A DNA stretch of 64,000 bases from assembly GCF_014644435.1 (NCBI RefSeq), contig NZ_BMKR01000017.1, forward strand, positions 1-64,000. Direction: 5' to 3'. Positions 1 through 64,000 of this stretch are shown one piece after another. A model generated the notes under the pieces. That model ran no database searches. It was not told the origin of the DNA and saw nothing but the letters and a program-made list of their open reading frames with translations. This stretch comes from Paenibacillus albidus. GTDB taxonomy: Bacteria > Bacillota > Bacilli > Paenibacillales > Paenibacillaceae. The position numbers and the translations under genes are program-made. Numbering within the stretch: the stretch's first letter is position 1; the number at the start of each line of letters is the position of its first letter.

Positions 1-95
1 AAGCTTGCGAATTGACCTTTTTACTGTGTCCACTCTATTGACAGAAGTACACTGAGTCCGCTTCCTTGCACAGCCGGGCCTAAGTCAACCGCTGA

Positions 96-3000
96 TTATG
101 GATTTGAGCCTTTAATATAGAGCGTTTTAATCTCATAAGGGGCAAACTGGAGCTCCACTTCCCCTTCGGCATGGGCGATCTGTTCCAGCTGCTCTTCCAG
201 AGCATTGGACAGGTAAATCGCCTGAACCGGGCGTTTCCATTGCAGGCGAAGCCGCTCCCGCCCGCCTGAGGATTCATAGAGGCGCAGTACAGTGCCCCCG
301 CCATCTTCGGACGGCTTGATGGTATCCAGCACTACATGCTCCCCGGAGAACCCGATGAAAGAACCGGAAGCCGGAAGCTTGCCTTCAGCCGAGTCAGCAG
401 CGACTGTATACAGCCCGTGATTCAGCTCTGCAGCACGGCGCAGGGTATGGGCCTCCCGCCAGTCTCCCTCATGCGGGTATAGCGAATAGGTGAAGTCATG
501 CTCGCCCAGATCGGCGGTAGCATCCGGCCATTTCGGTGCACGCAATAGCGACAGGCGAATCGTGCTGCCCTGAATGTCATAGCCGTATTTGCAGTCGTTC
601 AGCAGGCTGACGCCATAGCCGCGTTCGGATACATCGGCGAAACGGTGTCCGCATACTTCATATTGCGCCTGCTCCCAGCTCGTGTTACGGTGCGTTGGGC
701 GTTCCAGAGCGCCAAAAGGAATCTCGTACGTTGCTTTCTCCGCCACCAGGTCCAGCGGAAAGCCTACTTTGAGCAGCTTATGGGCTTCATGCCAGCTCAC
801 ATGGGTCTTGAAATCGATCCGCCGGTCCTGATGATACAGGATCAGATCCTGGATGATGCCGGATTGGCCCAGCCTCCAGCGGAAGCGCAGCACATCCTGA
901 ACTGTACCGGACTGCAGCACCGTTTTCTCAATCAGCTCGGCTTCCCCTGCGGGCTGCGCCTCATAACGGCTGTCAATATCCCAGGCATCCCAAAGCGTCG
1001 GACGGTCATGGAAAAAGTGCAGGCGGTTGGCGCGTTCACCAGGCTTCACAATCTCCCGGCCCGCTTGTTTGTCGAACAGACTGCTGATTTCTCCCCGCTC
1101 ATTAAAAGCAAGCCGGTAATATTCCGTCTCCCAGCCGTCTCCCAGCGGGACGGGTTCCAGGGGTATAGCAGGCGATAGTCCAGACAGCCCAGCTTCCGCA
1201 GTCTTCGCTTCCGCACCAGAGGCAGCTTTAGCGCTAACCTCAGCAACCTCCGAAGCCTGATCGCCGGACTTGCTTCTGATCCAGATCGTCTTATAACCAA
1301 ACGCCGGAATACCGGGAACGAACACGGAGATCCGCGGGGTACCTGCCCCGCCGTCACCGCTGCCCGATCCATTGCCGGCTGGCAGGTCCGCCTTCAGCGG
1401 CAGACCCTGCTCGTCATACGCAGCCAGGTGTCTGCCGTGTGTTGGTTCGTTCAGCTCAAGCTCGACAACGGCATCCCTTGTCCAGCCTAGACTGTTGAAG
1501 ATAACGAAGGCGCTGCCCTCGCCGGCAGCAGCAATGCTGCCGGCCAAAGCGGATAGGCCCGGCTGCAGCGCCGCATGGCCATAATCAAAAATCTCTTTAT
1601 ATTCCTTCTTTGAGGTCTCGTAGGCTTCCGTAATCGCCGAGCCCGGAATAATGTCATGGAACTGGTTCAGCAGAATCAGCTTCCAGCCCTGATGCAGGCG
1701 CTGGGCATTTGCCGCCCGCTGCTCTGCATCCAGCTCCGTTGAAGCCAGGGTCTGCCACAGCTCCGCTTCACGGTACAATATCTCCGCCTGCCGGTTATTC
1801 CGCTTGTTCCGGGCATGCGTGGTATAGGTGCCGCGGTGCAGCTCCAGATACAGATCGCCCCGCCACTGCGGCAGCTGCGGCTGAGACCGCGTAATGCCCG
1901 CGAAGAAATCAGCGGCATTGCTGTACTTGCTGGCCGGCTGGCCGACCATCAGCTCCGCGCGCTGGATATATTCCAGCATCTCGCGGGTGACACCGCCTCC
2001 GCCATCGCCGTGCCCGTAAAGCAGCATCTGCTCATTGTGCTTGTCCTTCTCGCGGAAGGACTGATAATGTTCATGAATATCCTTCGGCAGCGTGTTCTCA
2101 TTAACGCCGTGGTTCAGGTAAGACAGCATGGGCGTTCCGTCAATGCCGACCCAATGAAACAGATCATAAGGAAAAACATTGGTATCATTCCAGCCCAGCT
2201 TGGTGGTCATGAAATATTCGATCCCGCCGTGCTTCAGGATCTGCGGCAAGGAGGCGCAGTAGCCAAATGTGTCCGGCAGCCATTCAATCTGCGAGGTCTG
2301 GCCAAATTCCTCCTGATAAAAGCGCTGGCCATACAGCATTTGCCGCATCAGCGACTCCCCGCTCGGAATGTTGAGATCCGGCTCAATCCACATTCCGCCT
2401 ACAAGCTCCCAGCGGCCTTCACGGATTCTGGCTTTGACCTTCTCGTACAGAACCGGGTCGTTGTTCTTCAGGTATTCGAACAAAAGCGGCTGGCTCTGGG
2501 CATATTGATAATCCGGATATTCATCCATTAACGCATTGACGGTTGAAAAGGTCCGGCTGGTCTTGCGCACAGTCTCACGTGCAGGCCAGAGCCAGGCGAT
2601 GTCAATATGCGACTGGCCAACCATATGCATCGTGCCTTCGGCAGAGCCGCCGATCTCCTTGATTCTGTCCCGCAGTTTCTGCTCAATCAAGGAGATTACG
2701 CTGCCTTCGCGGATAACTTGCACGTCAAGGCCCAGAAACTCATCCATCGCCACATATAACGCTTCCAGCATCCGGGTACGGCGCTGGTCCTGCTCCGGCA
2801 GCAGAACCGCTGAATCACGGATGACTACCACCGTGTACATCAGGCTCTGCACCGGTCCATTGACCAGGACCAGCTGACTGCGGATAGCGCGGATCGGCGG
2901 CTGGATGACAGCCTGCTGATTCAGGGGATCGACCGGCTCGGGTATCGGATCGAACAGTTCAATCTCAAGTTCAAGCGGATGTCCGGACGCATCACCCGCC

Positions 3001-3326
3001 AGCGTTACAAAGGTGTGGTTACGGTCCAGTCCTTGCCGCGATTCCCCATTCACACGCAGCAGCCCTTCTCCGCCGGATTCAAACACCAGTCCAACGTGGC
3101 CGGTTGACCACGCAGCCGGAATTGCAAAGGTACGGCGGAAGAAATAAGTGGTTCCCTGCACACTCGGGAACAGGTCGTAATTGCTGCCTTCCGTATACGG
3201 CTGCGGCTTGTCGTATTGCCCCGGCAGCCGGTACACGGACGAGTCGATCTTCCAATCGCGAAGCTCCTGCACCTCAAGCCATTGCTGCTCGGAGAGCTCG
3301 CGGATGAAGCGTCTAATACGTTCCAT
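96..3326 (-). CDS. Alpha-mannosidase, glycoside hydrolase family 38
   Basis: This 1076-residue cytoplasmic enzyme (no signal peptide) should remove alpha-linked mannose from imported oligosaccharides. GH38 hallmarks are visible. The metal-binding SHIDIAWLWP motif has H240 and D242, WLPDTFGY carries the nucleophile D352, and a later NQFHDIIPGS gives further metal ligands. An N-terminal beta-sandwich precedes the catalytic domain and a large C-terminal beta domain follows, the usual bacterial layout. The ATG at 3326 has an AGGGGGT ribosome-binding site that overlaps the stop region of the upstream GH3 gene (4-base gap), so the two are translationally linked. It is the last gene of the kinase-regulator-transporter-GH3-GH38 operon. 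The family is clear; the exact mannosidic linkage is inferred only from the neighbouring GH85 enzyme. Confidence 0.93.
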   Translation of the reverse strand: MERIRRFIRELSEQQWLEVQELRDWKIDSSVYRLPGQYDKPQPYTEGSNYDLFPSVQGTTYFFRRTFAIPAAWSTGHVGLVFESGGEGLLRVNGESRQGLDRNHTFVTLAGDASGHPLELEIELFDPIPEPVDPLNQQAVIQPPIRAIRSQLVLVNGPVQSLMYTVVVIRDSAVLLPEQDQRRTRMLEALYVAMDEFLGLDVQVIREGSVISLIEQKLRDRIKEIGGSAEGTMHMVGQSHIDIAWLWPARETVRKTSRTFSTVNALMDEYPDYQYAQSQPLLFEYLKNNDPVLYEKVKARIREGRWELVGGMWIEPDLNIPSGESLMRQMLYGQRFYQEEFGQTSQIEWLPDTFGYCASLPQILKHGGIEYFMTTKLGWNDTNVFPYDLFHWVGIDGTPMLSYLNHGVNENTLPKDIHEHYQSFREKDKHNEQMLLYGHGDGGGGVTREMLEYIQRAELMVGQPASKYSNAADFFAGITRSQPQLPQWRGDLYLELHRGTYTTHARNKRNNRQAEILYREAELWQTLASTELDAEQRAANAQRLHQGWKLILLNQFHDIIPGSAITEAYETSKKEYKEIFDYGHAALQPGLSALAGSIAAAGEGSAFVIFNSLGWTRDAVVELELNEPTHGRHLAAYDEQGLPLKADLPAGNGSGSGDGGAGTPRISVFVPGIPAFGYKTIWIRSKSGDQASEVAEVSAKAASGAEAKTAEAGLSGLSPAIPLEPVPLGDGWETEYYRLAFNERGEISSLFDKQAGREIVKPGERANRLHFFHDRPTLWDAWDIDSRYEAQPAGEAELIEKTVLQSGTVQDVLRFRWRLGQSGIIQDLILYHQDRRIDFKTHVSWHEAHKLLKVGFPLDLVAEKATYEIPFGALERPTHRNTSWEQAQYEVCGHRFADVSERGYGVSLLNDCKYGYDIQGSTIRLSLLRAPKWPDATADLGEHDFTYSLYPHEGDWREAHTLRRAAELNHGLYTVAADSAEGKLPASGSFIGFSGEHVVLDTIKPSEDGGGTVLRLYESSGGRERLRLQWKRPVQAIYLSNALEEQLEQIAHAEGEVELQFAPYEIKTLYIKGSNP

Positions 3327-3330
3327 AACT

Positions 3331-5625
3331 TTACCCCCTCACGGTTAAGTCAGCGCTGAGTGTATCATTCACATGTCTGCCAACAAGCACTTTGAAGCTG
3401 CCGGGTTCAACCACCGGCTGCAGATCCGGTCCGATATACTGCAGCTGCTCCGGACCTACAGTGAACTGCACGGTCCGTTTCTCGCCCGGGGCCAGCCGGA
3501 TTTTGCGGAAAGCCTTCAATTCTCTGGCCGGACGGGTCACCTTGCTGGCCACATCGGAAATATACAACTGGACCACTTCGGCCCCTTCACGTTCTCCCGT
3601 ATTCTGAATGTCTACGGTAACTGTGGCCGTCTCATCTGCTGCAATCACTTCAGGCTCTACTTTGAGCGCCGAGTAGGCGTAGCTGGTATAGCTGAGTCCG
3701 TAGCCGAACGGATATTGAGGCTGTGAATCCGCCTCCAGATATCGTTTGCCACGCGAGCGTTTGCCGTTGTAGTACACCGGAAGCTGGCCGACATCCTTAG
3801 GCACCGAAAGCGTCAGCTTGCCGGACGGATTCACATCGCCGAACAGAATATCCGCCACCGCCTGGCCGCCTTCCTGTCCCGGATACCAGGCCTCGAGAAT
3901 CGCATCGGCATGCTCGTCGATCCAGGGCTCGCTCACCGGCCGGCCGTTGATATACACCACAATCACCGGTTTTCCAAGCTGATGGATCTGCTGGATCAGC
4001 TCCAGCTGGACGCCTGACAGCGCCAGCGACATCCGGTCGATCCCTTCTCCGCAGTCCATGTCATTCCAGGCATTCTCCGTCACCTTCGAGGCGCCGGTCT
4101 TCAGATCAATGCTGCCTTCTCCGAAATCGCGTGCACTGGAGCCTCCGACTACCATTACGATGGTATCCGCCTGCTCCGCACAGGCCATTGCCGCTTCAAA
4201 ACCTTCCCGCGAATCCCCTTTAATCCGGCAGCCGGGCGCATACAGGACCCGCTGGGGCTCTGCAGCCAGCTTGCTGCGAATCCCCCGCAGCACCGTCGTT
4301 ACTCTGTCCGGCGGCTGCGGTGAAGTATAGTCGCCAAGCTGGTTATATCCGGCGTCGGCATTCGGGCCAATGACGGCAATCGTACCGGAGGCCTTGGAGA
4401 GCGGCAGTACATCCGCTTCATTCTTGAGCAGAATAATGCTCTCACCCGCAACCTGCCGGGCTAGCAGCCGGTGCTGCTCACTGCCGATTACCCGCTCGGC
4501 GGCCTCAGGATCGGCAAAAGGCTGCTCAAACAGGCCCAGCCTGAATTTGAGGGTCAGCACCCGCAAGGCCGCGCGGTCCAGCAGCTCCATATCCAGGCGG
4601 CCTTGTCTAACGGCCTCCAGCAGGTAGCTGCCGTATATTTCCCCCGACATTTCCATGTCGATTCCGGCCTTCAAGGCCTGTACCGCCGCATCCATGCCGT
4701 CTTCGGCTACATCATGGCCGGCTGCCAGCATATCAATGGCCCCGCAGTCGGTAATCACGAGACCTTCGAAACCCCAGGCCTTGCGGAGAATATCCTCCAG
4801 CAAAACGCTGTTGGTGGTGCAAGGCACTCCGTCAATCTCGTTGTATGCGGGCATAATCGACACCGCTCCGGCTTCCACCGCTTTCTTAAACGGCAGCAGA
4901 TCCACTTCGAGCAGCTCACGCCAGCCCATATGTACAGGCCCGGCGTTCCTGCCGCCTTCGGAGCTGCCATACCCTACGAAATGCTTCAGCGTGGCGCCTA
5001 CGCTGCCGGGGCTTTGCAGCGATTCCCCCTGCAGCCCTTCAACCGCGGCAACCGCCATCTCGCCGATCAGATAGGCATCTTCCCCGAAGCACTCCTCGGT
5101 GCGTCCCCAGCGGGGATCGCGCACCACATCCAGCACCGGCGAGTAGGTCACCGCGCCGCCCTGACTACGTGTCTCCAGCGCAACGGCGCGGCAGACTTCT
5201 CTGTACAGCTCCACGTTCCAGGAGCTGCCGAGCGACAGAGGCACCGGGAACACGGTGGCCCCGATCGCCATATGGCCATGCGAGCATTCCTCGCCGATCA
5301 GCACCGGAATACCCAGCCGTGAATGCTCCAGCACATAACGCTGGAGCGTATTGACCGCCTCCGCTCCCTCACGGGGCGACAGGCCACTCTCCAGCGAGAC
5401 GCCGGTCCACGGGTCTGCACGCAGCATCCCGTAGAGCGAGCCCACGCCGCTTTGCTGCACTTGAGTCTTAAAGTCTTCTGTCAGTGTAATTTTACCATCT
5501 CTATGTTCATAGGTCTGCCAGCCAAAAGGCTGAATCAGCTGGCCGACCTTCTCTTCCAAAGTCATCAGTCCGAGCAGATCCTCCGCCCGTTCTCCAGCAG
5601 GTTTATTCGGGTCTTTATAGCTCAT
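3331..5625 (-). CDS. Beta-glucosidase-type enzyme, glycoside hydrolase family 3
   Basis: The 764-residue protein has the complete GH3 architecture. An N-terminal barrel contains LKHFVGYG and the nucleophile motif VITDCGAIDM (D293). An alpha/beta sandwich follows, with AWYPGQEGGQAVADILFG, and a C-terminal fibronectin-III-like domain. There is no signal peptide, so it acts inside the cell on imported sugars. The KHFVGYG form is that of glucosidase/xylosidase-type members rather than the NagZ-type hexosaminidases. A GTG at 5634 is possible, but it sits only three bases from AGGAG, so the ATG at 5625 is preferred. The permease stop lies about 40 bases upstream and GH38 follows directly. The substrate is not determined by sequence. 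Confidence 0.92.
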   Translation of the reverse strand: MSYKDPNKPAGERAEDLLGLMTLEEKVGQLIQPFGWQTYEHRDGKITLTEDFKTQVQQSGVGSLYGMLRADPWTGVSLESGLSPREGAEAVNTLQRYVLEHSRLGIPVLIGEECSHGHMAIGATVFPVPLSLGSSWNVELYREVCRAVALETRSQGGAVTYSPVLDVVRDPRWGRTEECFGEDAYLIGEMAVAAVEGLQGESLQSPGSVGATLKHFVGYGSSEGGRNAGPVHMGWRELLEVDLLPFKKAVEAGAVSIMPAYNEIDGVPCTTNSVLLEDILRKAWGFEGLVITDCGAIDMLAAGHDVAEDGMDAAVQALKAGIDMEMSGEIYGSYLLEAVRQGRLDMELLDRAALRVLTLKFRLGLFEQPFADPEAAERVIGSEQHRLLARQVAGESIILLKNEADVLPLSKASGTIAVIGPNADAGYNQLGDYTSPQPPDRVTTVLRGIRSKLAAEPQRVLYAPGCRIKGDSREGFEAAMACAEQADTIVMVVGGSSARDFGEGSIDLKTGASKVTENAWNDMDCGEGIDRMSLALSGVQLELIQQIHQLGKPVIVVYINGRPVSEPWIDEHADAILEAWYPGQEGGQAVADILFGDVNPSGKLTLSVPKDVGQLPVYYNGKRSRGKRYLEADSQPQYPFGYGLSYTSYAYSALKVEPEVIAADETATVTVDIQNTGEREGAEVVQLYISDVASKVTRPARELKAFRKIRLAPGEKRTVQFTVGPEQLQYIGPDLQPVVEPGSFKVLVGRHVNDTLSADLTVRG

Positions 5626-5667
5626 ATTCTCCACTCTCTCCTCTGCCCTGATGAGCTTATTGTTTTT

Positions 5668-6585
5668 TTATTCTTTAACGGCCCCTACCGTAAGCCCTTG
5701 AATGAAATAACGCTGGAAAAACGGATAAGCAAATATAATCGGCCCCGTTGCCAGCACCACCATCGCCATCCGCGAGGTATCCTGCGGCATCGACCGCAGA
5801 GCTTCCAGACTGAGCGAGCTGTTCTGTGAATTCTGCAAAATAAACTGCATGCTCGTCTCGATCCGCATCAGCATGGATTGCAGCGGCACGAGGTTCGGAT
5901 TATCGATGTACAGCAGCGCATTGAACCAGTCGTTCCAGTAGCCCAGGGTGCTGAACAGCGCAATCGTCGCCAGACCGGGCAGAGACAAAGGCAGCACCAG
6001 CGTCAGGAAAATGCGGAACTCGCCGGCCCCGTCGATTTTGCCCGATTCAATAATGGCATCAGGCACACTCGTGCTGTAGAAAGTGCGCAGAATCATAATG
6101 TAAAAGGCGTTCACTGCCAGCGGCAGAATCAGTGCCCAGATCGAATCCTTAAGTCCCAAAAACTGCGTAACGATAATGTAGGTCGGAACAAGTCCCCCGT
6201 TGAACAGCATGGTGAAGAAAGCGAAAAAAGCAAAGAAATTGCGGTAACGGAAGCTTTTCCGTGAAATGGCATAAGCGTAAAAGGCAATAAACAGCAAGCT
6301 GACGATCGTCCCGATGACCGTTACAAAAATCGTTACGCCATACGAACGCAGCAGCATATCTCCGGATTCAAACACGTAACGGTACGCGCCGAGGCTCCAT
6401 TTCTCGGGAATCAGCTTGTAGCCGTCTCTGGCCAGCACTCCTTCATCCGTGAACGAGATAATCACGACAAAGAGAAACGGGAACACGCAGAGGAACGCGA
6501 AAATCCCGGCAATCAGATTAAACACCACATTCCACGGTTTGGAGAGATGATGGAAATCACGTTCTTTTTTAGTAATGGAAGACAT
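5668..6585 (-). CDS. Sugar ABC transporter permease (LplC/YtcP type)
   Basis: This 305-residue, six-helix inner-membrane permease belongs to the CUT1 branch (MalG side). The cytoplasmic EAA loop is visible as ESGKIDGAGEFRIFLTLVLPLSLPG, which contacts the ATPase. The C-terminus YPFFQRYFIQGLTVGAVKE is typical of the LplC subgroup. ATG 6585 follows AAGGGAG by nine bases. It forms a pair with the permease just upstream and the binding lipoprotein before that. No ATPase gene is encoded in this operon, as is common for this subgroup, where a shared MsmX-type ATPase serves many importers. Substrate is inferred to be an oligosaccharide handled by the adjacent GH3 and GH38 enzymes. Confidence 0.92.
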   Translation of the reverse strand: MSSITKKERDFHHLSKPWNVVFNLIAGIFAFLCVFPFLFVVIISFTDEGVLARDGYKLIPEKWSLGAYRYVFESGDMLLRSYGVTIFVTVIGTIVSLLFIAFYAYAISRKSFRYRNFFAFFAFFTMLFNGGLVPTYIIVTQFLGLKDSIWALILPLAVNAFYIMILRTFYSTSVPDAIIESGKIDGAGEFRIFLTLVLPLSLPGLATIALFSTLGYWNDWFNALLYIDNPNLVPLQSMLMRIETSMQFILQNSQNSSLSLEALRSMPQDTSRMAMVVLATGPIIFAYPFFQRYFIQGLTVGAVKE

Positions 6586-6610
6586 ATGGGCTCACTCCCT
6601 TCAGGTAAGT

Positions 6611-7549
6611 TTAGAACAAGGCGCTGTCCTTGTTGTATTTGCGTACAATATAGTTGGATGTCATGACAAGCACAAAGCCGACAACCGATTGATACAACCC
6701 TGCGGCGGTACTCATCCCAATCTCACCCGTAGTTTTGAGTCCTTGATAGACGTAGGTATCAATAACGTTGGTGACACTGTAGAGCGTCCCGGAATTTCGG
6801 GGCACCTGGTAAAAGAGGCCGAAGTCGGCATAAAAAATCTTGCCGATCGCAAGCAGCGTCATAATCGTGATGATCGGATTCAGCAGCGGCAGTGTGATGT
6901 TGCGGATCTGCTGGAACTTGCTGGCCCCGTCGATCATCGCCGCTTCATAAAGCGATTTGTCGATCCCCATAATGGCTGCGAGATAAACCACGCTGTTGTA
7001 GCCGACTGCTTTCCATAGATAGACGAAGATCAAAATGAACGGCCAGTATTTTTTCTCCGAATACCACTGAACCGATTCCATGCCCATGAATTCCATCACC
7101 TGATTCAGCATTCCGCGCTCCGAGCTCAGGAAGCTGAATGCGAAATAGCCGACAACTACCCAGGACAGGAAGTATGGCAGGAACATCCCGGTCTGATAGA
7201 CCTTGGCCAGCTTTTTGTTCACAATCTCGGACAGCACAATCGCCATCAGCACGGACAGGATCAAACCAAGCACGATAAATGCCCCGTTGTAGAGCAGGGT
7301 GTTGCGGGTGATGATGTAAGCATCATTGGTGGTGAACAGAAATTTAAAGTTGTCCATGCCTACCCATTTGCTGTCGATAATGCTGGCCCAGAAGCCATCC
7401 CGGCTGAAACGGTACTCTTTAAAAGCAATGACGGCTCCCATCATAGGCAGATAGGAAAAGAAGAGAAACCAAAGCGCACCGGGCAGGACCATGAGCAGCA
7501 TGACCTTGTTATTGATGATATTTTTGATAAAACCGCTGGTTTTTTTCAC
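6611..7549 (-). CDS. Sugar ABC transporter permease (LplB/YteP type)
   Basis: This 312-residue membrane protein is the partner permease (MalF side). The EAA loop reads YEAAMIDGASKFQQIRNITLPLL, and the C-terminal NYIVRKYNKDSALF is typical of the family. The start is GTG at 7549, supported by AGGAGGG eight bases upstream; no better ATG exists. It lies 25 bases before the second permease and 91 bases after the binding-protein gene. A strong hairpin in that 91-base gap probably lowers expression of the permeases relative to the binding protein. Confidence 0.92.
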   Translation of the reverse strand: MKKTSGFIKNIINNKVMLLMVLPGALWFLFFSYLPMMGAVIAFKEYRFSRDGFWASIIDSKWVGMDNFKFLFTTNDAYIITRNTLLYNGAFIVLGLILSVLMAIVLSEIVNKKLAKVYQTGMFLPYFLSWVVVGYFAFSFLSSERGMLNQVMEFMGMESVQWYSEKKYWPFILIFVYLWKAVGYNSVVYLAAIMGIDKSLYEAAMIDGASKFQQIRNITLPLLNPIITIMTLLAIGKIFYADFGLFYQVPRNSGTLYSVTNVIDTYVYQGLKTTGEIGMSTAAGLYQSVVGFVLVMTSNYIVRKYNKDSALF

Positions 7550-7584
7550 GCTTATATCCCTCCTGATAACTCATATGAATGGTA

Positions 7585-7624
7585 AAAAAGACCGGGTAAG
7601 GGGCCGCGCCCCTGCCCCGATCTT
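7585..7624 (-). terminator. Intercistronic hairpin with T-run (attenuator)
   Basis: On the minus strand a long GC-rich hairpin (AAGATCGGGG to CCCGGTCTT arms, interior GGGGC/GCCCC) is followed by TTTTTT. It lies between the binding-lipoprotein gene and the first permease. In sugar importers such hairpins often stabilise or partly terminate the message so that binding protein is in excess. That role is inferred here. Confidence 0.7.
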
Positions 7625-7640
7625 CTTATCCAATGTGTAT

Positions 7641-9149
7641 TTATTTGTTGTTTTCCGCTTTCCAGGCGTCAATTTGCGTTTGGGCTTCGGCGATGATCGC
7701 ATCCAGACCGGCTGCCTTGAATTTCTCAATGGCTTTTGGCAGATATTCTTCAGGATCTACCGTACCCGTCATCAGCGGCGCCCAGAATTCTTCCTTCACG
7801 TTCTGGACAGCAGCGATTTCATTGGTCACCTTCGAGGTGTCGAAGTTAAAGCCGAGCAGTGGTGCATTCACACCGGATTCGTTGAATTTCTTGAATTCTT
7901 CCCATTTGTTCTCGGGATCTCCCTCGTTCAAATAGTTGATCATGATATTGCCCAGCGAGAAGGTAGGCATGTCATAGTTCTTGGATTCCGGCAGGTTCTT
8001 CATTGTGTTCTCACCGGTCTTCTCGTAGTGCACGCCTTCGATACCGGAGTCAATCATATTGCGCAGAACCGGATCGGTGTTGAGCAGGTTGAGGAATTCC
8101 ATTGCTTTCTCCGGATACTCGGAGTTCGCAGAGATCGCTTGCATCGAGCCCATTACAGACCAGTTGTAGATGTACGGCTCACCGGCAGGTGTCGAAACTA
8201 CAGGATAACCGTAGCTTGCCGACCACAGGTTGTCCGCCATTGGCTGGGTAGCCGCGCGGTCCATGAACCAGTTGGACGATTTGTACAGATCGTCTACCGA
8301 AGTGGTAGTCGCTACTTCCGGCGAAATGTAACCCGCCTTGTAATATTTGCGAACGGTTTCAAGACTGCTTTTCAGCTCCGGACTTTCCAGGATGTTGACG
8401 ATCTTGTAATCCTTGGTGTCCATGTAGACCGCCATAGGCATTTTCTCAATAATGTAGTCGAAAGGCAGTATCGGCATGAAATCCTTAACCATGGCATACG
8501 GCGTGATTCCCGGCTCATTCTCCTTGATGGTCTTCAACAGCGGCTCGAGGCTTTCCATGGTTTTTACACCGGAAATATCAAGCTTGTATTTGTCCAGAAG
8601 CTCTTTGTTAAAGCGCCAGACTTCCTGGGCAGGCAGCTCTTTGTTGGCCGGCACGGCATAATTGTGGCCGTCCACCTTGGAGCCTTCCAGGAACGCAGGG
8701 TCAATGGTATCCACAACCCCTTTTCCATATTCATTAAGCAGGCTGTCCAGTTCCATGAATGCTCCCTTGCGGGCATTTTGCACATAATCGAACGCCCAGG
8801 AACTTGTAAACAGAATGTCCATCGGTTCGCCGGAGGCTACCTTCACCTGCATTTTTTGCGTATAGTCGCCAAAATCAATCATATTCATCTTCACGGTGAC
8901 ATTAATTTTCTCTTTGGTGTATTTGTTGACTTCCTCCATGACTTTGTCCAGATCCTTTTGCGGTCCGCCTATCGTGTACCAGATCAGCTCAACCGGCTTT
9001 TCTGAAGCTGCACCGTTGCCGGATGACCCGGTATTGGTGCCCGTGCCCGTCGCAGCGTTGTTGGAACCGCCGCCGCACGCGGTAAGTGCCAGCGAGAAAG
9101 CCATCAGTGATGTCAGTAACAGGGAAAACCTTTTTCTCTTCTTGCCCAT
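7641..9149 (-). CDS. Extracellular solute-binding lipoprotein, sugar ABC importer
   Basis: The 502-residue protein has a lipoprotein signal ending in the lipobox LTAC (C25), followed by a Gly/Asn/Thr-rich linker and a family-1 extracellular solute-binding domain. It captures the sugar at the membrane surface and delivers it to the two permeases downstream. ATG 9149 follows GGGGAGG by ten bases. A separate promoter is likely in the 178 bases upstream, where a cre-like site occurs. The ligand is inferred to be a mannose-containing glycan because GH38 closes the operon, but nothing in the sequence proves that. Confidence 0.92.
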   Translation of the reverse strand: MGKKRKRFSLLLTSLMAFSLALTACGGGSNNAATGTGTNTGSSGNGAASEKPVELIWYTIGGPQKDLDKVMEEVNKYTKEKINVTVKMNMIDFGDYTQKMQVKVASGEPMDILFTSSWAFDYVQNARKGAFMELDSLLNEYGKGVVDTIDPAFLEGSKVDGHNYAVPANKELPAQEVWRFNKELLDKYKLDISGVKTMESLEPLLKTIKENEPGITPYAMVKDFMPILPFDYIIEKMPMAVYMDTKDYKIVNILESPELKSSLETVRKYYKAGYISPEVATTTSVDDLYKSSNWFMDRAATQPMADNLWSASYGYPVVSTPAGEPYIYNWSVMGSMQAISANSEYPEKAMEFLNLLNTDPVLRNMIDSGIEGVHYEKTGENTMKNLPESKNYDMPTFSLGNIMINYLNEGDPENKWEEFKKFNESGVNAPLLGFNFDTSKVTNEIAAVQNVKEEFWAPLMTGTVDPEEYLPKAIEKFKAAGLDAIIAEAQTQIDAWKAENNK

Positions 9150-9248
9150 TTCTATAAAACCTCCCCTTTGTTTACCTCAAAATAGCTGGGATATTCCGGA
9201 ATTCAGCCAGCCGTTATTGCCTTCAAGGACTACCTTTACTGTAATTTA

Positions 9249-9262
9249 TGAAAGCATTTTCA
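9249..9262 (+). promoter_or_regulatory. cre-like site (CcpA catabolite repression)
   Basis: TGAAAGCATTTTCA matches the cre consensus TGWAANCGNTNWCA at 13 of 14 positions, differing only in the central G, and is nearly palindromic. It lies about 100 bases upstream of the binding-lipoprotein gene, so glucose repression of the transporter and hydrolase genes is plausible. Experimental binding is not shown. Confidence 0.5.
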
Positions 9263-9327
9263 GACAGAAGCTAAAGTAAATAAATCATGTAGAAAATAAA
9301 GAAAAAAGCTTGCTGCGAAATGTTCCG

Positions 9328-10851
9328 CTAGACAAGCCCTTTATATTCGGTCGGGGAAATGCCCACATGCTTTTTGAACTGCTTGTAGAAATAGCCGGTC
9401 TCCCAGTAGCCCACATTCCTGGCGATTTCATGCACTTTAAGCGCAGAGCTCCGCAGTTGTTCCTTCGCCTTCTCAATCCGGTATTTATTGATGTAATCCG
9501 TAAAGGATTCATTGACTTCCTTATGAAACAGCTGCCCCAGGTACACCGGGTGAATGTTGTACTGGACACCGAGTGTCTTGAGCGACACATCCTCGAAATA
9601 GGACTCATGAATATAATTCAGCACCTGCTGCACCACCGGACTCTTCACATCGCGGATCAGCGCATCCACTGTTACCGCCGCCGCTTCCTGAATAATACGG
9701 GTCAGCTCGCCAATGGAGGCAGTGGTGCGGATGCGTCCAAAACCGTCTGCGAACAGCTCCGGCTCCTCGACATGCCGAATTTCCTTCAGCTTCATCTTGA
9801 AGCGGATCAGCCACTCCATGGCGAAGCCCTGAAGAAGATCCGGAGTGATGCCCTCCATCTGGCGCAGCTGCTCAAAATGTGCCGCAATCCGCTCAAGCAG
9901 CGTTTCCTTGTCCCTGGCCATAATCAGCTTGAGATCTTCCTCCCACTGGATCGGCATGCCTTCGGCCACAGCAGCCTCATGCCTGCGCTGAAGCTCCTCG
10001 TACCGGAGCAGCTCAAGCTCGGGGAAAAGCATAAAGTATTCCTGGGCTCTTTTGGCATGCCGGTAGCTAACCGCAGCCCCGCCTTCAGCTTCCTCCACCG
10101 TTCCCACAGATAAATGCAGCGGCCGGCCTGCGGATAAGGACAACAGCAGCTGTGCGTGAAGCTGCTCCACCGCCTCTTTGCCCCGCTGATATTCACTTAG
10201 CAGGTGCAGCAGCACAATATCCCCGTCCATATCCTGAAAGGCAATGACGGAGGGATTCCCGTTCAGGGCCTGTGTACAGAGCCGGAACAGCTCTGCATGG
10301 TCAGCCTCCGGCCTCAGCAGTGCAGCCTGCACCAGCGGCTTGTCCATCACAATCCCCAGAAATTCCGCCCGCTCCCGGAACTCCTGGGGTCCGATCTGGT
10401 TATGCAGCCAGCGGTGCATCACGTTGTCCCGCAGAATGGAAATGCTGTGGGCATTAAGCTTGTATTCATTTCTGGACACATCAAGTTTCTCCCGGGTAGT
10501 ATTCAGCGTAGCCCTGAACTCTTCCAGATTAATGGGTTTCAGCAGATAATTCTCAATGCCGAGCGCCATCCCTTCCTTCAGATAGCCGAATTCATCATAA
10601 CCGCTGAGGATAATGACTTTGATCTCCGGCTGCGAATCACGGATAGCACGGATCAGATCCAGACCATTCATAAGCGGCATGGAAATATCGGTAATCAGCA
10701 CATCGGCCCGCACGTTCTGCAGCGCCTCCAGCGCTTCCTGGCCATTCCCGGCCTGGCCGACAATCTCCATGTCCAGAGCGGACCAGTCGACAATATCATA
10801 TAAACCTTCGATAATAAAAGGCTCGTCATCCACAATGAATACTTTATACAT
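9328..10851 (-). CDS. AraC-family response regulator (YesN type)
   Basis: The 507-residue regulator starts with a receiver domain (IVDDEPF acidic pocket, phosphoacceptor D55 in VLITDISMP). A long linker follows, and a C-terminal AraC DNA-binding pair of helix-turn-helices ends in GISPTEYKGLV. It should activate the downstream transporter-hydrolase genes when phosphorylated by the upstream kinase. The ATG at 10851 overlaps the kinase stop codon by eight bases, as is usual for YesM/YesN pairs. An in-frame ATG at 10863 is an alternative but touches its own GGGAGAGG site. No terminator is seen before the binding-protein gene. Confidence 0.92.
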   Translation of the reverse strand: MYKVFIVDDEPFIIEGLYDIVDWSALDMEIVGQAGNGQEALEALQNVRADVLITDISMPLMNGLDLIRAIRDSQPEIKVIILSGYDEFGYLKEGMALGIENYLLKPINLEEFRATLNTTREKLDVSRNEYKLNAHSISILRDNVMHRWLHNQIGPQEFRERAEFLGIVMDKPLVQAALLRPEADHAELFRLCTQALNGNPSVIAFQDMDGDIVLLHLLSEYQRGKEAVEQLHAQLLLSLSAGRPLHLSVGTVEEAEGGAAVSYRHAKRAQEYFMLFPELELLRYEELQRRHEAAVAEGMPIQWEEDLKLIMARDKETLLERIAAHFEQLRQMEGITPDLLQGFAMEWLIRFKMKLKEIRHVEEPELFADGFGRIRTTASIGELTRIIQEAAAVTVDALIRDVKSPVVQQVLNYIHESYFEDVSLKTLGVQYNIHPVYLGQLFHKEVNESFTDYINKYRIEKAKEQLRSSALKVHEIARNVGYWETGYFYKQFKKHVGISPTEYKGLV

Positions 10852-12667
10852 ATTTTGGCTCATCCTCTCCCAAATCGGGGAAATACACAGTCACTGTTGT
10901 CCCGACGCCCGCTTCACTTTCCAGCTGTATCCCATGCTCGCCCCCGTACAGAAGCTTCAGCCTGTCATGGATGCTCCGCAGGCCAAAGGATTCCGATTGC
11001 TCCTCCGGATTCATCAGACCCTGCTTCAGCTGCTCCAGCCTTTCCGGGGAAATCCCCCGCCCGTTGTCCGTCACCACGGCACGCAGAAATGTGCCTTCAC
11101 GCTTCACGGCAATATGAATCCGGTTATCGTTCTTATCCACCCGCATCCCGTGCAGAATGTAATTCTCGATAATGGGCTGCAGAGACATCTTCAGTACAAC
11201 CCTTCCCTCCAGCTCTTTGCTGCAATCCAGCTCATAAGAGAATTTATCCTTGTAGCGGATGCGGAACAGCTCCAGATACAGCCGGCAGGCCTCCAGCTCG
11301 TCCTTGAGCGTATGTTTGGGCTTCTGCTGCACATAACTTTTGAACAGAACCGACAAGCTGTAGATCATCTCGCCTACATCCGAGGCGCCTTGGGAAATCG
11401 CCCGCATCCGGATGACCTCCAGCGTATTGTACAAAAAATGCGGATTCACCCTCGCCTCAAGCGCGGCAATTTCAGTATGCTTTTGCTTGATTTCGGCTTT
11501 GAATACCCTGTCGATATGGAGATTCAGCTCGTCCAGCATATCGTTGAAGCTTTTGGAGATTTGCCCCAGCTCATCTTCTCTCACATCGGCAATCCGCGCG
11601 TCCAGATCACCGTTCTTCACCTTGCGGGTGAACTTGATAATGCCATGCGTCCGCTTGGCAAAATTATTGATAAATAACGTAGGCGTAATAATCGCAAACA
11701 AAAGACAAATCAGGCAGATCACAACAATCATATTGCGCAGACCCGCGTAAGTGGCGGCAAGCTCCTGCTTCGGCACGGCGCTGAGCACGGTGAACCCGCC
11801 CTGGGTGTGCGTCAGCTTCGTAATCATCATCCCGCCGACCTCCTCGCCATCCGTATAGGCAGAGGTGACTTGTTCCAAATAGGGATATTTCCGTCCGTAA
11901 AATGTACCTGAAGAATCGAAGAGCACATCTCCGTCGGCCGAAAGCACCAGTATCGTACCCTTGAAGTCATTTTTATAATTGCCCATGCTCTCCCAAACCT
12001 TGGCTGCATCAAAATAAACTAGCAACTGGCCAATATTGCTTAAAGAGAGCTTGTTGTTAATCGGCGCGCGGACAGAGAACACCGGTCCAGCGGGTGGCTC
12101 AATCGCCTTGCTGACCCAAATGTTAGGAATGGACACACTGCCCTCCTCTTCCAAATACAGAGCGTCGGGGATATAGGAATGCGCCGCATTGGTCGAGATA
12201 ATCTCGAATTGCTTATGGTCGTTGTACACATACATATGCTGCTCAGCCGAACTGTACAACATCAGACTGCGGATATCCGGGTCATCTTCCACTTGATTAC
12301 GAAAAAACTGCACGGTATCCGTTGTTGAGTTACTCTCGCTGAAATAGCGGTCCAGCCTATATCTGACATACTCCTCATAAGGATGCTCCAGCAAATAAGA
12401 GGTGTTGGCCGTGAGTTCACTGTCGCGGTATACATCTCTCATCATCGTCTGGACGGACTCATACTTCCGTTCGATATAGCTGTTGACGCTCTCCACCGTA
12501 CGCTTCTGAATTTCCAACTGCCTTTGCACCGCTGCCTGGGACATCAGCAGGAACATTAAATAAGAGAACGTGATGATCGTAACGACGGCAATTACTGCGA
12601 AGGTCAGAATGATTTTCATAAAAAGATTGTTCTTCAAATACTTTCTGTACAGTTTCCCCGGGAGCAT
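10844..12667 (-). CDS. Sensor histidine kinase (YesM type)
   Basis: The 607-residue membrane kinase has TM1 at about 17-42, an extracellular sensor domain to about 310 and TM2 at about 312-333. A HAMP domain (about 334-388) follows, then the HisKA-7TM-like block ARVNPHFLYNTLEVI with phosphoacceptor H410, and a C-terminal ATPase domain (N-box LQPIIENYI, G-box DNGRGIS). A longer reading from 12742 exists, but GGAGG lies six bases before the ATG at 12667, which is chosen. It probably senses an extracellular glycan or loaded binding protein and phosphorylates the overlapping regulator. Confidence 0.92.
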   Translation of the reverse strand: MLPGKLYRKYLKNNLFMKIILTFAVIAVVTIITFSYLMFLLMSQAAVQRQLEIQKRTVESVNSYIERKYESVQTMMRDVYRDSELTANTSYLLEHPYEEYVRYRLDRYFSESNSTTDTVQFFRNQVEDDPDIRSLMLYSSAEQHMYVYNDHKQFEIISTNAAHSYIPDALYLEEEGSVSIPNIWVSKAIEPPAGPVFSVRAPINNKLSLSNIGQLLVYFDAAKVWESMGNYKNDFKGTILVLSADGDVLFDSSGTFYGRKYPYLEQVTSAYTDGEEVGGMMITKLTHTQGGFTVLSAVPKQELAATYAGLRNMIVVICLICLLFAIITPTLFINNFAKRTHGIIKFTRKVKNGDLDARIADVREDELGQISKSFNDMLDELNLHIDRVFKAEIKQKHTEIAALEARVNPHFLYNTLEVIRMRAISQGASDVGEMIYSLSVLFKSYVQQKPKHTLKDELEACRLYLELFRIRYKDKFSYELDCSKELEGRVVLKMSLQPIIENYILHGMRVDKNDNRIHIAVKREGTFLRAVVTDNGRGISPERLEQLKQGLMNPEEQSESFGLRSIHDRLKLLYGGEHGIQLESEAGVGTTVTVYFPDLGEDEPKYV

Positions 12668-12798
12668 CAGGAACCTCCTATAGTAAGGTGAAGCTTCTGC
12701 TTCGCCGCTTGCCATTATGGCCCGTAAAATAAAGTATAGCATGAGTTAAGAACGCCTGCGGACGGTAAAACCTTACATGAATCCTACGAAAATACAGC

Positions 12799-12828
12799 CT
12801 GCCCAGGGAGCACCCGCTCCTTGGGCAG
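12799..12828 (-). terminator. Terminator of the GH85 gene
   Basis: A 13-base-pair stem CTGCCCAAGGAGC / GCTCCCTGGGCAG with a four-base loop lies just after the GH85 stop. On the minus strand it is followed by a short T-rich stretch (GTATTTTC). An outer inverted repeat ATCCTACG (12781-12788) / CGTAGGAT (12831-12838) encloses it. It separates GH85 from the kinase operon. Confidence 0.65.
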
Positions 12829-12851
12829 ACCGTAGGATCAAACTGTAATGT

Positions 12852-15800
12852 TCATCTTATATAGTTCAAAATAAACTGTGCCGCTTCGGCCCGGGTGGCC
12901 AGACCGGCGGGAACAAACTCCCCGCCCGTGCGGCCTTTGACCAGTCCAAGCGAAGCTGCCGCGTTCACACTGTCCGCCGCCCAAGCTGCAATGTCACCGG
13001 AATCGGCGAATGCTGCCGGTGCCGCTGGCAACAAGGCTCCATGCTGATGTGCATAGGCACGCATCATGAGGGTCACAATCTCCTGGCGGCTGATATCCGC
13101 GCCGGGATCGAAGCGGTCCGCCGTACGTCCGGAGACGATTCCTGCCTGCACCAGGGCGGAAAGCTCCTGCTCATACCATACGCCGGAGGACACATCGCTG
13201 AACGTCAAGACCGCCTGGTTCTCCAGCTTCAGCACACCGGCCATCAGCTTCACAAACTCGGCTCTCGTAATGCTGCGGGCAGGTTCATATCCAGTCTCGG
13301 AGGTTCCCTGCACCAGATGTTTGGCCGACAGCAGACGGATCGTATCCGCAGCCCAGTGGGCCGCCGGAACATCGGCAAAGGATTTGCTGTATTCCAGGAG
13401 AGCAACCTTTCCTGCACCGTTAAGCTGCCCTTTCAGGAATCCGTCCGCATAATCTCCGCCCAAATAAGTAAGTGTGCCATTCTCCGCTATCGCATACAGT
13501 CCAAGCAGACCGGTGCTGTAATCGGAGCCCGCCTCCCATTTCAGGGCAACCGGCGGACTAAAGGCTGTCAGAGGGCGGACCGTACCACTGCCTGTCAGCA
13601 GGCCCAGTTCAAAATTCATTCCCGTGCCGCGTAGAGTTACGCCGCTCTTTGTCTTCAGAGCGGCCAGATTCAAGGTTTCCGGACGGATGATCCCCTGAAT
13701 CTTACTGCCTGCAGCCTCAGTTTCATTAACCAGTGCCTTTAATTGCACCAGCAGCTCCGGTGCGATGCCCAGCGTGGCACTTTCGGTAACCAGCTCAAGC
13801 TGGCGGGTGCCAAGCAGCTCGCCTGCATTCACAGGCAGCTCAACAACGGTTACGCCTGCCGGAATGCTCACGGTTACGGAGCCATTCGCAGCCGTAGTAC
13901 TGAGCTCAGCTGCCGTAACAGTCTTTACCGCGGCTGCCGGGCTTGGAGCTACTGTCGCAGCCGGGGCCCCCGAAGCTGCCGGAGCGGAGCCACCCGTCTC
14001 TGGAGCTGAAGTCGGCTGCGGCGTTGCTGCAGGAGCAGGATTGACCGTGAAGTCGATTGCTCCGCTCTCTTGCACAGCCTTGTATTCGCGTCCGTTCAGC
14101 TTTTGGGTGTTGGTGACTGCCACTTTGTATTGGCCGGCGTCTGCCGCTTTTACCGCTGTAAGGGTATAGGTGCTGTCCCCGGCATACTCAAGGGCTTGCC
14201 CGTCCTTAAACCATTGATAGCTCAGATCGCCGTATACCGACGAAGCCACTACGGTAAAGACGGCCGACTCGCCGGCAACCGCAGGATTCCGGGAAACGCT
14301 GTAAGAGGCGATAACCGGTGCAGCCGTAGCCGGATGAACCGTCAGGGTCAGCTCGTTGCCGGTTTTGGTTGCCGGTTCCGTGCCCGGCTTGCCGGTCAAA
14401 ACGACACGGAACCGTGTTCCGTTATCAGCTTCAGTGGCAATAAAGCTGTACACCGCAGAAGTCACACTCTCCGCCGTGCTCCAGTCTTCTGCTCCCGTTG
14501 CCTTGGTCTCCCAGCGGATCGATTCGACATCCCCGCTGGTCTGTACGAACAGCTGCACTTCCTCACCGGAAATGACCTCAAGCGCAGAAGCCAGATCGGC
14601 CGTGAAGTCCGGAGCCACTCCAGGAGCCCCGGCCGGAGTAACGTCCAGGACAAATTCGGCTTCTACCTTGGCACCGACAGCATTGGTTACGGCAACCTTG
14701 TATTTATAGCCGTTCATTTCCGCAGTCAAAACCGGCAGCGTATACTGGGCTTCGGTTCCGAGCAAATCGCCATAACCGCTGCCCGTGTCCGCATACCAGG
14801 CATAGGTCAACTGGCCTGCTCCGGCAGCAACAGCTCTTAGGGTTCCAGCCGTTCCTTCACGGAAAGTACCTTCACCCACAATGTGCACCACCGGTGCCTG
14901 CAGGGCCCACTTGGCCTTTAATGTAAGATCGCCATCCACCTTGTCTTCGGCAAAATCCCACTTCCGCTCTCCCGTATACCAGCCCTCCAGCTCATAACCT
15001 TCTCTGGCAATACCTGAAGGCAACGCCAGCAAGGTCCCATATACGGCCTGAGCGACCGTAGCCGCCGGTTCACCGCCATTGGCATCAAAGGATACCTTGT
15101 GGCTTCCCTTCAGATACACCGGCTCGGACTGGTTGCCCGCATAGTCCTCCATCACGACATGCACCACTTTCGCCGTAGAGCGGAAGCTTAAGCTTGCTTT
15201 GGTTGTCCGCCCCCGGATAATCATGGGCTTATTGCCGGAGCTGTAGGTGGTTGCAAAGGATTTGGCCACCCCATCCTCGTAGACGTACAGGTACCGCCAG
15301 TCTCTGGTGTTCGGCATCGGCAACTTCAGCATGTCTTGCTCCCAGGACCAGGCTTCCGCATACGGCTCAGCGATTGTGTCGATAAAACGCCCGCTCACCG
15401 ATACCGGATCGGAACTTCCTGCCGTGACTGTAACGATGTAATCATCGCCGTTCACCGGCATCCCGGTGAATACCGCAGAGGTGGAGCCTGCCGGAACAAC
15501 GGTCTGCTGCTGCACCGGCTCCGCAGTTGTAATCCAGTTTACCGACTGCACGCGGACGGTGACGTCTCCCGCTGTGTTGCCGGTATTCGTCCAGTTCACG
15601 GCCAACTCTCCATCTTCTTGGGAGTTTACCTTAACATTTAAGACTGCCGCATTCAGGTCAAAATCCAGGGTTGCCGCATCGCCCTCCCGGCCGTCTGCAC
15701 CAACGGCCACGACTTTAAGCGTCCCGGATTTAGCCGGAAGGTGCTTGAGGTAGAATACCTCATCATATTTTCCGCCCATAAATACATTGTTTACATAGAC

Positions 15801-17891
15801 ATTATATTGCTTCACCTTGTTGTAATCAGGGTCCAGCTTCCACTGAACAACCATTTCATTGGTATCGGCGTAAGCCTCTGCAATCGCAAGGCCCTCTGGA
15901 GCAGCAGGCTTCACGGCCGTACCGTCAGAAATCCGGAGGTGTCCGATATTCATCTGATAATTGGCTACAGCCCCTTGGCCGGGATCAAAGACAAGTCCAA
16001 ACGCGGCAATCGTCTTGCCTGCATAAGCGCTCAGATCCAGCTCCTTCGTTGCCCAGCCATTGGTCTTCCGGCCGCTGTCCGGAACAGCGACTTTGACCAC
16101 GGTATCCGGATCGTCAGCCAGGATAAGCCCCACCGACATCGCCGATGTATCCGTGGCTGACGGCTTATTGTAGCTGATGGACAGCTTGGAGCCGGCCAAC
16201 ACATCCAGATCTGTTTTGTATAAACGCAGGAAGTTCTCTGCATTCAGATTGCCGTTCACGGTAAGCGAGCTGCCGCCGTTAAACCCGCCGAGCTGCTCAT
16301 AGTTATAACGTTCCGTGGCCGAGATGTTATATTCGGGCCCATAGTCGAAGTCCACTGTAAGCTGATTGCCTGTCGTGTCCTGCCACCATTGCCACGTAAC
16401 AGGAATGTCCTGCAAGCTCATGTTGGACCATTCATCGTTGTTTGAGACTGCACCATTCACATAATAGGACAACCCGTGTCCAGTATTGAAGCTCGTATAA
16501 AAGTGATTGTCCTTAATGACTGAACGCTCTGCAATGACAGAAGCCATCCCCGGCCAATAACGGTTGTCGGCATAAACATCGGAGACCGTGTTGGTGGCGG
16601 ACTTGGCAGTATTCTTGGGATTCACGTTCGGACCGGACCACCACAGCTGCTCACGCAGATGAGTCATCCACTGGTAGTCATTCTCCGATCTGTGGGAGAC
16701 GGGATAGGACAGTCCCATATCTTCATCTAGCCCGGCGTGTACAAAATCGGCGCCAAGCGTAGCCAGGCTGAGTCTCGGCAGACCGTTCGCGTCCAGCTTG
16801 CTGGCAAGCGCAGAACCATTGATGGATTTGAAGCGGTCACGGCCCGCTTCCAGCCCTGCATAGGCCACATCATACAAGTTGTAGCTGGTGCCCAGGCTGG
16901 CATTAAGATTGCTCAGATAAGCCGCAGCATTCGTAATCTGTGTATTCCCGGCCCCGTAATCGAAGAAAAACGAATTGGACACCGGTTCCTTCGTGCTTTT
17001 GTCCACTAAAAAAGAGATGTTGGTATCGTTCAGCGTCCGAGCGAACGTGTTCGAGCCGGTATTGGTATTCAGAGAATCGTACCACTGTACGTACAATCCG
17101 CCCTTTTGCAGCGTTTTCATAAATGCGATGTAATCAGGGATGTCCTGTACTGCGACATTCGGACTCATTTCCTCCTGATTGACAAAATAACCGTCAAAGC
17201 CAAAATAATCGGCCATTTCAATCAGCTTATCCGCTACCGGAAAATTGCCGTGCTCATCCCGGACGATCATTTGCTTGTAGGTTTGCTGGCCGCGGTCATT
17301 GTTGGAAAAGAAAATGCCGGCCAAGGACATCACGCCATTCTTATGCGCCGCGTCTGTATAGGTAGGATTCGGGATATTCAGCATGCCGAATTCGAACCAT
17401 TTTTGCTGCCAGTCCTTCTGGGCCAGCTCATCATAATATTCCGGCGGGGTATAGGCAGTTGCTGTGCCGTGCCAGTAGGAGTAATAATCGATATATTGCC
17501 AAAAGTTAAAGTGGTACTGCGCAAACTTGTTGGTATACGGCGCATTCTCGATAAAGGCGTTGCCGTAGTCGCCTGCCACATTCATCATTTGTGTCTGCGG
17601 GCTGAGCGCCGGGTTGGCCTGGGTAGCGGCAAAAGGAGCAATCCGCGGCTGCAGCGGCACACGCGATCTAAGCAGCTCCGCATCCGGATCGGTGCCTGGA
17701 CTCCAGTTCGCAATATGGCTGCTGGTATATCCATGAACATTAGGCTGGTTGGCACCAGGAGCACTGTCTCCTTTGAAAGGCCATGTGTCACCGGCATAAG
17801 CCGTTAAGGGAAGACCTGAAACTAGCAAAGCAACAGCCAACAATGTTGATGTCAGCTTGGGAAGTGCTTTTTTACCGGTGTGAATGTTCAT
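12852..17891 (-). CDS. SLH-anchored endo-beta-N-acetylglucosaminidase, GH85
   Basis: The 1679-residue secreted protein starts with a Sec signal (cleavage after about residue 33, LTAYA). The GH85 catalytic domain covers roughly 100-430. The key motif FDGYFVNQEE gives N238 and E240, the N-x-E pair in which Glu is the acid/base and Asn orients the substrate N-acetyl group. Beta-sandwich and fibronectin-like modules follow, then a Listeria-Bacteroides-type repeat (SFDANGG, GWYTG, LKAKW), Ig-like modules, a Pro/Ala linker and three SLH repeats that bind secondary cell-wall polymer. The enzyme would cleave the GlcNAc-GlcNAc core of N-glycans at the cell surface. A longer reading from 17966 exists, but the signal peptide begins at ATG 17891 behind GAGGAG. 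Confidence 0.93.
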   Translation of the reverse strand: MNIHTGKKALPKLTSTLLAVALLVSGLPLTAYAGDTWPFKGDSAPGANQPNVHGYTSSHIANWSPGTDPDAELLRSRVPLQPRIAPFAATQANPALSPQTQMMNVAGDYGNAFIENAPYTNKFAQYHFNFWQYIDYYSYWHGTATAYTPPEYYDELAQKDWQQKWFEFGMLNIPNPTYTDAAHKNGVMSLAGIFFSNNDRGQQTYKQMIVRDEHGNFPVADKLIEMADYFGFDGYFVNQEEMSPNVAVQDIPDYIAFMKTLQKGGLYVQWYDSLNTNTGSNTFARTLNDTNISFLVDKSTKEPVSNSFFFDYGAGNTQITNAAAYLSNLNASLGTSYNLYDVAYAGLEAGRDRFKSINGSALASKLDANGLPRLSLATLGADFVHAGLDEDMGLSYPVSHRSENDYQWMTHLREQLWWSGPNVNPKNTAKSATNTVSDVYADNRYWPGMASVIAERSVIKDNHFYTSFNTGHGLSYYVNGAVSNNDEWSNMSLQDIPVTWQWWQDTTGNQLTVDFDYGPEYNISATERYNYEQLGGFNGGSSLTVNGNLNAENFLRLYKTDLDVLAGSKLSISYNKPSATDTSAMSVGLILADDPDTVVKVAVPDSGRKTNGWATKELDLSAYAGKTIAAFGLVFDPGQGAVANYQMNIGHLRISDGTAVKPAAPEGLAIAEAYADTNEMVVQWKLDPDYNKVKQYNVYVNNVFMGGKYDEVFYLKHLPAKSGTLKVVAVGADGREGDAATLDFDLNAAVLNVKVNSQEDGELAVNWTNTGNTAGDVTVRVQSVNWITTAEPVQQQTVVPAGSTSAVFTGMPVNGDDYIVTVTAGSSDPVSVSGRFIDTIAEPYAEAWSWEQDMLKLPMPNTRDWRYLYVYEDGVAKSFATTYSSGNKPMIIRGRTTKASLSFRSTAKVVHVVMEDYAGNQSEPVYLKGSHKVSFDANGGEPAATVAQAVYGTLLALPSGIAREGYELEGWYTGERKWDFAEDKVDGDLTLKAKWALQAPVVHIVGEGTFREGTAGTLRAVAAGAGQLTYAWYADTGSGYGDLLGTEAQYTLPVLTAEMNGYKYKVAVTNAVGAKVEAEFVLDVTPAGAPGVAPDFTADLASALEVISGEEVQLFVQTSGDVESIRWETKATGAEDWSTAESVTSAVYSFIATEADNGTRFRVVLTGKPGTEPATKTGNELTLTVHPATAAPVIASYSVSRNPAVAGESAVFTVVASSVYGDLSYQWFKDGQALEYAGDSTYTLTAVKAADAGQYKVAVTNTQKLNGREYKAVQESGAIDFTVNPAPAATPQPTSAPETGGSAPAASGAPAATVAPSPAAAVKTVTAAELSTTAANGSVTVSIPAGVTVVELPVNAGELLGTRQLELVTESATLGIAPELLVQLKALVNETEAAGSKIQGIIRPETLNLAALKTKSGVTLRGTGMNFELGLLTGSGTVRPLTAFSPPVALKWEAGSDYSTGLLGLYAIAENGTLTYLGGDYADGFLKGQLNGAGKVALLEYSKSFADVPAAHWAADTIRLLSAKHLVQGTSETGYEPARSITRAEFVKLMAGVLKLENQAVLTFSDVSSGVWYEQELSALVQAGIVSGRTADRFDPGADISRQEIVTLMMRAYAHQHGALLPAAPAAFADSGDIAAWAADSVNAAASLGLVKGRTGGEFVPAGLATRAEAAQFILNYIR

Positions 17892-18018
17892 TCTTCCATT
17901 CTCCTCGTCTTCTAGTGATTTCGGTTGTTCTCTTCTGCAAGCGCCTTCATATGTAACATCGATCACCCCGCCTTGGCTTTTTTTGGTCCCCCCTAATCTA
18001 ACCCAGAACCGAGCTTAC

Positions 18019-18054
18019 AAATAGTCGCAAAATTAAAGATAAGCTGGACTATTT
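18019..18054. promoter_or_regulatory. Inverted repeat upstream of GH85
   Basis: AAATAGTC (18019-18026) and its exact complement GACTATTT (18047-18054) are separated by 20 bases in the upstream region of the GH85 gene. The spacing of about two helical turns suits a dimeric activator, possibly one of the AraC-type regulators. This assignment is a guess from geometry. Confidence 0.25.
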
Positions 18055-18301
18055 AAAGATTGTCAGGCCATCAAGACCCAGTGGTCTGGTAATAAGTAGG
18101 CGGCTATACAAAAGCTAGTTGAAATAGCAGGGGCGGACGCATCCCCCGCACATTCCAGTTACGGAACAAAATCACCCTGGCAGGTGAATAACAACTTGGA
18201 GCTTAACGAGGCCCGGATTGTTGTACAATAGGCAAGATTATCGTCATTTGGCTTGCTTAGAGCTCACGATGAGGTCCCTTCACGATCTATCCGCCGCTGA
18301 T

Positions 18302-18480
18302 GCGGACAGGAAATCCTTTATTGGGGAGGATTCGTCTATTCAGCACGACAAACGGACAGAGATTCCGCTAATTGTCCCTTCTCCCCGCATTCTAGGCTCA
18401 AACGAACGATATAACGGCTCCTGAGTCCGAGTTCGCCAGGAAAGATGACTTTTTCGCAAAATAGGGTCTTCTCTGTCCGC
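18302..18480. repeat. Intergenic four-unit array (plus, plus, minus, minus)
   Basis: The 740-base gap 17892-18631 holds the GH85 upstream region, this array and a terminator. Four related segments share CGGACAGAGAWTCC-like sequence. Two are on the plus strand (CGGAC at 18303 and 18353) and two on the minus strand (GTCCG ending at 18429 and 18479). Steps are 50, about 58-60 and 50 bases. A longer inverted repeat, GGAGGATT (18326-18333) / AATCCTCC (18502-18509), overlaps it. No reading frame is supported. The layout resembles the two more regular arrays at 31206 and 36253. Confidence 0.55.
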
Positions 18481-18562
18481 TTCACTCCGCTGATGGAGCC
18501 CAATCCTCCTGCACCGCTTATTTCATCTGAAGCTTCTAACATTGCATAATTTCCTATACAAC

Positions 18563-18612
18563 AAAAAAGGCCACCTCTCAGTCATCCTGATGACCTTGAG
18601 GCAACCTTTTTC
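18563..18612 (-). terminator. Terminator of the double-phosphatase gene
   Basis: On the minus strand AAGGTTGCCTCAAGGTCATC pairs with GATGACTGAGAGGTGGCCTT with few mismatches and is followed by TTTTTT. It lies about 20 bases after the stop codon of the SLH phosphatase gene. Confidence 0.8.
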
Positions 18613-18631
18613 AAAAAATATCCGATGTGGT

Positions 18632-21600
18632 TTACTTCCCTTGTTTCTCCAGCAAATTCAGAATGATTGCTACAGCTTCGGCCCGGGTCGCTATCTGGTT
18701 AGGAGCGAAGCGGTTCTGGCCGACGCCGTTCACCAGGCCAACATCTGCTGCTGCGGCGATGTAAGGCACCGCCCACTTGGGAACATCCTTCGCATCGGCA
18801 AACGATAGCTTAGCTTGTTTGTCCACCGTGATGCCCAGCGAGCGGACAATCATCACGGACAATTCTGTACGGGTCAGCTTTTGGGCCGGACGGAAAGTAC
18901 CGTCATCATACCCGCCGATAATTCCAAGCTCGGCCGCCTGAGTCACAAAAGCTTGGGCCCATGCCGGAATCTTGCTCAAATCCTTAAAGTTTGGCGTAGC
19001 TCCGCTATCCGGCAATTGCAGGGCGCGGGCCAGTATCGTTATAAATTCGGCACGGTTCACCTCTTGATTCGGACGGAAGGTATTGTCCGTATATCCATTG
19101 ACGAAACCGGCTTGTACGGCCTTTTGAATCGCCGCCGCAGCCCAGTGAGTACTGATATCAGCGAGGGTTACCGGAGTTGAGCCACCGTCACTGCCGCTAT
19201 TCCCACTGCCTCCGGTATTGCCTGTGTTTGTCCCATTGCCGCCTGCGTTGCCCGTACTGTCTACGATGCTGCCGGTCGTCGAGTTCCCGCCGGTGCCACC
19301 AGCATTGCCCGTGCTTCCTCCGTTGTTACTGCCGCCGGCAGGAGCCGGGGTTGCTGTAGCCGGAGTGCCTGGACTTGGCGTTGGCGTCGCCGGAGCAGGA
19401 GTTCCCGGCGTTTCTGGTACTTCCGGCGTTTCTGGTGTTTCTGGTGTCGGGGTCGGCGTCGTTCCCCCGCCATTGTCGGATCCGCTCTTCTTCATGATCC
19501 CGAATTGTTCAATGATAAACGGCTGCGCCCCATTTTTGTTCTGATCAATCTCGTATGAGACCGCAGTCAGCTTGTTGCCGTCCACGGTGATGCCTACGAA
19601 GTTCTGCACCAAGCCGCGCTTCGGACGCGAGCTGTTGCTTGGGTCTGGACCGTAAGGGGCTGCGTGATTCTCATCAGCCACTTCAAAAAGATTATAATAA
19701 GCCTCGCCGAGCTCTGGCTTCTGGTTCTTGTAATATACTTTTGCCCCCGCTGTAGCCGGGATCAGATAGATCGAACCATCCGGGTTTACAGTATATTCTA
19801 CCGTCTGGCCATTGAGCGATTCGGTAATCTTGTCTGTGGCTGCAGCTGTACCGTCCGCTTGGATCGGTTTGGTGCGGGCATAAATATGGTCATGGCCTTG
19901 GACGACAAAATCGATGCCCAGTTCAGCCATGATCGGTGCGATTTTGTTTCTGACCCCATTGTCTCCGATAATGTCTTTATCCGTAGCATGGTTGGATGTG
20001 GTGTAGGGTCCTTTATGGATATTTACAATAATCCACTGGGCCCCTGCCGCTTTGGCCGCGGTCACATCCGCCTTCAGCCATTCCACCTGATCGGTAGAGA
20101 AGTTGGCATACAGGTCGGAATTTTCATTGCTGTTCAGCACAACAAAGTGGGCGTTGCTGTAATCGTAGGAATAATAAGCGCCGGTTTCCGTTGCCGAACC
20201 TGGTGCTTCCTTAATATTGAAGTGTTCATAAAAAGCGTTCGCTTCGTCCTCATGATTCCCGGCTGACGGCACAATCGTCGTGTTAAGCAGGCTGTCCTGT
20301 GAATGGCCGAGCAGCCAATCCCATTGCTTCTCATTCGTGCCGGTATCGACGATATCTCCATTGTGCACCACGAAGTCAGCGTCCGGGACCGTCGTCAATG
20401 CCTTCTCCAGCGTCTCCGCTGAGAGCATCGCTTCGTCTTCCGACTTGGCCTGGGTATCGGCCAGATCGATGAAGGTAAACGCACCGGAAGCAGGAGCAGT
20501 ACGGAAGCTTCCTGTCTTGCTCCAGATGCCGAGCGCTTCATCGCCGACACGGTAAGCATAGGCAGTATCTGCGCTAAGTCCAGTAGCCTCAGCCTTATGC
20601 ACGCGTTCTTCCTTGGCGTTTGTTGAGATGGAAGAACGTCCACTGAACCGGATAGCCTTGCTGAAGTCCGGCACAGCATCCGTCTTCTTCACGACTTGCA
20701 GATCGTTGCCCACAGAAGCCAGCGGCGTGTACCAGGCAAAACCTTTTGACGTCACAGGATCTCCGTTAAACGTAACGGTTACTTTACTGACCGAAGCCGT
20801 AGACGCAATTACGCCTTCCGAGTTCGTTCTGCCGTTTACGGCTTTGATGACGAATTGATAGGTCTTGCCAGGGTCCAAATTACTGACTGTGTAGCTGTAA
20901 GCCGTTGTCCCTTGTGCATGAGCAACACTCGCATTCCAGTTCGCCGTAACCTGATCATTCAGCTCATAGATCCTGTACCCGGACACCTCACCCGTTGCCG
21001 GAGCATTCCAGGTCAATGTGATCGTACCGTCTTCTCCCCTCGCGGCTTTGGCCTGCTGAACAGGTGAGGCGATCTCATCAGACTTGTGGATGCTGTATTG
21101 ATCATAGAGGTCTGTTGCTCCCCCGGTAGTCGTGGTATAAGACTGGTAGGACAGTTCCTCGTCCGTCACCGTTACACCTGTGAACATTTCCTTGCCGGGC
21201 TGGCCGTATTTGGCGGCAAAAGGGAATGTCCCCGCGGCCACATTGTATTTCTTGTTCCCCGCTGCATTGGTGATCAGGTACAACGTCCCCTTAGGGTCCG
21301 TAACCACTCCGCCCGCATCCGGCATAATATCCGTCAGCGGCTCATTGTTGTACATTTGATAACTTCTGGCGAAAGTGTGGTCATGACCGCCCAGAACCAT
21401 GTCGATTCCAAGCTCGTCGAACACTTTCGTCAGCTGTGCTCTGTAGAACAGCACATCTGTATCTTTGGTATGATTGGCGACGGAGTATGGAGATTTGTGC
21501 AGGAACACCACTTTCCATTTCTTATCCGTCTTGGCAACTTCACTGCGCAGCCATTCTACTTGTTTATTGTAAATCTCATTATTCTCCGCATTGGAGCTTG

Positions 21601-23038
21601 TACCATAATACTCGGTATTGATTACCATAAAATGCGCGGAGCCATAATCCAGAGAATACACCGAACCCTCCGGCTTCGCCCCTGTATTCGATTCGTTCGG
21701 CAGATTAAAATGTCCGGCATAATTGCTATAGTTCTTACTCTCATGGTTACCCACTAATGGAACGAGCGGAGTATTCGCGAGGATGGCCTTCGGCTTGTCG
21801 AAGAACCAGGACCATTGCTCTTCAATATCCCCGTTATCCACCAGATCGCCGGAGTTCAGGATGAATTGGCTATCCGGAAATTTGGCGAGACCTTCTTCCA
21901 GCGTATGATTCCAAATCTCAAAATCCTCTTCGGAAGTTCCCTGTGAGTCGGTTGTATATAAGAAGCGGTAGGCATTGTTAGACGAGGTCTCTGTAGTAAA
22001 TGTCCCAATCCCGCTCCAATTTCCAGCTTGTCCGTCGCCTGCACGGTAGGCATATTCTGTACCCGGCTGCAATTGGTCAGCAACCACCTTATGGCTGGTG
22101 ATCAGCGTTCCCTTCTTGGCGGATTTATCCGCTTTGGTCCTATAGACACTGGCTGTAACAGACGTTCCTTCATATGTCAGCACACCTTCGGCCGGAAACT
22201 CACCGTTCACGAGCCGTGAGGCTTCCACAACTTCCAGCTTCGTTCCAGTCACCGTCTCCGGTGCATACCATGCAAAACCCAGACTTGTCTGTGGATTACC
22301 ATTAAACGTCAGCGCGATGGATTCTGGCTTGCCTACACCCGGAACCGCAGGCTCGTCCGCAGGTCCTGCAACCAGCTTCATATCAAAATATAAATCTGAG
22401 CTGCTGTCATTCGCTTGGTGAACTTCAGCCGACAGCTCGTTGCTGCCATCTTTCAGATTGCCCATGACCAGGGCCGTGAGATCCACCGTAGATACATTAG
22501 GATTACTATTAGAAAAAGTGCTCTTGGTTAAATAGTCGATCTGTCCCGCAGGCATGCCCTCACGATAGATTTCTGCGCCATTGAGGTACAGAACGATCCC
22601 GTCATCAAAAGCAAGGGTCGCCTCAATCTTGCCGTAACCACCGAGTTGTGCCGTATCTACATTTAAGTTCGTACGGAAATAAGAAGTGCGGTATTTATGA
22701 CTTTTATCCGGGCCATAGCTGATATTGGTTTTAAGCGCCCCGAACTGCGAGGTGCTGACCCCTGATCCGTTATCCTTATACCCCAAAGGGGCCTGGCCGG
22801 TTTTCCAACCGGTATCATTATAGACGGCTTGCCATGCAGTGCCTTGATCCGTGCCGTCATCTGCATATCTCCAGCTGGAGTTCCCCTCCAGAAGGATCAA
22901 AGGCGGTTCGGCCTGCAATTGCTGATCCGTGCCCCCGCTGTTCTCTTCCGCGTAAGCGGTAAATCCGCCGGTAGCAAGCCCGAGTACCATCACCAGGGCC
23001 AACACCATCGATACTGCCTGTCTAAATAACTTATTCAT
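18632..23038 (-). CDS. SLH-anchored protein with two purple-acid-phosphatase modules
   Basis: The 1468-residue secreted protein has a signal peptide (residues 1-30), then a galactose-binding-like module (about 45-225). Two successive metallophosphoesterase units follow, each with its own N-terminal fibronectin-like domain. Unit 1 shows TDSQ (363-366), GDLVD (397-401), GNHE (430-433) and GHDH (551-554). Unit 2 shows DLADTQ (858-863), GDIVD (894-898), GNHE (927-930) and GHDH (1048-1051). Both therefore keep a full set of dinuclear-metal ligands. A fibronectin-type spacer (about 655-750) separates them. A Gly/Thr/Pro-rich linker leads to three SLH repeats at the C-terminus. It should hydrolyse phosphomonoesters at the cell surface. 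ATG 23038 has AAGGGAG upstream. Substrate specificity is unknown. Confidence 0.92.
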   Translation of the reverse strand: MNKLFRQAVSMVLALVMVLGLATGGFTAYAEENSGGTDQQLQAEPPLILLEGNSSWRYADDGTDQGTAWQAVYNDTGWKTGQAPLGYKDNGSGVSTSQFGALKTNISYGPDKSHKYRTSYFRTNLNVDTAQLGGYGKIEATLAFDDGIVLYLNGAEIYREGMPAGQIDYLTKSTFSNSNPNVSTVDLTALVMGNLKDGSNELSAEVHQANDSSSDLYFDMKLVAGPADEPAVPGVGKPESIALTFNGNPQTSLGFAWYAPETVTGTKLEVVEASRLVNGEFPAEGVLTYEGTSVTASVYRTKADKSAKKGTLITSHKVVADQLQPGTEYAYRAGDGQAGNWSGIGTFTTETSSNNAYRFLYTTDSQGTSEEDFEIWNHTLEEGLAKFPDSQFILNSGDLVDNGDIEEQWSWFFDKPKAILANTPLVPLVGNHESKNYSNYAGHFNLPNESNTGAKPEGSVYSLDYGSAHFMVINTEYYGTSSNAENNEIYNKQVEWLRSEVAKTDKKWKVVFLHKSPYSVANHTKDTDVLFYRAQLTKVFDELGIDMVLGGHDHTFARSYQMYNNEPLTDIMPDAGGVVTDPKGTLYLITNAAGNKKYNVAAGTFPFAAKYGQPGKEMFTGVTVTDEELSYQSYTTTTGGATDLYDQYSIHKSDEIASPVQQAKAARGEDGTITLTWNAPATGEVSGYRIYELNDQVTANWNASVAHAQGTTAYSYTVSNLDPGKTYQFVIKAVNGRTNSEGVIASTASVSKVTVTFNGDPVTSKGFAWYTPLASVGNDLQVVKKTDAVPDFSKAIRFSGRSSISTNAKEERVHKAEATGLSADTAYAYRVGDEALGIWSKTGSFRTAPASGAFTFIDLADTQAKSEDEAMLSAETLEKALTTVPDADFVVHNGDIVDTGTNEKQWDWLLGHSQDSLLNTTIVPSAGNHEDEANAFYEHFNIKEAPGSATETGAYYSYDYSNAHFVVLNSNENSDLYANFSTDQVEWLKADVTAAKAAGAQWIIVNIHKGPYTTSNHATDKDIIGDNGVRNKIAPIMAELGIDFVVQGHDHIYARTKPIQADGTAAATDKITESLNGQTVEYTVNPDGSIYLIPATAGAKVYYKNQKPELGEAYYNLFEVADENHAAPYGPDPSNSSRPKRGLVQNFVGITVDGNKLTAVSYEIDQNKNGAQPFIIEQFGIMKKSGSDNGGGTTPTPTPETPETPEVPETPGTPAPATPTPSPGTPATATPAPAGGSNNGGSTGNAGGTGGNSTTGSIVDSTGNAGGNGTNTGNTGGSGNSGSDGGSTPVTLADISTHWAAAAIQKAVQAGFVNGYTDNTFRPNQEVNRAEFITILARALQLPDSGATPNFKDLSKIPAWAQAFVTQAAELGIIGGYDDGTFRPAQKLTRTELSVMIVRSLGITVDKQAKLSFADAKDVPKWAVPYIAAAADVGLVNGVGQNRFAPNQIATRAEAVAIILNLLEKQGK

Positions 23039-23150
23039 CCGTGGTCTCCCTTATTCGTAATATGAACTATTTACGCACCGGTTCATAATACCAAGGGAAT
23101 GTTCTCCTAATATTCACATCAATTCAGGTTTATGTAAAAACCAATAGCAA

Positions 23151-23194
23151 AACAAGCACCGGTTCGGAGCCGCTTGGCCCACCCGGTGCTTGTT
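23151..23194 (-). terminator. Terminator downstream of the Ro60 gene
   Basis: A 12-base-pair stem AACAAGCACCGG / CCGGTGCTTGTT encloses a 20-base loop. On the minus strand it is followed by TTTTGC. It ends the Ro60 transcript and separates it from the phosphatase gene. Confidence 0.75.
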
Positions 23195-23215
23195 ATTCAG
23201 TTCTACTGCCTATCA

Positions 23216-24716
23216 TCATTGCAGCTCCATCGCGGAAATCCGCTCCGTCATAGTTCCATATCCGGCAGCAGACTGGGCGATAAAGTTCAAGACCGTGTCG
23301 CTCCAACCGTAGATGTAAAAGGTCTTGTCGTCCTGCGTGGGTACCATCGCGTTACGGTAAGGGGCAATATCGACGATGAACGCTTTGACGTCCTTATTCA
23401 CCTTGGCGCGGTACATCCGCAACGCCTCATAAAATGGGCTGCCGCTGTTCTGCTGCTCATCGGTGATCATGATGATCTGGTCGACTTTCTTGCGCTCCGC
23501 CAGCAGCCTGCGCACAGGCGCTCCCGTATCCGTGCCTCCCCGGGCCCGAATCTGCTCAGCCTGGCCGAGGATGCTGTCACGCCGCGACGGCTTGGCATCG
23601 AAGACCTCGGTGTCGAATAGCCAGAACAGCGATTGGCCTGCGGTTTTTTTGTACAAGGCCAGCGCAAACACCGAACCGATCTGCAAGTACTCCCCGCTGT
23701 TCATCGAGCCGGAGATATCCAGGAAGATCGCGCTGCGGCCACCGATATCCGGCAGGTTATCGAACGTGAGGTCCACCGCTTCCCGCAAGGCATCCCGCAG
23801 CTCCGGCTGCTCTACCTGACGGAAGGCTGTCGCGAAGCGGAACGGCAGAATCCGGGCTTTGCGCAGGGCCTGCTGATCCGTCAGACGTTCCACTTACGTA
23901 ATCCAGGTTCCGTTTGTCTTCGAGTACCCCGGCCCGCTGCAAGGCATTCAGGTGACGGAGTAGCGCAAAGGTAGGCATCTGGTACAGGATGGAATTCCAT
24001 ACCGCGAGTGTCGGTTTGATCACGCCGGTAACGGTAGCGTAAGGCAACTTACCCGCCTCAATCCACGCCAGCTGTTCCTCTTCGGTAGCAGCCGTCTTCA
24101 GCTTCTCCATCGCTTCCACCTGCGGCAGAAGGGCAAGATTTGCTTCCTGTCCGCGCAGATAACGGAACAAGGCCTGTTGCTTCAGATCCTCCGGCTTCGG
24201 ATGCGCCGTGGCGATGGCATCGCCCAGACTGTAGCCACGTCCGCGGCCGTTGTATTTCAGGGCCCAGTATTCGCTGACCCCGGCCAGGAACAGCTTGACC
24301 TGCCGCTTCACGGCCCGGCCGCCTTCGCCCCGGCCCAGTCCGTTCAGGATGGTCAGAAAGTCGGACAGGTCCGAAGGAATCCGTACCACCTGCTGGAAGA
24401 CTTGAGAGAACAGGTCCGGACGGGCGGAAGAAAGTACCGCCAGACCGAACAACGGCTGCAAGCGCATGAAGCCTTCGCTGCGGGCATACACGAGCGCTTT
24501 GGCCATGAACACAGGGTTCCCGGCAGCCATGCTCTGGTGAAGCTCTGCCGCGTTATCGAGCAGTTCATGCTGGTCGGCATAAAAGGTTTGATTCATCGTA
24601 TTGGTCAAAAGCATCTGAACATACTGCTCCTCGGGCGAACGCGTATAGGCAGGATAGCCGTCTTTGTTGACAGTTGCCGGTCTGAGTGAACCGAACAATT
24701 TGGATGCAAAGCTCAT
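23216..24716 (-). pseudogene. rsr: Ro60/TROVE RNA-binding protein, interrupted by a frameshift
   Basis: Two overlapping frames together encode a full-length Ro60-like protein of about 499 residues. The first (ATG 24716, AAGGAGG eight bases upstream) gives the TROVE helical-repeat region to about residue 274, then runs out of frame to 23757. The second resumes at the GTG at 23893 (VERLTDQQALRKARILPFRF, a segment conserved in Ro proteins). It carries the von Willebrand A domain with the MIDAS motif DISGS (about 333-337 in the joined protein). Removing one base of the TT at 23894-23895 joins them without a gap. There is no ribosome-binding site before the GTG and a TAA directly precedes it. Ro proteins bind Y RNAs and misfolded RNAs; three Y-RNA-like elements lie directly upstream. 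Whether this is true decay or a sequencing error cannot be told. Confidence 0.85.
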
Positions 24717-24740
24717 TAGTGTAACCTCCTTCATAGAACA

Positions 24741-24849
24741 CGGTGAGGAAAAAGCGGGATAGGTTCATGCAGGAGTCGAACCTGCCGTATTGCCCAGGGT
24801 AATCTTTGGCCACTTGGAAGGTGAAGTAACCCATCCCAGCGCCTCACCG
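24741..24849 (-). ncRNA. Y-RNA-like element B, with a perfect T arm
   Basis: An outer 8-base-pair helix CGGTGAGG / CCTCACCG (24842-24849 with 24741-24748) is followed by a CGCT internal loop. A 10-base-pair inner helix GGGATGGGTT / AACCTATCCC (24828-24837 with 24756-24765) comes next. The loop contains an exact tRNA-type T arm, GCAGG-TTCGACT-CCTGC (24769-24785). No clear D arm or acceptor is seen. The element ends only 25 bases before the Ro60 start codon and lacks its own terminator, so it may be the leader of the Ro60 message or be processed from it. The 5' strand shares GAGGCGC with elements A and C. Confidence 0.55.
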
Positions 24850-24868
24850 GCGGTTATGTACGGAACGA

Positions 24869-24966
24869 AGCGAAGAAAAAAAGGCGAAAAGGTTCATGCA
24901 GTGTTCCAAAAGGACACCGGCATTCATACTGGTAATAGTCGAAGAAACCCTTTCATGCGCCTCGCT
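24869..24966 (-). ncRNA. Y-RNA-like element A
   Basis: An outer helix AGCGAGG / CTTCGCT (24960-24966 with 24869-24875, one G-U pair) is followed by CGCATG. An inner helix AAAGGGTTT / GAACCTTTT (24945-24953 with 24887-24895, two G-U pairs) comes next. Its 3' internal-loop strand ends in a run of seven Ts. The loop holds an unpaired TTCGACT heptamer (24937-24943) and a hairpin around CCTTTTGG. tRNA likeness is weaker than in B and C. It sits 19 bases upstream of element B and 28 bases downstream of the T-run of C, so the three probably share a transcript. Confidence 0.5.
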
Positions 24967-24994
24967 TCATCATGTTGCAAAAAGGATATAGATT

Positions 24995-25147
24995 AAAAAA
25001 GCTGCCGAGGAAGATGAAGATTGAACAGGTACAAACTGCTCTACCACTGAGCTATTCCTCCTCTTGGAGGAAGCTGGAGTCGAACCAGCGACCCGTCGAT
25101 CCCAATTCGAAGTACCCCGTTCAGGCGCCTCGACTTTCTTGAACCTA
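24995..25147 (-). ncRNA. Y-RNA-like element C with permuted tRNA mimic
   Basis: The outer helix is GTCGAGG / CCTCGGC (25128-25134 with 25004-25010) and the inner helix is GAACGGGGTAC / GTACCTGTTC (25112-25122 with 25023-25032, small bulge). Inside, in minus-strand order, are a T arm GCTGG-TTCGACT-CCAGC (25073-25089) and a 7-base-pair acceptor hairpin TTCCTCC-AAGA-GGAGGAA (25055-25072). A TA linker follows, then a D arm GCTC-AGTGGTA-GAGC (25038-25052) with the GG needed for D-loop/T-loop contact. This is a complete tRNA elbow and acceptor in circularly permuted order, joined to the Ro-side helix where the anticodon stem would be. That matches the known fold of YrlA-type bacterial Y RNAs. TTTTTT at 24995-25000 marks the 3' end. 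The 5' end is inferred from the promoter. Confidence 0.75.
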
Positions 25148-25153
25148 TTGTCG

Positions 25154-25183
25154 CTTATATTCAGGCATCCGAACATGGCGCAA
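25154..25183 (-). promoter_or_regulatory. Likely promoter of the Y-RNA/Ro60 transcript
   Basis: On the minus strand a near-consensus -10 box TATAAG (25154-25159) lies 18 bases after a weak -35 TTGCGC (25178-25183). Transcription would begin about 25147, just before element C. The weak -35 suggests an activator, possibly one of the divergent WYL proteins. Confidence 0.45.
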
Positions 25184-25222
25184 GTATTACGACTTCCTGA
25201 GAAACTTCTCCAATTTGTCCAG

Positions 25223-25250
25223 TTGTCGCCGTCACCATAGCTGTTACAAT
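25223..25250 (+). promoter_or_regulatory. Likely promoter of the WYL regulator pair
   Basis: TTGTCG (25223-25228) and TACAAT (25245-25250) are spaced 16 bases apart on the plus strand, 36 bases before the WYL1 start codon. It is back-to-back with the Y-RNA promoter, with about 40 bases between the two -35 boxes. Confidence 0.4.
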
Positions 25251-25285
25251 AGGTATAACTGCTATAGAGAAAATCGGAGGACAAG

Positions 25286-26605
25286 ATGGCTAAAGAAAGC
25301 TTTGACAAGGAGATTCAATTCCTGCGCATGCTTGTATTGACGAGCGGAGCGTATAACCGCAAACAATTTGCCGAACGGCTGGGCATTTCCGTACATACTT
25401 TTGACAAGACACTGAAGAAATTGAAAGAGGTCGTAAGCACTGTCTACCAGCAGCTGCCGGAAGAACAGGGCCAGGAATTCGCCGAATCGCTCCGCTTCAA
25501 TTACTACGGTTCCGCCGAACCGATGCTGCTGTTCTTGTTCCGGGCCAAATCCCTGAAGGACTCGGAGAGCCAGCGGATTGCGAGGCTCCTGTCCGCGCTG
25601 CACGAACAGCCGCTGACGGCCAAGGAACTGCTTGATATCTGCTGCACCGATGAAATCGCTGACGTTTCTTTTCCCGACGAAAAAACGATCCGCGGCGATC
25701 TGAAATACTTGGCTGAGGTAGGCGTGATCCGCAAAGAACCCGGTCCCCGGCCCTTCCGCTATCGGCTGGAAAATGACCTTGTCCATGCCTTGTCGGATGA
25801 TGAGCTGCTGGATCTGTTTGACTTCGTGGACGTAATGTCCAATACGCAGCTCCCGTCCATCCAGGGATACCTGCTGCGGGATGGCCTGCGCAAACAGCTG
25901 AGCCGCAAAGCCGAGGGCAATGAGAGCCTTGAACCTTTTCTCTACAAATACCATTACTACTCGCGGATTCTGGACGAAGCCCATCTCTTCCCGCTGCTGT
26001 CCGCCATCCGCTATCGGCGCAAGGTGGAGTTTCTCTATTTCTCGCCCCGGATGGATCAAAGCTATGCTTCCCAGAACACGAATCCGCTGTTCGCCCGCGA
26101 GACGGAAGGCAAGCAGGAAACGGCGCTTCCGCTCAAAGTGGTCTACGACCATCAGTATGGGAGATGGTATCTGCTCGCTTGGCACAGCCGGAGTGATATC
26201 CGCAAGTACCGCTTGGAAGGGATGACGCAGCTTGAAGAAGCGGAGGTCGTGTCTGAGGATTTTTTTGAAAAGAAAAGACAGTTGCTTGAGGACAGAATCC
26301 GTTACAGCTGGTTGATTGATACGGGCCGGCCGGTGACTATTCAGTGCAGATTCATAAACCCTCAGGCGGATGGGGCTGCGCATAACTTCGTGAAGGAACG
26401 GGTGCTGCTGCAGGGGCAGTGGGGACGGATCGTGGAGGAAGATGAGTGTTCCTTCGTCTTTGAAATCACAGTGAATGGGACCACGGAGATCAGGCCGTGG
26501 CTGCGCAGCTTCGGGTCCAGCTGTGAAGTGCTGTCGCCAGCGAAGCTCCGGCAGGAGATGATCCAGGAGTGGAAGGAGATTGCCGCTTACTATGAATCCT
26601 TTTGA
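25286..26605 (+). CDS. WYL-domain transcriptional regulator 1
   Basis: This 439-residue protein has an N-terminal helix-turn-helix (KQFAERLGISVHTFDKTLKKL, about 25-45) and an extended second winged-helix-like region. A WYL domain sits around residue 290 (GRWYLLAWHSRSDIRKYRLEGM), followed by a WCX-type C-terminal extension. WYL proteins bind nucleotides or nucleic acids as ligands and control defence or RNA/DNA-damage genes in several known systems. ATG 25286 has CGGAGG seven bases upstream. It is read divergently from the Y-RNA/Ro60 transcript across a gap of about 140 bases. Control of Ro60 and the Y RNAs is therefore likely but inferred. The 451-residue frame antisense to it is a shadow. 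Confidence 0.88.
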   Translation: MAKESFDKEIQFLRMLVLTSGAYNRKQFAERLGISVHTFDKTLKKLKEVVSTVYQQLPEEQGQEFAESLRFNYYGSAEPMLLFLFRAKSLKDSESQRIARLLSALHEQPLTAKELLDICCTDEIADVSFPDEKTIRGDLKYLAEVGVIRKEPGPRPFRYRLENDLVHALSDDELLDLFDFVDVMSNTQLPSIQGYLLRDGLRKQLSRKAEGNESLEPFLYKYHYYSRILDEAHLFPLLSAIRYRRKVEFLYFSPRMDQSYASQNTNPLFARETEGKQETALPLKVVYDHQYGRWYLLAWHSRSDIRKYRLEGMTQLEEAEVVSEDFFEKKRQLLEDRIRYSWLIDTGRPVTIQCRFINPQADGAAHNFVKERVLLQGQWGRIVEEDECSFVFEITVNGTTEIRPWLRSFGSSCEVLSPAKLRQEMIQEWKEIAAYYESF

Positions 26606-27401
26606 GAAAATATTCAACTACCAGCTGCTCGCCCGCCTGCAGGACTCCGGCACCTTCCTCGCCACAGCCCATGAACGCTCCTGGCTGAAGCTGATGCTCA
26701 CACACCCTTCCGCTGCGGAAGCCTTCTCGGCGGTCACGCTTGCGAAGCTCACCACGCTGTTGCAGCAGGATGAAGCGCTCGATCTGCATGGCCATTTTGT
26801 ACAGAAGGCCGGCAGCCTGGAAGCACAGGTCTATCACCCGCTGCTGCGCCCCCTGCGCCGGGCGATCTGGCATAAGCAAGGGATTACCATGTGTTTCCTT
26901 CACAAGGACGGGAGCTGCGGTGCAGAACAATCCGGGTTTCCCTACCGGCTGGAATATTCCATGGTCAAACGGGAATGGTATTTGCTGTGGTACAATTTCC
27001 GAACCCGGGCCTATGTCAGTACCCGGCTCAGAAAGCTGAAGCTCCTCTCCACGGAACCGCTCACCGCGGAACTTGTTGCGTCCACTCTGGCTGAAATCGG
27101 GCGACTGCTGGAGAGCCGCAAGCGCAGCGCCGTGATTACGGTTCTGCCAGAGTATAACAAGGAGCTGTCCCGGATATTATACGCGTTCTCCTGCTTTGAG
27201 AAAGAAGTCGCTTACGACCCGGAGCTGCAAACCTATTCCATCACCCTTACTTTTCTCGGAAATGAGAGTGAATATGTATTGTCCAAGCTGCGTTTCTTAG
27301 GCAAACGGGTCCGTGTGACCGAAGGCGGTTATCTGATTGGCCGGATGCGTGAGTCCAGCCTGAAAGCACTGCGCCAGTATGGGATGAACACACCGGACTG
27401 A
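26592..27401 (+). CDS. WYL-domain protein 2
   Basis: This 269-residue protein overlaps the end of WYL regulator 1 by 14 bases (ATG 26592 inside the last codons), so the two are translated together. The WYL motif is visible at about 120-150 (REWYLLWYNFRTRAYVSTRLRKLKLL) and a WCX-like C-terminal domain follows. No clear DNA-binding helix-turn-helix is seen at the N-terminus, so it may act as a partner subunit of WYL1. A TTG at 26580 in the same frame is too close to the GGAAGGAG site. Function beyond the domain call is unknown. Confidence 0.82.
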   Translation: MNPFEKIFNYQLLARLQDSGTFLATAHERSWLKLMLTHPSAAEAFSAVTLAKLTTLLQQDEALDLHGHFVQKAGSLEAQVYHPLLRPLRRAIWHKQGITMCFLHKDGSCGAEQSGFPYRLEYSMVKREWYLLWYNFRTRAYVSTRLRKLKLLSTEPLTAELVASTLAEIGRLLESRKRSAVITVLPEYNKELSRILYAFSCFEKEVAYDPELQTYSITLTFLGNESEYVLSKLRFLGKRVRVTEGGYLIGRMRESSLKALRQYGMNTPD

Positions 27402-27466
27402 TGGATGTATGCCAGCCTGCAAAACTGGTTACAGTAACAGCAGCTGACATAACAAGGAGGGTACCC

Positions 27467-27592
27467 ATGGATACACATGAGTTCGTAGAGAAGCTGCATG
27501 ACACCCAGCAAAAGGCTGAGAAGAACAAACGCCGCGGAAAAGGTACGCCCAATGAAAAGCTGCCCACCAAGCAGCACGGCACAAATAAATAG
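27467..27592 (+). CDS. Small hydrophilic protein (DUF4023-like)
   Basis: A 41-residue protein begins at ATG 27467 with AAGGAGG six bases upstream, one of the best ribosome-binding sites in the window. The sequence is highly charged (FVEKLHDTQQKAEKNKRR) with a basic, unstructured tail. I recall similar short proteins in Bacilli grouped as DUF4023, but I could not check this. It is followed by a bidirectional terminator. Function unknown. Confidence 0.7.
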   Translation: MDTHEFVEKLHDTQQKAEKNKRRGKGTPNEKLPTKQHGTNK

Positions 27593-27635
27593 GATTTGAA
27601 ATTACAGGCAGGTCATGTATCTATGTCGCAACATA

Positions 27636-27675
27636 AAACAGCCCGGGGTCCGCTGATGGACTACCCGGGCTGTTT
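27636..27675. terminator. Bidirectional terminator
   Basis: A 12-base-pair stem AAACAGCCCGGG / CCCGGGCTGTTT lies between the small protein (plus) and the stalk-domain gene (minus), which converge here. A/T runs flank the stem on both sides. Confidence 0.8.
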
Positions 27676-27710
27676 AGCCTGTTAACTATTCAAGGGATTA
27701 AACTTTAGGC

Positions 27711-28430
27711 TCATTTATTTACTTTCGCTACACTTACGGCCACTTGCTCCAGTTGTTCTTTGCTAAGGCTTTTGTCCGGTGAACTGAGGGTCACGAAACG
27801 GTCTGCCAGCCCAAAGGTTAACATCTCGGTGTCCCCGGACGGGCTGTACCATTTACCTTCGGTACCGTTGGAGAGCTTCACATTGTTGCCTTCGTAATCA
27901 AAAGAATAATCGCGCGGGGATACATTTACGGTCATGTGCTTGAACTGAAAGTTCACACCGTCACTGAGGCCCGATATCTTCTGCAGAACATCGCCTTTCA
28001 CCATTTGTCCCGGAGCATAAGCTGTTTCAAAACCCTGGAAGTTGGCAAAAGCCTTGGTGATTTCTGCTTTCTGTGCAGCAGTGTATGGAACAGCAACCAT
28101 AGTAACAGCCGAACCGCTGCCCGGAGTGGTGCTGCCCGAGCTTGTGCCCAGTACGACTTGATTAGCGGCTGCATCAAAGGTAACCGGAACCTTCAGTGCA
28201 TCGGCCAGCGCTCTTACCGGCAGGTAGGTAATATCTTTGTAAGTAATCGCCGCCAGCTTATTTCCTTTGTTGTCCACCGGACTGTAGGCTGCTCCATTCA
28301 CTTTGAATCCGATGCTATGGTTAAGGAACGCGCTGATCTTCTCCATATTTGTTCCGGCATACACACCCGCTGAGCCTGTAATCGCCATTCCGCATACCAT
28401 CGTTGCTATGATCATCTTTTTGCTTTTCAT
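27711..28430 (-). CDS. Secreted protein with copper-amine-oxidase-type stalk domain
   Basis: The 239-residue protein starts with a Sec signal (MKSKKMIIATMVCG to SAGVYAG) and a stalk domain of the copper amine oxidase N-terminal type (AITYKDITYLPVRALADALKVPVTFD, about 60-95). A Ser/Gly linker leads to a C-terminal domain of about 120 residues that I do not recognise. Such stalk domains are common on Paenibacillus extracytoplasmic proteins and do not imply copper or oxidase activity. ATG 28430 follows AAGGAG by nine bases; an in-frame TTG at 28448 lacks a site. No operon partner is evident. Confidence 0.8.
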   Translation of the reverse strand: MKSKKMIIATMVCGMAITGSAGVYAGTNMEKISAFLNHSIGFKVNGAAYSPVDNKGNKLAAITYKDITYLPVRALADALKVPVTFDAAANQVVLGTSSGSTTPGSGSAVTMVAVPYTAAQKAEITKAFANFQGFETAYAPGQMVKGDVLQKISGLSDGVNFQFKHMTVNVSPRDYSFDYEGNNVKLSNGTEGKWYSPSGDTEMLTFGLADRFVTLSSPDKSLSKEQLEQVAVSVAKVNK

Positions 28431-28571
28431 TCTTATCGTCTCCTTCAAGTGGTGTCATTGATTATTTGATTACTGCTTGCTGATACAATCATTTAATCAT
28501 GAACTTGTTTCCAACTTGTATCGGGAATGTAAAGAAGTGCGAACAAACAAAGTCCGGTGAACAGCAGTAAT

Positions 28572-29915
28572 CTACCACCAGCCTCCGGCGGCCACCTCCT
28601 GCACGATAGCTTTGACACCGGCATCAATCTGCCCGGGACGGGCCCGTGAGATGCTGATCTTCAGAAATTTCTCGCGCTCCAGATAATCGGATAAATAGAA
28701 GCCCTTCCCGGATACCACCCGAATGTTGCGCTGCTCCAGGCGTTTCAACAGCTGCTCCAGATTGACGGTCTGCGGAAGCAGCAGGGGGATGTAGATCCCT
28801 GAAGTGATCTGCGGAGCCGCAATCAGACCAGCCTCGTTATAACGCTTAAGCGCTTCGTTAAAAGCCATCATCCGCGCCGCATACAGCTCGCGTATCTTAT
28901 GCTTATGGCGTTCATACATGCCGTTTTTAATGTACACATCAAGGGCTGCCTGAGATAACAGCGAGGTATCCATGTAGCTTTTGTAGGCCTGGAAGACCGC
29001 AGGCAGCGGGCCCGGCAGGACGGCGGCTCCCAGGCTGAGGCCCGGGAAAATGATCTTGGAGAAGCTTTTTAAATAGATGACATGCCCGGTCCGGTCAAAA
29101 GCGGCTATCGGCTCAAACCGCTGGCTGAACCCGAGATCAGCCATATAGTCATCCTCCACGATGTAGACATCATATTTGCCGGCCAGGGCGGCAATGGCCT
29201 TCCGTTCCTCAGGGCGGTAAGAGGTCCCCAGCGGATTCTGATATCTGGACATGGTGTAGAAAAATTTAATGCCGCCGGTACGGAATAACTCCTCCAGCCG
29301 CCCCAGGTCAATTCCGTCCGCCGAGCGGGGAATGCCGCAGACCGGTATGCCCTCCGTCTCCAGATAACGCAGGTAAATATCATAACTCGGCTGTTCGACG
29401 AGAACGGTCCGGTTCCCGTTCGGAAACGGCATTTTGGCCAGAATGCCCAGCGCCTGCTGAACGCCGGAGGTAATAAAAATCCGCTCTGCTCCGGTGAACA
29501 CCTGATCGTTCGCGAGATGGGAGACAAGCGTCTGCCGCAGGGATGCGAGGCCTTGCGTTTCTCCGTAGGTAAACAAGTGATACTTGTAGGTGTCGATCGC
29601 TTTATTGAGACAGTGCTGGAAATCAAGATAAGGGAACACATTCAAATCCGGCGAAGCCGAGCTGAAATCAATCCTTTCGCTGTCGGATACCGCTTGCCCT
29701 TCTCCCGGCTGTTCCACTACATAATAGCCGCTTTGCGGGATCGAGTAGATGGCATGTTTATTTTCCAATTCGCCATAGGCCCGAAGGATCGTACTGATAC
29801 TGCACCCATAGGATGCTGCGGCACTACGTACCGATGGAAGCTTTTGTCCGGAACGGTATTGGCCTTCTTTTATTTTGCGCTCCAGGTCGGTTATAACCCC
29901 ATCATACTTTTTCAT
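28572..29915 (-). CDS. MocR-family GntR regulator with aminotransferase domain
   Basis: The 447-residue protein joins an N-terminal GntR winged helix (KLPSVRSAAASYGCSISTILRAYGELE, about 26-52) to a fold-type-I aminotransferase domain (about 90-440). The PLP lysine is K287 in SFSKIIFPG, preceded by VEDDYMADL. MocR proteins use PLP or an amino acid derivative to control neighbouring genes. Here the divergent neighbour is an EamA-type transporter, the probable target. The 165-base divergent region contains a perfect palindrome (29960-29971). Ligand unknown. Confidence 0.9.
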   Translation of the reverse strand: MKKYDGVITDLERKIKEGQYRSGQKLPSVRSAAASYGCSISTILRAYGELENKHAIYSIPQSGYYVVEQPGEGQAVSDSERIDFSSASPDLNVFPYLDFQHCLNKAIDTYKYHLFTYGETQGLASLRQTLVSHLANDQVFTGAERIFITSGVQQALGILAKMPFPNGNRTVLVEQPSYDIYLRYLETEGIPVCGIPRSADGIDLGRLEELFRTGGIKFFYTMSRYQNPLGTSYRPEERKAIAALAGKYDVYIVEDDYMADLGFSQRFEPIAAFDRTGHVIYLKSFSKIIFPGLSLGAAVLPGPLPAVFQAYKSYMDTSLLSQAALDVYIKNGMYERHKHKIRELYAARMMAFNEALKRYNEAGLIAAPQITSGIYIPLLLPQTVNLEQLLKRLEQRNIRVVSGKGFYLSDYLEREKFLKISISRARPGQIDAGVKAIVQEVAAGGWW

Positions 29916-29959
29916 CTTGTCCCCCCTTTATATAACTATTATACCCCATCCCGCTTAAC

Positions 29960-29971
29960 TGTACCGGTACA
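29960..29971. promoter_or_regulatory. Palindrome in the MocR-EamA divergent region
   Basis: TGTACCGGTACA is a perfect 12-base palindrome about 45 bases upstream of the MocR start and 110 bases upstream of the transporter start. It is a candidate operator for the regulator. Most MocR sites described are direct repeats, so this is tentative. Confidence 0.35.
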
Positions 29972-30080
29972 ATCCTCTCAAATCATCATTGTTTGAACAG
30001 ACAAATCCCCTTAATTTAGAGATATCGGATCTGGCGTGCTTACACACACAATCATCCAAAAAAGAGAGGAAGAACCCATC

Positions 30081-31046
30081 ATGAAACAACAAACCGGTGT
30101 AAAGCTTGCCTATATCTTTGCCGTGCTGAATGCGGCGATTATCGGCTTTTCGTTCCTGTTTACCAAAATGGCCCTGGAGTACTCCGGCCCGCTCGATACG
30201 CTGACCTTCCGTTTTGCCGCATCGTTTCTGGTGATGTCTGTGCCGGTCGCGTTTGGCTGGGTCAAGCTCCGTTACCGCGGGAAGCCGCTGTATAAAGTGC
30301 TGCTTTTGGCCACAATGTACCCGCTTGGCTTTTTCACCCTCCAGGTCTTCGGACTCCAGCACGCCACTTCTGCCGAGGGAGGGATTCTGTACTCTTTCAC
30401 ACCGGTAGTGACGATGATTATTGCAGCGATATTTCTCAAAGAAGCGACCACTGTGCTGCAAAAGCTCTCGATCTTCCTGTCGGTCTTCGGCGTGGTGTTT
30501 ATTTTCATCATGAAGGGGAGCAGCATTGACCTCTCCAATATGGCCGGGATTCTGATGCTGTTCCTGACTTGTGTCGCTTTTGCCGGATATAGCGTGCTTG
30601 CCCGCTCGCTGTCGAAGCAGTTCAGTCCGGCGGAAATCAGTTATCTGATGATGGCGATCGGATTCATTGTATTTCTGGCGATTTCGTTGATCAACCACAC
30701 GGCTGCCGGAACACTCGGTAATTTCTTCACCCCGCTCGCCAGCGGAACCTTTGTCATCTCGGCCCTGTACCTGGGCGTGATTTCTTCGCTGGTTACGACG
30801 CTGACTTCTACTTATATCTTGTCCAAGATTGAAGCCTCCAAAATGAGCGTGTTCACCAATCTGGCGACCATCGTCTCCATTGCGGCCGGGGCGTTGTTCC
30901 TGGGTGAAGAAGTAACCGTGTATCATCTAATCGGCTCGGTGCTGATTATCGCGGGGGTTCTTGGAGCCAATCTATTCGGACGGAAAAAGGCAGCTCCGAA
31001 AATAGCCAGTGCAGCGCGGCGGAAGCCTGACGCAAACGTGACCTGA
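30081..31046 (+). CDS. EamA/DMT-family transporter
   Basis: The 321-residue membrane protein has about ten transmembrane helices in two homologous halves. Each half shows EamA features (AVLNAAIIGFSFLFTKMAL in the first, SLVTTLTSTYILSKIEASKMSVFTNL in the second). It probably exports amino acids or related metabolites. ATG 30081 follows AGAGAGGA; the upstream in-frame codon at 30036 has no such site. It is divergent from the MocR regulator, suggesting ligand-induced export. A long antisense frame (29955-30926) is a shadow. A strong terminator follows. Confidence 0.9.
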   Translation: MKQQTGVKLAYIFAVLNAAIIGFSFLFTKMALEYSGPLDTLTFRFAASFLVMSVPVAFGWVKLRYRGKPLYKVLLLATMYPLGFFTLQVFGLQHATSAEGGILYSFTPVVTMIIAAIFLKEATTVLQKLSIFLSVFGVVFIFIMKGSSIDLSNMAGILMLFLTCVAFAGYSVLARSLSKQFSPAEISYLMMAIGFIVFLAISLINHTAAGTLGNFFTPLASGTFVISALYLGVISSLVTTLTSTYILSKIEASKMSVFTNLATIVSIAAGALFLGEEVTVYHLIGSVLIIAGVLGANLFGRKKAAPKIASAARRKPDANVT

Positions 31047-31071
31047 AAGGGATACAGCGACATAAGCAAAC

Positions 31072-31105
31072 AGGATGCCCCGAGCCGATGGCAACGGGGC
31101 ATCCT
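31072..31105 (+). terminator. Terminator after the EamA transporter
   Basis: An 11-base-pair stem AGGATGCCCCG / CGGGGCATCCT is followed by TTGCGGTTTT. It lies 26 bases after the transporter stop codon. Confidence 0.75.
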
Positions 31106-31205
31106 TTGCGGTTTTGCGTAAGATGTAAAGGCAGACGCTGGCGGTTAGTTTTTTGGGGATGGTGGCTCGCTGGAATGCCCTTGTTAAGGGATGGAGTCTG
31201 TTCAC

Positions 31206-31382
31206 TGCATTTTATACATCAGGCTGCGCGTAAATTAGGCACATTTTCGATTTGACTGCATTTGATGCATTCGGTACAGCGGAAACAGCTGGAAAACGGC
31301 TGTTTTCTAAGTTTCCAATGTACGAAATACATCCAAATGGACTTTTAAGCCGTACCAGCGCGATTACGCTGCACTAAATACA
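31206..31382. repeat. Intergenic four-palindrome array, spacing 51-62-51
   Basis: In the gap between two convergent genes (31047-31406), four 13-base near-palindromes of the form TGNA...TNCA are centred at 31212, 31263, 31325 and 31376. They read TGCATTTTATACA, TGCATTTGATGCA, TGTACGAAATACA and TGCACTAAATACA. The centre of the array (31294) coincides with a hairpin GAAACAGC / GCTGTTTTC (31282-31307). No reading frame is supported here. The spacing is identical to the array at 36253. Confidence 0.7.
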
Positions 31383-31406
31383 TCAGAAGCAGCTCTGAGC
31401 GCAGGT

Positions 31407-31922
31407 TTACCGCGGAATAACCTTATATACCTCCGTGTACAGCACAGCTCTGAAGCTGCGGAAGTCCTCTGCCGTCAGGGGCCCCGGGTATGTCATAATC
31501 TGCAGCGGCAGGTCCGCTTGACCCTTGCGTAAAGGCGGCTGCACATAATCATATGAATTTAAATGAAACCCCAGCCGTTCATAGAATCCTACCCTTCGCT
31601 GCTCCAGTTCACCCACGGGCGGCTCCACCTCCAGCAGAACCGGTTTAGGCGACTGGCCGATATAGCGGGTCATCAGCTTGCGGCCAAGACCGCCACCCCT
31701 GATCTGCGGGTCGACCGCAATATGCTCCACGAAACGAAAAGCTGCAAATTCCCACGCGGCCAAAAATGCAATCGTTCGTCCATCCGCATCCTGCTCGGTA
31801 AGCAGCCGGTATTGCGGGAGAGCGAGCAGCGCCCGCTGATCTTCATAGGTTCTAATCTCACTAGGGGGAAAGGAAACCTCCATAATAGCGAATATTTCGT
31901 CAAATGTTGTGAAGTTGCTCAT
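31407..31922 (-). CDS. GNAT-family N-acetyltransferase
   Basis: The 171-residue protein has the GNAT fold. Motif A (HIAVDPQIRGGGLGRKLM, about 74-91) contains the R-x-x-G-x-G pyrophosphate loop for acetyl-CoA, and GFYERLGFHLNSYDYVQPPL gives the C-terminal motif B region. Acceptor unknown. It lies 24 bases downstream of the HtrA-like protease gene and is probably cotranscribed with it and with the zinc-ribbon gene. The ribosome-binding site before ATG 31922 (AAAGTGAG) is modest. Confidence 0.85.
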   Translation of the reverse strand: MSNFTTFDEIFAIMEVSFPPSEIRTYEDQRALLALPQYRLLTEQDADGRTIAFLAAWEFAAFRFVEHIAVDPQIRGGGLGRKLMTRYIGQSPKPVLLEVEPPVGELEQRRVGFYERLGFHLNSYDYVQPPLRKGQADLPLQIMTYPGPLTAEDFRSFRAVLYTEVYKVIPR

Positions 31923-31946
31923 TTTGTTCTCACTTTCAGATTATTA

Positions 31947-33092
31947 TTACTCTGCCTTCTTGCCCTTCCCGTGCAAAATCTTTAATTGCCCGTTCTCAAG
32001 CCCCAGCGTATAGTTTAGCTGGTACCGCTGAAACACGGTTTCACCGTTGCGGCGTTCCTCCGCTGTAATGAGTGCGCTGACCTGTGCACCGGCGTTGTCC
32101 TCTGTGGTAGCCTTCACTTCATCTACGGTCACATGGGTGGTCATCAGATAACCTTTGCGGAAGTCCTCGTAATTCGTGCTGCTCTGCCAATCACTGCCGA
32201 TCAGCGAATAGGCGGTCACATAATCGCCGGCGTCCAGACTCTCATAGAAATAGAGGACCAAATCCTCGCCGGCAGAGTAATATTCATCGGAATCTTCATC
32301 CGTGACCCCGCCGCTTGCGCCGGGCAATTCCGTCATCGGCTTCTTTGACCATTCCTCCACCTGTTTGAGCACACTGGATATGGGGATGCTGAACCCGATA
32401 CCGGATTCCTGGTCGATGGAGGCCGAGTTGATGCCGAGCACTTCTCCGGTTGTGGCGCTCACGAGCGGCCCCCCGCTGTTCCCATGTGTAATAGGCGCAG
32501 AGATCTGAATCATATTGCTGTAAAGATACGGTTCAATCTCGAAGCTCCGGCCAATGCCGCTAATAATTCCGGTTGTTACCGTATTCTCCAGCCCCAGCGG
32601 GCTGCCGAGCGCCAGAATCTCATCTCCGGTCTCTGCCCTCTGCGTACGCGCAATGGTCAGCGGAACCATCCCTTTGAGCTTGGGGACACGGACGACAGCC
32701 ACATCGGTATCTACACCTATTCCGATGACTGTTCCTTGATACTCCTCATGACTTAAGGTGCGGATGGTCACCACGCTTGAGCCTTCGACCACATGCGCAT
32801 TGGTCAGCAGATCCCCCTGACTGTTGTATACAAATCCTGAACCCTGCGAATCTCCGCTTATAATGGTAACGACCCGCTTCTGGCTATCCTCGATGATTTC
32901 TTTCCGCGTTTTGGGAACCTCTGTCTTGGCAGCCGCAGCCTGTACCTGTGCAGAATCTGCCGGAGCTGCTGCCAGCAGGGGCCCGCTTTGCAGCTCCTGC
33001 TCAAGCGATTTATGAATCCAAAGGGCACCCACTGTTCCCGCACCCAAAATAACAACACTCGTAATGACACTTGCCCATATTCTCTTAGACAT
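31947..33092 (-). CDS. Membrane-anchored trypsin-like serine protease (HtrA-like)
   Basis: The 381-residue protein has one N-terminal transmembrane anchor (about 8-26) and a chymotrypsin-fold protease domain with catalytic triad H100 (LTNAHVVEG), D130 (DTDVAVV) and S206 (HGNSGGP). The usual C-terminal PDZ domain of HtrA is absent. Instead about 120 residues (from GEDLVLYFYESLDAGDYVTAY) form an NTF2-like or unknown domain. It should act outside the membrane in protein quality control. The start is ATG 33092, nine bases after AGGGGG; a TTG one codon upstream is less likely. The zinc-ribbon gene ends 13 bases upstream. Confidence 0.9.
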   Translation of the reverse strand: MSKRIWASVITSVVILGAGTVGALWIHKSLEQELQSGPLLAAAPADSAQVQAAAAKTEVPKTRKEIIEDSQKRVVTIISGDSQGSGFVYNSQGDLLTNAHVVEGSSVVTIRTLSHEEYQGTVIGIGVDTDVAVVRVPKLKGMVPLTIARTQRAETGDEILALGSPLGLENTVTTGIISGIGRSFEIEPYLYSNMIQISAPITHGNSGGPLVSATTGEVLGINSASIDQESGIGFSIPISSVLKQVEEWSKKPMTELPGASGGVTDEDSDEYYSAGEDLVLYFYESLDAGDYVTAYSLIGSDWQSSTNYEDFRKGYLMTTHVTVDEVKATTEDNAGAQVSALITAEERRNGETVFQRYQLNYTLGLENGQLKILHGKGKKAE

Positions 33093-33105
33093 CAATTGCG
33101 GCCCC

Positions 33106-34341
33106 CTATTCCAAATACCATGTTACGTTAACTACAGATGCCTGCGCTTCTTCGTAGACACCGTAATACGAAACTGTGAACTCGCCGGACTCGCCCGGTT
33201 CCAGACGGTACGGGTACACACTGGCATACGTTTCCCCCAGATAAGAACCGGACTCGTTATAAATGCCCAGACTCACATCAATGGAATAGATCGGGCGTGT
33301 CGCTTTGTTGTTCACGGTCCCGCGGATTTCCAGGTCGCCGTATTCGTCCAGAATCACCTGAATTCCGGTCACATCAACAGCCGCCGTCCGGTTGGTCAAA
33401 TCCTCTTCGGCAGCCTGCTGCTGCGCGCGCTCAATACGTTCCTGCTCCGCTTGTTCAAAAGCCAGCTTCTCACTCTGAATCCGTTTGCGGTAGGCACTTA
33501 ATTGCTCGTCCTCCGGCGCATAGGAGAGCCCTTTGTCTACGGCCTGCAAGGCGCCTGCAAAATCTTTGAGCTTCAGCAGCTTCTCGGCTGCGGTATAGCT
33601 GAGTCCTGCCAGCTTGCTGATGATTTGCTTCTTGACCGCCTCCGCTTCTTCACCTTCCAGATTCACTACGGCCCCCAGCTTCACAGCCAAGGCGTCTACA
33701 GTATTCAGTTTGTCCAGCTCACTCTTCACCTTCATAACTGCCAGCTTCACTTGGCTGGTAGCCAGCTCTTTCTGGAGCGCAGCAAAGACCGGCTCCTGCC
33801 GTCCCGCCACAGCCTGCGTTATGGCCTTCATGGCAGCTTCACTGGTCTGCAGCTGCTGTGTCTTCAGCCCTTCCGCTGCCGCCGCAAGCTGCTGCTGCAA
33901 TTCCGCAGCTTCCGCAGCAATCTCCCTGTCCAGGGCCAGCGCCTGATACCGGGGCCGCTTCCCGGCCGCCGTATCCAGCAGCTCAACGGCTGCTCCGTAG
34001 CGGCCTTCCAGCGCTTCCGCTTCAGCCTGCTGCTGCAGTGCCAGCACCTGCCGATTAATTCCCGCTTCATATTTGTAATAAAGGCCCAGACCAAGCCCAA
34101 CCACGCCTAGCAGCAGTAGAGGGATGACCCAGGCGAACACACTGCCCGTTTGTCCGGATTGCAGATTAGCCGCAGTTTTCCCGGTCTGGACTCCCCGCGC
34201 CGTACGCCGCTCAAGTCCTGCAGCAATCTCGCCGCCTGCCGGCTCGCTGAGCGCCTCTTCTCCAAGATGCAGCTTTGTGCCGCAACGGATACAAATGGCT
34301 GTGCCTGCTGTATTTTTGGTTCCACATTCATGACAGTACAT
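33106..34341 (-). CDS. Zinc-ribbon membrane protein with coiled coil and FxLYD domain
   Basis: The 411-residue protein starts with a zinc ribbon (CHEC at 3-6 and CIRC, spaced by about ten residues). A Gly/Ala linker leads to a single transmembrane segment (FAWVIPLLLLGVVGLGLGLYY, about 90-110). A long Ala/Glu/Gln-rich coiled coil and a C-terminal FxLYD-type beta domain (about 320-411) follow. The ribbon is cytoplasmic and the rest extracytoplasmic. Its role is not known; pairing with the downstream protease suggests an envelope-stress function. The start at ATG 34341 has GTGGGGG upstream; the longer reading from 34380 lacks a site. Confidence 0.8.
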   Translation of the reverse strand: MYCHECGTKNTAGTAICIRCGTKLHLGEEALSEPAGGEIAAGLERRTARGVQTGKTAANLQSGQTGSVFAWVIPLLLLGVVGLGLGLYYKYEAGINRQVLALQQQAEAEALEGRYGAAVELLDTAAGKRPRYQALALDREIAAEAAELQQQLAAAAEGLKTQQLQTSEAAMKAITQAVAGRQEPVFAALQKELATSQVKLAVMKVKSELDKLNTVDALAVKLGAVVNLEGEEAEAVKKQIISKLAGLSYTAAEKLLKLKDFAGALQAVDKGLSYAPEDEQLSAYRKRIQSEKLAFEQAEQERIERAQQQAAEEDLTNRTAAVDVTGIQVILDEYGDLEIRGTVNNKATRPIYSIDVSLGIYNESGSYLGETYASVYPYRLEPGESGEFTVSYYGVYEEAQASVVNVTWYLE

Positions 34342-34447
34342 GTTGCTTTCCCCCACTAGAGTTGTTTCAAAATCTCCCATTTATCGACATTATAATATAT
34401 AAAAAAAGAAATAGACACAGAACATTCTTGAATACCCCGCCGAGGTA

Positions 34448-34464
34448 CTAGTACCTGGTACTAG
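34448..34464. promoter_or_regulatory. FapR-like operator
   Basis: CTAGTACCTGGTACTAG is a palindrome with 8-base arms around a central T. It closely resembles the FapR box (TTAGTACCTGGTACTAA type) that controls fatty-acid genes in Bacilli. It occupies the -35 region of a promoter whose -10 is TATACT (34475-34480), so a bound repressor would block polymerase. Malonyl-CoA-responsive control of the downstream acyl-CoA synthetase is inferred. Confidence 0.65.
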
Positions 34465-34526
34465 GATAACATGCTATACTGAGGACAGCAGTTATACCAT
34501 CTTAGCTTTAGTTAGGAGAGATTCAT

Positions 34527-36116
34527 TTGGAACATCCGCACCTAATTGCACCTGAAATCTACAACCTTACATCGGAAATGGAACAGCACCCGGCCGATAA
34601 AGTTGCTCTAAAATTCTTGAATGAACACCAGCAGTGCGAGGAGATTACCTATGGGAAGCTGTTGCAGCAGGCCAACCGGCTGGCGGGCGGGCTCAGCCAG
34701 CTGGGGCTGCGCAAAGGGGACAAGGTTCTGGTTATGGTACCGCGCAGAATTATTACCTATGCCATTTATATGGCCTGTCTCAAGCTAGGACTGGCGATCA
34801 TTCCTTCCTCCGAGATGCTCCGCGCCAAAGACCTGTCATACCGTCTGCGCCATTCCGAAGCCCGAGCCGTCATCGCCTGGTCGAAGATCTTGGGAGAGGT
34901 GGACAAAATCAGCGAGGATCTGCCGGCTTTGGATTTCCGCATTGCCGTCACTGAAGACAGCGCCTTAAGCGGGGGCTGGCTGGACCTGGACGCACTGATG
35001 GACGGACAGCAGGAGGATTTCACCACGGTAGCAACCCGACGGGATGATATTGCCATTCTGGCCTACACTTCCGGGACGACCGGCAATCCCAAGGCTGTCG
35101 TTCACAGCCACGGCTGGGCCTATGCCCATCTTCGTATCGTATCTTCCCAGTGGCTGGATATCCGCGAATCGGATACCGTCTGGGCAACCGCCGCACCCGG
35201 CTGGCAAAAATGGATCTGGAGCCCCTTCCTGACCGTGCTCGGCAACGGGGCAACGGGCTTCGTCTATAACGGCGCGTTCCAGCCCAAACGGTATCTGCAG
35301 CTGCTGCAGGATCATGGCATCCAGGTCTTGTGCTGCACACCTACGGAATACCGCCTGATGGCCAAAACAGAAGGGCTGGGGCAATACGACTTGTCTAAAC
35401 TGCGCTGTGCGGTTTCTGCAGGAGAACCTTTGAATCAGGAGGTCATAGACACCTTCCAGCGCCATTTCGATATTACGATCCGCGACGGCTACGGGCAGAC
35501 CGAAAGCACGCTGATTATCGGAACCCTCAAGGACACCCCGATCCGCATGGGCTCCATGGGCCAGGCGATTGAACCGGGGATTGTGGAAGTAGTCGATGAG
35601 CACGGAATTCCGGTCGCTCCGGGAGTCGTTGGCGATATTGCGGTCCATTTGAGCATGCCGGCGTTGTTCCATACCTATTACAAGGACCCTGAACGTAAAG
35701 GCAAAAGCTCGCAAGGGGACTATTTTGTGACAGGAGACCGTGCCCGCAGGGATGAGGACGGCTACTTCTGGTTTGAAGGCCGCGGCGACGATATCATCAT
35801 CAGCTCAGGTTATACCATTGGCCCCTTTGAAGTAGAGGAAGCGCTGATGAAGCATAACTCGGTCAAAGAATGCGCCGTCGTAGCCAGCCCCGATGAGATT
35901 CGCGGCCATATCGTAAAAGCATTCATTGTGCTAAAGGATGAGGTAACCGGTTCACCGGAGCTGGCCAAAGAGCTGCAGAACCATGTGAAGGAATGGACCG
36001 CGCCTTACAAATATCCGCGCAAGATCGAATTCATCACGGATCTGCCGAAGACCTCCTCCGGCAAGATCCGCAGAATCGAGCTGCGGGAGCAGGAGTTGCG
36101 GACAGCGCGGGAATAG
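34527..36116 (+). CDS. Acyl-CoA synthetase (AMP-forming, medium-chain type)
   Basis: The 529-residue protein belongs to the ANL superfamily. Its motifs are YTSGTTGNPK (180-189, phosphate loop), DGYGQTE, TGDRARRDEDGYFWFEGRGDDII and a C-terminal TSSGKIRR with the adenylation lysine K513. It activates a carboxylic acid, probably a short- to medium-chain fatty acid, to its CoA ester. The start is TTG 34527, supported by AGGAG eight bases upstream and by the lack of a nearby ATG. It stands alone, behind a FapR-like operator, consistent with a role in lipid metabolism. The exact acid is not determined. Confidence 0.92.
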   Translation: MEHPHLIAPEIYNLTSEMEQHPADKVALKFLNEHQQCEEITYGKLLQQANRLAGGLSQLGLRKGDKVLVMVPRRIITYAIYMACLKLGLAIIPSSEMLRAKDLSYRLRHSEARAVIAWSKILGEVDKISEDLPALDFRIAVTEDSALSGGWLDLDALMDGQQEDFTTVATRRDDIAILAYTSGTTGNPKAVVHSHGWAYAHLRIVSSQWLDIRESDTVWATAAPGWQKWIWSPFLTVLGNGATGFVYNGAFQPKRYLQLLQDHGIQVLCCTPTEYRLMAKTEGLGQYDLSKLRCAVSAGEPLNQEVIDTFQRHFDITIRDGYGQTESTLIIGTLKDTPIRMGSMGQAIEPGIVEVVDEHGIPVAPGVVGDIAVHLSMPALFHTYYKDPERKGKSSQGDYFVTGDRARRDEDGYFWFEGRGDDIIISSGYTIGPFEVEEALMKHNSVKECAVVASPDEIRGHIVKAFIVLKDEVTGSPELAKELQNHVKEWTAPYKYPRKIEFITDLPKTSSGKIRRIELREQELRTARE

Positions 36117-36252
36117 CCGCAGCTTAGAAGCTGCTGCATGGACAGCGGCAACGTGAACGCCGCAGACGAGAGCTGAACGCGTGGACAGCGGCTGCTGAAC
36201 GCCGCGGGCGGGGCAGCTGGCATGGACAGCAGCAACGTGGAACCTTACCTGC

Positions 36253-36437
36253 TAGCGGGAATTTCACCCGCTAATTCAGGGATTACAAGCTGTCTGGATG
36301 ACTTACAGGGAATAACGCCCGCTAATATTGCAGGAACTCCCGAGTGAGGGTGTTTTTGACGATATTAGTGGGCAAAATTCCCGCTATACCGGTTGGAATC
36401 GGACATTCGTCTCTTTTAGCGGGTAGAATTCCCTATC
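36253..36437. repeat. Intergenic four-palindrome array, spacing 51-62-51
   Basis: In the 424-base gap between convergent genes, four 21-base units of the form TAGCGGG-n7-CCCGCTA start at 36253, 36304, 36366 and 36417 (centres 36263, 36314, 36376, 36427). Unit 2 begins TACAGGG, unit 3 TAGTGGG, and unit 4 has a changed right arm. Units are separated by 30, 41 and 30 bases. An imperfect hairpin (GGAACTCCC / GGGTGTTTT) sits at the array centre (about 36345). The stretch 36117-36250 upstream holds only GC-rich repeats of GGACAGCGGC type and no gene. Confidence 0.75.
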
Positions 36438-36465
36438 GCGGTCCAAGGCGTCATTTTCCAAGCGC

Positions 36466-36514
36466 AGGGGCTGCCTCCCAAACCATTCACATGGCTTGGG
36501 GGCAGCCCCTTTTT
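36466..36514 (+). terminator. Terminator between convergent genes
   Basis: AGGGGCTGCCTCCCAA pairs with TTGGGGGCAGCCCCT across an 18-base loop, with a small bulge, and is followed by TTTTT. It is oriented for the plus-strand transcript and lies just before the end of the DUF4261 gene. Confidence 0.75.
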
Positions 36515-36540
36515 CTAAATATAGCACCGGTCCCGGCTTG

Positions 36541-37335
36541 TCAGTAGCCGATCTTCAAGGTCTGGCCTTCGACGGCTCCCCCCTGCGACAGGGTGATGGG
36601 CAGCTTTTGCTCCGCAGTGAAGCCGATAGTCTCCCCATGTCTCAAGGTCACATCATCCCCTACAATATAGTCGGTGACCATGAACATAAGCTCAAAAACG
36701 TCTTCCAGCGACTCCCCGGAGCTGATAATCTCCAGTTCCTCCTTGCCGAATGTCCGCAGCCCCCGCGTATAAGCGGAGGCTTTTTGCTCCGTCCGGTACA
36801 GCCCGATAAATACCCAGAGAGACACCGGAAGCCCCTCCTCATGCAGCATCTGCGCCGTCTCCACATATTTGCCCGCTTCCACTACCAGCGGGGCCATATA
36901 CAGGGCCAGGGCATTGTCCAGCTGCAGCCATGCGCTCGCCGTCTTGGTGAACAGCTGGTAGCCATCCAGCACATCGTCATAGTTCAGCACCGTAATGATG
37001 ATCTGCGCCTGATGTCTGGAAACGACCTGCTCCGCATCGGGCCACAGCAGATTATATTTGCAGCAGTCCTCGGCCTCATTGTCGGGAATCCGAGCAGGAA
37101 TATAAGCGCAGACCACCTGCATCCCGTCCACACTGAACATCAGGTTATCTTGGTCGGGCCTGTCTTCTACGTCTATATCCCATTCCTTTTTCATGTTAGC
37201 GATGAAGCGGTCAAAATCACATTCACCGCTCTCCAGCAGCGCGAACCCCAGAATCAGCTCCGCTTGTTCCTCCGCCCGTATAGGTTCTTCGGCGGCTGCT
37301 TGTTTTTTTCGGCGCAATCTGTCAAACATCCCCAT
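36541..37335 (-). CDS. DUF4261-type protein of unknown function
   Basis: The 264-residue soluble protein resembles DUF4261 members (VVCAYIPARIPDNEAEDCCKYN and LWVFIGLYRTEQKASAYTRGL are characteristic stretches, recalled from memory). It begins with a short basic segment (MFDRLRRKKQ) and is otherwise acidic. No catalytic motif is visible. ATG 37335 has AAAGGAG nine bases upstream. It is the last of three minus-strand genes of unknown function. In other genomes such families are sometimes linked to toxin or immunity neighbourhoods, but no toxin is seen here. Confidence 0.75.
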   Translation of the reverse strand: MGMFDRLRRKKQAAAEEPIRAEEQAELILGFALLESGECDFDRFIANMKKEWDIDVEDRPDQDNLMFSVDGMQVVCAYIPARIPDNEAEDCCKYNLLWPDAEQVVSRHQAQIIITVLNYDDVLDGYQLFTKTASAWLQLDNALALYMAPLVVEAGKYVETAQMLHEEGLPVSLWVFIGLYRTEQKASAYTRGLRTFGKEELEIISSGESLEDVFELMFMVTDYIVGDDVTLRHGETIGFTAEQKLPITLSQGGAVEGQTLKIGY

Positions 37336-37405
37336 AGGACCGATCTCCTTTGTTATCGCGGCACAAGATTGGTTTCCACTCCGCCGGCTTCAGTATTCAG
37401 CAGAG

Positions 37406-37990
37406 TTACTCGGACCAATAGTTCGCTTCCGGATTTAGCGCTGCGGCCACTTCGCCTTCTTTGACAAGATCGCAATCCAGGTAGCCTTCTTCGTCCAGGA
37501 AATAAACCTCCTGCTTGTAGAATTCGCATAGTGTCTCCAGGAATAGGGCAGGCGAATCATACATAACGACCAAATCGCCGTAATCATGCAGCAGGTCGCA
37601 TATCCGTTCAACACCCTCCACGGAACGATGGTAGCAAATGAAGTCACTTCCATAGTTCGTCAGCAGCGGAAGAATCACTCCCTCTGTCTCCTGGCCCTTC
37701 TCTTGCAGAACCCCGGCCAGCACCTGCATCTCCTGGGCATACTCCTCCCTGTGAATCAACCGGTATCCGGGTATAAATTCAACAAGGCTGGGGTCTTCTT
37801 CATCACTGCCGGTGCCGGCAACAGTGCTGTATACGGCCTCCAGCAGTTCCGGAACCTGCGGCACCAATTCGGCAAGGCTCGTAGTGCAAGCCTCATCGCC
37901 CGCACCCAGACTGGCAATGTAATTGGGACGTTGCTCTGCGGACAGGCGGAGGTATTCCTGGAATAGTTGTGTTAATGGTTGAGTTGGCAT
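37406..37990 (-). CDS. Hypothetical acidic protein
   Basis: This 194-residue protein is strongly acidic and soluble, rich in leucine and glutamate, with no signal peptide or recognisable motif. The start is ATG 37990, preceded by AAAGGATG. A TTG at 38041 in frame would overlap the previous gene but has no site. It lies between the DUF4261 gene (70-base gap) and a PH-like membrane protein (47-base gap), and the three may form a unit. I do not recognise the family. Confidence 0.65.
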   Translation of the reverse strand: MPTQPLTQLFQEYLRLSAEQRPNYIASLGAGDEACTTSLAELVPQVPELLEAVYSTVAGTGSDEEDPSLVEFIPGYRLIHREEYAQEMQVLAGVLQEKGQETEGVILPLLTNYGSDFICYHRSVEGVERICDLLHDYGDLVVMYDSPALFLETLCEFYKQEVYFLDEEGYLDCDLVKEGEVAAALNPEANYWSE

Positions 37991-38037
37991 GTTGTCATCC
38001 TTTGCATGGTTAAATAGTTGCTTACTCTCTATTATCC

Positions 38038-38574
38038 TCAATGATCCTGGCGATGCAACTCCCAGCGCCGGAGCATCTCCTCATACAGCTGCTCCAGCGG
38101 AATCGGCAGAGCAGCCTGGGCAATATTGACCGGGGCGTCCACCATGCGGTGATTCACCCGCATCAGCCAGCCCTTGAAACCCCGCTGGTTCGCCAGATAT
38201 GCCTGCGGGTCCTTGAGCTGAATGCCGATCATTTTTTGCCCGGAAAGATGAAACAGCTCCAGATTCTCGATCTCGTCCCAGCGGATGGTGCCGCCGGAGG
38301 TGAATGAAGAATGATCGGTAACGCCCTGCTCATCCAGAATCACCGCCGGCCCGCGGTCAAACATCATCTTGATAATGTACAACAGACAAGCGCCGAAGAA
38401 AACGGTACAAACCAATCCCACCAACGCAATAAGGATCGACTCTCCGCCCTCCAGATAAAGGCTGATCATCCACACCCCTGCAGCGACAAAAGCCAGTCCG
38501 GCCAAAGCCATCAGCCACAGATTCCGCTTCCCCGTATACACCTTAAAAGACTCCTGTTTCATTAATGTGTTCAT
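38038..38574 (-). CDS. Two-helix membrane protein, STM3941-like
   Basis: This 178-residue protein has two transmembrane helices (about 18-38 and 46-68) followed by a cytoplasmic PH-like beta domain (PAVILDEQGVTDHSSFTSGGTIRWDEIENLELFHLSGQ region). The layout is that of STM3941-type proteins, recalled rather than searched. No enzymatic motif. It leads a group of three short genes whose common role is unknown. ATG 38574 has only a modest GGGGGAAACGGG upstream. Confidence 0.7.
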   Translation of the reverse strand: MNTLMKQESFKVYTGKRNLWLMALAGLAFVAAGVWMISLYLEGGESILIALVGLVCTVFFGACLLYIIKMMFDRGPAVILDEQGVTDHSSFTSGGTIRWDEIENLELFHLSGQKMIGIQLKDPQAYLANQRGFKGWLMRVNHRMVDAPVNIAQAALPIPLEQLYEEMLRRWELHRQDH

Positions 38575-38696
38575 GTGTCCCGTTTCCCCCAGTCATTCTT
38601 ATGTATAAATGGCTCCAAATAAACTATTAAACTTCCTGACCTCCTGTTTAAACACACCGGCAGCGGGCAGTTCAACGTTAAGTATAAATATCCGCC

Positions 38697-38743
38697 AAAA
38701 AAAAAAGGGATGCTCCAGCCATTCATGACTGCTGGAACACCCC
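38697..38743 (-). terminator. Terminator of thiC
   Basis: On the minus strand GGGTGTTCCAGC pairs with GCTGGAGCATCCC and is followed by ten Ts (38697-38706). It lies about 20 bases after the thiC stop codon. Confidence 0.85.
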
Positions 38744-38761
38744 CGCCGGATAACTATCGGC

Positions 38762-40615
<1,854 letters not shown>

Positions 40616-40636
40616 TCATGAGCAAGAATGCGCATC

Positions 40637-40664
40637 AAAAAGCCGCTCCACATGGAGCGGCTTT
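40637..40664 (-). terminator. Riboswitch-controlled terminator of thiC
   Basis: AAAGCCGCTCCA / TGGAGCGGCTTT forms a 12-base-pair stem followed by TTTTT on the minus strand. It lies between the TPP aptamer and the thiC start. Formation when TPP is bound would stop transcription. Confidence 0.85.
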
Positions 40665-40715
40665 ATCAGTGAATGATCAGGGAACAGATCATGCCAATTA
40701 CAAATAAAGGTCCGA

Positions 40716-40808
40716 CTCCACTTTCCTACGCTGGTATGATCCAGATCAGGTTCAAGGGTCCGGAAATGCAATTTTCCCGTCTCAGCCTATTCAGGCTCCC
40801 CTAGTGGG
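40716..40808 (-). promoter_or_regulatory. TPP riboswitch (THI element)
   Basis: The minus strand contains the conserved THI segments. AGGGGAGCC leads to GGCTGAGA, then ACCCTTGAACCTGATCTGG (the TPP-binding core), then ATACCAGCGTAGG. P1 is CCACT / AGTGG (40803-40807 with 40718-40722). It is followed by a transcription terminator and thiC. In the rest of the gap 40586-40905 only the thiC promoter region, with a TTGACA box at 40851-40856, is seen. Confidence 0.95.
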
Positions 40809-40905
40809 TTCTTGTTCAATTAGTTATACGGTACATAGAAATCCAGCAATTGTCAACCATTAGATCGGATTCTACTCTTCGGGCAACCTTACCTCTCTCA
40901 TTCAT

Positions 40906-42198
40906 TTATTTGTAGTTGCCTTTCAGTATTCCCACCGCCTTCAGCCGGAACTCGGCCGCTGCAGCCTCCGGCGTGATCTGGCCGAACAGCAGCAGATCAT
41001 ACAGACTGCGCAGTTCGCTTACCACCTTCGAGGTCAACACAGGCTCCGGCGGGTCCATCGGGCTGCTGTTCTGCTCCACCCAGTCGATATATTCCACAAC
41101 CTGAACCATTTCCGGCTCCAGGAACGGCTTCAGCTCTTCTTTTACTTTGGAGGATACCGGTACGCCCCGTTCGCCTTTCAGCAGCTTATTGGCTTCCACA
41201 TCATTGACGAAGAAGTCCAGAAACTTTGCGGCTTCCTCCTTGTGCCTGGAGCTTTTGGCCATGGAAAAGAACATGCTGGGCTTAAGGAACATTCCCCGTG
41301 CTTGATCCGGACCCGGCATGGGAGCAATCGCCAATGGTTTGCCGTAGCGCTCAACTGTGCTGATGAACTGGTTGGAATATCCCCAACCCAGCAAAGCCTC
41401 GCCTTTATAAAAGGGGTCTTCTGCCGGGTTCTTGATATTGAACATCCAGATATCCGGGGCAAAAATAAGCTTATCTCTGGCCAGACGCTGCATCCGCCCG
41501 AAGTAATCCGTGAACAGCCTGTCCTCTTCGTATCCAAGGCCCTCACCATCCTTGGAGAACAAGGATGCACCCTGCTGCCGCAAATAATAAGAGAAGAACT
41601 GCTCCGGCGTCAGATAGGTGCCGAGGTATGTTCCTTTTCCCTTAAGCGCTTCCCCCATCGTATCCAGATCTGCCCAGGTCCAGGATTCTGCAGGCGGAGC
41701 AATTCCGTTCGCCTTGAACACTTCGGGGTCGTAAAAGGTGCTGAGCGCATTGACGCCCAGGCTGATCCCATACAGTTTGCCGTCCAGTCTGCCTCCGGAC
41801 AGATTGGACTCACTAATAAAAGTGGGATCAATCCCGCCTTGATGGAGATAAGGCGACAGATCCTCCAACAGATCCAGGCTGCTGTATTGGGTTAGATAGG
41901 AGACATCCATCTGGAGGATATCCGGCAGTACATTTCCGGCTGCGCTTGGCGCAAGCTTTTTCCAATATTCGTTGAAACCGCTGTACTCGAATTCAATATG
42001 CACATTGGGATGCTGCTGCTCATACATCTTGATGACCCCTATCGTGGCCTCATTCCTGAACTCGCCGCCCCACCAGGCGATACGCAGTGTAATGTTCTCA
42101 GCCTCCGTATGTCCCCCTTCCGCGGCAGGCTGCCCAGTGCAGCCAGTCAGAACCGTCAGCAGTACGATGATCATGAACCTCGATATGTGTTTACCCAT
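40906..42198 (-). CDS. Extracellular solute-binding lipoprotein next to a sensor kinase
   Basis: The 430-residue protein has a lipoprotein signal with lipobox LTGC (C20) and a family-1 sugar-binding domain. It begins three bases after the kinase stop codon, with the GGAGG site inside the kinase end, so the two are tightly coupled. It is the second binding protein of this locus; the other is paired with the permeases. That position suggests it could be an accessory sensor for the kinase rather than a transport subunit. This is inference. No terminator is evident downstream. Confidence 0.88.
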   Translation of the reverse strand: MGKHISRFMIIVLLTVLTGCTGQPAAEGGHTEAENITLRIAWWGGEFRNEATIGVIKMYEQQHPNVHIEFEYSGFNEYWKKLAPSAAGNVLPDILQMDVSYLTQYSSLDLLEDLSPYLHQGGIDPTFISESNLSGGRLDGKLYGISLGVNALSTFYDPEVFKANGIAPPAESWTWADLDTMGEALKGKGTYLGTYLTPEQFFSYYLRQQGASLFSKDGEGLGYEEDRLFTDYFGRMQRLARDKLIFAPDIWMFNIKNPAEDPFYKGEALLGWGYSNQFISTVERYGKPLAIAPMPGPDQARGMFLKPSMFFSMAKSSRHKEEAAKFLDFFVNDVEANKLLKGERGVPVSSKVKEELKPFLEPEMVQVVEYIDWVEQNSSPMDPPEPVLTSKVVSELRSLYDLLLFGQITPEAAAAEFRLKAVGILKGNYK

Positions 42199-42201
42199 CG
42201 T

Positions 42202-43944
42202 TTATTCCTCCTGCGGTAACGGAAGCAGCACACTGACCTTTGTCCCGAATCCCGGCGTGCTTTCCACTTTAATTCCATAGCTGTCACCGAAGGCAAGCCG
42301 GACCCGGTCACGGATATTGAGCAGTCCGATGCCTGTGCCCCGGGTCTGAACCTCGCCGCTGAGGACCCGGCTTACGAACTCTTCTTCCATTCCGGGACCG
42401 CGGTCTTCCACGGTAATGGCCAGCATCCCTTCCTGCTGCCCGGCATACAGGCGGATACTGCACGGCTCAATCATCGTCTCCACACCATACTGAATGGCAT
42501 TCTCCAGTAAAGGCTGAAGTGTCAGCTTGGGAATGGCTGCGGAATAATACACCTCCGGGACCTCCATTCGGAAATCAAGCCGATGCTGAAACCGGTGCGT
42601 CTGGATGGTAATGTAGTGGCTTACGATCTCCAGTTCCTGGGCGACTGTAATCACATTCTGCTTCAAGCTGATGGAGGAGCGCAGCAAATAGGCGAGGGAA
42701 ACCACCATGCTTGAAATTTGCCCATGTCCGCTTTTCTTGGCCAGCCAGTGAATGGAATCCAGTGAATTGTAGAGAAAATGCGGATTAATCTGTGCCTGCA
42801 GTGCCTTGAATTCCGTCTCTTTAATCACCAGCTGGTTGGCATAATTCTCCTTGATTAAGGTATTGATGCGGGTGATCATCAGCCGGAAGGTACGCTGCAG
42901 CAGCCCCACCTCATCCATCTGCGGAAATGCCGCCGGGGCCACGGGAATGCCGCTGCTGTCCAGATCCCCATACTGCACCTCTTTCATCTGGCTGATGAGC
43001 AGCCGGATCGGCCGGGTCAAATTGCGGGCAAACCTGATTCCCAGCGCAATTACAAGCAGAACCGCCAGCCCAAAGACGATAATCATGGCACGTTTCACCC
43101 ACAGGATTTTCTCGAAAATATCCTTGTAAGGCACATAATTATAGTAGGTCCATCCGGTATAAGCGGATTTTTTCTGGGACAGGAAGAGGATATCGCCGTC
43201 AACCTCCTTGATTTCATACCCCTCGCGGGAATTCTGAGCTTGCATAACCCCGGTCACGCCGGATGGAATTCCACGGTACGGATAGACCAGATCATCGCCT
43301 GATTTCAGGACAATATCGCTATGGCCGGAAGCCATTCCGGCATAATCCTCGACCAGCCGCTCAATATTGATCCGCAGGAATAAAGTGCCGATCTTCTCCA
43401 GGGTCATGGGATCGAAGGCACGGACTTCCCTGACCATCATCAGCATCCGGTCCGTATCGTCGGGATAGAGCCAGCGGACAGCTCCTTTGCCGCTGGCGGC
43501 CTCGGCGATCATACGCTTGTATTTATCCTGCGGGAAGGTCAGCGTCTCGCCATAATTGCTGATCCGGCCCGTAGGATCAATCAGATGCACCGACTGGACG
43601 TAACGCTCGGCGGTGCTGATATGGGTCCAGAGCCGGTCCGTGATAGTACTCCGGGTGATATATCCCGAATAGTCGGCATCATTGTGGCGCAAATCCCACA
43701 GGCTCTGCTGAATCTGCCTGTCGGCTATGATTGTCAGGGTCATGGCTTCAAGCTTCTTCAGCTCCATATCCACCGTGGTGGAGGAGAGATTAAGCAGCCG
43801 GTAGGATTTGTCATACAGCTGTTTGTCATAGATGGAATAGACGTAATACAAAGAGCCAAAAGCCAAGGTTATGATGATAATCATGAGCAGTATAATCGTG
43901 AGAAACACCTTCAGCTTAATGCTTAAATTCCGGTATGCCTTCAT
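42202..43944 (-). CDS. Sensor histidine kinase (YesM type)
   Basis: The 580-residue kinase has TM1 at about 12-38, an extracellular sensor domain, TM2 at about 285-303 and a HAMP domain to about 365. The LQAQINPHFLYNSLDSI block follows with phosphoacceptor H389, then an ATPase domain (LQPLLENAIQYG; VEDRGPGM). ATG 43944 follows AAAGGAG by ten bases. It is separated from its likely partner regulator (47733-49280) by the permeases and the first binding protein, unlike the adjacent pairs at the other two loci. Confidence 0.92.
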   Translation of the reverse strand: MKAYRNLSIKLKVFLTIILLMIIIITLAFGSLYYVYSIYDKQLYDKSYRLLNLSSTTVDMELKKLEAMTLTIIADRQIQQSLWDLRHNDADYSGYITRSTITDRLWTHISTAERYVQSVHLIDPTGRISNYGETLTFPQDKYKRMIAEAASGKGAVRWLYPDDTDRMLMMVREVRAFDPMTLEKIGTLFLRINIERLVEDYAGMASGHSDIVLKSGDDLVYPYRGIPSGVTGVMQAQNSREGYEIKEVDGDILFLSQKKSAYTGWTYYNYVPYKDIFEKILWVKRAMIIVFGLAVLLVIALGIRFARNLTRPIRLLISQMKEVQYGDLDSSGIPVAPAAFPQMDEVGLLQRTFRLMITRINTLIKENYANQLVIKETEFKALQAQINPHFLYNSLDSIHWLAKKSGHGQISSMVVSLAYLLRSSISLKQNVITVAQELEIVSHYITIQTHRFQHRLDFRMEVPEVYYSAAIPKLTLQPLLENAIQYGVETMIEPCSIRLYAGQQEGMLAITVEDRGPGMEEEFVSRVLSGEVQTRGTGIGLLNIRDRVRLAFGDSYGIKVESTPGFGTKVSVLLPLPQEE

Positions 43945-43992
43945 CCGGCAGCGACTCCTTTGTATCCGTCATGCTCCGGCTTTAGCCCGTTT

Positions 43993-45651
43993 CTATTTAG
44001 CCTGGTATCTTTCGTAGGCTGCCTGATGGGCTTTCACGGCCTCTTCGATCCCCATTCCCTTGATGGTATCCACCATCTTGTCGAATTCACTAATCGGCTT
44101 CTGGCCGTTGATGATGGCGGTCATTGTCTCATTCAGGTAAGTATTGATCTGGCTCATAATAGAGGTCACCTGGCTGGCTTCGTCCGTTGTCAGGCGGATC
44201 GGCGGCAAGGTCAGGTCCGAGCTTTGTGTCATCCAGGAGACATTGGCCTGCTTCTGCCCTTCATCGATCAACAGGGCATCCAGGTACTTGCTGTCCTGAT
44301 CGATCGGCCCGTCCATAATGGATAACGCGTACGAAGCAAGCGCCTGATCATAAGTCAATCCCTGCGGATTCTTAAAGATCGTATCAGTGAACTTGACGAC
44401 ATCGCCTTCCTTGACATAACTCTCCCCTTCAATCCCGAAATTGAACAGATCATGCCCTTCAGGACTGTAGTTGAAATCCATCCACTGAACGATATACTTC
44501 AGCTTGTCTTCATCGGCACCCGAAGTAATCGCTTCACCGTAGGTCAATACTTTGTTGTTCATATTAAAAGCGGCATAGGCTGTGCCATCCGGCGCAACCG
44601 GCGAAGGTACTCCCGTGAGGTTGAAATCCGGGTTGTCTTCACGCATCAGGTTGAAGTATTTACCCATTCCACTGAATACGCCGCCCTGATAGGCGCCCGC
44701 CAAATTATTCGTGACCTTGTAGTCAAACGCCTTGCCGTCATTGGTCATGATCTCAGGATCAATCAGCCCTTCGGCATACCACTTGGACATGGTTTCGAGG
44801 AAATCCTTGTATCCCGGCTGAATAGGGCCAAACTCCACCTTATCGCCTGTTATCTGGAACCCGCCGATCACGCCAAAAGCAGGTGCTAAATCATGCAGCT
44901 TGGTTAAATTGCCGGGGCCCCAATTGCCGGTAAAGGGCAGTTCATCTTGCTTGCCGTTTCCGTTCGGGTCCTTTTCTTTAAACGCCTTTAGTACAGTGTA
45001 CCATTCATCAATGTTAGTCGGCACGGAAAGACCCAACTGGTCCAGCCAATCCTTGCGCATGATCAGGCCCGAGGTTGCATTCAGTTTAAGCGCATCCAGT
45101 TTGAGCAGCGGGAACATGTAGATGGTTCCGTCATCGAGTGTAATCTGCTTGCGCACCTCCGGATCGGAGTCGATGATTTTTTTGAGATTGGGGGCATATT
45201 GATCGATCAGCTCATTGAGGCGGATAATCCGGCCGTCCTCAATCATCTTCTCCGGGCCGCCTACGGCATCCGCCCAGTTATAATAGATCACATCTGGCAA
45301 CTCTTTGGTAGCAATGAGCAGATTGAATTGATCTTTCTGCTGCCCGAGCGGCGGATGTGTGAACTTGGCCTCAATACCGGTCAGCTCCGCTTTTTTCTGG
45401 TATGCCTTATTGTCGGCAAAACCTTCCATCGAAGCCGTCAGCTTCGCGTCATTGGCACGCCAGTAATTAATGGTGAACGGTTCCTTTACGATCGGCAGCG
45501 GGATTTCCGTCAGCACTTCAGCGGGTTTTGCCGCAGGGTCTGTAGCAGCACTGTTCGCCGGCCCATTCTCCGTTTCTTTTCCCGAGCATCCGCTCAGCAG
45601 TCCTGCAAAAAGTGCCGAGCATGCCATCATGGCCCCTATGTTCTTTTTCAC
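43993..45651 (-). CDS. LplA-type solute-binding lipoprotein
   Basis: The 552-residue lipoprotein has lipobox LSGC (C22), an Asn/Ala-rich linker and a large family-1 binding domain of the LplA/YtcQ type (NYWRANDAKLTASMEGF; DVIYYNWADAVGGPEKMI). The start is GTG 45651, eight bases after GGAGGG. It is downstream of its two permeases and presumably provides their ligand. No hydrolase lies nearby, so the sugar is unknown. Confidence 0.92.
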   Translation of the reverse strand: MKKNIGAMMACSALFAGLLSGCSGKETENGPANSAATDPAAKPAEVLTEIPLPIVKEPFTINYWRANDAKLTASMEGFADNKAYQKKAELTGIEAKFTHPPLGQQKDQFNLLIATKELPDVIYYNWADAVGGPEKMIEDGRIIRLNELIDQYAPNLKKIIDSDPEVRKQITLDDGTIYMFPLLKLDALKLNATSGLIMRKDWLDQLGLSVPTNIDEWYTVLKAFKEKDPNGNGKQDELPFTGNWGPGNLTKLHDLAPAFGVIGGFQITGDKVEFGPIQPGYKDFLETMSKWYAEGLIDPEIMTNDGKAFDYKVTNNLAGAYQGGVFSGMGKYFNLMREDNPDFNLTGVPSPVAPDGTAYAAFNMNNKVLTYGEAITSGADEDKLKYIVQWMDFNYSPEGHDLFNFGIEGESYVKEGDVVKFTDTIFKNPQGLTYDQALASYALSIMDGPIDQDSKYLDALLIDEGQKQANVSWMTQSSDLTLPPIRLTTDEASQVTSIMSQINTYLNETMTAIINGQKPISEFDKMVDTIKGMGIEEAVKAHQAAYERYQAK

Positions 45652-45680
45652 CGATAAATCCCTCCATAAGTAAGTGATAT

Positions 45681-46550
45681 TTATTGTTTCACGGCACCGA
45701 TTAAGGCGCCTTGAACAAAATATTTCTGAATAAACGGATACACCAGCATAATGGGCAGCGTTGAAATAATGATCGTAGCGTATTTAATGTTCTCTCCAAT
45801 CGCAAACCCCGTGTCCGCTCCCGCGCCCATGGATTCCGTACTGCTGCTGATCAGGATATCGCGCATAATAATCTGGATCGGATACAGGTCCTGGCTGCGC
45901 AGATACAGCATCGGGCCCACGAAATCATTCCAGTGGTCAACGGCATAATAAAGCGTCATTACCGCCAGTATCGATTTGGAGAGCGGCAGCACGATGCGGA
46001 ACAGGATCAGGAAGTCGTTCGCCCCGTCCAGCTTGGCCGATTCAATCAGACTCTCCGGGATACTCTCGAAGCTTGTTTTCATAATCAGGAAGTAAAAGGT
46101 GCTGATCGCCCCGGGGATAATAATCGCCCAGCGGGTATCCACCAGCCCCAAATTCTGCACGAGCAGGAACGTCGGAATCATACCCCCGCCAAAAAACATC
46201 GTGAACGTGATCAGCTTCATCAGCGTCTTGCGCCCATAGAGATCCATTCTGGACAAGCCGTAGGCAGCCAGGGATGTCATCAGCAGATTAACAAGAGTTC
46301 CTACAATTACATAAAAAAGCGTATTCAAATATCCGGTGTAAATCTTCGGATTCTGAAAGACAACCTTGTAAGCCTCCAGCTGAAAACCTTCCGGCAGCAG
46401 CATAAGCGAGCGGGAACGCATTAATGCATCCGGGTCGCTGATGGAGGAATTGAACACATAGAGCAGCGGATAGATCGAAATGGCCATAATGCAGCAGAGC
46501 AGCAGGACATTGAACCCATCGAAGAGATACTCACCGGCCGAACGTTTCAT
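45681..46550 (-). CDS. Sugar ABC transporter permease (LplC type)
   Basis: This 289-residue permease has six helices and an EAA loop (ESAKLDGANDFLILFRIVLPLSKS). The C-terminal YPFIQKYFVQGALIGAVKQ is typical of LplC. ATG 46550 has AGGAGGG eight bases upstream. It is 16 bases downstream of its partner permease. No ATPase gene is present, so a shared ATPase is likely. Confidence 0.92.
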   Translation of the reverse strand: MKRSAGEYLFDGFNVLLLCCIMAISIYPLLYVFNSSISDPDALMRSRSLMLLPEGFQLEAYKVVFQNPKIYTGYLNTLFYVIVGTLVNLLMTSLAAYGLSRMDLYGRKTLMKLITFTMFFGGGMIPTFLLVQNLGLVDTRWAIIIPGAISTFYFLIMKTSFESIPESLIESAKLDGANDFLILFRIVLPLSKSILAVMTLYYAVDHWNDFVGPMLYLRSQDLYPIQIIMRDILISSSTESMGAGADTGFAIGENIKYATIIISTLPIMLVYPFIQKYFVQGALIGAVKQ

Positions 46551-46566
46551 GTAAACTCCCTCCTGT

Positions 46567-47529
46567 TTACCATAGACTGGTCGAATTCACTTTTTTGCTG
46601 ATAGAGTTAGCCATCAATAACAGTGAGAAATTAATCACTCCATTAATAAGCCCAATCGCTGTCGAATAGGTATAATTGCCTTCCAGAATCCCTGAGCGAT
46701 AGACAAAGGTGGAGATCACATCGGATGTCTCATAGGTAGGAGCTGTCTGCATCAGCAGGATTTTTTGAAAATCAGAGTTCATCACCGCACCCAAACGGAG
46801 GATCAGCATAACTACAACCGTTGGCATAATGCCCGGCAAAGTCACATGCAGCAGCTGCTTCCATCGGCCCGCGCCGTCGATCTTTGAAGCCTCATACAGT
46901 TGGGGATCAATCCCGCTCAGCGCCGCCAAAAAGATAATGGATGCCCAGCCCGCGCCCTGCCAAATGTTGGAGAGTATGTATAAGGGCCTGAACATATCCT
47001 TTTCCGCCAGGAACATGACCGGCTGCATATCGAAGAAGCTGCGGACCACATTAAACAGCCCGCCATCCAACGCGGAGAACGTCTTGAGCATACCGACCAC
47101 AACCACAACAGAAATAAAATGCGGCATATAGCTGACCGTCTGCACCGTGCTTCTGAACCATTTCTTCCGCACCTCGTGCAGCAGGAGGGCCAGAATAATC
47201 GGGGCCGGGAACCCGAAGAGAATGCTGTAAAAGCTGAGTATCAAGGTATTCTTAATGATCCGCCAGAAATAATAGCTGTCAAAAAACATCTTGAAATTAT
47301 CCAGTCCAATCCATTCCCCTGCCCATATGCCCTTAATCGGACTGTAGGACTTCTGAAAAGCCATCACCAGACCGTACATCGGCCCGTAGCTAAAAATCAA
47401 ATAATAAGCCACGACCGGGATCAGCATGAGATAGACATATTTATTCCGCAGCAGCTCCTTCTTCAGGAAAAACAGCTTGCCGGTCTTCCTGCGGGTGTGC
47501 TCTGCGGGCAGCTGATGCTTCAGCTCCAT
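46567..47529 (-). CDS. Sugar ABC transporter permease (LplB type)
   Basis: This 320-residue permease is the MalF-side partner, with EAA loop YEASKIDGAGRWKQLLHVTLPGI. A charged cytoplasmic N-terminus (HQLPAEHTRRKTGKLFFLKKE) precedes TM1. ATG 47529 has CGGGGG upstream. It begins the transport operon (permease, permease, binding protein, kinase, second binding protein) after the terminator of the regulator gene. Confidence 0.92.
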   Translation of the reverse strand: MELKHQLPAEHTRRKTGKLFFLKKELLRNKYVYLMLIPVVAYYLIFSYGPMYGLVMAFQKSYSPIKGIWAGEWIGLDNFKMFFDSYYFWRIIKNTLILSFYSILFGFPAPIILALLLHEVRKKWFRSTVQTVSYMPHFISVVVVVGMLKTFSALDGGLFNVVRSFFDMQPVMFLAEKDMFRPLYILSNIWQGAGWASIIFLAALSGIDPQLYEASKIDGAGRWKQLLHVTLPGIMPTVVVMLILRLGAVMNSDFQKILLMQTAPTYETSDVISTFVYRSGILEGNYTYSTAIGLINGVINFSLLLMANSISKKVNSTSLW

Positions 47530-47670
47530 GGTTGTACCCCCGTTCCTGTTATTTTCAAATCATGTATTCAGCTATGTCCTTACTTTACAAGGCTTAAGAG
47601 GGTTTTCCCATGTTCATATCCGCTCTTCATTGGTCTAAAACCGATGACTTTTTGTAAGCGTAACCACAGT

Positions 47671-47714
47671 AAAAAGCACCCCGCGCCGGCGAAATGCCGG
47701 CTGCTTAGGGTGCT
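47671..47714 (-). terminator. Terminator of the second regulator gene
   Basis: AGCACCC / GGGTGCT arms with a nested GCCGG / CCGGC hairpin are followed by TTTTT on the minus strand, about 20 bases after the regulator stop. It isolates the regulator from the permease operon. Confidence 0.8.
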
Positions 47715-47732
47715 GCGGTAGCTCTACAATAG

Positions 47733-49280
47733 CTACGGTGCTTTGTTGTACTCGGAGGGGGAGCATCCGGTGTGTTTCTTGAACATTTTGCTGAAATAGG
47801 AGACATTATCGCCAAATCCGGTCTCTTCGGCCAGTGCCGATACCGTGCTGCACGCTCCTCGTTCCATATGCTCCAGCGCCTTCTGCATCCGGTAGTTCAT
47901 GACATAATTGGTGAATTTCTCACCGGTCTCCTTCTTGAACATCTTGCTGATATAATCGGGATTCATATAGATTTCGTTGGCCACCGTCTGGAGAGTCAGT
48001 GTCTCATCCCCATATTTGCGGTGCACAATGTGTTTTACCTCCAGGACCATCTGCGACTGCTTGCTGCGGTTGCGTTCGTAGCGTTCCAGCGTGATCTCTC
48101 TGGCAATGGTGAGGATGGCCTGCTGCACCGACTGCAGCGTCTTCAGCTCAAGGATGCTCGGCAGCTGATCCATATAGGCCCGCATCTGCTCCTCCCCGCA
48201 TAAGCGGATCATCTCCATGAACAGCTGGATGAGATGGGATTTGGTCTTGGCGATATCGTATTTCAGCGCCAGCAGCAGCCCAAGCAGTGCCGCAAGTTCA
48301 CGTTCCACTTCATCCCAGTGCCCGGCCTTGATCAGCAGCACCAGCCGTTCCTGGTCGTATTGGAGGCCCATGTCCATATCTTCGCCCGCAACGGAGATAT
48401 CTTTCTCCGTAATCAGGCTGCCTTCGCCCAGGTAAAAGCGGTGATTCAGGCAGTCAACCGTCTGTGCATAAAGCCGCCGCACCTGGGCAAGCTCCCCGGC
48501 ATCGCTGAGCGCAGCAGTGATGTCGGTATGATAATAATCGATGAACGTGCCGCGGAGTGTATTGATCCGCTCAAACAATTCCGCTTCCGCAAGCTCGTCT
48601 TCCATCATCAGCAGCACCCGTCCGCCCACCGTTGTGCTCAGAAGCAGTGACTGCAGAATATCGGCAGCCAGATTCCGCACAGCAAAGAGATGCTCATATT
48701 CATGTTCGCCTTCCATTTCCACGAGCAGCAGCCGGACACGCCGGTTCTGGAAATGCAGTCCGAACAAGTCCCCGAAATACCGCCATTCCTGCTGGCCATA
48801 GGTTTTGTTCGTGACCAGCTCCTTCAGGAACTGTTCCTTGGCATGCGGCAGCACACGCTCCAGACCGTATTTGACGGATTCAAAAAAAGCTTCACGGCCC
48901 GCCTGTTCCTCTCGTTCGACTATCAGCTCCCTTAAAGCTTCCCCCAGGCTCTCCTCGCTGCAAGGCTTCAGCAAATAGTGTCTGACGCCATACTGCATCG
49001 CCGCCTTGGCGTAATCGAATTCGGAGAAACCGGTCAACATAATAAAAGAGATATCCGGATAGAGCGCGGCAACCTTCGCCACCAGCGCAAGTCCGTCCAT
49101 TCCTGGCATGCGAATATCCGTAATTACAATATCGGGCGGGTCCTTGTCCACCAGCGCAAGCGCCTCGAAGCCGTTCTGTGCCGTTCCAGTCAGCTCAGCG
49201 CCAAGGGACGCCCAATTCATCACCGACGAAATTCCGTCCAGAATAATAAATTCATCATCCACGAGCAGCACCTTTTGCAT
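47733..49280 (-). CDS. AraC-family response regulator (YesN type)
   Basis: The 515-residue regulator has a receiver domain (LLVDDEF, phosphoacceptor D55 in IVITDIRMPGMDG), a linker and a C-terminal AraC domain ending in GCSPSEYNKAP. ATG 49280 follows GAGGAGG. It has its own promoter region, with a cre-like site just upstream, and its own terminator. It is transcribed separately from the kinase that probably phosphorylates it, at the far end of the locus. Confidence 0.92.
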   Translation of the reverse strand: MQKVLLVDDEFIILDGISSVMNWASLGAELTGTAQNGFEALALVDKDPPDIVITDIRMPGMDGLALVAKVAALYPDISFIMLTGFSEFDYAKAAMQYGVRHYLLKPCSEESLGEALRELIVEREEQAGREAFFESVKYGLERVLPHAKEQFLKELVTNKTYGQQEWRYFGDLFGLHFQNRRVRLLLVEMEGEHEYEHLFAVRNLAADILQSLLLSTTVGGRVLLMMEDELAEAELFERINTLRGTFIDYYHTDITAALSDAGELAQVRRLYAQTVDCLNHRFYLGEGSLITEKDISVAGEDMDMGLQYDQERLVLLIKAGHWDEVERELAALLGLLLALKYDIAKTKSHLIQLFMEMIRLCGEEQMRAYMDQLPSILELKTLQSVQQAILTIAREITLERYERNRSKQSQMVLEVKHIVHRKYGDETLTLQTVANEIYMNPDYISKMFKKETGEKFTNYVMNYRMQKALEHMERGACSTVSALAEETGFGDNVSYFSKMFKKHTGCSPSEYNKAP

Positions 49281-49300
49281 GGTGTACCTCCTCTTGGTAT

Positions 49301-49314
49301 ATTAAGCGCTTTCA
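49301..49314 (-). promoter_or_regulatory. cre-like site upstream of the regulator
   Basis: On the minus strand TGAAAGCGCTTAAT matches cre TGWAANCGNTNWCA at 12 of 14 positions. It lies about 20 bases before the start codon, a position where CcpA could block transcription. Confidence 0.5.
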
Positions 49315-49388
49315 CATTGAAGTTCAAAAAGACCGGCTGCATTCGCCTCTACAGGCGGCAACCAGTCCCGGGTAACACGGGAAGCGGC

Positions 49389-49826
49389 TTATTTCGCCGA
49401 TGTCCACATTTTGTTCAGCCAAGCATCAAAGTCTGCGCCTTTTTCGCCTTCGTACGTATCGTATACGTCGATTCTCATCTTCTTAAGCTTCTCTTTGAAT
49501 TCTTCGTAGGAATGGTCCCGCGGCAAGCTCTTCTTGATTCTCAGCAGAATCTTGGAGACGCCCTTTACCAGCTCCGGCTTGTTCTTGGAAGGGGCCTTCA
49601 CATCTTCACCAAAAGCCTTCAGCTTCAGATAAGCCGCTTCTTGCACGGTATATACAGGATCACTGTCCATAAGGCGTGTCAGGATATCAACGATTTGTTT
49701 ATGATGCGTCTGGCCCAGCTCTTCCACTGCGGCAAGGCGCGCTTTCCAATCCGCAGAGCGGTTAGCCTCTTTCTTCAATACCTCGTAATTCTCAGGCAAT
49801 TCCTGATTCAGTTCTTCATTATTCAA
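49389..49826 (-). CDS. HEAT-repeat-like protein
   Basis: This small soluble protein (about 145 residues) has HEAT-like helical repeats (ADWKARLAAVEELGQTHHKQIVDILTRLMDSDPVYTVQEAAYLKLKAF region) and a lysine-rich C-terminal half. The start is uncertain. A TTG at 49826 has AAGGGA ten bases upstream, while the TTG at 49835 is too close to it; no ATG fits. The function is unknown. It follows the phosphotransferase gene with a gap of about 70 bases. Confidence 0.7.
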   Translation of the reverse strand: MNNEELNQELPENYEVLKKEANRSADWKARLAAVEELGQTHHKQIVDILTRLMDSDPVYTVQEAAYLKLKAFGEDVKAPSKNKPELVKGVSKILLRIKKSLPRDHSYEEFKEKLKKMRIDVYDTYEGEKGADFDAWLNKMWTSAK

Positions 49827-49897
49827 ACGACACAATTCCCTTCTATGTTCAATCTAATGTGAGATACTGCAATTTTACCGTACTGTTCTCCATAATA

Positions 49898-50815
49898 TCA
49901 ATCTTTTCGCCAAAAAGGGCGGTACCAGCCCGGGATCACTCGTGTAAACTGCTCATAATCCGCCAAAGCCAGCTCACAACGGGCCTGCATGCCCTCAATA
50001 TCTTCCTGACCGTACGGGATGGCCCATTGGATCGAGCTGAGGGAAGCGAAAGCAACGTACACTGCAAGTCTCTTCCAGAAGGATTCCGGAGGGGGACCCC
50101 CAAAGTAGCCGTCGAGCTTTCCTTGGGCAAAAGCCAGGCTTCTCTCCCGGTCAAAAGACTGCAATTTGTAGAACTCTTCCACGTAATCGCCGCTGCCGGA
50201 GCGGTTGAAATCAATGACACCGATCCGTCCCTCTGACGTGTAGATCAGATTGCCGATATGAAAGTCCCTGTGCTGATAGACTTTGTGGGTGTCTACAATG
50301 AGGCCAATATTGCCTCTCACATAGGCAAGCGCGGCTTCGTCACCCGGAATGCGGTAAGGGCAGTGCTCATATTCTTTAATTTTGTCCAAAATCTTCTGCT
50401 TCATCCGGTCCTCCCAACCCGAGAGGTCCTCATAATTCGGAATGGAGTGAATGCGCTTAAGAATACCGCCTGCTTCCGTACCAAGCCGATACTGTTCTTG
50501 TTCGGTAAAGGATAGGAGACATTCTTCGAGCGGACGCCCCTCCACCCAGGTAAGCAGCATATAGATGTTCTCTCCCTGAGTAGTGATGCCAAAATCTACT
50601 GCCCGTGACATTGGAAAATCCAGCGGATTGACCCGCTGAATCATCTCATATTCCTCCCGCTTACGGTCATAGGTTTCCCGGTCCGACAGCCTCAGCAGCC
50701 GTTTCTGCCCCTCTTTATCCTCAATGAAATATTTGCGGTCGCTGGACCAGCCTTTCAATATAGGCTGAATCACAGTCCAGGCTTCACTTCCTGGTATGCC
50801 GGTGATGGTATCCAC
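49898..50815 (-). CDS. Phosphotransferase of the aminoglycoside phosphotransferase family
   Basis: The 305-residue protein has the protein-kinase-like fold. The Brenner motif HRDFHIGNLIY supplies the catalytic Asp and a metal-binding Asn, and IDFNRSGSGD is the DFG equivalent. Substrates in this large family include antibiotics, choline, homoserine and sugars, so the acceptor is not known and resistance should not be assumed. The start is GTG 50815, seven bases after GGAGGGG. A HEAT-like gene follows. Confidence 0.88.
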   Translation of the reverse strand: MDTITGIPGSEAWTVIQPILKGWSSDRKYFIEDKEGQKRLLRLSDRETYDRKREEYEMIQRVNPLDFPMSRAVDFGITTQGENIYMLLTWVEGRPLEECLLSFTEQEQYRLGTEAGGILKRIHSIPNYEDLSGWEDRMKQKILDKIKEYEHCPYRIPGDEAALAYVRGNIGLIVDTHKVYQHRDFHIGNLIYTSEGRIGVIDFNRSGSGDYVEEFYKLQSFDRERSLAFAQGKLDGYFGGPPPESFWKRLAVYVAFASLSSIQWAIPYGQEDIEGMQARCELALADYEQFTRVIPGWYRPFWRKD

Positions 50816-50979
50816 TCAGCGTCCCCTCCATCCTTAGAGTCTGTTCCGCCGCCGTTCTGCCGCTCTACCCAGGATTGTCTCATGACGCTTCATCTACCGC
50901 AAGCACAAGTGGGATAAACACTAGCACGCGTGTGGATGCTCCGGAACGGACCGTTGTTCCAATCGCTCTGCTCCCCCAT

Positions 50980-53340
50980 TCATCCGCTCACTAAACACAC
51001 CCGGTACACCGGTTCAGCCGTGACCTTATGAAATACTGCCGTCGACTCTCCGGTGAACTGCTTCTCGACCGCCATGGCCGCATCGGCGACGATGGTCATG
51101 ATGCCTTTACGCAGCGGAGTGGTCTCCAGAATGATCTCGCCCCCGCGGACGACATGCCGGAACCGGGACAGACCTATTTCCCACGGCTGGCCGTTATAGA
51201 AGTGGTCGTGGAACAACCGGCCTTTGGAAAAGGCATAACCCACGTTGCCCGTGTAATCAATCTTCAGGAGGACCTCCTCTACACCTTTTAACAGATCGGC
51301 GGGAACCTGCACAGCCATCTTATGATCATGAATCCGCCGGATCGTCAGCTCGATCTCCTTCACCGGAATCTCGATATCATAGCTGTAGAACCACTCGTCG
51401 TGCCGCTCGGAGATGGAGCAGCCGGTCTGTGCAGTACTCCACCGCGGTGCCGCCTGCCCTTGTCCTCTATATTCACGGAAGGTGAAACTCCCCTGTCCGG
51501 TGCTGAAGAACTCGATTCCTTCCGCCGTCTCCACAAGCGGAGTTTCCGAGAACAAAATCCGTGTATGTCCGTCATTGTTCATTACCCACAGCGCAGAGGC
51601 GTCCTGGGCATTCATCGCGTAGATGCGGACTTCCTTGGCCCCATTCCGCGCAATGCGGATCATCGCTGAACGGTCATGCGGGATGACTACACTGTATGCA
51701 CCATCAGCCTCAACCGCCGCTGTGCCTGCATCCATATCCACGCTAATGATCTCTTGTCCGGCCAACTTAAATTCACCATCCACGCCTTCAGGCATGGCGA
51801 AGAAATAAGTGATGGCTGCCTCCGAGGCTACAGCCGTTACGGGCTGGGCGGTCGCATACATCAGATTCAGACCGTCCAGTGCGAAGTTGAACGGAAACAT
51901 CAATGAAGCCTTTTGCCGAATCGTCAGCGAGGTCTTCTGCGGGAATCTAAGGGTCTCCCCTGCCAGTTCAACCGCGAACTGGACCTCTTCATGGGTATCC
52001 ATCTCGATGTGATCCTGATAATTATTGACGAACAGGAAGCCCGACTTCCCGTCCGTGCGGACAGCGTAGCGCAGCGTATGCGCATCATCCGGAGTGATGT
52101 CTGCAGAACCTTCGGGCAGAACCGTTGCCATAGGCGCGAGACGTTCCGCGAACTGGTGCAGGAAATAATGCAGCGGACGCAACAAATGATTCGACGCGCG
52201 GACCTGTCCGAACTCACCAATCGGCGCCTGGAAGTCATAGGTGATTCTTGGTGTCGTACTCTCGTTCAGATAACCCGTCTGGCCGACAGGATTCGTCCCC
52301 CCATGGAACATGTAATAGCCGACAAAGTTGCAGCCGCCGGCGATTTTCATCAGGCTCATCGCCATCACGCTCTCCGGCTCTACCTGAAAGCGCGACAGAT
52401 ACCAGGTCTGCATCCCGCCCCCCATCTCACAGCAGGCGAAAGGATATTTGGTCCGGGCATAAGGCGGATGGAACTCCCCGGTCTCGGCCTGCTCATCATG
52501 ATAATTCATGAACAGATACTCTTGCGTCGCCTGCTGATCCGGGTGCTGCTCGCTGACACTCCAGGGTGTATAAGCGTAACCGCCATAGAGCGGAAGCACT
52601 TCATCTTCAAGGAAAGGGGCATCTCCCCAGCCCGTGCTGGTATAGATTGGCGTTACCATCCCGGCTTCAACGGCATACTGTTTGAGTAAGCGCATATGCT
52701 CCGCTCCGGCTTCGCCGCCCATTCCGCCTCTCAGATATTCGTCGCCCTGCTTGGCCGTCATCTCCCATAAAGCCGCCGCAGCATTGAACTCATTCTCAAG
52801 CTGAACCCCGATCACCGGACCGCCGTCCTTGAACATCAGCCCTTTGGCCTGACGGCCAATCTCATTTACCAGAATCCGCACGTAATGCAGATACCCCTCA
52901 TCATTGGAGCGGACATCAAAGGACCGCCCGAACAGCCAGTCCGGCAACCCGCCATTGCGCACCTCCCCATGGCAAAAAGGTCCAATACGCAAGATCACAT
53001 GCAGGCCAACGCGTCCGCACAGCTCCACAAATTGGCGCAAGTTCCGGTTCCCTTCCCAATCGAATGCCCCTTCGGTCTCTTCATGGTGATTCCAGAAGAT
53101 ATAAGTGGCCAGGACGTTGATGCCTGACATCTTCATCTTGCGGATTTCCGCTTCCCACTCTGTTTCCGGGTAGCGGGAATAATGGAACTCGCCGCAAATC
53201 GCGAAATAAGGCTTACCGTTCCATTCCATATAATAATTGGTGAAGCTGATCTTATCCCCTTGCGGATTGGTTCCGCCTAACCGCAAGGATGCGGGATAGA
53301 TATCTTTTGGGGCAACGCCCGCCTGAATGTTATATTCCAT
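50980..53340 (-). CDS. Beta-galactosidase, glycoside hydrolase family 35
   Basis: The 786-residue cytoplasmic enzyme has a GH35 barrel with acid/base E184 in VQLENEFNAA and nucleophile E305 in FACCEMGGGM. The N-terminal YMEWNGKPYFAICGEFHYSR stretch is typical. C-terminal beta domains complete the usual length. It would release galactose from galacto-oligosaccharides produced by the GH53 enzyme encoded just upstream (117-base gap). ATG 53340 has AAGGGAG ten bases upstream. No clear terminator is seen in the 164 bases after its stop. Confidence 0.93.
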   Translation of the reverse strand: MEYNIQAGVAPKDIYPASLRLGGTNPQGDKISFTNYYMEWNGKPYFAICGEFHYSRYPETEWEAEIRKMKMSGINVLATYIFWNHHEETEGAFDWEGNRNLRQFVELCGRVGLHVILRIGPFCHGEVRNGGLPDWLFGRSFDVRSNDEGYLHYVRILVNEIGRQAKGLMFKDGGPVIGVQLENEFNAAAALWEMTAKQGDEYLRGGMGGEAGAEHMRLLKQYAVEAGMVTPIYTSTGWGDAPFLEDEVLPLYGGYAYTPWSVSEQHPDQQATQEYLFMNYHDEQAETGEFHPPYARTKYPFACCEMGGGMQTWYLSRFQVEPESVMAMSLMKIAGGCNFVGYYMFHGGTNPVGQTGYLNESTTPRITYDFQAPIGEFGQVRASNHLLRPLHYFLHQFAERLAPMATVLPEGSADITPDDAHTLRYAVRTDGKSGFLFVNNYQDHIEMDTHEEVQFAVELAGETLRFPQKTSLTIRQKASLMFPFNFALDGLNLMYATAQPVTAVASEAAITYFFAMPEGVDGEFKLAGQEIISVDMDAGTAAVEADGAYSVVIPHDRSAMIRIARNGAKEVRIYAMNAQDASALWVMNNDGHTRILFSETPLVETAEGIEFFSTGQGSFTFREYRGQGQAAPRWSTAQTGCSISERHDEWFYSYDIEIPVKEIELTIRRIHDHKMAVQVPADLLKGVEEVLLKIDYTGNVGYAFSKGRLFHDHFYNGQPWEIGLSRFRHVVRGGEIILETTPLRKGIMTIVADAAMAVEKQFTGESTAVFHKVTAEPVYRVCLVSG

Positions 53341-53457
53341 TTTTTTGTAGCTCCCTTTTAGAAGAATGCTTTTCGATTCGCTTCTCCGCCGCCTTCTCGG
53401 TGGACACTGTCCGCACTTCTGGATTTGGATTCCACGGTGGGAGGAAAACCATATTAT

Positions 53458-56400
53458 TTATTGAATACAGTTGTAAATTATCTGTGCAACTTGTGCTCGG
53501 GTAGCAGAGGCCTTAGGATCAAGTTCATTCCCGTTTCCTGTAATCCATCCCGTATCCACTAATAACTTCATCGAATCTTTGGCATAACCAGCTACAGCAG
53601 CTGCATCAACATAGTTTTCATAGCCCTTACCATTTTTACCGGTTGGCAGCTCGTCCAGCTGCTTCAGAATGTTGTAAAGAATAACAGACATATCTTGTCG
53701 GCTTATCGTTGCTTCCGGCATAAATTTATTGCCGTCCACACCAGAAACCAACCCTAATTTACGCGCAGTGCCCAGATACTCGGTATAGTACTTATTGCCT
53801 GCATCTAAGAAATTATCGGTTATTATGGCATCTGTCCCGATCCCGTAAGCTTTCATGACCATCATCAGGAAGTCTGCCCGCGTCACGTTTTTGTCAGGTG
53901 CAAATGTACTGCCTCCAACGCCATTCGCAATCCCTCTTGCCGCCAGATACCCAACGGCATCGCTATACCAGTTCTCCGAGCTGACATCATTGAATTTCAC
54001 TTCGTTATATCCCACTGCATAATTTGAGAAATGGGTTGTCTGAAAGTTAACTTTCCCTGTTGACGCATCATAACCTCCCCTAACCGGTTTGAGGTTTCCT
54101 GCTTTGTCGATGTAATATGCAACAATGGCATTCTTCTTTTCACTCGTCATCGGAATATAAGGTATGCTAATCTTTAACTTTCCTCCGTTGAAGTCTGTAA
54201 TTTCAGCATCACCTGCTTTTACAGAGAAATCAAAAACCGATCTGTCCCCTACTTTATTCTGAACATTTTCTGGCAGGTCGGATTTAGCAAGCTTCTTGAT
54301 GCTTATTATGCTTTCCGCACCTGTACTACCACCAATGGCAGCTGCTGCTTTTGGATCAAAGGTGATCACAGCAATGCCTGCATCCACTCTTAGATCTGCT
54401 TTTGTCGTGTCGGCTAACGGTTTGAGAGCTTCCTTCGGAATTACTAAATGGACAGACTTTTCATTTGCTGCAGCATCAATCTTGATAACAATCACTACTT
54501 TTTGTCCGGCGGCTTCAGACTCTTTGACCTTTTGGACCAGGTCGGTGATCACGCTCGAATCAAGCTTGGCAGTGGCTATATTTGTTGCCGTATCCTTTAA
54601 TGCCTTGATCATAACGGTATAAAATGTTGTGTTGCCAGTGATAAGAGGAACAGGCTCTGTTTTTGGCGTACTAACTCCCCCGGTACCGCTGCCGGAAGGA
54701 TTATTGCCGGTATCTCCACTAGTTGGGGGAACTTGCGTCCCCGGGGCATCACTGGTTTTAACTAGAACAAAATCGTCATAAGAACCCCAGTCCCCAGGCT
54801 TCGCATCCAGAGAAACCCCTATTTTCAGCGTTCCGTCAATGACCTTAATATTTTCAATGGCTGCTTTGTTCCACACATTCCAACCCTTATTCGCAAAGCT
54901 GGAAGTTAATTGGGCCTGATCACCACTAATTGCATACAACTGATTCTTCATTTCTTCGCCAGCGCCCTGCGACCAAGCCGACAAAGTATAGGTTCCATTC
55001 GTCAAGCCGGTAATCGTCTGAAATGCTTCAAATGTATATGCCGTTTTCTTCCAAAACCCAAGTGACTTTGTACCTGTATAGGCGGAATTCGATGCTAATG
55101 GCGTAGAATCAGGAATGGTCCACCCTTCAGGAGAACCCTCTCCATTGACCTTTTCAAAGCCGGGATTTATAACAGGGTTCGGGTCCACAGTGAAATGAAG
55201 GGTATACGTTCTTGTCCCTTCCCCCGTTACAATAACCTTTGCGCTGCCAGGCAAAGCCGTTGCTTGTGTAATCACTGCCACTCCGCCGTCTGCTGCTGTT
55301 GCCGCAACTGAAGGTATGGTAGTCGTACCATACGGCAGAACCACATCATAGTCCTGAATGTTTGGATCAAATCCCGGAACCGTAGCATCATTCACTTTTA
55401 AATCTGCCAATCGGGTGTTATCTTTCTTGATCAGCTCGAAATCGTCAATGTTTCCCCACTGCTCGCCAGAAAGTTTAAAATGGGCACCTACGGTTAGCTT
55501 TCCATCCGTAACTTCAATATTATCTAGAGTTGGCTTGCTCCATTGTCTCCAACCTGTATTAGTAAAGCTCTGAGTTGCGCTACCGGCAAAAATCTCCGAA
55601 ACTTCTTCACCACCGCCGCCGGAGACCCAAGCCGATAATGAATATGTTCCATTTTCCAGCCCCGTGATGGTTTGAGAAGCAGTGAATTCAGCAGGATTTG
55701 CACTATAGTAGTGTAATGCCAATGTACCGGAGTGTACGTCAATATCTGTGCTAACCGCGCTTGCATCCCCTGAAATGGTCCACGAATTCAACCCGTCTTC
55801 AAAACCAGGGTTCTGTATCAAACTTGTACTAGGGACTACGGTAACTTCGGTAGAGGCAGTAAAACCTCCGTCATAGGTAACAGCCGATACAGTTGCAGCT
55901 CCAGTGGAAATCCCAGAAATAGTCCCATTATAAGGGTCTACTTTGACAACTTCCGGCTTGGAACTTGTAAATGCAACTCCTTTATAGGTTGCATTCATAG
56001 GATTGATGAGTGCTGATAATTTATCCGTCCCACCAACTTCAATAATAGCCGTATGCTTATCAAGAGCCACCGATACAACCGGATTCCGGTTGATTTCGGC
56101 AGCGCCATTAATGAATGCATCCATAGCGAATGTCGGTGTGCCATCTATGTTCCATGCGGATAAGGGATAGCCAAACATGATTCCTGTGGGTTCCCAGTAA
56201 AATATACCGGTTCCCATATTGTTTGGAACGGCATGCAGTTTATTTTGAACGGCTACAAGCATGTTATAAACGCTATCGACATCCTTGGAAACGTCCCCCC
56301 CGACTTCAACTACCATAACTTCCTTCCCATATTTCGCTTCCAGTTTATTCATGTTTTCGCTTAATTCATTAATTGAGGATGTAAAGACTGAATCCGGATA

Positions 56401-57147
56401 ATAGGACAAGCCTATGATATCGTAATCGCTATCTTTGAGGCCGGCAGCTACGAGACCGGCATAATACGAATCAACGCCAGCTTCTGCTCCATTTGCTCTA
56501 TGGATGATAACCTTAATCCCGGGAAAAACTGCTTTGGCTGCGCTTGATCCGGCTTGAATCAGTTGAACGAGGTTGGACGTATTGCTATAACTCCCCAACG
56601 GATGCAGCATGCCATTATTAATTTCATTTCCTATTTGTACCCACTCTGGTGTTACGCCGGCTTCTTTTAGAGCATTCATCACCTCAGAAGTATATTCCGA
56701 TACATGTACTTTTAATTGATCTAAATTATCATTAGCCCATGCTTTAGGTGTGATCTGTTTCCCGGGATCAGCCCAAGTATCGCTGTAGTGTAAATCAATC
56801 ATAACCCTGAAACCGAGAGCGCTTACACGAGACGCTAATGCAACCACTTCTTCTGTACTGTTATGACCATTGGAAGGGTCATCTGAGGGATTAACCCAAG
56901 CCCGTATTCTTATGGAATCAATTCCGTGATCCTTTAAAATCTGGAGAAGATCCTGTTCTTCCCCATGATCATTATAAAATTTATACCCTAAAGCCTCTAA
57001 TTGGGGCAGCCAGCTAATATCTGCGCCTTTGGAGAATGAGCCAGGAGCAGATGAAGCTTTTGCCTTTGCGGGTAAACCGAATGATGTCATGGATAGAATC
57101 ATTGCAAATGTAAGAAAGATTGCAAAAACTCTTTTTCTGTTTTTCAT
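53458..57147 (-). CDS. SLH-anchored arabinogalactan endo-beta-1,4-galactanase, GH53
   Basis: The 1229-residue secreted protein has a signal peptide (1-31, PAKAKA) and a GH53 barrel (about 35-390) with acid/base E175 in VQIGNEINNG and nucleophile E281 in MVVEVGGD. A BIG2-type Ig domain (about 395-480) follows. Two related carbohydrate-binding modules (each beginning NPGFE and ending in a DDFELIK or DDFVLVK stretch) flank a cadherin-like spacer and recall CBM61. A further beta domain and three SLH repeats end the protein. It cuts beta-1,4-galactan at the cell surface. The start is ATG 57147 with GGAGG seven bases upstream. The gene looks clearly more AT-rich than its neighbours. Confidence 0.94.
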   Translation of the reverse strand: MKNRKRVFAIFLTFAMILSMTSFGLPAKAKASSAPGSFSKGADISWLPQLEALGYKFYNDHGEEQDLLQILKDHGIDSIRIRAWVNPSDDPSNGHNSTEEVVALASRVSALGFRVMIDLHYSDTWADPGKQITPKAWANDNLDQLKVHVSEYTSEVMNALKEAGVTPEWVQIGNEINNGMLHPLGSYSNTSNLVQLIQAGSSAAKAVFPGIKVIIHRANGAEAGVDSYYAGLVAAGLKDSDYDIIGLSYYPDSVFTSSINELSENMNKLEAKYGKEVMVVEVGGDVSKDVDSVYNMLVAVQNKLHAVPNNMGTGIFYWEPTGIMFGYPLSAWNIDGTPTFAMDAFINGAAEINRNPVVSVALDKHTAIIEVGGTDKLSALINPMNATYKGVAFTSSKPEVVKVDPYNGTISGISTGAATVSAVTYDGGFTASTEVTVVPSTSLIQNPGFEDGLNSWTISGDASAVSTDIDVHSGTLALHYYSANPAEFTASQTITGLENGTYSLSAWVSGGGGEEVSEIFAGSATQSFTNTGWRQWSKPTLDNIEVTDGKLTVGAHFKLSGEQWGNIDDFELIKKDNTRLADLKVNDATVPGFDPNIQDYDVVLPYGTTTIPSVAATAADGGVAVITQATALPGSAKVIVTGEGTRTYTLHFTVDPNPVINPGFEKVNGEGSPEGWTIPDSTPLASNSAYTGTKSLGFWKKTAYTFEAFQTITGLTNGTYTLSAWSQGAGEEMKNQLYAISGDQAQLTSSFANKGWNVWNKAAIENIKVIDGTLKIGVSLDAKPGDWGSYDDFVLVKTSDAPGTQVPPTSGDTGNNPSGSGTGGVSTPKTEPVPLITGNTTFYTVMIKALKDTATNIATAKLDSSVITDLVQKVKESEAAGQKVVIVIKIDAAANEKSVHLVIPKEALKPLADTTKADLRVDAGIAVITFDPKAAAAIGGSTGAESIISIKKLAKSDLPENVQNKVGDRSVFDFSVKAGDAEITDFNGGKLKISIPYIPMTSEKKNAIVAYYIDKAGNLKPVRGGYDASTGKVNFQTTHFSNYAVGYNEVKFNDVSSENWYSDAVGYLAARGIANGVGGSTFAPDKNVTRADFLMMVMKAYGIGTDAIITDNFLDAGNKYYTEYLGTARKLGLVSGVDGNKFMPEATISRQDMSVILYNILKQLDELPTGKNGKGYENYVDAAAVAGYAKDSMKLLVDTGWITGNGNELDPKASATRAQVAQIIYNCIQ

Positions 57148-57186
57148 ATTAGAGCCTCCATAATCAATTTTGTAAACATATAGAGT

Positions 57187-57226
57187 AAAAAGGGCTGCCC
57201 CAAAGCCCATGCTTTGAGAGCAGCCC
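57187..57226 (-). terminator. Terminator of the galactan transporter operon
   Basis: GGGCTGCTCTCAAAGC pairs with GCTTTGGGGCAGCCC and is followed by TTTTT on the minus strand. It lies between the binding-protein gene and GH53, which needs its own promoter or read-through. Confidence 0.8.
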
Positions 57227-57251
57227 GGAAGCCATTACATAAACTTCACTC

Positions 57252-58841
57252 TTATTCAGCTATTTTTTGCGCTGCCAGGAAGGCATCAATTTGAGATTGC
57301 ATTTCAGTCTGGACCTTGTCAATGCCGGCTGATTTCAGCTGCTTGATCAGGTCAGCCTGACCTTTTTCGATATCATCAATCAATCCGTATTCCAGCGGAA
57401 TAGCGTAACGCAGCATGACGTTCCCGATATTTGCCACTTCGTTCTTTACTTTAGCCGAGTCGAAGACAAAGGTTTCCAGCGGGAAGTGATAGACGCTGGA
57501 CTGCCAGGTGTTGAACATATCGTCAGCTTCCTTTGGATAAGCCGCATCTTGGCGGTTCAACGGGGAGTTCCAGCCCCAGTTCGAGAAGCCGGTGTAATTC
57601 GCAGCCGCAGGACCTGCAGTGTACTTGTCATCGCCTTGAGGAATATAGTTGGTTCCGGCAATACCGTACATGGTCAAGTCGTGAATTTCCTTGTCATTCT
57701 GCAGCAGATCAATCAGCATCAGGGAACGTTCAGCGTTCTTCGAGGTTGCATGGACGGACATACCATTCTGTGTCGCGATGGCAGCGATTTTCTTCTTGTC
57801 CGGAGTGAGGTCGGCAATTCCAAGCTCTACATCCGGTTTGTCGCGGCGCATTTCAGCAAGGTTGGCGGCTACAGTACCCAGGTTATGGGCATAAGAGGAA
57901 ACCTTCCCGGCTTTGATATCCTGCCATACATCATTTTTGTTGCTGACTACGTTTTTGGACCATGCGCCATTGTCGGCCAGATCTTTATAGTATTTAAGCA
58001 ATGATGTGAATTCTGGAGTATCATAGATGTTGAATATTTTACCGGAAGCATCATCCAGCTTGTACGCAAGCGGCAGCAGGTTCGCATCCACCAGGTTGAA
58101 GTTGTTGTTCTGCTCCAGCAGAGTTTGGTCTAACTCATGAAACTTCCAGCCATCAGCAGGCTTAGCTCCGAAAGCGGATACGCCTTTTTCTTCTTTAGCA
58201 ACCGTTTTCAAGTAATTGGCATAAGTTTCAGGACTGTTGATTTCCGGAAGATTGTATTTCTTGCGCAGGTCTTCGCGGTACAGTACAACCTTGTCGGTAA
58301 CCTCAACGTTGTTGTTTGGCACCATATAGAGCTTGCCATCCACTTTTGCTTGTTCCCAGTTCACTTTAGGCATGGCTTCCCAGGTTTGCGGCATATACTT
58401 GGACAGCATATCATCCGTCAGCTCCAGGAATCCGCCTTTGAGTGCCTGATCGTTATAAAATGCCCAGTTAGCTGTGTATACCAGGTCAAAATCCTCATTG
58501 GCTGCAAATTTCAGCGGATACTTCTGTGTCCAGTCCGACCAGTCAAGGAACTCTGTTTCCACAGTAGCATTGATTTTTTCCTTTAATTTGGTGTTCAGTT
58601 CTCCGAATACCTTGTCGTAATCACCAGGCTGACCGCCGACAAGCAGCATTTTCAGTTTGACCTCTTTGGATGTGTCAGGAGCGCCAGAATTTGTGGCTGC
58701 TCCTTCAGTAGCGGTTGCTCCATTGTTCGTTGCTTCCGCAGCTGTATTGTTGTTGTTTCCGCCTCCGCATGCACTGAGAATTGTCCCCAGTGTCATCATC
58801 GTTGCCAGCGTAATGGTGAGTTTCTTTTTCTTGTTTGTCAT
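57252..58841 (-). CDS. Solute-binding lipoprotein, galacto-oligosaccharide importer
   Basis: The 529-residue protein has a lipoprotein signal with lipobox LSAC (C25), a Gly/Asn/Thr-rich linker and a family-1 binding domain. It lies directly downstream of its two permeases and upstream of GH53 and GH35, so galactan fragments are the probable ligand. ATG 58841 has AGGGGG upstream. Confidence 0.9.
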   Translation of the reverse strand: MTNKKKKLTITLATMMTLGTILSACGGGNNNNTAAEATNNGATATEGAATNSGAPDTSKEVKLKMLLVGGQPGDYDKVFGELNTKLKEKINATVETEFLDWSDWTQKYPLKFAANEDFDLVYTANWAFYNDQALKGGFLELTDDMLSKYMPQTWEAMPKVNWEQAKVDGKLYMVPNNNVEVTDKVVLYREDLRKKYNLPEINSPETYANYLKTVAKEEKGVSAFGAKPADGWKFHELDQTLLEQNNNFNLVDANLLPLAYKLDDASGKIFNIYDTPEFTSLLKYYKDLADNGAWSKNVVSNKNDVWQDIKAGKVSSYAHNLGTVAANLAEMRRDKPDVELGIADLTPDKKKIAAIATQNGMSVHATSKNAERSLMLIDLLQNDKEIHDLTMYGIAGTNYIPQGDDKYTAGPAAANYTGFSNWGWNSPLNRQDAAYPKEADDMFNTWQSSVYHFPLETFVFDSAKVKNEVANIGNVMLRYAIPLEYGLIDDIEKGQADLIKQLKSAGIDKVQTEMQSQIDAFLAAQKIAE

Positions 58842-58907
58842 GACCGGTATTTCCCCCTAATCGAATAGTTGGTTGGGTTATATATTGATAACCGGGTTGC
58901 CCCGGGA

Positions 58908-59834
58908 CTATCCTTTGACAGCACCAATCGTGAGACCTTGCACAAAATACTTTTGGATGAAAGGATAAGCAAGCAGGATAGGTCCAGTAGCCACAATGGT
59001 CATGGCCATCTTCAAGCTTTCAGTAGGCAGATTGGAATTCACTACCACACCCGAGGCCATCATCGCCTTGCGCATGCCATCCATGTTGCCCAGCATTTTG
59101 TAGAGATAGTATTGAAGGGGCATTAATTCGGACTTGGAAATATAGAGCAGCGCGTTGTACCAATCGTTCCAGTAACCCAGGGCTATGAACAAACCGATCG
59201 TAGCCAGTGCAGGCTTGGACAAAGGCACAATCAGCTGCAGGAAAATCCGGAAGTCGCCAGCTCCGTCAATTTTAGCAGATTCCGTAATCGCATCCGGGAT
59301 ACTGCTCATGAACGACTTCATGACGATAATGTAGAACACATTCATCAGCATCGGCAGAATCAACACCATCAGTGTATCTTTGAGATGCAGGAAGTTGATG
59401 ATCAACAGATACGAGGGAACCAGGCCACCGCTGAACAAAGTAGTAAAGAAGAAGTAGAAAGAGAAGCGGCTGCGCCATTTAAAATCACTCCGGGACAGTA
59501 CGTAAGCTGTCATGGAAGTCAGAAACAATCCGAGCACGGTGCCGATTAACGTAACGGAGATCGTCACACCGTAAGCTCTGAGCATATCAGCCGGATACTT
59601 GAACAGCAAGCTGTAGGCTTCCGTGGAAAAGGTAGACGGGATAAGCTGGAATCCTTTCTCGATAATAGAGCTCTCCTCACTTAGAGAGGCGGACACCACC
59701 AGTAAAAAGGGAACAATGCAGAATATAGCGAGCACTGTAAGCGTCACGTATCCGATGATTGACAACATCAGCCGGTCCGTGTTGACACGCTTGCGCACCT
59801 TTGTAGTTTGGATTTTTGCAGTAGTTGAACTCAT
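58908..59834 (-). CDS. Sugar ABC transporter permease (LplC type)
   Basis: This 308-residue permease has six helices, EAA loop ESAKIDGAGDFRIFLQLIVPLSKP, and the C-terminal YPFIQKYFVQGLTIGAVKG. ATG 59834 follows AAGGAGG by seven bases. It is 17 bases downstream of the partner permease. It forms the importer with the lipoprotein that follows; the ATPase must be encoded elsewhere. Confidence 0.92.
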   Translation of the reverse strand: MSSTTAKIQTTKVRKRVNTDRLMLSIIGYVTLTVLAIFCIVPFLLVVSASLSEESSIIEKGFQLIPSTFSTEAYSLLFKYPADMLRAYGVTISVTLIGTVLGLFLTSMTAYVLSRSDFKWRSRFSFYFFFTTLFSGGLVPSYLLIINFLHLKDTLMVLILPMLMNVFYIIVMKSFMSSIPDAITESAKIDGAGDFRIFLQLIVPLSKPALATIGLFIALGYWNDWYNALLYISKSELMPLQYYLYKMLGNMDGMRKAMMASGVVVNSNLPTESLKMAMTIVATGPILLAYPFIQKYFVQGLTIGAVKG

Positions 59835-59851
59835 TGGGCTACCTCCTTTTT

Positions 59852-60778
59852 CTAGAATAGAGCACGGTCTTTATCGTATTTGCGTACCGCGTAGTTGGCG
59901 AGCATGATGGTTACAAAGCCCAGCAGCGATTGATAGAATCCGGCCGCAGCGGACATCCCGATTTCATTCGAGGTTGTGAGCGAGCGGAATACGAAGGTAT
60001 CAATAACGTCGGTGGACGAGAACAGCAGGCCGTTGTTGCCGACCATGTTGTAGAACATCCCGAAATCTCCGCGGAAGATGTTGCCGATGGCCAGCAGAAC
60101 CAGGATGATCACCGTAGGGATCAGGTTCGGAATTGTAATCTTCATAATGCGCTGGAAAATATTCGCACCGTCAATTTCGGCTGCTTCATACATTTCCGTA
60201 TCGATGCTGGTGATTGCCGCCAGATACATGATCGTTCCGTAGCCCAATGCCTTCCAGGCAGACACAACCACGAGAATAACCGGCCAATAGGCTGCAGTAT
60301 TATAGATATCGACTGGCTGCATGCCAAGCCCCTTCAGCAATACATTAACGGTACCAACATCGAAGTTGAACAGGTTGTAGGCGATGGCTCCAACCACAAC
60401 CCAGGAAATGAAGTATGGCAGGAATAGTATCGTTTGTGTAATCTTACGGAACCATTTGCCGGCAACCTCGAACAGCAGGATGCCCGCAAAGATTTGAAGT
60501 ACGTTGTTCACAACAATAAATGCAATGTTGTACAGCGCGGTGTTTCGAGTTACGCGCCAGGCATCACCGGAACCAAAGAAAAATTTGAAGTTGTCCAGTC
60601 CATTCCATGGACTGCCGAAGATACCGTCTGTGTAGTTGTATTCCTTAAACGCCAGCACAATACCCGCCATAGGCACGTAAGCAAACAGCAGGAAAAACAG
60701 TACTGCTGGAGTCAGCATGAGGAGTAAGGTTCTATACTTCTTGATATCATCCCAGAACCCATGTTGTTTCAGTTTCAT
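59852..60778 (-). CDS. Sugar ABC transporter permease (LplB type)
   Basis: This 308-residue permease is the MalF-side subunit, with EAA loop YEAAEIDGANIFQRIMKITIPNL and C-terminal NYAVRKYDKDRALF. The longer reading from 60796 adds six residues, but the ATG at 60778 has AAGGGGA six bases upstream. It begins the transport operon, behind a promoter-like segment with TATAAT that is duplicated about 196 bases further upstream. Confidence 0.92.
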   Translation of the reverse strand: MKLKQHGFWDDIKKYRTLLLMLTPAVLFFLLFAYVPMAGIVLAFKEYNYTDGIFGSPWNGLDNFKFFFGSGDAWRVTRNTALYNIAFIVVNNVLQIFAGILLFEVAGKWFRKITQTILFLPYFISWVVVGAIAYNLFNFDVGTVNVLLKGLGMQPVDIYNTAAYWPVILVVVSAWKALGYGTIMYLAAITSIDTEMYEAAEIDGANIFQRIMKITIPNLIPTVIILVLLAIGNIFRGDFGMFYNMVGNNGLLFSSTDVIDTFVFRSLTTSNEIGMSAAAGFYQSLLGFVTIMLANYAVRKYDKDRALF

Positions 60779-60784
60779 CTCGAA

Positions 60785-60836
60785 TCCCCTTTCCATCTCA
60801 CTATTTCTCTATAGCCTTATTATAAAGAAGCGCTTA
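60785..60836 (-). repeat. Promoter-leader repeat, copy next to the permease operon
   Basis: On the minus strand the segment AAGCGCTTCTTTATAATAAGG continues through GCTATAGAGAAATAGTG to ATGGAAAGGGG, the leader of the permease gene. It contains a -10-like TATAAT and an AAGCGCTT palindrome. A near-identical copy lies at 60981-61033. Confidence 0.7.
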
Positions 60837-60914
60837 ACTGGTGTGGATTCAGCCCATCAACTAAAAGTAATACTTTTTCAACGATCGGTTCAAACATTTA
60901 CTTTTCCAAAAGGC

Positions 60915-60958
60915 AAAAAAAACGCTGCCTGCGGCCTGAAAATCGGCCGGACAACGTT
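60915..60958 (-). terminator. Terminator of the third regulator gene
   Basis: AACG / CGTT and CGGCC / GGCCG paired blocks form a hairpin followed by eight Ts on the minus strand. It lies between the two promoter-leader copies, so it isolates the permease operon from the kinase-regulator transcript. Confidence 0.75.
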
Positions 60959-60980
60959 TGACTAGCTATAATTTATGCAC

Positions 60981-61033
60981 TCCCTATTTCCATGACACTA
61001 TTTCTCTGTAGCCTTATTATAATGAAGCGCTTG
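60981..61033 (-). repeat. Promoter-leader repeat, upstream copy
   Basis: This copy reads AAGCGCTTCATTATAATAAGG and continues through CTACAGAGAAATAGTG to ATGGAAATAGGG. It differs from the copy at 60785-60836 at few positions. It begins immediately after the regulator stop codon and ends before the terminator, so it leads into no gene. Confidence 0.7.
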
Positions 61034-61036
61034 CGG

Positions 61037-62608
61037 CTAAATTTTATGTTTTTTACGGTATTCTCCCGGAGTCATTCCTGTAGTCTGCTTGAACTGCCGG
61101 TTGAAATAAATAATATTCTTATAACCCATACGCTCGGCAATCTCATAGATTTTGAGGGTTGGATCACTCAGCAGCTCGGATACCCGGCTTGTCTTGCGCT
61201 CATTCACGTATTCACTGAAAGGCTGCCCATATTCCTCCTTGAACAGATAGCCCAGGTAATTCGGTGTGAAGTCGAAGTGGGCCGCCACCTCTTTTAAGGT
61301 AATCTTCTTCTCCAGATTCTCCTCCACATAACGTATGATCTCATCGATCAGCTTGCGCTTCTGCCGCTGCCGCTTCACATACAGCAGCTCCGACAGCTCG
61401 AAGAACCTGCGCCGCATCCAGGATAGGATGTCATGGATGGTCTCGAACTGGAACAGGATATCCGGCTGATGGGATTCCCATTGGAGCAGCTCATACAGGT
61501 TCTCGTTCTGCTGCTGAAGATCAGCATGAAGCTTCGAAGTGATGCGGACGATCAGCTCATAGACCTCTTTCCTTCCGGTGGCCGGAAGATCTTTCGTAAA
61601 CAGCTCAAGTAAATGGTCGTCTATTGATACGAGATCATACTGGATGATGGCCTCGAGCAGCCGGTCCACCGTTAGTTCAATCTGCGGCCCGGATGTTCCC
61701 CGCGGTGACGACTGTGTAGTATCCCGGATCAGACGGTTCTTGCCGAGCAGCCACTTGGCACTGAGCGCAGCCTGTGCTTGCCGGTAGGACTCGTGTAGTC
61801 CTGCCTCTTCAGCTGCGTACCGTCCGACACCTACGGTTACCGTGCAGGGAGAAGAATCCGCCACTTTGCGGATCAGCTCCTCCAGCAGACTCAGAAAGCT
61901 GTCCTGAGGGAGGGAAGACAGGATCACAAACCGGGTATGGTGGACAGCAATCCAAGTGCCCAGCTTGGCCTCCTCGACAAAGGTTTTAATCACAGCGACA
62001 ATTTGACGAGTGATACCGTGGGTGTCCTCCTCGGACAAATCGCGCATTTTCCACTCCAGATCATCGATCTCCACGATCGCTGCCGCCGCGCCTTTCTGCA
62101 AAAAGGGAGTCAATATGCTGTGCAGATGCGGCTCAGCTGAATCCGGCGATCCCTCATCGAACCAGCGCAGCAGCAACTCCTTGTTCACCAAAGAAAGGGC
62201 TTCACTGAAGGAGCGGTCCTGCTCCCTTTCCTGCTCCATTTTGGCGCAAAGTGTGCCCATCATTTCATATAAGTCCTTATCCTGAACGGGCTTCAGCAGA
62301 TATCCGGAGGCATTGATCTCAATCGCCTCCTTGGCGTAACTGAAATCCTCATGGCCGCTGATGAACACAATTTTGGTCTTCGGGCTCAGCGCCTTCGCCT
62401 TGCGTGCAAATTCAGTCCCGGTCATGATCGGCATCCGGATGTCGGATAAAATAATATCAACCTGTGTTTCCTCCATAATTTTGAGCGCACCAAAGCCACT
62501 GCTCGCCGTGCCCACTACATTAATATTTAGTCCGCTGGCCAGCATTCTTCGGCGCATCCACTCCAGGTCAACTGCTTCATCGTCTACCAGCAATAAGTTA
62601 ATACTCAT
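61037..62608 (-). CDS. AraC-family response regulator (YesN type)
   Basis: The 523-residue regulator has a receiver domain (LLLVDDEA, phosphoacceptor D56 in IILSDIRMP), a linker and a C-terminal AraC domain (ITLKEVAAHFDFTPNYLGYLFKEE; ending GMTPGEYRKKHKI). ATG 62608 follows AGGAGG by 12 bases. It lies 38 bases after the kinase gene and precedes the galactan importer, its probable target. The terminator downstream shows that the importer is transcribed separately. Confidence 0.92.
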   Translation of the reverse strand: MSINLLLVDDEAVDLEWMRRRMLASGLNINVVGTASSGFGALKIMEETQVDIILSDIRMPIMTGTEFARKAKALSPKTKIVFISGHEDFSYAKEAIEINASGYLLKPVQDKDLYEMMGTLCAKMEQEREQDRSFSEALSLVNKELLLRWFDEGSPDSAEPHLHSILTPFLQKGAAAAIVEIDDLEWKMRDLSEEDTHGITRQIVAVIKTFVEEAKLGTWIAVHHTRFVILSSLPQDSFLSLLEELIRKVADSSPCTVTVGVGRYAAEEAGLHESYRQAQAALSAKWLLGKNRLIRDTTQSSPRGTSGPQIELTVDRLLEAIIQYDLVSIDDHLLELFTKDLPATGRKEVYELIVRITSKLHADLQQQNENLYELLQWESHQPDILFQFETIHDILSWMRRRFFELSELLYVKRQRQKRKLIDEIIRYVEENLEKKITLKEVAAHFDFTPNYLGYLFKEEYGQPFSEYVNERKTSRVSELLSDPTLKIYEIAERMGYKNIIYFNRQFKQTTGMTPGEYRKKHKI

Positions 62609-62646
62609 AATAGTAATGTTCCTCCTGTGTTCGTGCGGGTTGCAGA

Positions 62647-64000
62647 TTACGGGGCAAACCCTTCATCCTTTTCTTCGTTGTCCTTAATCCCGGCGGGAAG
62701 CAGAAGTTGTACGGTTGTGCCTGCCCCAAAAATGCTCGCAATGGTCACTCCGTAGTCGCCCCCGTATCTGAGCTTGATCCGCTCGTTCACGTTCTTAACC
62801 CCGTAGCCGCCGGCCTGGCTCGGTCCTTGCATCATTCGTGTAATCTCCTCAGGACGCATTCCAATTCCGTTGTCGATGACTTTCAGCTCAATATTGCCGC
62901 CTACCCGCTTGCCGGTGAGACGGATGGCAATCGTCTCACCAAACCATGCATGCTTGAAAACATTTTCCACAAAAGGCTGAAGGACCAGCTTGATGACCTG
63001 CATGTGCAGAATTTCCTTGTCTACATCCACATATACCGTGAACGCATCCGCATATTTGACCCGCTGGATTTCAAGGTACGTGGCGACCTGCTCCAGTTCC
63101 TTCTCCAGTTCAATGTAGACATTGCCCTGATTCAGGGTCAACCGGTAGAAGCGCGCGAGTCCCTGCACCATGTCGGTGACCTTCTCAATCTCCCCGAGAT
63201 TGGCCAGGCTGCTTATCGTTGAAAGTGTATTATACAGGAAATGCGGATTAATCTGCGCCTGCAGCGCTTCCAGCTCCGCCTGCTTCTTTTGGATGCCCTG
63301 CACATACACGCTGTTGATCAGTTCCTGAATATTGGTTGCCATCACATTGAACGAATCCGCAATCTGCACGAATTCATCATTCCCGGAGAAGCGGATACGC
63401 TTCTGGAAGTTCCCTTCCTGGAAGGAACGCACCAGCCCCACGATCCGGCTCATCTTGCGTCCGGACAGCCGCGCCACCACATATCCGATCACCGTCATCA
63501 CCAGAAAGCTCAGTGCACATACCGCAAAAATCACACGGCGCAGCCTGCCGGCATCCTTCGTCAGATACGTATAGGGAACCAGAGATTCGATGACGAAGCT
63601 GCTCCCGGGAATCTTTTCATGCAGACTGAGAAAATCCCTGCCTGCATCATCATCATTCACCATGCCGCGCTGGAACAGAATATCGCCGGTAGTCTCTTCG
63701 ACAAGCCGGAGCGTAATCCCCTCTTCGAGAGGGAAGGTGTCAAAGCCGCCAAACAGATCCTCAAGGGTTACGGTAATACGGACATAGCCGATCACGGTTT
63801 TGTAATCGCTGAAGTTGACCAGTCTGCGGACATGCGAAATGTTGTCCAGCTTCTGGTCCGTGTCAATCTGCAGCCAGAGGTTGTCCCGTTTCGAATCCTT
63901 GAGAGACTGATACCATTCGCTGCCCGTGATATCCGTAAGCGGCAGAATGTAATAATCACTGTCATGAATCGGCTCATTCAGATTGTCACCGGATACAATG
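62647..64000 (-). CDS. Sensor histidine kinase (YesM type), cut by the window edge
   Basis: The reading frame is open to the last base of the window, so the N-terminus is missing and an internal ATG- or GTG-like start near 63795 should not be taken as real. What is present is the C-terminal part of the extracellular sensor domain (YYILPLTDITGSEWYQSL), one transmembrane segment, and a HAMP domain. The LQAQINPHFLYNTLSTI block carries the phosphoacceptor His. An ATPase domain (LQPFVENVFKHAWF; VIDNGIGM) ends the protein. It pairs with the regulator 38 bases downstream and presumably senses galactan fragments. Confidence 0.9.
   Translation of the reverse strand, partial: IVSGDNLNEPIHDSDYYILPLTDITGSEWYQSLKDSKRDNLWLQIDTDQKLDNISHVRRLVNFSDYKTVIGYVRITVTLEDLFGGFDTFPLEEGITLRLVEETTGDILFQRGMVNDDDAGRDFLSLHEKIPGSSFVIESLVPYTYLTKDAGRLRRVIFAVCALSFLVMTVIGYVVARLSGRKMSRIVGLVRSFQEGNFQKRIRFSGNDEFVQIADSFNVMATNIQELINSVYVQGIQKKQAELEALQAQINPHFLYNTLSTISSLANLGEIEKVTDMVQGLARFYRLTLNQGNVYIELEKELEQVATYLEIQRVKYADAFTVYVDVDKEILHMQVIKLVLQPFVENVFKHAWFGETIAIRLTGKRVGGNIELKVIDNGIGMRPEEITRMMQGPSQAGGYGVKNVNERIKLRYGGDYGVTIASIFGAGTTVQLLLPAGIKDNEEKDEGFAP

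Follow-up and report, generated by a model that had tools for sequence, protein, structure and literature searches.

Directly upstream of the Ro60/Rsr gene of Paenibacillus albidus lie three tandem RNA elements, C, A and B, which on sequence grounds belong to the bacterial Y RNAs. Element C is a four-armed variant of YrlA that falls outside the description of the Rfam model, i.e. its upper domain reads as an entire tRNA in circular permutation, with an anticodon-like arm in addition to the acceptor, T and D arms. The window, i.e. the whole 64 000-nt stretch of contig NZ_BMKR01000017.1 analysed here, had been the subject of an original prediction of three tandem Y-RNA-like elements in front of Ro60, made without assigning a strand; the elements are real and lie on the minus strand, with C, A, B as the order of transcription. 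Their Y-RNA-like identity beside Ro60 was likewise upheld, in that C matches the Rfam YrlA family, albeit below threshold, and the protein encoded by an intact relative of the gene is predicted to fold like Rsr/Ro60. Concerning C itself, the prediction had the element right and missed both the tRNA-like domain and the anticodon-like arm. The three-RNA layout recurs in Paenibacillus and Brevibacillus relatives.

Read 5′ to 3′ on the minus strand, the locus comprises a conserved upstream block, C, A, B and the Ro60 gene, whose ATG at position 24716 stands 25 bases past the end of B, as had been stated, with a likely ribosome-binding site in between. A covariance model (R1) built from an alignment (A1) of 33 C elements, that of the window among them, matched C at 25136–25002 (123.5 bits, E 5e-30) and recovered the other two elements over their full length, A at 24968–24867 (36.6 bits, E 5.8e-7) and B at 24850–24740 (50.0 bits, E 1.7e-10). 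This bears out the coordinates and helices first proposed, as well as the GAGGCGC 5′ strand, outer helix, CGC loop and inner helix that the three elements were said to share. What C, A and B have in common is GAGG-CGC-NN leading into the inner helix and, because the weaker R1 matches extend over the entire model, the module of outer plus inner helix is the shared portion. By this basal stem with its internal loop, common to a recognised Y RNA, A and B would also qualify as bacterial Y RNAs. In their upper domains, B has a T-arm (GCAGG-TTCGACT-CCTGC, with the T-loop altered in loci L026, L028 and L029) and no D-arm, and A has neither a T-arm nor a D-arm. The heptamer TTCGACT, originally taken as one feature of all three elements, is not homologous throughout: it is the T-loop in C and B; the copy in A directly follows the inner helix on the 5′ strand, where C has the first stem strand of its anticodon-like hairpin. 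Folding of the single sequences gave z-scores of −3.68 for B, −2.70 for A and −1.67 for C, and the minimum-energy fold of C alone is not tRNA-like.

The window was compared with 30 named loci of Paenibacillus, Brevibacillus and Gordonibacillus, fetched via their Ro protein. R1 scored C at 92 bits or more in all 31 loci (32 copies, L039 having two) and, at 20–50 bits, found 26 A and 22 B elements, which were sorted into A or B by position and T-arm; nothing else appeared at E≤1. The full set C-A-B, in this order, is present in 19 of the 31 loci. The alignments of C (A1), A (A2, 30 sequences) and B (A3, 24 sequences) include some genomes beyond the named loci; duplicate records (L002, L004, L007 and L010) were dropped and repeated sequences skipped, C of L011 and L024 and B of L012, L032, L033 and L035 were not parsed, L016 was left out of A3 for a long insert in B, and the ends of several A rows were placed by hand.

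Pairing was claimed to be kept while the helix sequences change, and this holds across relatives for C: in A1, 96.8 % of cells pair, compared with 87.8 % when shuffled, 17 pairs show changes of both partners, and covariation is scored at 0.319 versus 0.045–0.092 for slid structures, all with the proviso that the rows are related and shuffles overstate significance. The helices of B and A are likewise well paired. For B, 98.4 % of cells pair versus 93.5 % when shuffled, with five double-changed pairs, a number matched by 39 of 500 shuffles; for A, each of the eight outer pairs forms in 29–30 of 30 sequences, and so does each of the eight inner pairs except the innermost one (24/30). Coding potential was judged by eye, with the lengths of all three elements varying by non-multiples of three. 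As to individual loci, L011 shows an apparent deletion of the upstream block and of the GAGGCGC outer strand of C, with the tRNA-like body kept, and L016 carries imperfect repeats containing CGAACGCGAGTAGGG inserted between the upstream block and C.

From the inner helix onwards, C runs through a hairpin, a linker, the T-arm, the acceptor 3′ strand, a closing loop, the acceptor 5′ strand, UA and the D-arm back to the inner helix, i.e. it has the permuted T-acceptor-D order that is a trait of YrlA, with a T-arm of 5 bp and a 7-nt loop, acceptor strands of 7 nt each and a D-arm of 4 bp. In the window, the 5′ strand of the outer helix, GTCGAGG (25128–25134), pairs with 25004–25010, and that of the inner helix (25112–25122) with a 3′ strand at 25023–25032. 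The T-arm GCTGG-TTCGACT-CCAGC lies at 25073–25089, and the acceptor-like 3′ strand (25066–25072) pairs with 25055–25061 through seven pairs, all of them with double changes. The four pairs of the putative D-arm, GCTCAGTGGTAGAGC (25038–25052), are invariant in the 33 rows; because they do not vary, this pairing is neither supported nor refuted.

Between the inner helix and the T-arm, at 25096–25110, C carries the anticodon-like hairpin (stem TCGA/TCGA, 7-nt loop ATTGGGA at 25100–25106), which is placed by the alignment and was predicted unprompted by RNAalifold (pairs 27–30/38–41). The 4-bp stem covaries, the closing pair being C-G in 18 rows, A-U in 11, U-A in one and unpaired or gapped in three. 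In tRNA numbering, U33 is present in all 32 loops, position 32 is C (28) or A (4), position 37 is A (30) or G (2), and A38 is found in 30, while positions 34–36 vary. Most loops end in U36-A37-A38 (26 of 32 in A1), and those of the window (AUUGGGA, i.e. U33, ‘UGG’, G37 and A38) and of Gordonia phage Sixama have G36-G37. The equivalents of positions 44–48 follow the hairpin (G46-U47 in 33/33 and C48 in 32/33), represented in the window by the variable-loop-like GGGTC at 25090–25094. Put back into tRNA order, 31 of the 33 C elements measure 75 or 76 nt with CCA. As exceptions, the hairpin is lost from L037, and deviations occur in L014, L020 and the second C of L039.

Searched with the Rfam YrlA model (RF02553), C gave 45 bits over the full length of 1–114 (E 9.2e-9 in a 701-base search), which is below the gathering score of 69, a cut-off passed by none of the 398 Bacillota genomes sampled. 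Between the Ro stem and the T-arm, the RF02553 consensus has no arm but only four unpaired positions, and it is here that C departs from it by its covarying 4-bp hairpin with a 7-nt loop. We nevertheless treat C as a YrlA variant, since the RF02553 matches of Rhizobium and Methylosinus have insertions at the same place, in their case 3-bp versions of the hairpin. The missing arm in the consensus would also suit the explanation that the hairpin is a mere spacer or extra helix whose likeness is coincidental, C then being an ordinary three-armed YrlA. We consider this unlikely, even though stem pairs 28-40 and 29-39 never switch to another standard pair in the C alignment and L037 does without the arm. 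ARAGORN was tried as proof of the arm and rejected: it called a tRNA in 32 of 33 un-permuted C elements, but also in 745 of 990 joins with shuffled middles, and because shuffled middles pass as well, these calls, which the spacer explanation accommodates, do not prove the arm. What argues against coincidence is that a 4-bp stem, a 7-nt loop and a 5-nt variable loop stand at tRNA spacing, combined with the constancy of U33, of a purine at 37 and of G46-U47. This grammar (stem, U33, purine 37, G46-U47-Y48) was found in 27 of 30 gapless rows (three rows with gaps being left out) and in 4 of 60 000 shuffles, a descriptive comparison given that the rows are related.

Phage elements bear on the same question from both sides. 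From 86 phage loci collected around Ro-like genes, permuted T-acceptor-acceptor-D elements were chosen without regard to the hairpin, yielding 59 candidates in 52 loci. Of these 59, 19 have a 4-bp stem and a 7-nt loop with the offset exactly as in tRNA, which is the peak of the 117 combinations of loop size and offset, the other 116 giving 0–12; ten of the 59 overlap an ARAGORN tRNA call, and without these the peak is 12 of 49. With a one-base shift allowed, 20 elements carry the arm and 39 lack it, the latter in line with a spacer. Among the 20 arm-bearing elements, however, U33 is present in 19, a purine at 37 in 19 and A38 in 20, with ten different triplets at 34–36, and the stems differ (UCAC/GUGA, UCUC/GAGA, UUCA/UGAA and UUCC/GGAA among them) while the loop grammar stays. 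A further phage set, picked by the C model and biased towards the hairpin (97 matches from a search of 74 of the 86 loci, 85 of the matches usable and distinct), has the full stem in 26 of 85 elements, six of these 26 without U33 at that offset; pooled phage loops were selected for U33, and their U33 count is therefore no evidence.

Within the family, all 22 distinct parsed loci among the best 30 C-model matches (five not parsed, three not distinct) have a four-armed C, again with a bias towards the hairpin owing to the choice by the C model. Four of seven plasmid Ro loci gave R1 matches, those of Pseudomonas, Streptomyces and Aneurinibacillus giving none; one Rhodococcus element (L245:1870) has a five-pair stem and the loop CUGUUAA, a second one in the same locus has the loop UUUGGGA with four of five stem pairs, and the Picosynechococcus element and a second one from Rhizobium do not fit at the canonical offset. 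Three further loci of mobile elements were recorded. In Gordonia phage VanLee (L101, 2162–2233), the position annotated as tRNA-Arg(tct) is that of the 5′ portion of a four-armed Y RNA next to Ro; on the Aneurinibacillus plasmid (L243, 2252–2319), a normal-order tRNA-like element with a shortened anticodon region lies directly upstream of the plasmid Ro gene; and Gordonia phage Sixama (L096, 4935–5356) has a tmRNA match of 88.1 bits in an array with Ro, tRNAs and a Y RNA.

Neighbouring tRNA genes place the 3′ half of one tRNA before the 5′ half of the next, which is the strand order of C. A phylum-wide RF02553 search was rejected as a census, as in 16 of the 20 loci returned the match is surrounded by a pair of neighbouring tRNA genes; the other four are L087, with one odd tRNA call, and three without any, i.e. 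the window locus and two loci of the same family, the latter two being true C elements with R1 scores of 139 and 112 bits. The tRNA-gene junctions score around 36–41 bits with Rfam YrlA and are thus a source of false annotation (L074–L080, L082, L084–L086 and L088–L092). L087 (1495–1632, in Bacillota genome G491), which is not of the family, matches R1 over its full length with 77 bits. At E≤0.001, weak R1 matches were present in 95 of 100 genus genomes; of those listed near 40 bits, the majority cover model positions 27–101, and the two that we checked in the genome of P. albidus itself (C41:62775 and C43:146) span neighbouring tRNA genes. In phage Sixama, the four-armed element is located inside a tRNA array. 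It is tempting to speculate that C may have arisen from a junction of adjacent tRNA genes. A recent tRNA origin was considered and is not supported, as C shows an identity of 0.43–0.56 with 38 distinct tRNAs taken from sampled loci of the same genome, versus a median of 0.62 among these tRNAs. That the elements are functionless degraded tRNA genes or remnants of a tRNA array, which the half-tRNA order of tandem tRNA genes and their scores of about 40 bits with the models might suggest, is hardly credible in view of the covariation, the strict linkage to Ro, the shared module, this low identity and the absence of any ARAGORN tRNA call in the 33 C elements in native order.

The linkage to Ro was borne out by the covariance-model search of relatives. 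In the genus sample, Ro was found in 9 of 100 genomes, and a full C above 100 bits in eight of these nine versus none of the 91 others, the ninth (G075, L008) having C reduced to a remnant. Ro is present in 70 of the 295 genomes sampled from the family; 61 of the 70 were searched for C (five from the own genus, which the genus sample had covered, and four containing only fragments were left out), and 59 of the 61 have it. Contig and strand are those of Ro for all 63 family C matches, and 62 of the 63 are found within 1.2 kb upstream. As for YrlA, the gene for C adjoins a Ro60 orthologue. One genome (G726, contig C4, position 873565) has, at a distance of 7.3 kb from Ro, an additional complete C element.

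The Ro60/Rsr gene of the window (23216–24716, minus strand) is frameshifted, the split falling between homologous residues 274 and 275, near position 23890, and therefore matches the Pfam domains TROVE and vWA_Ro60 in two pieces. A single reading frame covers Ro in 38 of 40 loci (four of the 40 being duplicate records); in L015, Ro is also split, at another place. In the window, the Ro frame is broken, yet all three Y RNAs look intact. Because of the broken frame, the RNP may be inactive in this strain, unless the frameshift is an assembly error. The intact Ro protein of L014 was modelled with AlphaFold2 (pLDDT 77.7, pTM 0.70), and the model resembles Deinococcus Rsr (2nvo) with a TM-score of 0.73; all 13 structural matches at E≤0.001 are Ro/TROVE proteins. 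Together with the two Pfam pieces of the window, this model points to the Ro60/Rsr architecture of a HEAT-repeat TROVE ring plus a vWA domain. The same protein reached 87 bits with the NCBIfam Rsr equivalog model, far under its cut-off of 900, and a genome-level PF05731 search missed the Ro gene, which protein and alignment searches recovered. No relative of the L014 protein was found in viral contigs.

Upstream of C, a conserved block, GTCGTAATACTTGCGCCATGTTCG (25170–25193, minus strand), is a putative operator or promoter. Its pattern, GTCGTAATACTT-NCGCCATGTTCG with small variations, is found in 30 of 31 loci (28 by the strict pattern and two by a looser one) and is absent only from L011; the upstream regions were compared in 28 chosen regions, L011 being left out, before the count was extended to all 31 loci. 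A second, less conserved block, TATAAGCGACAATAGG (25144–25159, minus strand), lies 3′ of the first and, as read by eye, possibly represents a −10 region; one fixed AATAAGCGA-like pattern fits 21 of 31 loci, the window not included. A consensus scan for promoters and terminators gave about the same number of sites as in shuffled sequence and no terminator-like site between the elements and Ro.

This last result would fit a cis-acting leader, i.e. B, and perhaps the whole array, would not be independent RNAs but a 5′ UTR structure whose stem is bound by Ro to repress its own translation. The position of B, ending so close to the Ro ATG with a likely ribosome-binding site in the gap, agrees with such a role, and so do L033 and L035, in which only the 5′ part of B is left and runs directly into the Ro start region. 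On the other hand, of the 31 loci, R1 misses B in nine and A in five and yet finds C, the element farthest from Ro, in all of them; the elaborate tRNA body of C would be superfluous for a leader, and a T run follows the outer helix of C in the window. We regard the leader as improbable as the sole explanation, and a leader role and an independent-RNA role can coexist.

A WYL/WCX-domain transcription regulator, recognised by Pfam, is encoded divergently at 25286–26605 (plus strand), followed by the second, shorter gene of the divergent pair at 26592–27401 (plus strand); each has a homologue in 27 of 30 named loci. In PafBC-type pairs, two WYL proteins work together as a single activator responsive to single-stranded DNA; here, the WYL domain was detected by Pfam in the first gene of the window and, for the second gene, in the relative L014 and not in the window copy. 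According to PMC11804915, WYL proteins (PafBC) can be activated by single-stranded DNA, and by analogy a nucleic-acid-damage signal for the Ro operon is therefore plausible. An annotated RtcR holds the divergent position in the Ro loci of Methylosinus, Rhizobium and Pseudomonas; the window does not have this RtcR-regulated RNA repair layout, with WYL-type genes divergent instead. Downstream of Ro, within the short flanks of the 30 loci, three protein families recur in 20/30, 6/30 and 6/30, their tested members being RlaP, RtcB and Hen1, respectively, so that RtcB was seen in only six. Another family of about 520 aa is found downstream of Ro in 11 of 30 loci (e.g. L015 7167–8732), and its tested member has no Pfam or NCBIfam match. 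Elsewhere in the window, the Rfam scan at gathering level returned only a TPP riboswitch (40706–40812, minus strand, 78.6 bits), and ARAGORN called no tRNA.

Chen et al. (2014) reportedly recognised likely Y RNAs near Ro60 in over 250 species of bacteria and phages, each with one or more that are tRNA-like, and multiple Y RNAs per species. The original view that three Y RNAs for one Ro gene are unusual stands only in part, given that the set recurs among the loci compared and that multiple Y RNAs per species are known, Salmonella, for example, having YrlA and YrlB (PMC9879122). Known Y RNAs also supply the closest likenesses. Like YrlA of the Salmonella rsr-yrlBA-rtcBA locus, C is Ro-adjacent and modular, with a two-part basal stem and a permuted T-acceptor-D domain; it differs by its additional anticodon-like hairpin and by standing upstream of Ro in a set of three. 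Vertebrate Y RNAs (hY1–hY5) resemble the array in that several serve one Ro60 and the Ro site lies in the basal stem (the site as given in PMC4726728), whereas their upper domains are unrelated and no sequence homology is claimed. The Y RNA of Deinococcus radiodurans, which forms the Rsr-Y RNA-PNPase complex RYPER (PMC4726728 and PMC8394870), offers a functional model in which a Ro ring is joined to a Y RNA scaffold; it differs in that three RNAs with different heads are present here, and PNPase tethering would be assumed by analogy. Within tRNA biology, tmRNA and permuted tRNA genes also derive a tRNA body from a non-canonical strand order or a partial tRNA, with the difference that C is closed by a Y stem between the D-arm and the anticodon-like arm. 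Nor is C known to have a reading frame or to be aminoacylated.

We found no description of an anticodon-like arm in a Y RNA in the literature on YrlA, Rsr, Ro60 and phage Y RNAs, as far as the sources were accessible and short of the primary papers Chen 2014, Wang 2018, and Sim and Wolin 2018, and none joining permuted tRNA with Y RNA. Because this search stopped short of the primary papers, the novelty of the arm is provisional. PMC8394870 describes YrlA RNAs as imitating the D, T and acceptor arms and as being modified by tRNA enzymes.

Taken together, the locus is probably a Ro RNP operon in which three Y RNAs combine one shared Ro-docking module with different heads. A single promoter, probably controlled by the divergent WYL-type regulators, would transcribe C, A, B and Ro60, and the transcript would be processed. 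The RNAs would dock on the Ro ring via the outer helix, CGC internal loop and inner helix, a module that is present in all three and whose binding to Ro is predicted, and their upper domains would face effectors, i.e. C with a tRNA body, B with a T-arm only and A with unrelated hairpins. The example of YrlA suggests that C would link Ro to a partner able to recognise tRNA, e.g. PNPase, and be open to modification by tRNA enzymes, and A and B might be alternative adaptors or gates of the same ring. The Ro RNP operon is supported by the shared module, the YrlA match, the Ro fold and linkage, the C-A-B order and the covariation of the tRNA body, and further by the recurrent divergent regulator, its RtcR counterparts and the RNA-repair genes downstream in relatives. 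Counted against it are the sub-threshold Rfam score, the minimum-energy fold of C, the frameshift in Ro, the loss or deviation of the hairpin in some loci, the degraded loci L011, L033 and L035 and genome G075, and PNPase tethering being known only from other species.

Among tRNAs, a loop ending in U36-A37-A38 is the context of t6A and G36-G37 that of m1G37. Judged by these letters, most C loops would fit the t6A context and those of the window and Sixama the m1G37 context. It is conceivable, if rather doubtful, that the four-armed Y RNAs are complete tRNA decoys whose loop is a recognition site for anticodon-loop enzymes, i.e. modification enzymes, for example those that make t6A37 or m1G37, or the anticodon nucleases of phages or rival bacteria. 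If so, decoys that had been cleaved and stayed on the Ro ring would signal damage to tRNAs or spare the real ones, the neighbouring RNA-repair enzymes would mend the decoys, and phages would carry the same decoy device. In Salmonella, fragments of YrlA were not detected, and YrlA is thus not a substrate of the RecA-dependent tRNA-cleaving nuclease; competitive inhibition of this anticodon nuclease was suggested as a role that its tRNA-like domain could have (PMC7790460). C as a tRNA decoy or adaptor is a testable idea: the recurrent anticodon-like loop would make both the competitive-inhibitor proposal and the purpose of tRNA mimicry in Y RNAs directly testable, and three Y RNAs with one handle and three heads would offer a natural comparison of what each head recruits.
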